Virus record (IMG/VR): IMGVR_UViG_3300024264_001398 | Location: 1-20,477 of that record | Reading direction: 5' to 3' (one strand) | Length of the DNA stretch: 20,477 nucleotides | Source: a virus | Shown: positions 1 through 20,477 of the stretch, in pieces | Position numbering within the stretch: the first letter of the stretch is position 1 | Layout of the letters: each line of letters starts with the position of its first letter | Program-made: the position numbers and the translations under genes | The notes under the pieces: model-generated | Databases searched by the model: none | Seen by the model: only the letters and a program-made list of their open reading frames with translations | Told to the model about the DNA's origin: nothing

Positions 1-2
1 AC

Positions 3-371
3 TCAATTCGTGATGAAATGGGATCGGAGCAATCAGAAGCATTTACAAACTCTGTGAAACCAGCATTAGAAGCACTATACACAGCACTAGAAGCAACACG
101 TGAAGCAACAACAGCAGGTGTTGGAATTTTAACTGGTGAAGGCGATCCTGTTGAACCAATGGGCGGCGAAGAAGAAATGCCAGCAGTTGATGCAGATGCT
201 GATCCAATGGCAGACGTAGACGTTGATGCAGAAGTAGAAGCACCAGCAGAAGACGATGGCATGGCGGCAGCTGAACCAGCAGTAGGTGGTGAAGAAGAAG
301 CAGGTCGTGCAAAGCGTGAAAGCGTAGAAAGAAGTAGAAAATTAGGTACCATTCTTTCAAAAAAAAAGTAA
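3..371 (+). CDS. Acidic protein, 5'-truncated; upstream part of a putative -1 frameshift gene
   Basis: The reading frame is already open at the left edge (first whole codon at 3), so the true start is probably outside the window; the first in-frame ATG is at 18. The visible part begins with an alanine-rich helical stretch, followed by a very acidic, low-complexity Asp/Glu/Ala/Pro-rich middle and a short basic tail that ends in three lysines before TAA (369-371). I do not recognise a family. The acidic composition would suit a scaffold, chaperone or disordered linker, but this is speculation. The last codons are AAA AAA AAG TAA, a dnaX-like slippery sequence, and the -1 frame beyond the stop stays open to 697. 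The product may therefore exist in a short form and an extended form. A homopolymer sequencing error is the main alternative. Confidence 0.6.
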   Translation, partial: SIRDEMGSEQSEAFTNSVKPALEALYTALEATREATTAGVGILTGEGDPVEPMGGEEEMPAVDADADPMADVDVDAEVEAPAEDDGMAAAEPAVGGEEEAGRAKRESVERSRKLGTILSKKK

Positions 372-391
372 ATGAAGAGGCTAGTTCCTCT
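362..391 (+). promoter_or_regulatory. Putative -1 ribosomal frameshift signal (A AAA AAG plus hairpin)
   Basis: The upstream frame reads AAA (363-365), AAG (366-368), TAA (369-371) at the end of a run of nine A, giving the heptamer A AAA AAG at 362-368. This is the same slippery heptamer, in the same phase, as E. coli dnaX. Seven bases later a hairpin can form: AGAGG (376-380), a six-base loop, CCTCT (387-391). A -1 slip reads through into the frame that ends at 697. The elements are seen directly; their function is inference. The A9 run could instead act by transcriptional slippage. Confidence 0.55.
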
Positions 392-697
392 GAAAAATTA
401 ATTCTTGTAATAAGAAACATACTCGCTGACGCAAACTTGAAAAAGCAAGCCAGCGAGTTTTCTTTTGATGCATTAAACAACTTAATGAAAAATGCTGGAC
501 GTGAGCAGTTCGATTACAGAACTTTTAAAGCCGCTTATGATTCAGATGAACGTTTAAAGTCTATGATTAAAAACTTTAATCAAGACGGTATTACACTAAA
601 AACTGATACAGATGCTGATTCTCAAGCACCGCAACAGGATTTGGGTAATAAAGCAGTTAGCCAAATGGCAAAACGTGCTACCAAAAAACGCCAATAA
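365..697 (+). CDS. Basic C-terminal part of a frameshifted protein, or small hypothetical protein
   Basis: This frame is open from within the A-run to TAA at 695-697 (about 110 codons). It has no ATG or GTG near its beginning; the first plausible independent start is a TTG at 437 with no Shine-Dalgarno sequence before it. The residues between 374 and 437 look like genuine protein: an amphipathic stretch with SEKLILVIRNILADANLKK, continuous with the following FSFDALNNLMKNAG. This favours expression as the -1 extension of the preceding ORF. The C-terminus is basic, ending in MAKRATKKRQ. It resembles conserved hypothetical proteins I associate with marine T4-like phages, but I cannot assign a function. 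If it is translated alone, it would be 86 residues from the TTG. Confidence 0.55.
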   Translation, partial: KVNEEASSSEKLILVIRNILADANLKKQASEFSFDALNNLMKNAGREQFDYRTFKAAYDSDERLKSMIKNFNQDGITLKTDTDADSQAPQQDLGNKAVSQMAKRATKKRQ

Positions 698-700
698 TAC

Positions 701-729
701 TTGACAAACAATAAATTTTAATGTATTAT
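701..729 (+). promoter_or_regulatory. Sigma70-type promoter upstream of the nfu-like gene
   Basis: A perfect -35 box TTGACA (701-706) is separated by 17 bases from a -10 box TATTAT (724-729). It sits just after the stop of the preceding ORF and 25 bases before the ATG at 755. This should be read by host RNA polymerase and would give early or middle expression of the Nfu and exonuclease genes. Confidence 0.75.
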
Positions 730-754
730 AGTAACTAATACTATAGGAGAAGAC

Positions 755-1042
755 ATGTCTCGAACAAATGAGGAAATAGTACAGACTATCCACGACTTGA
801 TCGAAACTAGAATACAACCAGCAGTATCGTCACACGGAGGCAAAATTAATTTTGTTTCATATGATGAAGGTAAGCTGATTCTAGAATTAAGCGGAGCCTG
901 TGCAGGGTGTGCAGGAAGTACTGCTACATTAAAATTTGGTGTTGAAAATATGGTAAAACACTATGTACCTGAAGTTACAGAAGTAGATGCTATACACGAC
1001 GAAAATAGCGGAGTAGAACCATATTACAAGGAAAACACTTAA
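755..1042 (+). CDS. nfuA: Nfu/NifU C-terminal-type iron-sulfur cluster scaffold
   Basis: This 95-residue protein is essentially one NifU C-terminal domain. It has HGGKINFV around residues 27-34, then the cluster-binding GACAGCAG with Cys49 and Cys52 (CxxC), and a TLKFGVENM stretch followed by PEV. Such domains bind an Fe4S4 (or Fe2S2) cluster at a homodimer interface and pass it to client proteins in the cytoplasm. The degenerate N-terminal A-type domain of bacterial NfuA is absent, so this is a minimal form. AGGAGA at 745-750 is well placed for the ATG at 755, and the gene overlaps the next by one base (TAATG). A sigma70-type promoter lies directly upstream. The likely role is to keep host or phage Fe-S proteins active during infection, which is inference. 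The family call is firm; the symbol is approximate. Confidence 0.9.
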   Translation: MSRTNEEIVQTIHDLIETRIQPAVSSHGGKINFVSYDEGKLILELSGACAGCAGSTATLKFGVENMVKHYVPEVTEVDAIHDENSGVEPYYKENT

Positions 1043-1746
1043 TGTCATTAATACAAAAGAAGTTTGATTATCAACCGATTAACCGCAAACAAATAGACGG
1101 TAGGCGTTTATACCAAACTCCTGATGGAGGCGCTGTAGCAAGCGTTACTACAATCTTAGACGCCACTAGTGACAAGACAGGACTTATTGCCTGGCGTAAA
1201 CGTGTTGGTGAAACTAAAGCACGAGAAATCACAACAGAAGCGGCCGGTGTAGGAACACGTATGCACAAGTATTTGGAAGACTATGTAGAGACAGGCGTAA
1301 TGCCAACTCCGGGTAGTAATCCATTTGCTAAGAAAGCACACGCAATGGCTCAACAAGTACTCGAACATGCCATGGGTGATGTAGATGAAATATGGGGAAG
1401 TGAAGTTGCTCTATATGTTCCGCAAATGTATGCTGGTACTACTGACTTAGTAGGACAATACAAGGGTCAGCCCTGCATAATGGATTTTAAGCAAACTAAC
1501 AAGCCTAAGAAGCTAGAGTATGTACAAAACTATTTTTTACAGTTAGTAGCATACGCAGAAGCACACAACGAAATCTACGGCACAGATATACGTGAAGGAC
1601 ATATCTTTATGTGTAGTCGTGGCGATGACGGTATGATACTAGGCGGCGAAACATACCAACAGTTTGATGTATGGCCGCATGAGTATGATGAGTGGCGCAA
1701 CGAATGGTACAACAGGGTTTACACATATTACGAGAAGTTCGCATAA
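1042..1746 (+). CDS. PD-(D/E)XK superfamily exonuclease (RecB/Cas4-like)
   Basis: This 234-residue protein shows the core motifs of RecB/Cas4-type nucleases in order. His75 lies in GTRMHKYLEDY, Glu121 comes before the strand, and GTTDLVG has Asp135. IMDFKQTNK supplies Asp148 and Lys150, and a C-terminal helix has Gln167 and Tyr171 (NYFLQLVAYAEAH). These residues would bind Mg2+ and cut DNA. I see no Cys cluster like that of Fe-S Cas4 proteins. It is translationally coupled to the nfu-like gene through TAATG at 1040-1044. Related small nucleases occur in marine T4-like phages, where roles in recombination, repair or host DNA breakdown are usually proposed. The precise substrate cannot be read from sequence. 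Confidence 0.8.
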   Translation: MSLIQKKFDYQPINRKQIDGRRLYQTPDGGAVASVTTILDATSDKTGLIAWRKRVGETKAREITTEAAGVGTRMHKYLEDYVETGVMPTPGSNPFAKKAHAMAQQVLEHAMGDVDEIWGSEVALYVPQMYAGTTDLVGQYKGQPCIMDFKQTNKPKKLEYVQNYFLQLVAYAEAHNEIYGTDIREGHIFMCSRGDDGMILGGETYQQFDVWPHEYDEWRNEWYNRVYTYYEKFA

Positions 1747-1749
1747 ATA
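1742..1749 (+). promoter_or_regulatory. T4-type late promoter motif (CATAAATA)
   Basis: CATAAATA followed by C matches the NATAAATA late promoter pattern of T4-like phages. It overlaps the stop of the exonuclease gene and lies 34 bases before the tail fibre start at 1776. There is no TTGACA-like -35 box, as expected for promoters recognised by a T4 gp55-type late sigma factor. Confidence 0.6.
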
Positions 1750-1775
1750 CATAATAAACGTGTAGGAGATAGCAA

Positions 1776-3515
1776 GTGGCTGTTGTACAAATTAGTAGAA
1801 TTCAAGTAAGAAGAGGACGCAAAGGACAAACGGATATTCCGCAACTTGCGTCTGGTGAAATAGGTTGGGCAGTTGATAGCCAAGAGTTGTTTATAGGCAA
1901 CGGTTCAGTAAGCGAAGGTGCACCGTATGTAGGTAATACTAAGATCCTTACTTCAGCTGATAACATTTTTAGTTTATCTAATCAATATGAATATAGAACA
2001 GATGATTCTATTATACAAACAGGTGCAACTGCACGTACATCAATCAACAGAACATTACAAGATAGATTAGAATTTAATGTTCATGTAGCAGATTTTGGCG
2101 CACAGCATGACACAAGTGCAATTCAAACTGCCGCACTACAACGTGCTATTGATAACTTATTTCTTAATACTAAAACATCTCCTGAAAACAGATACATATT
2201 AAATCTAGCACCTGGTTTATATAAAATTGACAGCAGTCTTAAACTTCCGCCATATGCAACATTAAGAGGTGCAGGAAAAAATAAAACAATTATTGAACAA
2301 ACTGCTAATCATCCAATATTCATTACAGTAAACGGTTCTAGTACGATAGGTAATTATGACGAAACTATTGCATTAAGTGCAAGTAACCAAGCTACTAACA
2401 TTGAAGTAAGCGGTATGACATTACAATACCAAGATACTGCTTCAAAGATTTATAATACTGTATTCAATCTACAAAGTTGTAGAGATAGTTATTTTCATGA
2501 TCTAAAATTAAAAGGTTATTGGGATGGCAACGGCGTACAGGCTGCATCGATTGCTATTAATTTAAAAAGTTTTAGTGGCGCAGTAAGAAGTAACTCTAAC
2601 GTATTTGAAAACATAGACATAGAAGGTTTTGCCTACGGTATTAGCAGTTCACATGATATCGAAAACAATACTTTTAGAGATATGACTTTTAACACAATGT
2701 TAATTGCAGTTAATCTAGGTGCAGGTATGGATGTAATTGACTATACTGATCCAGTAGAATTGGCAGCATACTTAGCAGACGGCCAAGCATATGGCCCTGC
2801 AAATACTATAATTGAAAATTCAGTATTTAGAGAAATATTTAATCAAGGATATGTAGTTGATAAAGGTACAGGAAACGTATCAAGAAACAACAAGTATTAC
2901 GATGTAGGTAACGACGGCGGCTCTACTTCAACAGTTGTTACTAGTGTTATTAAATTTTCTGAAACAGGTAACATAACGAGTGATGATTGGTTCGAAAGAA
3001 CATCTGATTTAAGTTATAGTTCAGAATTTGTAAACGTAAACGATGCAAACAGCAGTAATTGGCTAGTAGACGTTGCTGGACCAAAATATCTACCAGAAGT
3101 AGAAGGTGTATTCAATTACACACATAATGCTATGCATACAGTAAATCCAATAGGCTCTAATGGCAATTGGATATCAGCTTGGCGCTTACCGGCCAATCAA
3201 ACTAGGTCTTTTGAAATTCCTTACACTTATAAGTCTATTAATGCTGATGGCGTTAGACAAGGCGTATTAACTGTAATAATTGACAGAGATAACGAAAAAA
3301 TATCAGTATCAGATGAATATGAATTTATTGGACAAGATATTAGCCTAACTGGGGCCGGAAATAACTTGACATTTAGAGGAAGACTTGTTAATATAACAAG
3401 TGGGGATGTTGCAGATGCAGACAACGACACTGCCTATATTGAAATATATAATGGCACAACTGAGTCTACTGTAACGTTACCGACAATAACTTTTACTCTA
3501 TCGTCAAGGTCTTAA
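1776..3515 (+). CDS. Tail fibre/spike protein with parallel beta-helix
   Basis: This 579-residue protein starts at GTG, with AGGAG at 1764-1768. Residues 1-55 carry an N-terminal module also seen in the giant fibre downstream (VRRG, then SGEIGW, then LFIGNG), resembling the particle-attachment module of Mtd-type and other tail proteins. From about residue 100 to 400 it has the layout of a pectate-lyase-like parallel beta-helix: ADFGAQHD, AIQTAALQRAID, then LNLAPGLYKID, LPPYATLRGAG, and many N/G-rich strands including NTFRDMTF and NSVFREIF. The C-terminal region (about 430-579) is beta-rich and probably forms the tip. Such proteins sit on the virion and bind or degrade host surface glycans. 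No catalytic residues can be assigned. A late promoter motif precedes it, and it overlaps the next gene by one base. Confidence 0.8.
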   Translation: MAVVQISRIQVRRGRKGQTDIPQLASGEIGWAVDSQELFIGNGSVSEGAPYVGNTKILTSADNIFSLSNQYEYRTDDSIIQTGATARTSINRTLQDRLEFNVHVADFGAQHDTSAIQTAALQRAIDNLFLNTKTSPENRYILNLAPGLYKIDSSLKLPPYATLRGAGKNKTIIEQTANHPIFITVNGSSTIGNYDETIALSASNQATNIEVSGMTLQYQDTASKIYNTVFNLQSCRDSYFHDLKLKGYWDGNGVQAASIAINLKSFSGAVRSNSNVFENIDIEGFAYGISSSHDIENNTFRDMTFNTMLIAVNLGAGMDVIDYTDPVELAAYLADGQAYGPANTIIENSVFREIFNQGYVVDKGTGNVSRNNKYYDVGNDGGSTSTVVTSVIKFSETGNITSDDWFERTSDLSYSSEFVNVNDANSSNWLVDVAGPKYLPEVEGVFNYTHNAMHTVNPIGSNGNWISAWRLPANQTRSFEIPYTYKSINADGVRQGVLTVIIDRDNEKISVSDEYEFIGQDISLTGAGNNLTFRGRLVNITSGDVADADNDTAYIEIYNGTTESTVTLPTITFTLSSRS

Positions 3516-3937
3516 TGTTTACGAAAAATTTTGAAGAACAACTAGCAGCCTGGAAAACATTTAGAGAGTCATTAGAGACAGTTGAAGAACCATTTCAGCA
3601 TGTCCGAGACTTTTATAAGAATGCTCCACTGAAAAGAATTAGCTGGGATCCCTGGGATCAAAGCTCTTGGGCAAGTCCTTGGGAGCTTCTAGAAGAGAAC
3701 CAATATTGCGAGTTTGGAATCGTACTGGGAATGTGTTATTCCCTACAGTTAACTGAACGCTTTTCAGAGAGTAAATTTGAGATACATATTTGTACGAATA
3801 ATAAAAAGTCCGAGACCCACTACTTATTATTCGTAGATAACAACATAATTAATTACAACAATGAAGTGGTTTCACGAGAGGAATTACCGGATGCTATATT
3901 TTCGCAACGAGTTTACATCATGCCCCAGCTCCACTAA
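3515..3937 (+). CDS. Hypothetical protein coupled to the tail fibre gene
   Basis: This 140-residue protein has many aromatic residues (WDPWDQSSWASPWELL around 45-60) and no signal peptide or membrane segment. I do not recognise the family. Its ATG overlaps the stop of the tail fibre gene (TAATG), so it is probably translated by coupling. This suggests, without proving, a fibre-related role such as chaperone or attachment factor. The gap to nrdA is 50 bases. Confidence 0.65.
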   Translation: MFTKNFEEQLAAWKTFRESLETVEEPFQHVRDFYKNAPLKRISWDPWDQSSWASPWELLEENQYCEFGIVLGMCYSLQLTERFSESKFEIHICTNNKKSETHYLLFVDNNIINYNNEVVSREELPDAIFSQRVYIMPQLH

Positions 3938-3987
3938 ATACCTCAGCAAATATAAACATTTTAACTAGATATAAACAGGAGTCATTC

Positions 3988-6288
3988 ATGTCAAACGGCA
4001 TTCATATTGTAAAACGATCAGGCGGTGCAGAACCAATTAACATTAATAAAATACACAAAGTGGTAGAACATGCATGTGAAGGTTTAGCCGGCGTAAGTAG
4101 CAGTCAAATTGAAATGAACGCTAACTTACAGTTTTATGATGGTATGAGTACTAGTGAGATACAAGAAGTGTTAGTACGCTCAGCCAACGATCTTATTAGC
4201 TTAGACAATCCAAACTACCAGTATGCGGCTGCAAGATTACTAACTTACGGATTATACAAACAAGTATTTGGAGAATTTTTAGCAGTTAGTTTCAAACAAA
4301 TTATTGATCAAAATATTGAACGTGGATTATATGATCCTGCAATACTAAACAGCTATACTGACGAAGAAATTGAAACGTTGAATCGTTACATTCATCACAA
4401 GCGTGATGAGAACTTTACCTATGCAGGCATGAGACAAGTTGTTGACAAATATCTAGTACAAGATCGTTCTACAGGAGAAATATTTGAAACTCCTCAGTTC
4501 ATGTATATGATGATTGCGGCAACATTATTTGCAAACTATCCAGCAGAAACACGTATGCATTACGTAAGGAGATACTACGATGCGACCTCACTATTTAAAG
4601 TCAATATCCCAACCCCAGTCATGGCAGGTGTCAGGACCCCTGTACGTCAGTTTGCAAGTTGCGTACTTGTTGATAGTGATGACACTTTGGATAGTATTTT
4701 TGCTAGTGATATGGCTATTGGCCGCTATACTGCTCAACGTGCGGGCATTGGCATTAACGCTGGTAGAATACGCGGAGTCAACGCAAAAATACGTGGCGGA
4801 GAAGTGGCGCACACTGGTATCGTTCCGTTTTTAAAGAAGTTTGAATCAACTGTACGTTGTTGTACACAGAATGGGGTACGTGGCGGTAGTGCTACTACAC
4901 ACTTCCCGTTTTGGCATCAAGAGATTGAAGATATCCTTGTACTAAAGAACAACAAAGGCACAGAGGACAATCGTGTACGTAAATTAGATTACAGTATACA
5001 GTTAAACAAAACAATGTATGAAAGGTTATTATCTGGTCAAGATATAACTCTTTTCTCGCCGCATGATGTACCTGGATTGTATGAAGCATACTTTGGCGAT
5101 GCAGACGAGTTTAAAGAAATGTATGAAAAATACGAACGTGCTACAAGTATTAAGAAGAAAAAAGTATCAGCAATGGACTTGTTCTCAGCATTAATAAAAG
5201 AACGTGCAGAGACAGGACGTATATACATTATGAATGTTGATCATGCTAATACACATAGCTCATTTAAAGACACAGTATACATGAGTAACTTGTGTCAAGA
5301 AATTACATTACCAACAAAGCCACTTAATCATATTGACGATCCAGAAGGTGAAATTGCTTTATGTATTCTAAGTGCTATTAATGTTGGTACTATAAGAGAC
5401 TTAAATGATTTAGAAGAATTATGCGAACTGGCAGTAAGAGCATTAGAAGAAATTATTGACTATCAACGCTACCCAATTAAGGCAGCAGAAATTAGTACAA
5501 AAGCAAGACGTTCATTAGGCATAGGTTATATTGGACTAGCTCATTATCTTGCCAAGAACCATGTTAAGTATGATGACAAAGAAGCTTGGAAGATAGTACA
5601 CGATCTTAGTGAAGCGTTCCAATATTACTTGTTAAAAGCATCTAATAAACTTGCACAAGAACGTGGTGCGTGTGAGTACTTTGACCGTACTAAATATAGC
5701 GACGGCATTCTTCCAATTGATACTTATAAGAGTGACGTTGATAATATTGTGGAGAACAAGTTAAATTATGATTGGGATACTTTACGAGTTCAGATCAAAG
5801 AACACGGTCTTAGGCACAGCACATTGTCCGCACAGATGCCTTCGGAGAGCAGTTCCGTTGTGTCGAACGCAACAAACGGAATCGAACCACCTAGAGGTTA
5901 CTTGTCCGTTAAGAAGTCCAAGAAAGGGCCTCTTAAGCAGATTGTTCCACAGTATCAAACATTAAAGAATTATTATAGTTTACTATGGGATATGCCTAGC
6001 AATGAAGGCTATATCAATGTAGTTGCTGTAATGCAAAAATTCTTTGATCAAGCAATTAGCGGTAATTGGAGTTACAATCCAACACACTTCGAAAATAACG
6101 AAGTACCGATGAGTGTTATGTTACAAGATTTATTAAACACTTACAAGTACGGTTGGAAGACATCGTACTACCAAAACACTTATGATTATAAAACTGATCC
6201 AAGTGAAATAGAAGAAGAAGCACAACAAGTAGAATTAGCACCTAGTGAAATAGACGAAGGTGAAGAATGTGAGGCATGTGCAATTTAG
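3988..6288 (+). CDS. nrdA: Ribonucleoside-diphosphate reductase class Ia, alpha subunit
   Basis: NrdA reduces NDPs to dNDPs in the cytoplasm with the radical-generating NrdB. The 766 residues match E. coli NrdA closely from end to end. An ATP-cone (about 5-95) contains VKRSGG and the INKIHKV helix. Cys225 (QFASCVLV), Cys436 with Asn434 and Glu438 (SNLCQEI), and Cys459 (ALCILSAINVG) correspond to the E. coli active-site set. Tyr727-Tyr728 (SYYQNT) are the radical-transfer tyrosines. The C-terminal redox pair is Cys761-Cys764 (CEAC), a CX2C spacing instead of the CX4C of E. coli. AGGAG at 3977-3981 supports the ATG at 3988. It lies ahead of nrdB and a glutaredoxin gene, the usual phage dNTP supply block. 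It has the full ATP-cone for allosteric activity control. Confidence 0.98.
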   Translation: MSNGIHIVKRSGGAEPININKIHKVVEHACEGLAGVSSSQIEMNANLQFYDGMSTSEIQEVLVRSANDLISLDNPNYQYAAARLLTYGLYKQVFGEFLAVSFKQIIDQNIERGLYDPAILNSYTDEEIETLNRYIHHKRDENFTYAGMRQVVDKYLVQDRSTGEIFETPQFMYMMIAATLFANYPAETRMHYVRRYYDATSLFKVNIPTPVMAGVRTPVRQFASCVLVDSDDTLDSIFASDMAIGRYTAQRAGIGINAGRIRGVNAKIRGGEVAHTGIVPFLKKFESTVRCCTQNGVRGGSATTHFPFWHQEIEDILVLKNNKGTEDNRVRKLDYSIQLNKTMYERLLSGQDITLFSPHDVPGLYEAYFGDADEFKEMYEKYERATSIKKKKVSAMDLFSALIKERAETGRIYIMNVDHANTHSSFKDTVYMSNLCQEITLPTKPLNHIDDPEGEIALCILSAINVGTIRDLNDLEELCELAVRALEEIIDYQRYPIKAAEISTKARRSLGIGYIGLAHYLAKNHVKYDDKEAWKIVHDLSEAFQYYLLKASNKLAQERGACEYFDRTKYSDGILPIDTYKSDVDNIVENKLNYDWDTLRVQIKEHGLRHSTLSAQMPSESSSVVSNATNGIEPPRGYLSVKKSKKGPLKQIVPQYQTLKNYYSLLWDMPSNEGYINVVAVMQKFFDQAISGNWSYNPTHFENNEVPMSVMLQDLLNTYKYGWKTSYYQNTYDYKTDPSEIEEEAQQVELAPSEIDEGEECEACAI

Positions 6289-6291
6289 TGG

Positions 6292-6320
6292 TTGACTTAT
6301 TAAGATAAGTAAGTTACTAT
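6292..6320 (+). promoter_or_regulatory. Sigma70-type promoter upstream of nrdB
   Basis: TTGACT (6292-6297), a 17-base spacer and TACTAT (6315-6320) lie in the 58-base gap between nrdA and nrdB. This would let nrdB and the glutaredoxin gene be transcribed independently of nrdA. AGAGGA at 6335-6340 is the ribosome binding site for the nrdB ATG at 6347. Confidence 0.65.
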
Positions 6321-6346
6321 ATAAAGACAGAGATAGAGGAAGCAAG

Positions 6347-7450
6347 ATGGCAAAAACTGTATTCAATAAAGAAAAGGTGGATTTCACCAAACAAAATATG
6401 TTCTTCGGAGCAGATCAAAACACACAACGTTATGATGTATTTAAATTTCCTGTGTTTGATAAATTAAATCAAACTATGCTTGGATACTTTTGGCGACCTG
6501 AAGAAGTAAGTCTACAAAAAGACAGAGCTGACTTTGCTAACTTCCGCCCAGAGCAGAAGCACATCTTTACTTCCAATTTGAAATATCAGACGCTACTCGA
6601 TAGTGTCCAAGGACGTGGTCCATGCCTAGCATTTTTGCCGCATGTTTCACTTCCTGAACTAGAAGGGTGTATTGTTACTTGGGACTTCTTTGAAACAATC
6701 CATTCACGTAGTTATACACACATTATGAAGAACGTGTATGCTGACCCGTCAGAAGTGTTTGATACTATTTTAGATGACGAAAAAATTATCGCTAGAGCAG
6801 AAAGTGTAACTAAACATTACGATGCATTTACAGAAGTTGCTGATGCGTATACACATCGCAAAGAAGGCAACATGCGTGATGTTAAAAAGAAATTGTATCT
6901 TGCTATGCAAACAGTAAACATTCTTGAAGGCTTACGTTTCTATGTAAGTTTTGCATGTACTTTTGCGTTTGGTGAGCTAAAACTAATGGAAGGTTCTGCA
7001 AAGATTATTTCATTAATTGCTCGTGACGAAGCACAACACCTAGCACTAAGCACACACGTATTGAAGATGTGGGCAAATGGCAAAGACGATCCAGAGATGG
7101 CAGAGATTGCTAAAGAGTGCAAAGAAGAAGTATACGACTTATGGCGTGAATGTGTTGCAGAAGAAAAAGACTGGGCAAACTATTTGTTTAAAGATGGTAG
7201 TATGATTGGTCTTAATGATAAACTGTTACATCAGTATGTAGAATACATTGCAAATAGACGACTCAAAGCGTTAGGCTTAGATGCTATATTTGATGCTCCA
7301 GTAAATACTAACCCGCTACCATGGACACAACATTGGCTATCTAGCTCAGGCTTGCAGGTTGCACCGCAAGAGACAGAAGTTGAAAGTTATATCATTGGTG
7401 GCATCAAACAGGATGTTGATAAAGACAGCCTAAAAGGATTCAGTTTATAA
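6347..7450 (+). CDS. nrdB: Ribonucleoside-diphosphate reductase class Ia, beta subunit
   Basis: NrdB houses the diiron centre and stable tyrosyl radical used by NrdA. The 367 residues align with E. coli NrdB throughout. Metal ligands are visible as Asp85 (TLLDSVQGR), Glu116 and His119 (FETIHSRSYTH), Glu194 (NILEGLRFYV), and Glu228 and His231 (ARDEAQH). The radical tyrosine is Tyr123. With all ligands and the tyrosine present it should be a true class Ia Fe-type subunit, not a radical-free Ic enzyme. The extreme C-terminus (DSLKGFSL) resembles the E. coli tail that docks onto NrdA. It has its own promoter and overlaps the glutaredoxin gene by one base (TAATG). Confidence 0.98.
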   Translation: MAKTVFNKEKVDFTKQNMFFGADQNTQRYDVFKFPVFDKLNQTMLGYFWRPEEVSLQKDRADFANFRPEQKHIFTSNLKYQTLLDSVQGRGPCLAFLPHVSLPELEGCIVTWDFFETIHSRSYTHIMKNVYADPSEVFDTILDDEKIIARAESVTKHYDAFTEVADAYTHRKEGNMRDVKKKLYLAMQTVNILEGLRFYVSFACTFAFGELKLMEGSAKIISLIARDEAQHLALSTHVLKMWANGKDDPEMAEIAKECKEEVYDLWRECVAEEKDWANYLFKDGSMIGLNDKLLHQYVEYIANRRLKALGLDAIFDAPVNTNPLPWTQHWLSSSGLQVAPQETEVESYIIGGIKQDVDKDSLKGFSL

Positions 7451-7701
7451 TGATTGAAATTTATGGAAAACCACAATGCCCTTACTGCGATAAAGCAAAA
7501 GCAATTTGCGAAATGCGTCAGTTAGAGTATACGTACAAAACACTTGGCACCGATTATACTAAGGAAGAACTGTTAGAAAACTTCCCAGGTGCCCGTACAG
7601 TGCCACAGATCCGTATTAACGGAACAGCAATTGGCGGCTACGATCAGTTTAGTACATACTTAGAAGAAACCGGCTATAATGGCACGGGACATACACTTTA
7701 G
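7450..7701 (+). CDS. Glutaredoxin
   Basis: This 83-residue dithiol glutaredoxin has the CPYC active site at Cys10-Cys13, the cis-proline segment TVPQI (Pro52) and the GGYD glutathione-binding turn at 62-65. It is complete for the family. Overlap with the nrdB stop (TAATG) and co-transcription with the reductase genes indicate that it re-reduces the NrdA C-terminal cysteines. It is equivalent in role to T4 NrdC, though the sequence is of the small Grx type. Confidence 0.95.
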   Translation: MIEIYGKPQCPYCDKAKAICEMRQLEYTYKTLGTDYTKEELLENFPGARTVPQIRINGTAIGGYDQFSTYLEETGYNGTGHTL

Positions 7702-7715
7702 AAAGGTAACACCAC

Positions 7716-7808
7716 ATGGCACTTAGAAAACCTCGTAAAACTACAGGCGCTAAGAAAATTAAACCAGCGGCAACGCGAGCCACTAAAAAGGCTATTAAAC
7801 GAAGATAA
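7716..7808 (+). CDS. Very small basic protein, 30 residues
   Basis: An ATG at 7716 preceded by AAAGG at 7703-7707 opens a 30-codon frame ending in TAA at 7806-7808. The product is about half Lys, Arg and Ala (MALRKPRKTTGAKKIKPAAT followed by RATKKAIKRR), with no acidic residues. It resembles the lysine/alanine-rich tails of H1-like DNA-binding proteins. It fits the 110-base gap between glutaredoxin and the next gene exactly, leaving only four bases on the right. Nucleic-acid binding is inferred from charge alone. The good ribosome binding site and biased composition favour a real gene. Confidence 0.6.
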   Translation: MALRKPRKTTGAKKIKPAATRATKKAIKRR

Positions 7809-7812
7809 AAAT

Positions 7813-8103
7813 ATGTTATTAGAAACACCATACAAAGTTGGAGACACAGTCTCTTTTAAATTAAGTTCAGGTGAAGAACTGGTAGCTCGATTAGAAGAAG
7901 AATCAGCTACTACATATAAATTACACAAACCAATGGTCCTTATTGCACAACAACAAGGACTAGGCCTAGCACCATTTATGTTTGGCGTATCACCTGATGC
8001 AAAATTTGTATTACAAGCACACTCAGTAAGTTGTCTTGCTAAGACAGAAACAGAAATTGCAAAACAGTATACTTCACAAACTACTGGTATAGCACTGAGT
8101 TAA
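7813..8103 (+). CDS. Small hypothetical protein with Sm/SH3-like beta N-terminus
   Basis: In this 96-residue protein the first 45 residues (VGDTVSFKLSSGEELVARLE, then TYKLHKPMVLI) read as the short curved beta strands of an Sm- or SH3-like barrel. The motif 'K-L-x-S-G-E-E-L-V-A' recalls conserved hypothetical proteins of T4-like cyanophages. The middle is hydrophobic and glycine-rich (GLGLAPFMFG). There is no strong Shine-Dalgarno sequence, and the start lies four bases after the stop of the 30-residue basic ORF, so translation is probably coupled. Function unknown. Confidence 0.7.
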   Translation: MLLETPYKVGDTVSFKLSSGEELVARLEEESATTYKLHKPMVLIAQQQGLGLAPFMFGVSPDAKFVLQAHSVSCLAKTETEIAKQYTSQTTGIALS

Positions 8104-8122
8104 CTACTAGCCCGTCTAGTCC

Positions 8123-8130
8123 GATAAATA
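8123..8130 (+). promoter_or_regulatory. T4-type late promoter motif (GATAAATA)
   Basis: GATAAATA matches NATAAATA and lies in the short gap before a run of structural genes (8147-15713), with no -35 element upstream. The ribosome binding site AAAGGA (8135-8140) and ATG (8147) follow at once. This would be the late promoter for the giant fibre and spike-tip genes. Confidence 0.6.
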
Positions 8131-8146
8131 TACTAAAGGATAGTAT

Positions 8147-8383
8147 ATGATTAGACGTGGCGCACCATTTGACAGAGATAACTTTTTTAATATTCCACCT
8201 ATTGATGCTGGAGATATTAATCCCATATATAATACTGTAATTTCTAATATAGACGGTGGAAACTTTGCGGATGTTCCTGAACAATATTTTGACGGTGGTT
8301 ATATTCCGCTGTTAGGAACAGCTTCATATGATCCTAATATTTTATATGGAAGATTTAGTCCATTAATTGAGGATGATGCATAA
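8147..8383 (+). CDS. Small structural-type protein upstream of the giant fibre
   Basis: This 78-residue protein has an opening (MIRRGAPFDRDNFFNIPPID) that resembles the start of the following fibre (LVRRGPTSDREGFTPLSGE), sharing R-R-G then D-R and F. It may therefore be a shortened copy of the N-terminal attachment module, or a protein that docks at the same virion site. The rest is rich in Asp, Gly, Tyr and Pro, with no recognised domain. It is preceded by a late promoter motif and overlaps the giant fibre start by one base (TAATG), so the two are probably made together. Confidence 0.65.
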   Translation: MIRRGAPFDRDNFFNIPPIDAGDINPIYNTVISNIDGGNFADVPEQYFDGGYIPLLGTASYDPNILYGRFSPLIEDDA

Positions 8384-11300
8384 TGCCAGACGTACCTGAG
8401 CGGGGATCAGTACTTGTAAGACGTGGCCCTACTAGTGATAGAGAAGGGTTTACACCGTTAAGCGGTGAAGTAATATACGATACTACCAATAAGCAGTTAT
8501 ATGTTGGAGACGGTCAAACAGCAGGCGGAAAGCCAGCATACGGCGACAAAGCAAAAGTTGATAGTGAAGGCAACATCACTGAACTTTATTTGCAAGGCGA
8601 ACAAGATCGCCCGGCGGCGTCAAGTGGTCTTTTTAGATATAATCCAGCAACACAAAGTTTAGAATATTCCGACGGCAGTGAATACTATCTAGTTGCATCA
8701 ACTCCATTTAACACAACAACGAATGTATTATACGTATCGCCAAACGGTAGAGACGATAACCTATTTGGTGTTAAAAGAGGCCGCACACCAGGAACTGCCT
8801 TTGCTAGTTTAAATGCTGCCTGTAGAGAAGCCGAACGTGTTGTTAGCCGAGCGTCAAAAGGATTAGGTCCATATCAAAAATGGATCACATACGATAGTCA
8901 AGTACAACAGCAACGTTCTTATATTGTGTCAATTAATGATGTAGGTGACTTTAAAGATATTGCAGTTTTTAAAGGCTCTGCTGAACTAGATGCTACAACT
9001 GAATTACGTAGTGGATTTAGAGTAATTGGACAAACTAGTGGTGCAGTAGGTCTCATTGAAGAATACAATGTAAACTCAGGACAAACTGCTGACCAACTAA
9101 TTATAAAAGTTGAGGAAGGAACATTTGTACTAGACGAACAACTAAAGTTTGGTAATCCAATACCTGGCGTTCCGTATAGCGAGTATCAAGCAGCCGGAAC
9201 AGAATATCCTGAAATAACAATTAGACTTGAAAGTGGTATTTACTTTGAACATTTTCCAATCAAAGTACCAAATAATACTTCTATCAAAGGCGATGAATTT
9301 AGACGTAGTATTGTAAGGCCACGCCCTGGTGCTAGTGCTAGTCCTTGGGCAAACACTCGATTCAAACGTGGCGCTGAACACTTAAACTTAGACCCAGCAG
9401 TTGTTGGTGATAATCCATTTGGTGCGCACTATCTAGCAGATAGATCTACTGACATATATGCTTATGCAGAGAATGTAGGCGACTACGACGAAGCGTACAA
9501 AACATTTTCTACAATGCAGAACAAGCAAGTATTACAAGACAGTGTTATAAACTTTATTACTACTACATATCCAAGTTTAGAATATGACGAACAAAAGTGT
9601 AGACGTGATGTAGGATATATAGTCGATGCTGTTGCATTAGATATGTTGTATGGCGGATATCAAGAAACATTATTTTCTGCACTAACATATCAAGGACAGC
9701 TACCAGCAGACCAAGTTACAGAAACTGCCGCGGCGATTACTCATTTAAAAATACAAATGAGTGCATTAGTTGAAAGTGCAGAACAAAGTGTAGTTGAGGA
9801 TTTAGTTGGATCTGTTGTTGAAGTTATAAATGGAAACTTCAACGCACCTAAAGCTAATGACGAGGTGGATGTGTTCTTAATGAATGACGCAACCATCATA
9901 AGAAATATAAGTGTACAAGGTCATGGCGGATTTATGGAAGTACTTGATCCTGCAGGACAGATACTTACCAAATCTCCTTACACACAAACAGCATCTAGTT
10001 TTTCAAAATCTATAGCACCAGACGTATTGTTTGGTGGGGGTATGTTTATTGACGGCTTTGCCGGTAATTTAGACGCACGTTTAAAACAAGCTAATAGCAC
10101 TACTGAAATTATTATTGATAATGTATATAGACAGCCTCAAACTCCAACTAGCTTCTTTATTGACGGAACAAGATTTCAAGTAGACAAAGCAGATACAGTT
10201 GGTGTCGCAGCCGGAGAATATAGATTACTATTAAACCCAGCAACTCCTTGGGAATTGCCATACTATCAAATTGTAAACGAATTAGAAACTGCATTACCTA
10301 GTTTACCTTACGATATAGAATTACTAAGTGCTGGTAATATATCAATGCTTGGTAACGACTTTACGCAAGTGAACGACCTAGGATACGGAGTATATACTAC
10401 AAACAACGCACGATGCGAACTTGTTAGCGTATTCTGTTACTACAATCACATAAGTTATCTAGCTGAAAACGGTTCAGACATACGTTCGTTAAATGGTTCA
10501 ACAGCGTATGGGGATTTTGCTCTTGTTGCTAAAGGCAGTGATCCATTAGAAGTAAGCGACCAAGTATTTGTAGCAGAAGATACAGTACAAATTGCCACAG
10601 TAAAAACAACTGGAGATTATCCTAACCAACGTGGAGACACAGTAGTTTATGTTATTAATCCAAGTTATGCACCATTCAATGTAAGTGAACTAGAAATTGA
10701 TCACAATGGTGCAGCGGACATGAATGGTGATCCGGTTTACTTAAACAGATACGAAGTAACTAACATTACATCAATTGACGGGACATCGCCGCAGATATAT
10801 GCACTTAATATTGCTCAGGGTGCAGCAGATAATCCTGGAATACAAGTAGATATTCCAGATGCAACTAAAATAGTTATTAGATCAAATCAAGTTATAAAGT
10901 ATGATGGTATTATTGATGTAAATCCAACTCGTCCTAGTACAGCATTAGTTTATGATGACGACCCTGATAAAGTATATCGTGTACTAGCATATGATGTAGC
11001 AAACTTGCCATCAAACGAAGCACGTATTACACTTCGTGAAAGTTATGATTATGTTAAACTTGTTATTGACGATACAGCAGGTAGTGTAGCAGGCTCTGGA
11101 CAAGTTGGCGACACAACAATACGCCTTGATGTTGACTTTGATACAAATGAAGAAGCAAGAATACTTGGAGCAATTACCAACAGTAAACAATATGTGTTTG
11201 GTTTTGACGGAACAATGCACCAAATTACTGCATATAGAGATAAGGCAACAACTGGACAACTTTATGCAGAAGTAGATGTAACACCTGCACTAACAAGATC

Positions 11301-14300
11301 GTTTAGTGTATACCCAGATGCTCCTACAATGCGAGCCGGAGTTCCTGCAACTACAGTTGCTAGAATCACAGTTGGTATCAGTACATTAAGAGTTACAGGA
11401 CACGACTTATTAGACATTGGAACAGGAAGTTACCAAACATCGAGTTATCCAAGAGAAATTTACGGCCAACCTGAAATACCAGCAAGCCAACCTCGTGAAG
11501 TAGTTGAAGAAGGTAAAGGACGAGTATTCTATGTAACCACTGACCAAGATGGTAACTTTAGGGTTGGTGAATACTTTAAAGTTGATCAAGGTACAGGTAC
11601 TGTTACATTCTCAGCAAGTATTGCTCTTTCAAACTTAGATGGTATTGGATTCAAACGTGGTGTTGCAGTTAGTGAATTTTCAACTGACGATGCAATGACA
11701 GACAATGCAAGTGATACTGTGCCAACTGAAAGTGCAGTACGTAGTTATGTAAACAGAAGACTAGGACTTACACATGCCGGAATTAGTGTTCCTGCTAAAA
11801 TAGGTCCAGGCTATTTAGATTTAACAGCAACACAACCTTTACAAGGCAATTTAGATCTAGCAAATTATAAAATAGAACGTGTTGCAGAACCTGTTTCTAA
11901 TTTAGACGCAACTAATAAATTGTTTGTAGAAACATATGCCGATAGTAAAACATTTGAAGTTAATAGTTTAAGTGCAAATGTAGACAATAGTATAACATTA
12001 GTAACAGACGACATTGACGAAAGTGTAACACCTACAAATTTATATTTTACAGACGCGAGAGCCCAAGCAGCTATTAGTGCAACCGATGCTGGCGGAGATG
12101 GAAGTTTATCATATGATGATTTAACAGGTGTAATCACCTACACTGGTCCTAGTGCTACAGAAGTAAGAGCGCATTTTAGCGCCGCACAAACTAGTGACGG
12201 AAATACTAGATACGGTGGACTAGAATACGATAGTGGTAACGGAACATATACATACAGCGGAATAACACTTGACGAAATTCGTGGTGCATTTACTGTAACA
12301 GGTAGTATTAGTTATAATGCGGCCACTGGTGAAATAGAATTTGACGAAAAGACAGATGGTGATATTAGAGGCCTGTTTAGTGCAAGTGGTGACTTAGCAT
12401 ATAATTCTGGTACAGGTGTATTCAGTATAACCAAATACACTAATGCCAATGCAAGGACAGCAGTGTCAGTTAGTGATACTGCCGACCCGGTTGGTGACGA
12501 ATACTACGGAAGTTTATCATACAATTCAACAAACGGAATTATTAGTTTAACAGGAACAGCTCGTAGCGAAATACGAGCAGCTATTAGTGTTAGTGGAGAT
12601 CTAAGTTATAATTCTAATACCGGAGTTATTAGTTACACTGACACAGATAGAAGTGATACTGCTATTAGAGGGTTAATTAGTGTTAGTGGCGATTTAAGCT
12701 ATGATAGTTCAACTGGTGTAATTAGTTTTACCGCAGGAGAAGTTGGCAGTGGCGATGTACGAGGATTTGTTAGTGCAAATGACAATGGCGGACTAGGATC
12801 ATTTAGTTACACTGAAAGCTCAGGTGTATTTGATTACACTGGTCCTAGTAATAGTGATATTAGAGGATTGATTAGTGTTAGCGGTGATTTAAGTTATGAC
12901 AGTTCGACTGGTGTAATTAGTTACTCAGATGCCGCAGCTAGGACCGAAAGCGAGATTAGAGCCTTGTTTAGTGCTAGTGGAGATGTTAGTTATGACTCGT
13001 CAACTGGTGCGTTTAGTTTCTCTGAGACAGCTCAAAGAACTGACGGCGCTATTAGAAATTTGTTCACTGGTGGCGGAGATTTAAGTTATAACAGTATCAG
13101 TGGAGCATTTAGTGTTACAAAAACCAAAGTAGGTATTTCAGGCAGCGAAGCAAGTGGAACTATTACTATTGCAGGTGCCGGTAGTGTTACAGCAACACAA
13201 AACAGTAATACAGTTACACTGACAGGTGTTGATACTACATATGCATTAAGTGTAGAAAATGTTGGTACTGATGTATTAGACGGACAGACTAGAGTCCGAC
13301 TAAGTGACGGTGCAACAAATCAAGACGTTATAATAGTAGGCGGCAATGCTATTGAAGTTACCGGAACTGCTAGTTCTGAAACGATAACAATTGATCATGC
13401 TGACACTTCTAACAATCAAGCAAGTGTCAGCAACACAGCAGACGACACAGTCATACAAAGTATTAGTATTGATGACTTTGGTCACATCACTGATATCAGT
13501 TCTAAAACACTCAGCATAGAAGATTTAGGTACACTTGCTGACTTAGGTTACTCAGGTACAGCCGATGCCAATACTTATGTATTACCAGCTTTAAACATTG
13601 CTGAAGCAGAAGTAGACGGCAATACTCTTACGTTATTCCAAGAAAATGATACTGAGATTACATTTACAAATACAACGTATTCAACTGCAACTAGTTCAAC
13701 ACTAGGTCTAGTTAAAATAGGATATACAGAAGATGGTAAAAATTATCCAGTAGAATTATCAAGTGGTCAAATGTTTGTTAACGTACCTTGGGCAAATACA
13801 TTTAGAGCTATAACTGACACACCTACTGACGGAGCAACTACTACAAGTATTAGCTCAGCCTGGGCATTTGATAATGTTAAAACAGCAGTACCGGCCAATG
13901 CATTGTTTACAGATACTAATACATTTAGAGCCATTAGTAGTACTCCTACAAATGGTGCAACTACTACAAGTATTAGCTCAGACTGGGCATTTGATAATGT
14001 TAAAACAGCAGTACCAGCAAATGCATTGTTTACTGATACTAATACTGTAACTAGTGTAGGCATAACTGGAAGTGAAACCACAGGCACAGTTACTATTGCT
14101 GGTGCAGGTAATGTTACAGCAACACAAGTTGGCAGTACAATTACACTAACAGGTAGTTCAGCAGCAACTACAACAAATATTACAGATAGCCCTGACAATC
14201 CATCACAAACTCAATGGTATCCTACATTTGTTGCTGGTGTAGGTGATCAAGCTACTAAAATACACGACAGTACTTTAAAATATATTCCAAGCAGCGGAAC

Positions 14301-14709
14301 ATTGGCTGCAACTACATTTAGCGGTAATGCAACAACTGCTAACTATGCTGACTTAGCGGAAAAATATACTAGTGATGCAGAATACGAAGTTGGAACTGTT
14401 TTACAATTTGGCGGCGAAGCTGAAGTAACTTTATCAGAATATGCTTCTACAAAAGTAGCAGGAGTTGTATCAGAGAAACCTGCTTACTTGATGAATGCAG
14501 AGATAGAAGGTGTAGCAATAGCATTACAAGGCAGAGTACCTTGTAAGGTATGGGGCCAAGTTAGAAAAGGCGACATGATGATATCTAGTAAATATAAGGG
14601 ATATGCAGAAGCAAGTTCTTTTATTGGCGGAGCAATAATTGGTAAAGCACTTGAAGATAAAACTACAGACGGTGAAGGAATTATCGAAGTAGTTGTAGGA
14701 AGATTATAA
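8383..14709 (+). CDS. Giant tail fibre protein, 2108 residues
   Basis: This is the largest gene in the window and very probably a virion fibre. Order of parts: residues 1-55, an attachment-type module (VRRG, SGEVIYDTTNKQLYVGDGQT); about 110-700, a beta-rich region opening with LYVSPNGRDDN and containing IRLESGIYFEHFPIKVPNN, typical of beta-helix stalks; about 1040-1120, a segment with FYVTTDQDGNFRVGEYFKVD familiar from fibres of T4-like marine phages; 1237-1580, eleven degenerate repeats of 29-40 residues; about 1583-1806, a Gly/Thr/Ser-rich beta region; 1806-1887, two tandem 41-residue repeats; and 1987-2108, a C-terminal domain beginning YADLAEKYTSDAEYEVGTVL, which I recognise as a recurrent fibre C-terminus in marine phages. 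It overlaps the PAAR gene by one base. Host-surface binding is the inferred role. Confidence 0.85.
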   Translation: MPDVPERGSVLVRRGPTSDREGFTPLSGEVIYDTTNKQLYVGDGQTAGGKPAYGDKAKVDSEGNITELYLQGEQDRPAASSGLFRYNPATQSLEYSDGSEYYLVASTPFNTTTNVLYVSPNGRDDNLFGVKRGRTPGTAFASLNAACREAERVVSRASKGLGPYQKWITYDSQVQQQRSYIVSINDVGDFKDIAVFKGSAELDATTELRSGFRVIGQTSGAVGLIEEYNVNSGQTADQLIIKVEEGTFVLDEQLKFGNPIPGVPYSEYQAAGTEYPEITIRLESGIYFEHFPIKVPNNTSIKGDEFRRSIVRPRPGASASPWANTRFKRGAEHLNLDPAVVGDNPFGAHYLADRSTDIYAYAENVGDYDEAYKTFSTMQNKQVLQDSVINFITTTYPSLEYDEQKCRRDVGYIVDAVALDMLYGGYQETLFSALTYQGQLPADQVTETAAAITHLKIQMSALVESAEQSVVEDLVGSVVEVINGNFNAPKANDEVDVFLMNDATIIRNISVQGHGGFMEVLDPAGQILTKSPYTQTASSFSKSIAPDVLFGGGMFIDGFAGNLDARLKQANSTTEIIIDNVYRQPQTPTSFFIDGTRFQVDKADTVGVAAGEYRLLLNPATPWELPYYQIVNELETALPSLPYDIELLSAGNISMLGNDFTQVNDLGYGVYTTNNARCELVSVFCYYNHISYLAENGSDIRSLNGSTAYGDFALVAKGSDPLEVSDQVFVAEDTVQIATVKTTGDYPNQRGDTVVYVINPSYAPFNVSELEIDHNGAADMNGDPVYLNRYEVTNITSIDGTSPQIYALNIAQGAADNPGIQVDIPDATKIVIRSNQVIKYDGIIDVNPTRPSTALVYDDDPDKVYRVLAYDVANLPSNEARITLRESYDYVKLVIDDTAGSVAGSGQVGDTTIRLDVDFDTNEEARILGAITNSKQYVFGFDGTMHQITAYRDKATTGQLYAEVDVTPALTRSFSVYPDAPTMRAGVPATTVARITVGISTLRVTGHDLLDIGTGSYQTSSYPREIYGQPEIPASQPREVVEEGKGRVFYVTTDQDGNFRVGEYFKVDQGTGTVTFSASIALSNLDGIGFKRGVAVSEFSTDDAMTDNASDTVPTESAVRSYVNRRLGLTHAGISVPAKIGPGYLDLTATQPLQGNLDLANYKIERVAEPVSNLDATNKLFVETYADSKTFEVNSLSANVDNSITLVTDDIDESVTPTNLYFTDARAQAAISATDAGGDGSLSYDDLTGVITYTGPSATEVRAHFSAAQTSDGNTRYGGLEYDSGNGTYTYSGITLDEIRGAFTVTGSISYNAATGEIEFDEKTDGDIRGLFSASGDLAYNSGTGVFSITKYTNANARTAVSVSDTADPVGDEYYGSLSYNSTNGIISLTGTARSEIRAAISVSGDLSYNSNTGVISYTDTDRSDTAIRGLISVSGDLSYDSSTGVISFTAGEVGSGDVRGFVSANDNGGLGSFSYTESSGVFDYTGPSNSDIRGLISVSGDLSYDSSTGVISYSDAAARTESEIRALFSASGDVSYDSSTGAFSFSETAQRTDGAIRNLFTGGGDLSYNSISGAFSVTKTKVGISGSEASGTITIAGAGSVTATQNSNTVTLTGVDTTYALSVENVGTDVLDGQTRVRLSDGATNQDVIIVGGNAIEVTGTASSETITIDHADTSNNQASVSNTADDTVIQSISIDDFGHITDISSKTLSIEDLGTLADLGYSGTADANTYVLPALNIAEAEVDGNTLTLFQENDTEITFTNTTYSTATSSTLGLVKIGYTEDGKNYPVELSSGQMFVNVPWANTFRAITDTPTDGATTTSISSAWAFDNVKTAVPANALFTDTNTFRAISSTPTNGATTTSISSDWAFDNVKTAVPANALFTDTNTVTSVGITGSETTGTVTIAGAGNVTATQVGSTITLTGSSAATTTNITDSPDNPSQTQWYPTFVAGVGDQATKIHDSTLKYIPSSGTLAATTFSGNATTANYADLAEKYTSDAEYEVGTVLQFGGEAEVTLSEYASTKVAGVVSEKPAYLMNAEIEGVAIALQGRVPCKVWGQVRKGDMMISSKYKGYAEASSFIGGAIIGKALEDKTTDGEGIIEVVVGRL
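12091..13122 (+). repeat. Eleven degenerate in-frame repeats in the giant fibre
   Basis: The encoded unit is about 29-40 residues, roughly G-D-L-S-Y-x-S-x-T-G-V-I-S-Y, a variable linker, then D-I-R-G-L-I-S-V-S. I count eleven units between residues 1237 and 1580. Neighbouring units share long near-identical DNA stretches, for example around 12664-12726 and 12866-12915. The pattern suggests a repetitive trimeric beta stalk grown by unequal recombination. Confidence 0.8.
13798..14043 (+). repeat. Two tandem 123-bp in-frame repeats in the giant fibre
   Basis: Positions 13798-13920 and 13921-14043 are adjacent direct copies, each encoding 41 residues that start with TFRAI and end with ALFTDTN. 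The central and 3' parts are nearly identical in DNA, and the 5' part has diverged (TDTPTDG versus SSTPTNG). This is a fairly recent in-frame duplication. Confidence 0.9.
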
Positions 14710-15713
14710 TGCCAGAAGTAGTAAGAATAGAACTAGACGCACACGAAGGACACGAATCACCTAGTCCAGGACCTTTCCATCAAACTAGTTACAACGAAGG
14801 ATCTCCTGATGTGTTTACAAATGAAAAAGCAACAGTACGTATTGGCGACACTACAATTTGTGGAGATCCAGCAGAAACAGGATCAGATACAGTTTTTATA
14901 AATGAAATAGCAGTACATAGAAGAGGTGACGCAACATCTGGACACGGTAGTTGGGTACCAACTAAAGCAGAAACTGGCTCACAAAATGTATGGGCAAATG
15001 AAGGTTATGTCCCGCCAATTATTCTTACACCGGAACAAGCAGCCGCCACTGATGCACAAGTACAAGAAGCAATTGCTAATCCTCCTGCATCAGGAGATAC
15101 TAGTGGCCAAGTTCCAGCAAGATACGAAGGAGCACCAGCAGCTGGCGTAGACGATATGGGAACAACTACACCATTAGTTGATGCAAGTGCAGCCAATTCA
15201 ACAGCAGCAGCCGACGGCATTCCAGGATTTTTAACTGGACTATTATCAGAAGCAGCTAATGATCAATGGGACGAAACTGTTAATCCTAGTAACGGAAACA
15301 TTATTAATATATGGAAAGAGCTAGGATTTCCTGATACATCGTATTGGAAAACAGATCAAACACCTTGGTGTGCAGGATTTGTAAATTGGGTATTAAAGCG
15401 TACAGGTTACAAATATATGCAAAGTGCTAGAGCATACGACTTTAGAGACAAGACTAGTGTATATGGCGGAGTACCAGTTCCATTGTCAGATGGACAACCT
15501 GGAGATATTGTTGTATGGAATTATAGCCACGTAAACTTTATATATACATCACCGAGTCCAGGAACATATACTTTCTGCGGGGGCAATCAAAGCGACAAAG
15601 CAAGTCCTACTAATAATAATCCATCAGGCGGCACAATTACACACAGTCATCAATATGGATGGACTCAGAGTAGAGGCAAGGTCTCAGGCATATTCCGTCC
15701 GGTTAGATCATAA
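14709..15713 (+). CDS. PAAR spike-tip protein fused to a CHAP/NlpC-P60-like peptidoglycan hydrolase
   Basis: Two parts are joined in 334 residues. Residues 1-100 form a PAAR-type repeat domain: SPSPGPFHQTSYNEGSPDVF, VRIGDTTICGDPAETGSDTVF, and IAVHRRGDATSGHG with SWVP. Such domains make the metal-bound sharp tip of contractile-tail spikes (T4 gp5.4-like). Residues 100-170 are an Ala/Pro-rich linker. Residues 175-330 look like a CHAP/NlpC-P60-type cysteine amidase: TPWCAGFVNWVLK with Cys221, then QPGDIVVWNYSHVNFI with His274, then FCGGNQSD with Asn293 as a candidate third residue. This would puncture the outer membrane and then cut peptidoglycan during DNA injection. Fusion of tip and hydrolase differs from T4, where lysozyme is in gp5. 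It follows the giant fibre with a TAATG overlap. Confidence 0.85.
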   Translation: MPEVVRIELDAHEGHESPSPGPFHQTSYNEGSPDVFTNEKATVRIGDTTICGDPAETGSDTVFINEIAVHRRGDATSGHGSWVPTKAETGSQNVWANEGYVPPIILTPEQAAATDAQVQEAIANPPASGDTSGQVPARYEGAPAAGVDDMGTTTPLVDASAANSTAAADGIPGFLTGLLSEAANDQWDETVNPSNGNIINIWKELGFPDTSYWKTDQTPWCAGFVNWVLKRTGYKYMQSARAYDFRDKTSVYGGVPVPLSDGQPGDIVVWNYSHVNFIYTSPSPGTYTFCGGNQSDKASPTNNNPSGGTITHSHQYGWTQSRGKVSGIFRPVRS

Positions 15714-15781
15714 CCACATTTAAGACCCCTTAAACACACGTTTATTAAATAAATTTACATTAACAAAAAAGGAGAAGTATA
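15714..15781 (+). promoter_or_regulatory. Intergenic gap with weak hairpin and late-promoter-like motif
   Basis: A six-base AT-rich inverted repeat (TTTAAG at 15719-15724, loop ACCC, CTTAAA at 15729-15734) follows the PAAR gene but lacks a T-run, so it is at best a weak terminator. ATTAAATA, starting at 15744, is one mismatch from NATAAATA. GGAG at 15771-15774 is a strong ribosome binding site for the ATG at 15782. Confidence 0.35.
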
Positions 15782-15958
15782 ATGGCAAATCACGACGAAA
15801 TCGTACAGGCATTTAATAACTACTTACTCGAACATGAAACGTTCGAAGGTAAAGGCGTAAAAGCCGCGGCTGCAAGAGCTAGAAAAGCATTGGGTGACTT
15901 AGGCAAACTTACAAAAGAACGCCGTAAAGAAATCCAAGAAAAAAAGAACGCTATGTAA
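15782..15958 (+). CDS. Small basic helical protein, 58 residues
   Basis: A good Shine-Dalgarno sequence (GGAG, seven bases upstream) precedes this 58-codon frame. The N-terminal half is acidic to neutral (HDEIVQAFNNYLLEHETFEG). The second half is strongly basic and helical: KAAAARARKALGDLGKLTKE followed by RRKEIQEKKNAM. It has no Cys and no membrane segment. The charge pattern suggests nucleic-acid binding, but I know no named family. The penultimate lysine codons form A AAA AAG (15940-15946), and the next gene overlaps by one base in the -1 frame. Confidence 0.75.
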   Translation: MANHDEIVQAFNNYLLEHETFEGKGVKAAAARARKALGDLGKLTKERRKEIQEKKNAM

Positions 15959-16167
15959 TGAGCGGGCAGAGGCGTTGGCTCGTAACATGGGCTCGCACTG
16001 TAGGTATGCCTATTGGGCTTACTGATGATGACAAGCCAGAATTCCTTCCAATCACTCAACGTAGTGTAATGAAGGCGCTGGCTTTTCGCACCTTTTGGAT
16101 AGTGTTACACGTTGTAACCTGTTTTAGTATTATTGCTGGCAACGGCAGAAACTTAGGAATTTGGTAA
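15958..16167 (+). CDS. Small membrane protein, 69 residues
   Basis: The ATG overlaps the previous stop (TAATG). The N-terminal half is polar (GMPIGLTDDDKPEFLPITQR). The second half contains one hydrophobic helix, about residues 43-61 (FRTFWIVLHVVTCFSIIAG), likely to span the inner membrane. There is no signal peptide cleavage site. It is directly followed by the SHMT gene with no gap. I recognise similar short proteins in marine T4-like phages only as hypotheticals. A lysis-related role is possible but not supported by any specific motif. Confidence 0.65.
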   Translation: MSGQRRWLVTWARTVGMPIGLTDDDKPEFLPITQRSVMKALAFRTFWIVLHVVTCFSIIAGNGRNLGIW

Positions 16168-17307
16168 ATGGATCAAAGAATACATTCTATTCTCGATAAA
16201 GAAGTAGATAGACAATCAAGTACTATCGAACTTATTGCAAGTGAAAACTTTGCAAGTAAAAGTGTAATGGCACTGTCAGGCAGTGTGTTTACTAACAAGT
16301 ATGCAGAAGGTTATCCAGGCAAGCGTTACTACAATGGTTGCGATCATATGGATGAAATTGAAACACTAGCAATTGACCAACTAAAAGAATTGTATGGTTG
16401 TGAGTTTGCTAATGTACAACCACACTGCGGAGCAAATGCTAACACAGCAGTATATCAAGCATTTCTAAAACCAGGTGATAAAATACTTGGAATGGACTTA
16501 GCTAGTGGAGGACACTTGTCACATGGTAGTCCGCCAAATATCTCAGGCAAGATTTACGAAGCACATACATATGGTGTAAGAGAAGATGGGTGGATAGATT
16601 ATCCAGCAATTATGGTACAAGCAAAAGAAGTACAACCTAAGATGATTGTTGCCGGAGCAAGTGCATATCCACGTAGTATTGATTGGAGTATGTTTAGGGC
16701 TATTGCAGATAGTGTAGGTGCATTGTTGTTAGTAGACATGGCACACTATTCAGGACTAATTGCAGGTAATGCATATCCTAGTCCGTTGCCATATGCAGAC
16801 ATAGTAACAAGTACTACACACAAGACTCTTAGAGGCCCACGCGGTGGTATTATACTATGGAATAATCCGGACTATTCGAAACGTATCAATAGTGCTATTT
16901 TTCCAGGTACACAAGGCGGCCCGTTGATGCATATTATTGCAGCCAAAGCACAGTGCTTTATAGAAGCAAACACAGCAGAGTTTAAGGAATATAGCGCCAA
17001 TGTAGTACAAAATGCTAAAGCTATGTGTGACGTGCTTAGACAGCGTGATATAAGCGTACAGACAGGCGGTACTGACTCACATATTATTCTAATGGATTTA
17101 AGTGACAGCAAGCACAGTGGACGTGAAGCCGCAGACTTGTTGGAAGAGAATGGCATTACTGTAAACAAAAATGGTGTGCCAAATGATCCAAGGTCGTTTG
17201 TAGAGACAAGCGGAATACGTTTAGGTACTGCCGCTGAAACTACTCGTGGACACGACGAGATGTGGTTTAGACAACTCGCACACAGGATTGCTGATATTCT
17301 TGAATGA
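16168..17307 (+). CDS. glyA: Serine hydroxymethyltransferase
   Basis: SHMT is a PLP enzyme that converts serine and tetrahydrofolate to glycine and 5,10-methylene-THF. The 379 residues match the family along their length: IELIASENFAS (20-30), TNKYAEGYPGKRYYNGCDH (42-60), GGHLSHGSP (114-122), and VDMAHYSGL with Asp190 and His193. The PLP-binding lysine is Lys219 in STTHKTLRGPRGG. FPGTQGGPLMH and TVNKNGVPND follow. It is about 40 residues shorter than E. coli GlyA, mainly by shorter loops and C-terminus, with no catalytic motif lost. In a phage the methylene-THF would feed thymidylate synthesis, complementing the RNR genes in the window; that link is inference. It starts immediately after the membrane protein and overlaps the next gene by four bases (ATGA). 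Confidence 0.95.
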   Translation: MDQRIHSILDKEVDRQSSTIELIASENFASKSVMALSGSVFTNKYAEGYPGKRYYNGCDHMDEIETLAIDQLKELYGCEFANVQPHCGANANTAVYQAFLKPGDKILGMDLASGGHLSHGSPPNISGKIYEAHTYGVREDGWIDYPAIMVQAKEVQPKMIVAGASAYPRSIDWSMFRAIADSVGALLLVDMAHYSGLIAGNAYPSPLPYADIVTSTTHKTLRGPRGGIILWNNPDYSKRINSAIFPGTQGGPLMHIIAAKAQCFIEANTAEFKEYSANVVQNAKAMCDVLRQRDISVQTGGTDSHIILMDLSDSKHSGREAADLLEENGITVNKNGVPNDPRSFVETSGIRLGTAAETTRGHDEMWFRQLAHRIADILE

Positions 17308-17576
17308 GGTATTACTTAGGATCATGCGAATATAAATGGAAACATGCTGAAACTGATCTAGAATCAATATGGGTACAAAGAGAAGTAACCGTTGAAGTTT
17401 ATAAACTAATTGAAGAAAACGACTGGGAGTGGGTTTGGTTACGATCAAATAGCCAAACTCTCCCAGGCGATGTATATTGCCGTTGTGATATCTATGTAGA
17501 AATACCAGACTCTAAACAAGCAACGTATTTTGTACTTAAATATCCGCAAGCAAAACTAACGGAGAAGATAATATGA
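17304..17576 (+). CDS. Hypothetical protein, 90 residues
   Basis: This gene overlaps the SHMT stop (ATGA) and the next gene's start (ATGATG). The protein is aromatic-rich (NDWEWVWLRSNSQTLPGD), soluble by appearance, with two cysteines (YCRCDIYVEI). The family is not recognised. Its position in a run of tightly overlapped small genes is typical of phage accessory genes. Confidence 0.6.
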   Translation: MRYYLGSCEYKWKHAETDLESIWVQREVTVEVYKLIEENDWEWVWLRSNSQTLPGDVYCRCDIYVEIPDSKQATYFVLKYPQAKLTEKII

Positions 17577-17806
17577 TGTGGGTAGATTATAACATAGATC
17601 AAGTGGGTAATAACTTTAGAGTTGTAGGTGATTGGCCCGGAGAAGTAATGGGCGAAATGAAAGATGGGACAAAGAAAGAAAGTGTTCTATATAGGCCCGG
17701 AGATGTATTCATTGTAAACGAAGGCGGCTGGTTAGTTAAATCAGATGAATTATCAGCAATGATATTAAAGCACGATACAAAAAAGGCAGCAAACAATGAA
17801 GTGTAA
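17573..17806 (+). CDS. Hypothetical small beta-rich protein, 77 residues
   Basis: Two in-frame ATGs (17573 and 17576) are possible starts. The protein has short beta strands (FRVVGDWPGEVMGEM, then LYRPGDVFIVNEGGWLVKSD) and a basic C-terminus, suggesting a small barrel fold. No family is recognised. It overlaps the next gene by 11 bases. Confidence 0.6.
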   Translation: MMWVDYNIDQVGNNFRVVGDWPGEVMGEMKDGTKKESVLYRPGDVFIVNEGGWLVKSDELSAMILKHDTKKAANNEV

Positions 17807-18119
17807 ACAAGGTGACTTAGCAGTAATCAAATGGTCAGTGAATCCACAAAACGTAGGCCGTATTGTAAAAGTAGCAGAACTAATTGGACATTTTGAAAAA
17901 GGTACACATTTTCATTTTAATGGAATAATGTGTCAGGCTGCTGTTACTGATAATTATTGGTGGATCGAAGCTGATGATCTAAATATTATGCTTGGACCAT
18001 CACCTCGTGCATATATTGCAGATACTTGGTTAGAACCAATTAAACCTAAAAAAGACGAAGGCTTAACTGCTGAAGAAATAGAAGACAGAAAGTTTGCTAT
18101 GGACTTAATCTTAGGTTGA
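17796..18119 (+). CDS. Hypothetical protein with SH3/KOW-like N-terminus, 107 residues
   Basis: The opening (MKCKQGDLAVIKWSVNPQNV, then GRIVKVAELIGHF) has the G-D-x-A-x-I and G-R-I-V-K-V spacing of SH3/KOW-like beta barrels, a pattern frequent in small phage proteins. WWIEADDLN follows, and the C-terminus is charged and helical. Its TGA stop (18117-18119) lies inside the -35 box of the tmRNA promoter. Function unknown. Confidence 0.65.
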   Translation: MKCKQGDLAVIKWSVNPQNVGRIVKVAELIGHFEKGTHFHFNGIMCQAAVTDNYWWIEADDLNIMLGPSPRAYIADTWLEPIKPKKDEGLTAEEIEDRKFAMDLILG

Positions 18120-18146
18120 CAATCAGTAAAAAAGGCTGTATAAATA
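18116..18146 (+). promoter_or_regulatory. Composite promoter of the tmRNA gene
   Basis: TTGACA (18116-18121), a 17-base spacer and TATAAA (18139-18144) make a near-consensus sigma70 promoter. The -10 box extends into TATAAATA (18139-18146) followed by C, identical to the T4 late promoter consensus. The same site could therefore serve host sigma70 early and a phage late sigma factor later. Predicted initiation is near 18151. Confidence 0.8.
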
Positions 18147-18150
18147 CAAC

Positions 18151-18400
18151 TGTAACGTTGAAGCAATTCAAACGACGAGCTGGACCCGGGGGCGGTACCC
18201 GGCAGCTCCACCAAGTATACATTTAATGAGTGTATAGTTGATGGGGCTGAACTAGGATCGACAGGCGGATTAGTAGAAGAGTGGAGTTGCCCGGATGTAA
18301 GCTCGGTTAACGCGAACAAACTTAATAATTGCAAACGCGAATTATTCATTAGCAGCTTAGGCTGTTACGAGGTAGTTAGGCCTTGTTACCAAACATAGCA
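18151..18400 (+). ncRNA. ssrA: Circularly permuted (two-piece) tmRNA gene
   Basis: The acceptor piece comes first, as in alphaproteobacteria. It ends with CAGCTCC (18203-18209) and an encoded ACCA (18210-18213). A T-arm of CCGGG/CCCGG closes a seven-base loop that lacks the usual TTC. After a 29-base spacer (18214-18242) the coding piece begins GGGGCTG (18243-18249), which pairs with CAGCTCC over seven bases (one G-U). TAGGATCGACAGG follows, like the tmRNA 5' consensus. The tag frame is most likely 18331-18357, reading ANANYSLAA before TAG (18358-18360). With the charged alanine this gives AANANYSLAA, close to E. coli AANDENYALAA, and the GCAAACG...TTAGCAGCTTA DNA also matches. A TTGAA/GCAA/TTCAA hairpin lies in the acceptor piece. 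The ends 18151 and 18400 are approximate. The role is rescue of stalled ribosomes and tagging of nascent proteins, with host SmpB. Confidence 0.93.
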
Positions 18401-18402
18401 GG

Positions 18403-18429
18403 AAAAGGCACTTCGGTGTCTTTTCTTTT
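18403..18429 (+). terminator. Intrinsic terminator after tmRNA
   Basis: AAAAGGCAC (18403-18411), a TTCG tetraloop and GTGTCTTTT (18416-18424) form a nine-base-pair stem followed by CTTTT. This is a clear Rho-independent terminator isolating the tmRNA transcript from the permease gene. Confidence 0.85.
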
Positions 18430-18437
18430 GAGTCCGG

Positions 18438-18471
18438 TTGACAAATTACAAATAGTTTCGTACAATAAATA
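18438..18471 (+). promoter_or_regulatory. Composite promoter of the PiT-like permease gene
   Basis: TTGACA (18438-18443), a 17-base spacer and TACAAT (18461-18466) form a near-consensus sigma70 promoter. AATAAATA (18464-18471), a match to the NATAAATA late motif, overlaps its -10 box. No Pho-box-like direct repeat was recognised upstream. Confidence 0.75.
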
Positions 18472-18474
18472 AAT

Positions 18475-18525
18475 GGTAGGCAACGTCGAGCCTACCTATT
18501 ATGTGAGCGCCGTGGACAAGACGGC
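18475..18525 (+). promoter_or_regulatory. Structured 5' leader of the PiT-like permease gene
   Basis: Two hairpins fill the leader. The first is GGTAGGC (18475-18481), an eight-base loop and GCCTACC (18490-18496). The second is GCCGT (18509-18513), a seven-base loop and ACGGC (18521-18525). The ribosome binding site (AGAGGAGA, 18530-18537) follows five bases after the second stem. Transcription would begin about at the first hairpin. This could be an mRNA-stabilising 5' stem or a regulatory RNA; I do not match it to a known riboswitch class. Confidence 0.5.
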
Positions 18526-18542
18526 AAGCAGAGGAGAAACTA

Positions 18543-19502
18543 ATGGACGCACTCACCTTATGGAGCCTAGTCGGGTTCCTATTCGCAGCATATGCTGTGA
18601 TTGCAAATGATTCAGTACAAACGCTCGGTACATGGATGGCATCAAATAACGAGCGATTCAAGTATACAACATTATGGGGAGCGGCAAGTGCAGTGTTACT
18701 TGCAACACTCTGGTATGGTTGGTATACAAACGGCGGTGACATCAGTTACGGTCGACTTAATAAAATACCATGGGAAGAAATACAATGGTATCATGCAGCC
18801 GCTCCAGGCATACTTGTATTATTAACAAGACTTGGTGTCCCGGTATCAACATCCTTTCTAGTGTTGAGTGCTTTTGCAAGTACTTTTGTGCTAGAAAAGA
18901 TGTTGATGAAGAGCATCATGGGCTACGGTATTGCGGCAATGTTCGCATACGGAGTATGGTATGTAGTTAGTAGAACACTTGATGAAGGTGTAGCAGTACA
19001 AGAGAAGAACAAAAACTATTGGCGCATAGCACAGTGGTTTGCAACAGGAGGCTTGTGGTGGACTTGGTTGTCACATGACATGGCTAACATTGCAGTGTTC
19101 CTTCCAAGACAAGTACCTGTGGATCTAATGGTGTTGATTAGTTTTGTATTTGTAGGAGGCTTGTTCTTTATGTTTAGAGAACGAGGCGGCAAGATACAAA
19201 ATATTGTACTAGAAAAACATAACACTCGTTATGTAAGAAGTGCAACGCTAATTGACTTGTTCTATTGGATGTGTTTGTACTTCTTTAAAGAACTAAACGA
19301 TATACCTATGTCAACAACTTGGGTGTTCGTCGGTATGTTAGCTGGACGTGAACTTGCTATTGCACAGTTTACAGGCAAACATAAATTTAAAAGTGTGTTT
19401 CCATTAGTTGGAAGAGACTTTATGAAAATGATGATAGGACTTGGAGCAAGTGTTGCCCTTGTACTGTTAATCCATTACGTTATTGTTCCTAACGGACTTT
19501 AA
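18543..19502 (+). CDS. PiT-family permease (probable inorganic phosphate transporter)
   Basis: This 319-residue polytopic membrane protein shows the internal duplication of the PiT family. The first half has ANDSVQTLGT (21-30) and VPVSTSF (99-105). The second half has WLSHDMANIAV (175-185) and IPMSTTWVFVGMLAGRE (254-270). These correspond to the paired 'GxNDxAN' and 'PxSTTH' signatures of PitA-type transporters. About eight to ten hydrophobic segments are visible. It is shorter than E. coli PitA (about 500 residues) because the long central loop is missing. PiT proteins move phosphate with H+ or Na+; some members (CysP) carry sulfate, so the substrate is not certain. It has its own promoter, structured leader, strong ribosome binding site and terminator, and is next to a porin-like gene. 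In a phage it would be an auxiliary nutrient-uptake gene. Confidence 0.82.
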   Translation: MDALTLWSLVGFLFAAYAVIANDSVQTLGTWMASNNERFKYTTLWGAASAVLLATLWYGWYTNGGDISYGRLNKIPWEEIQWYHAAAPGILVLLTRLGVPVSTSFLVLSAFASTFVLEKMLMKSIMGYGIAAMFAYGVWYVVSRTLDEGVAVQEKNKNYWRIAQWFATGGLWWTWLSHDMANIAVFLPRQVPVDLMVLISFVFVGGLFFMFRERGGKIQNIVLEKHNTRYVRSATLIDLFYWMCLYFFKELNDIPMSTTWVFVGMLAGRELAIAQFTGKHKFKSVFPLVGRDFMKMMIGLGASVALVLLIHYVIVPNGL

Positions 19503-19520
19503 TATCTAGCTAATCGACGT

Positions 19521-19553
19521 AAGAGTGTTGCTGAAAAGTGACACTCTTTTCTC
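19521..19553 (+). terminator. Intrinsic terminator after the PiT-like gene
   Basis: AAGAGTGT (19521-19528), a 12-base loop and ACACTCTT (19541-19548) form an eight-base-pair stem followed by TTCTC. It ends the permease transcript about 20 bases after its stop codon. Confidence 0.7.
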
Positions 19554-19603
19554 TTGGCAGCTCATTCTTGCACAAAAAGAGTGCGCATTAGATAACTAAT
19601 AGT

Positions 19604-19672
19604 GTGAAGCAAAACATTCCCACCCCAAAGCTCACATAGAAAAAAATAATATAATAATATAAGGAAGTAATA
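19604..19672 (+). promoter_or_regulatory. Leader region of the porin-like gene
   Basis: GTGAAGC (19604-19610) can pair with GCTCAC (19630-19635) with one bulged A, enclosing a C-rich loop. TATAAT (19650-19655) sits in an A/T-only stretch, but no good -35 box lies 17 bases upstream and it is close to the start codon, so promoter status is uncertain. AAGGAAG (19661-19667) is the ribosome binding site for the ATG at 19673. Confidence 0.35.
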
Positions 19673-20477
19673 ATGCGTATTCTCGCGATAGCAATGGTTG
19701 CCGCAATGGCAACGACTTCAGCAATGGCTGAAGAAACAGTAACAAAAACACAGGCTCCAGTAGGGCTAGTATTATCAGGTGCAGTAAACTTAGACTTTGC
19801 TGAAACAGCCGCAGGTAAAACAGCAGGCGTAATGGGTATCGAACTAGACGTTGATGCAGGTTCTTTAGCAACTGTTGACCTAGACTTTAAAGCAACAGAC
19901 GGTAATGCTCTAACACTGGACACATGGACAGTAGGAACTACAATCGGTGCAGTAGGTTTAGCATTTGGTGATGACAACGGTCTATTACCAGAAACAGGTG
20001 CAAATGCATCAGCTGACGGAACATTAGCAAAACCAGCAATGACAGAATCATTAGCATTGTCTTTTGGTGGTGCAAGTGTAGCAGTAGGCTTAACTGACTG
20101 GACAACAGACGTATCAGAAGTAAGTAACCTACAAGGTGCATACACAGTAGACGCAGGTATTGTAGACGTAACAGCAAGTGCTGACTACAACCGTACAAGC
20201 GAAAACACTGTACTAGGTGCAGAAGTTGCTGGACTAGACTTAGGTATGGTAACAGCAGGCGGTATGGCAACATACGACACAGATGCAGAAGATTGGGCTT
20301 TTGAAGGTTCAGTAGCAACTGGCGGCTTATCAGCATACATCAACGGTTCAGATGATAACAGACTACAGCACGTAGGTGGTGAGTATGTATTAAACTATGC
20401 AGGTGCAGAACTAAGTGCAGGTGTTGATTATGACACAGACGCAAAAGACTGGACACCAACAGCAGGTTTAGCATTTA
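19673..20477 (+). CDS. Porin-like outer-membrane beta-barrel protein, 3'-truncated
   Basis: The frame is open from the ATG at 19673 to the right edge (268 codons). The N-terminus is a typical Sec signal peptide: MRILAIAMVAAMATTSAMA with likely cleavage before EETVTK. The mature part consists of alternating hydrophobic/polar strands of 8-12 residues with Gly, Asp, Asn and Thr-rich turns (GVMGIELDVDAGSLATVDLD, then GAVGLAFGDD, then VAVGLTDW, then ISAYINGSDD-like stretches). This is the signature of a Gram-negative beta-barrel such as a general porin. It is acidic, without cysteines in the visible part. It lies beside the PiT-like permease, suggesting a paired outer/inner membrane uptake route. 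Alternatives are a host-derived receptor decoy or superinfection-exclusion protein. No closing C-terminal Phe is visible because of the truncation. Confidence 0.75.
   Translation, partial: MRILAIAMVAAMATTSAMAEETVTKTQAPVGLVLSGAVNLDFAETAAGKTAGVMGIELDVDAGSLATVDLDFKATDGNALTLDTWTVGTTIGAVGLAFGDDNGLLPETGANASADGTLAKPAMTESLALSFGGASVAVGLTDWTTDVSEVSNLQGAYTVDAGIVDVTASADYNRTSENTVLGAEVAGLDLGMVTAGGMATYDTDAEDWAFEGSVATGGLSAYINGSDDNRLQHVGGEYVLNYAGAELSAGVDYDTDAKDWTPTAGLAF

Follow-up and report, generated by a model that had tools for sequence, protein, structure and literature searches.

Phosphorus is limiting in much of the ocean, and the demand of phages for it is large. In cyanophages, control of pstS has been ascribed to the PhoBR system of the host. 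In T4-like phages, hairpins close to start codons serve as operators, and we know of no established riboswitch for inorganic phosphate. Two-piece tmRNAs have been described in SAR11 and OM43 phages together with a glutamine riboswitch accompanying the tmRNA of phage Melnitz, a report that does not mention a porin (PMC9004378). The window analysed here, the 20,477 bases of IMG/VR virus record IMGVR_UViG_3300024264_001398, brings related elements together at its 3' end. Its initial annotation had seen there a PiT-family permease followed by a secreted, porin-like barrel, and had proposed a two-membrane nutrient-uptake cassette gained as a module. We consider it probable that two units were joined by an insertion, namely a mobile, RNA-regulated phosphate-uptake gene and a tmRNA-porin pair. 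The features of the locus are collected in Table 1.

Table 1. Features at the 3' end of the window, in order of position.
Feature	Position	Strand	Basis
Permuted two-piece tmRNA, alphaproteobacterial type	18135..18409	+	Rfam RF04321 and RF01849; acceptor piece first, coding piece second
tmRNA tag frame ANANYSLAA with stop TAG	18331..18360	+	Read from sequence
UUCG-loop terminator hairpin 3' of tmRNA, belonging to the inserted unit	18400..18427	+	Fold -14.6 kcal/mol, z -2.9
Inserted PiT unit (terminator, promoter, leader, permease)	18401..19520	+	Flanks contiguous in L082, L084 and L119
Putative sigma-70-type promoter TTGACA-17-TACAAT	18438..18466	+	11 of 12 consensus positions; consensus match only
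Stem-loop SL1, conserved loop AACGUCGA, where the PiT mRNA is expected to start	18475..18496	+	Present in some relatives only
RNA motif R1, hairpin of 37 nt with the Shine-Dalgarno sequence at its 3' end	18500..18536	+	Covariation; model score 54.9 bits
PiT-like inner-membrane permease, 319 aa	18543..19502	+	Signature pairs; weak PHO4 match; relatives
Terminator 3' of permease, directly after tmRNA in PiT-less relatives	19521..19548	+	
Hairpin in porin 5' leader (GUGAAGC...GCUCAC; recurrent form GUGAGC...GCUCAC)	19604..19635	+	Read from sequence; recurs in relatives
Predicted porin of 16 strands with signal peptide, truncated at the contig end	19673..20476	+	ORF, relatives, AlphaFold2, structure match

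The permuted tmRNA lies directly upstream of the PiT unit and had been overlooked in the initial annotation. Both Rfam matches exceeded the gathering score (RF04321, 104 bits; RF01849, 92 bits), and these models detected the gene where ARAGORN, run on the window, missed it. The tag was shared by 14 of the tmRNA-bearing loci read. An open reading frame on the minus strand (17954-18349) was rejected as a gene because it overlaps the tmRNA. We infer the host solely from the tmRNA type and the homologues described below. Elsewhere the same phage carries nrdA, nrdB and glutaredoxin genes, a serine hydroxymethyltransferase gene between the tail-region genes and the tmRNA (16168-17307; PF00464, E 1e-148), a 334-aa protein fusing a PAAR motif to a CHAP domain (14709-15713) and a NifU-like domain protein (PF01106; 755-1042).

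The insertion could be read directly from relatives that share this porin, lack PiT and so show an empty site. The viral contigs used for comparison, given as L numbers, are fragments and are not independent of one another. Window positions 18400 and 19521 correspond to positions 3263/3267 of L082, 5844/5848 of L084 and 3475/3479 of L119. As the two flanks are contiguous there, the intervening unit of about 1.1 kb was inserted right behind the tmRNA, separating its 3' end from its own terminator, with the result that PiT now precedes the porin. The UUCG-loop hairpin was missing at the empty site of L082. From leader to stop codon of PiT, the window was 97% identical to L002, whose flanks, promoter and terminator differ. 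The proposed modular gain of the permease is thus borne out by the empty site in three relatives. Separate transcription signals, which had been claimed for both genes, hold for PiT, with its candidate promoter and downstream terminator; for the porin, no strong sigma-70 promoter was found. The SL1 site was occupied by a terminator-like hairpin in other relatives. In L119 the hairpin of the porin leader reads GUGAAC...GUUCAC, a possible compensatory change. Other cargo was found in the tmRNA-porin interval of L053, L085, L086, L087, L089, L091 and L105, where prs (PRPP synthetase-like), PiT with prs, an aldolase-like gene and others were named by eye. The tmRNA-porin neighbourhood is conserved and serves as a cargo site.

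The assignment of the permease to the PiT type had been based on two duplicated signature pairs. Both are present (N22-D23 with PVST 100-103, and H178-D179 with PMST 255-258) and were invariant in 21 viral and cellular relatives, the second copy reading HD and not ND. In the HMM comparison that the initial annotation had proposed, PHO4 (PF01384) was indeed the top Pfam match, but its 15 bits lay under the cut-off of 33.7. PHO4 matches were seen in 18 of the 21 family members (E up to 1); the cut-off was passed, with 36.1 bits, by L156, a flavobacterial relative about 61% identical to the window permease. Profile comparison with classic alphaproteobacterial PiT (hhalign) gave E values from 9e-5 to 3e-4 at a probability of 41-59%, against an E value of 0.4 for the reversed control. 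An AlphaFold2 model built from a shallow alignment had a pLDDT of 41. The permease profile found no solved structure by sequence, there was no usable match in PHROGs, and tblastn against 50,697 phage records returned nothing at the limits used, and thus no cultured relative. Judged by its sequence the permease is a distant PiT relative, which we call PiT-like and do not file as a member of PHO4.

The permease family was present in 569 viral contigs in one scan, and among cells its homologues came from SAR11 (57-60% identity), from Flavobacteriales (62-65%) and from some other alphaproteobacteria. A Porin_O_P gene follows the homologue in one alphaproteobacterial MAG (L154:4001-6394; PF07396, E 7e-73). 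A response regulator and a histidine kinase precede the homologue of a Bacteroidota MAG; their best NCBIfam matches were PhoB and PnpS/PhoR, both under the curated cut-offs. Together with the pstS-PiT pairs of phages, these neighbours tie the permease to phosphate by context, in line with the initial annotation, and suggest phosphate as its substrate. A prs gene lay at most 2.5 kb away in 41 of 149 distinct PiT genes. Contigs L128-L131 (FZLS01), labelled Rhodobacteraceae bacterium Water_Bin34, resemble phage contigs binned with a bacterium; they carry phage-type PiT up to 90% identical, with R1 in two and a porin in L129.

The downstream gene encodes a protein with the signal peptide MRILAIAMVAAMATTSAMA. 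AlphaFold2 predicted a barrel of 16 strands at moderate confidence (pLDDT 74, pTM 0.67) and placed a helix in the long loop that joins strands 5 and 6; the solved structures closest to this model were the porins of Rhodobacter blastica (E 2e-8, TM about 0.6). Full-length relatives are mostly 259-273 aa long and end in F just past the position of the contig end, so that only about two residues and the stop codon of the window porin are missing. The signal peptide, the 16 predicted strands, the helix in the constriction loop and the terminal aromatic residue of the relatives are traits of porins, and the barrel fold is predicted to be porin-type. The secreted beta-barrel thus holds by structure prediction, whereas the search for a porin family gave no curated match in Pfam, PHROGs or NCBIfam, and Porin_O_P (PF07396) did not match the window porin either. 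The porin profile retrieved no solved structure by sequence. Searching 50,697 phage records by tblastn with this and two other porins gave nothing at the limits used. At the sensitivity used, the family was not detected in the 117 Pelagibacterales genomes searched, and 240 alphaproteobacterial genomes yielded one weak partial match only.

The linkage of this porin to the tmRNA was examined in 40 large viral records, which had been picked because they had PiT or porin, regardless of any tmRNA, and were searched for all three features. All 19 records with a strong porin match (E < 1e-70) had a permuted tmRNA upstream of the porin on the same strand, at a distance of 72-205 nt in 15, 1.3 kb in one and 3-4 kb in three. 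Uniform placement would give p of about 1e-31, a value that ignores shared ancestry. In L056, L076, L285 and L298 the full-length tmRNA match stops some 30 nt short of the porin start codon, which makes joint transcription of tmRNA and porin likely in those loci; the porin may there be translated from the tmRNA precursor transcript. tmRNA and porin are a pair conserved across several marine phage lineages. A search of open-licence literature found phage tmRNAs and no report of a tmRNA-porin link.

Between the promoter and the permease lies a structured leader, R1, likewise overlooked in the initial annotation. Its layout is GUGAGCG-NNNN-GGUAAAG-like loop-NNNN-CAAGCAGAGGAG, also given as GUGAGCG-NNNN-GGUAAAG-NNNN-CAAGCARAGGAG, and it is common to PiT genes in differing genome contexts. 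A helix of 5 bp was paired in 43 of 43 aligned sequences, with compensatory changes in four pairs, and the covariation score of 0.51-0.56 fell to 0.12 or less when the alignment was slid. The outer two pairs never vary and therefore contribute no covariation. Letters of the internal loop were invariant. The strict pattern occurred in 119 of 171 PiT leaders, where all 11 stem combinations were complementary; the other 52 leaders did not carry it. For the Shine-Dalgarno sequence we found no alternative pairing. Upstream of R1, a T4-like late promoter sequence was enriched (17 of 61, versus 1%).

In viral contigs, a covariance model of R1 matched almost exclusively before PiT. A pattern scan of IMG/VR gave at least 113 newly read sites; among the matches listed, 106 stood before PiT, two before a secreted barrel-like protein (C61), one before a small barrel matching Phage_OMP of Pfam, two before pstS, one before a 55-aa ORF and one at a contig edge. 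A full scan before start codons other than ATGG added 18 stretches, and every readable neighbourhood was PiT or the gene just upstream of it. When relatives of phage pstS were fetched independently, R1 stood at the pstS start in 9 of 73 loci; PiT followed directly in eight of these, and the ninth locus is truncated. These genes were assigned to pstS by their matches to PF12849 (E 1e-49) and TIGR02136 (E 2.5e-44, under the curated cut-off). The order pstS then PiT was seen in L442, L451, L518, L520, L522, L530-L532, L535 and L536; R1 precedes pstS there, and some of these loci have R1 ahead of PiT as well. The 55-aa ORF is cysteine-rich, without a Pfam match, and lies with its R1 leader just upstream of PiT (L446:3603-3770, L600, L601). 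A search of 289 alphaproteobacterial genomes, run under strict filters and with no positive control, did not turn up R1; its distribution is phage-only so far. In open-licence literature we found pstS and no account of a phage PiT leader. R1 is conserved and covaries, and it stands immediately before a coherent set of genes, as a riboswitch would in structural terms. As it is confined to PiT loci, its link to phosphate runs through PiT and pstS alone. Most probably R1 regulates the translation of PiT in cis. The locus suggests that phages control phosphate uptake with a previously undescribed RNA element.

The cassette of the initial annotation can be weighed against this organization. Elsewhere, outer-membrane barrels and PiT do occur as pairs, in phages having both genes under R1 and in the bacterium where PiT adjoins Porin_O_P. 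The survey of relatives also showed adjacency recurring in several lineages with differing orders: tmRNA-PiT-porin in the window, tmRNA-PiT-prs-porin in L053 and L085, tmRNA-porin-PiT in the L056 group and PiT-tmRNA-porin in the L285 group. The data do not, however, support this PiT and this porin as one conserved or co-regulated unit. The constant neighbour of the porin is the tmRNA, the porin lacks the R1 leader motif, and a terminator stands between the two genes. Across ten records having both, the distance ranged from 0.4 to 23 kb (p about 0.008), reaching 12-23 kb in several phages. Near the majority of window-type porin loci there is no PiT, and it is missing from close relatives that share the porin site; the L056-type locus occurs without PiT in L268-L270, and prs is the more frequent neighbour of PiT. 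The recurrent adjacency may just mean that the tmRNA neighbourhood takes up cargo genes. We therefore think it unlikely that selection holds the two genes together here as a dedicated two-membrane cassette for phosphate uptake; joint action of the two proteins is possible, and the evidence does not require it. The porin might instead serve a tmRNA-linked module outside nutrition, for instance by replacing host porins so that receptors are hidden from other phages, or by maintaining the envelope during infection. This has some plausibility, given a tmRNA linkage that is independent of PiT and a gap of about 30 nt, with scant space for a promoter of its own, in four lineages, but the protein is predicted to fold like a general diffusion porin.

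For the permease, a substrate other than phosphate would fit the sub-threshold PHO4 score and the HD signature; the pstS-PiT pairs, the PhoB/PhoR-like and Porin_O_P neighbours, the invariant signature pairs and the relative above the cut-off make it improbable. R1 could well be no sensor at all, acting instead as a fixed element for translation or stability, or as an operator to which an RNA-binding protein of the phage attaches: the motif is short, no alternative Shine-Dalgarno pairing was seen, it has been met in phages only, and hairpin operators of T4-like phages offer a precedent. A general stabiliser would be expected before many phage genes, whereas R1 is confined to genes of PiT loci, and the invariant loop letters suggest specific recognition, which a protein could also give. 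That R1 is a riboswitch sensing inorganic phosphate or a phosphate-status metabolite, and switches PiT, PstS and small outer-membrane barrels independently of host PhoBR, is a doubtful proposition at present. If the leader did sense phosphate, it would be a riboswitch of a new kind, and marine phages would have phosphate control independent of host PhoBR.

We thus favour the joining of two units by insertion; weighing against it are the score of the window protein below the PHO4 cut-off and the PiT leaders that lack strict R1. One unit would be a self-contained mobile gene, with a promoter, an R1 leader running into the ribosome-binding site and the PiT-like permease; the other would be the tmRNA-porin pair kept in several marine phage lineages. 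R1 would set PiT translation in response to some signal, be it a ligand or a protein. In an infected cell, the permease would bring more phosphate through the inner membrane to feed the synthesis of nucleotides and DNA, and the porin would add permeability to the outer membrane. With the conserved leader of its own that this widespread phage permease carries, there is a directly testable candidate regulator of phosphate acquisition in many marine phages, and the analysis also brings out the conserved tmRNA-porin neighbourhood as a cargo site.

Compared with known systems, R1 resembles riboswitches and other structured leaders of transporter genes in its covariation, its conserved loop letters and its place directly before a transporter start codon; it differs in matching no family of Rfam 15. 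With PiT/SLC20 transporters (PF01384; solved example 6L85) the permease has in common two ND-type and two P-[VM]-S-T motifs, arranged as an internal repeat with similar spacing, and weak but specific PHO4 matches. It is shorter, deviates in its second motif and belongs to a family of its own that spans phages, SAR11, Bacteroidota and some other alphaproteobacteria. The predicted strand number, signal peptide, long-loop helix and C-terminal aromatic residue (in its relatives) are shared between the porin and the 16-strand alphaproteobacterial porins of Rhodobacter blastica (5PRN, 1BH3), to which the window porin is only 14-15% identical. Like the two-piece tmRNAs of SAR11 and OM43 phages (PMC9004378), that of the window is permuted, of alphaproteobacterial type, has a tag ending in LAA and belongs with marine T4-like phages; unlike those, it is linked to a porin. 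Finally, as with pstS of marine cyanophages, a function in phosphate acquisition would be carried by the phage, and pstS precedes PiT in some relatives, but the window gene encodes a permease and not a binding protein, and the RNA leader is common to PiT and pstS.
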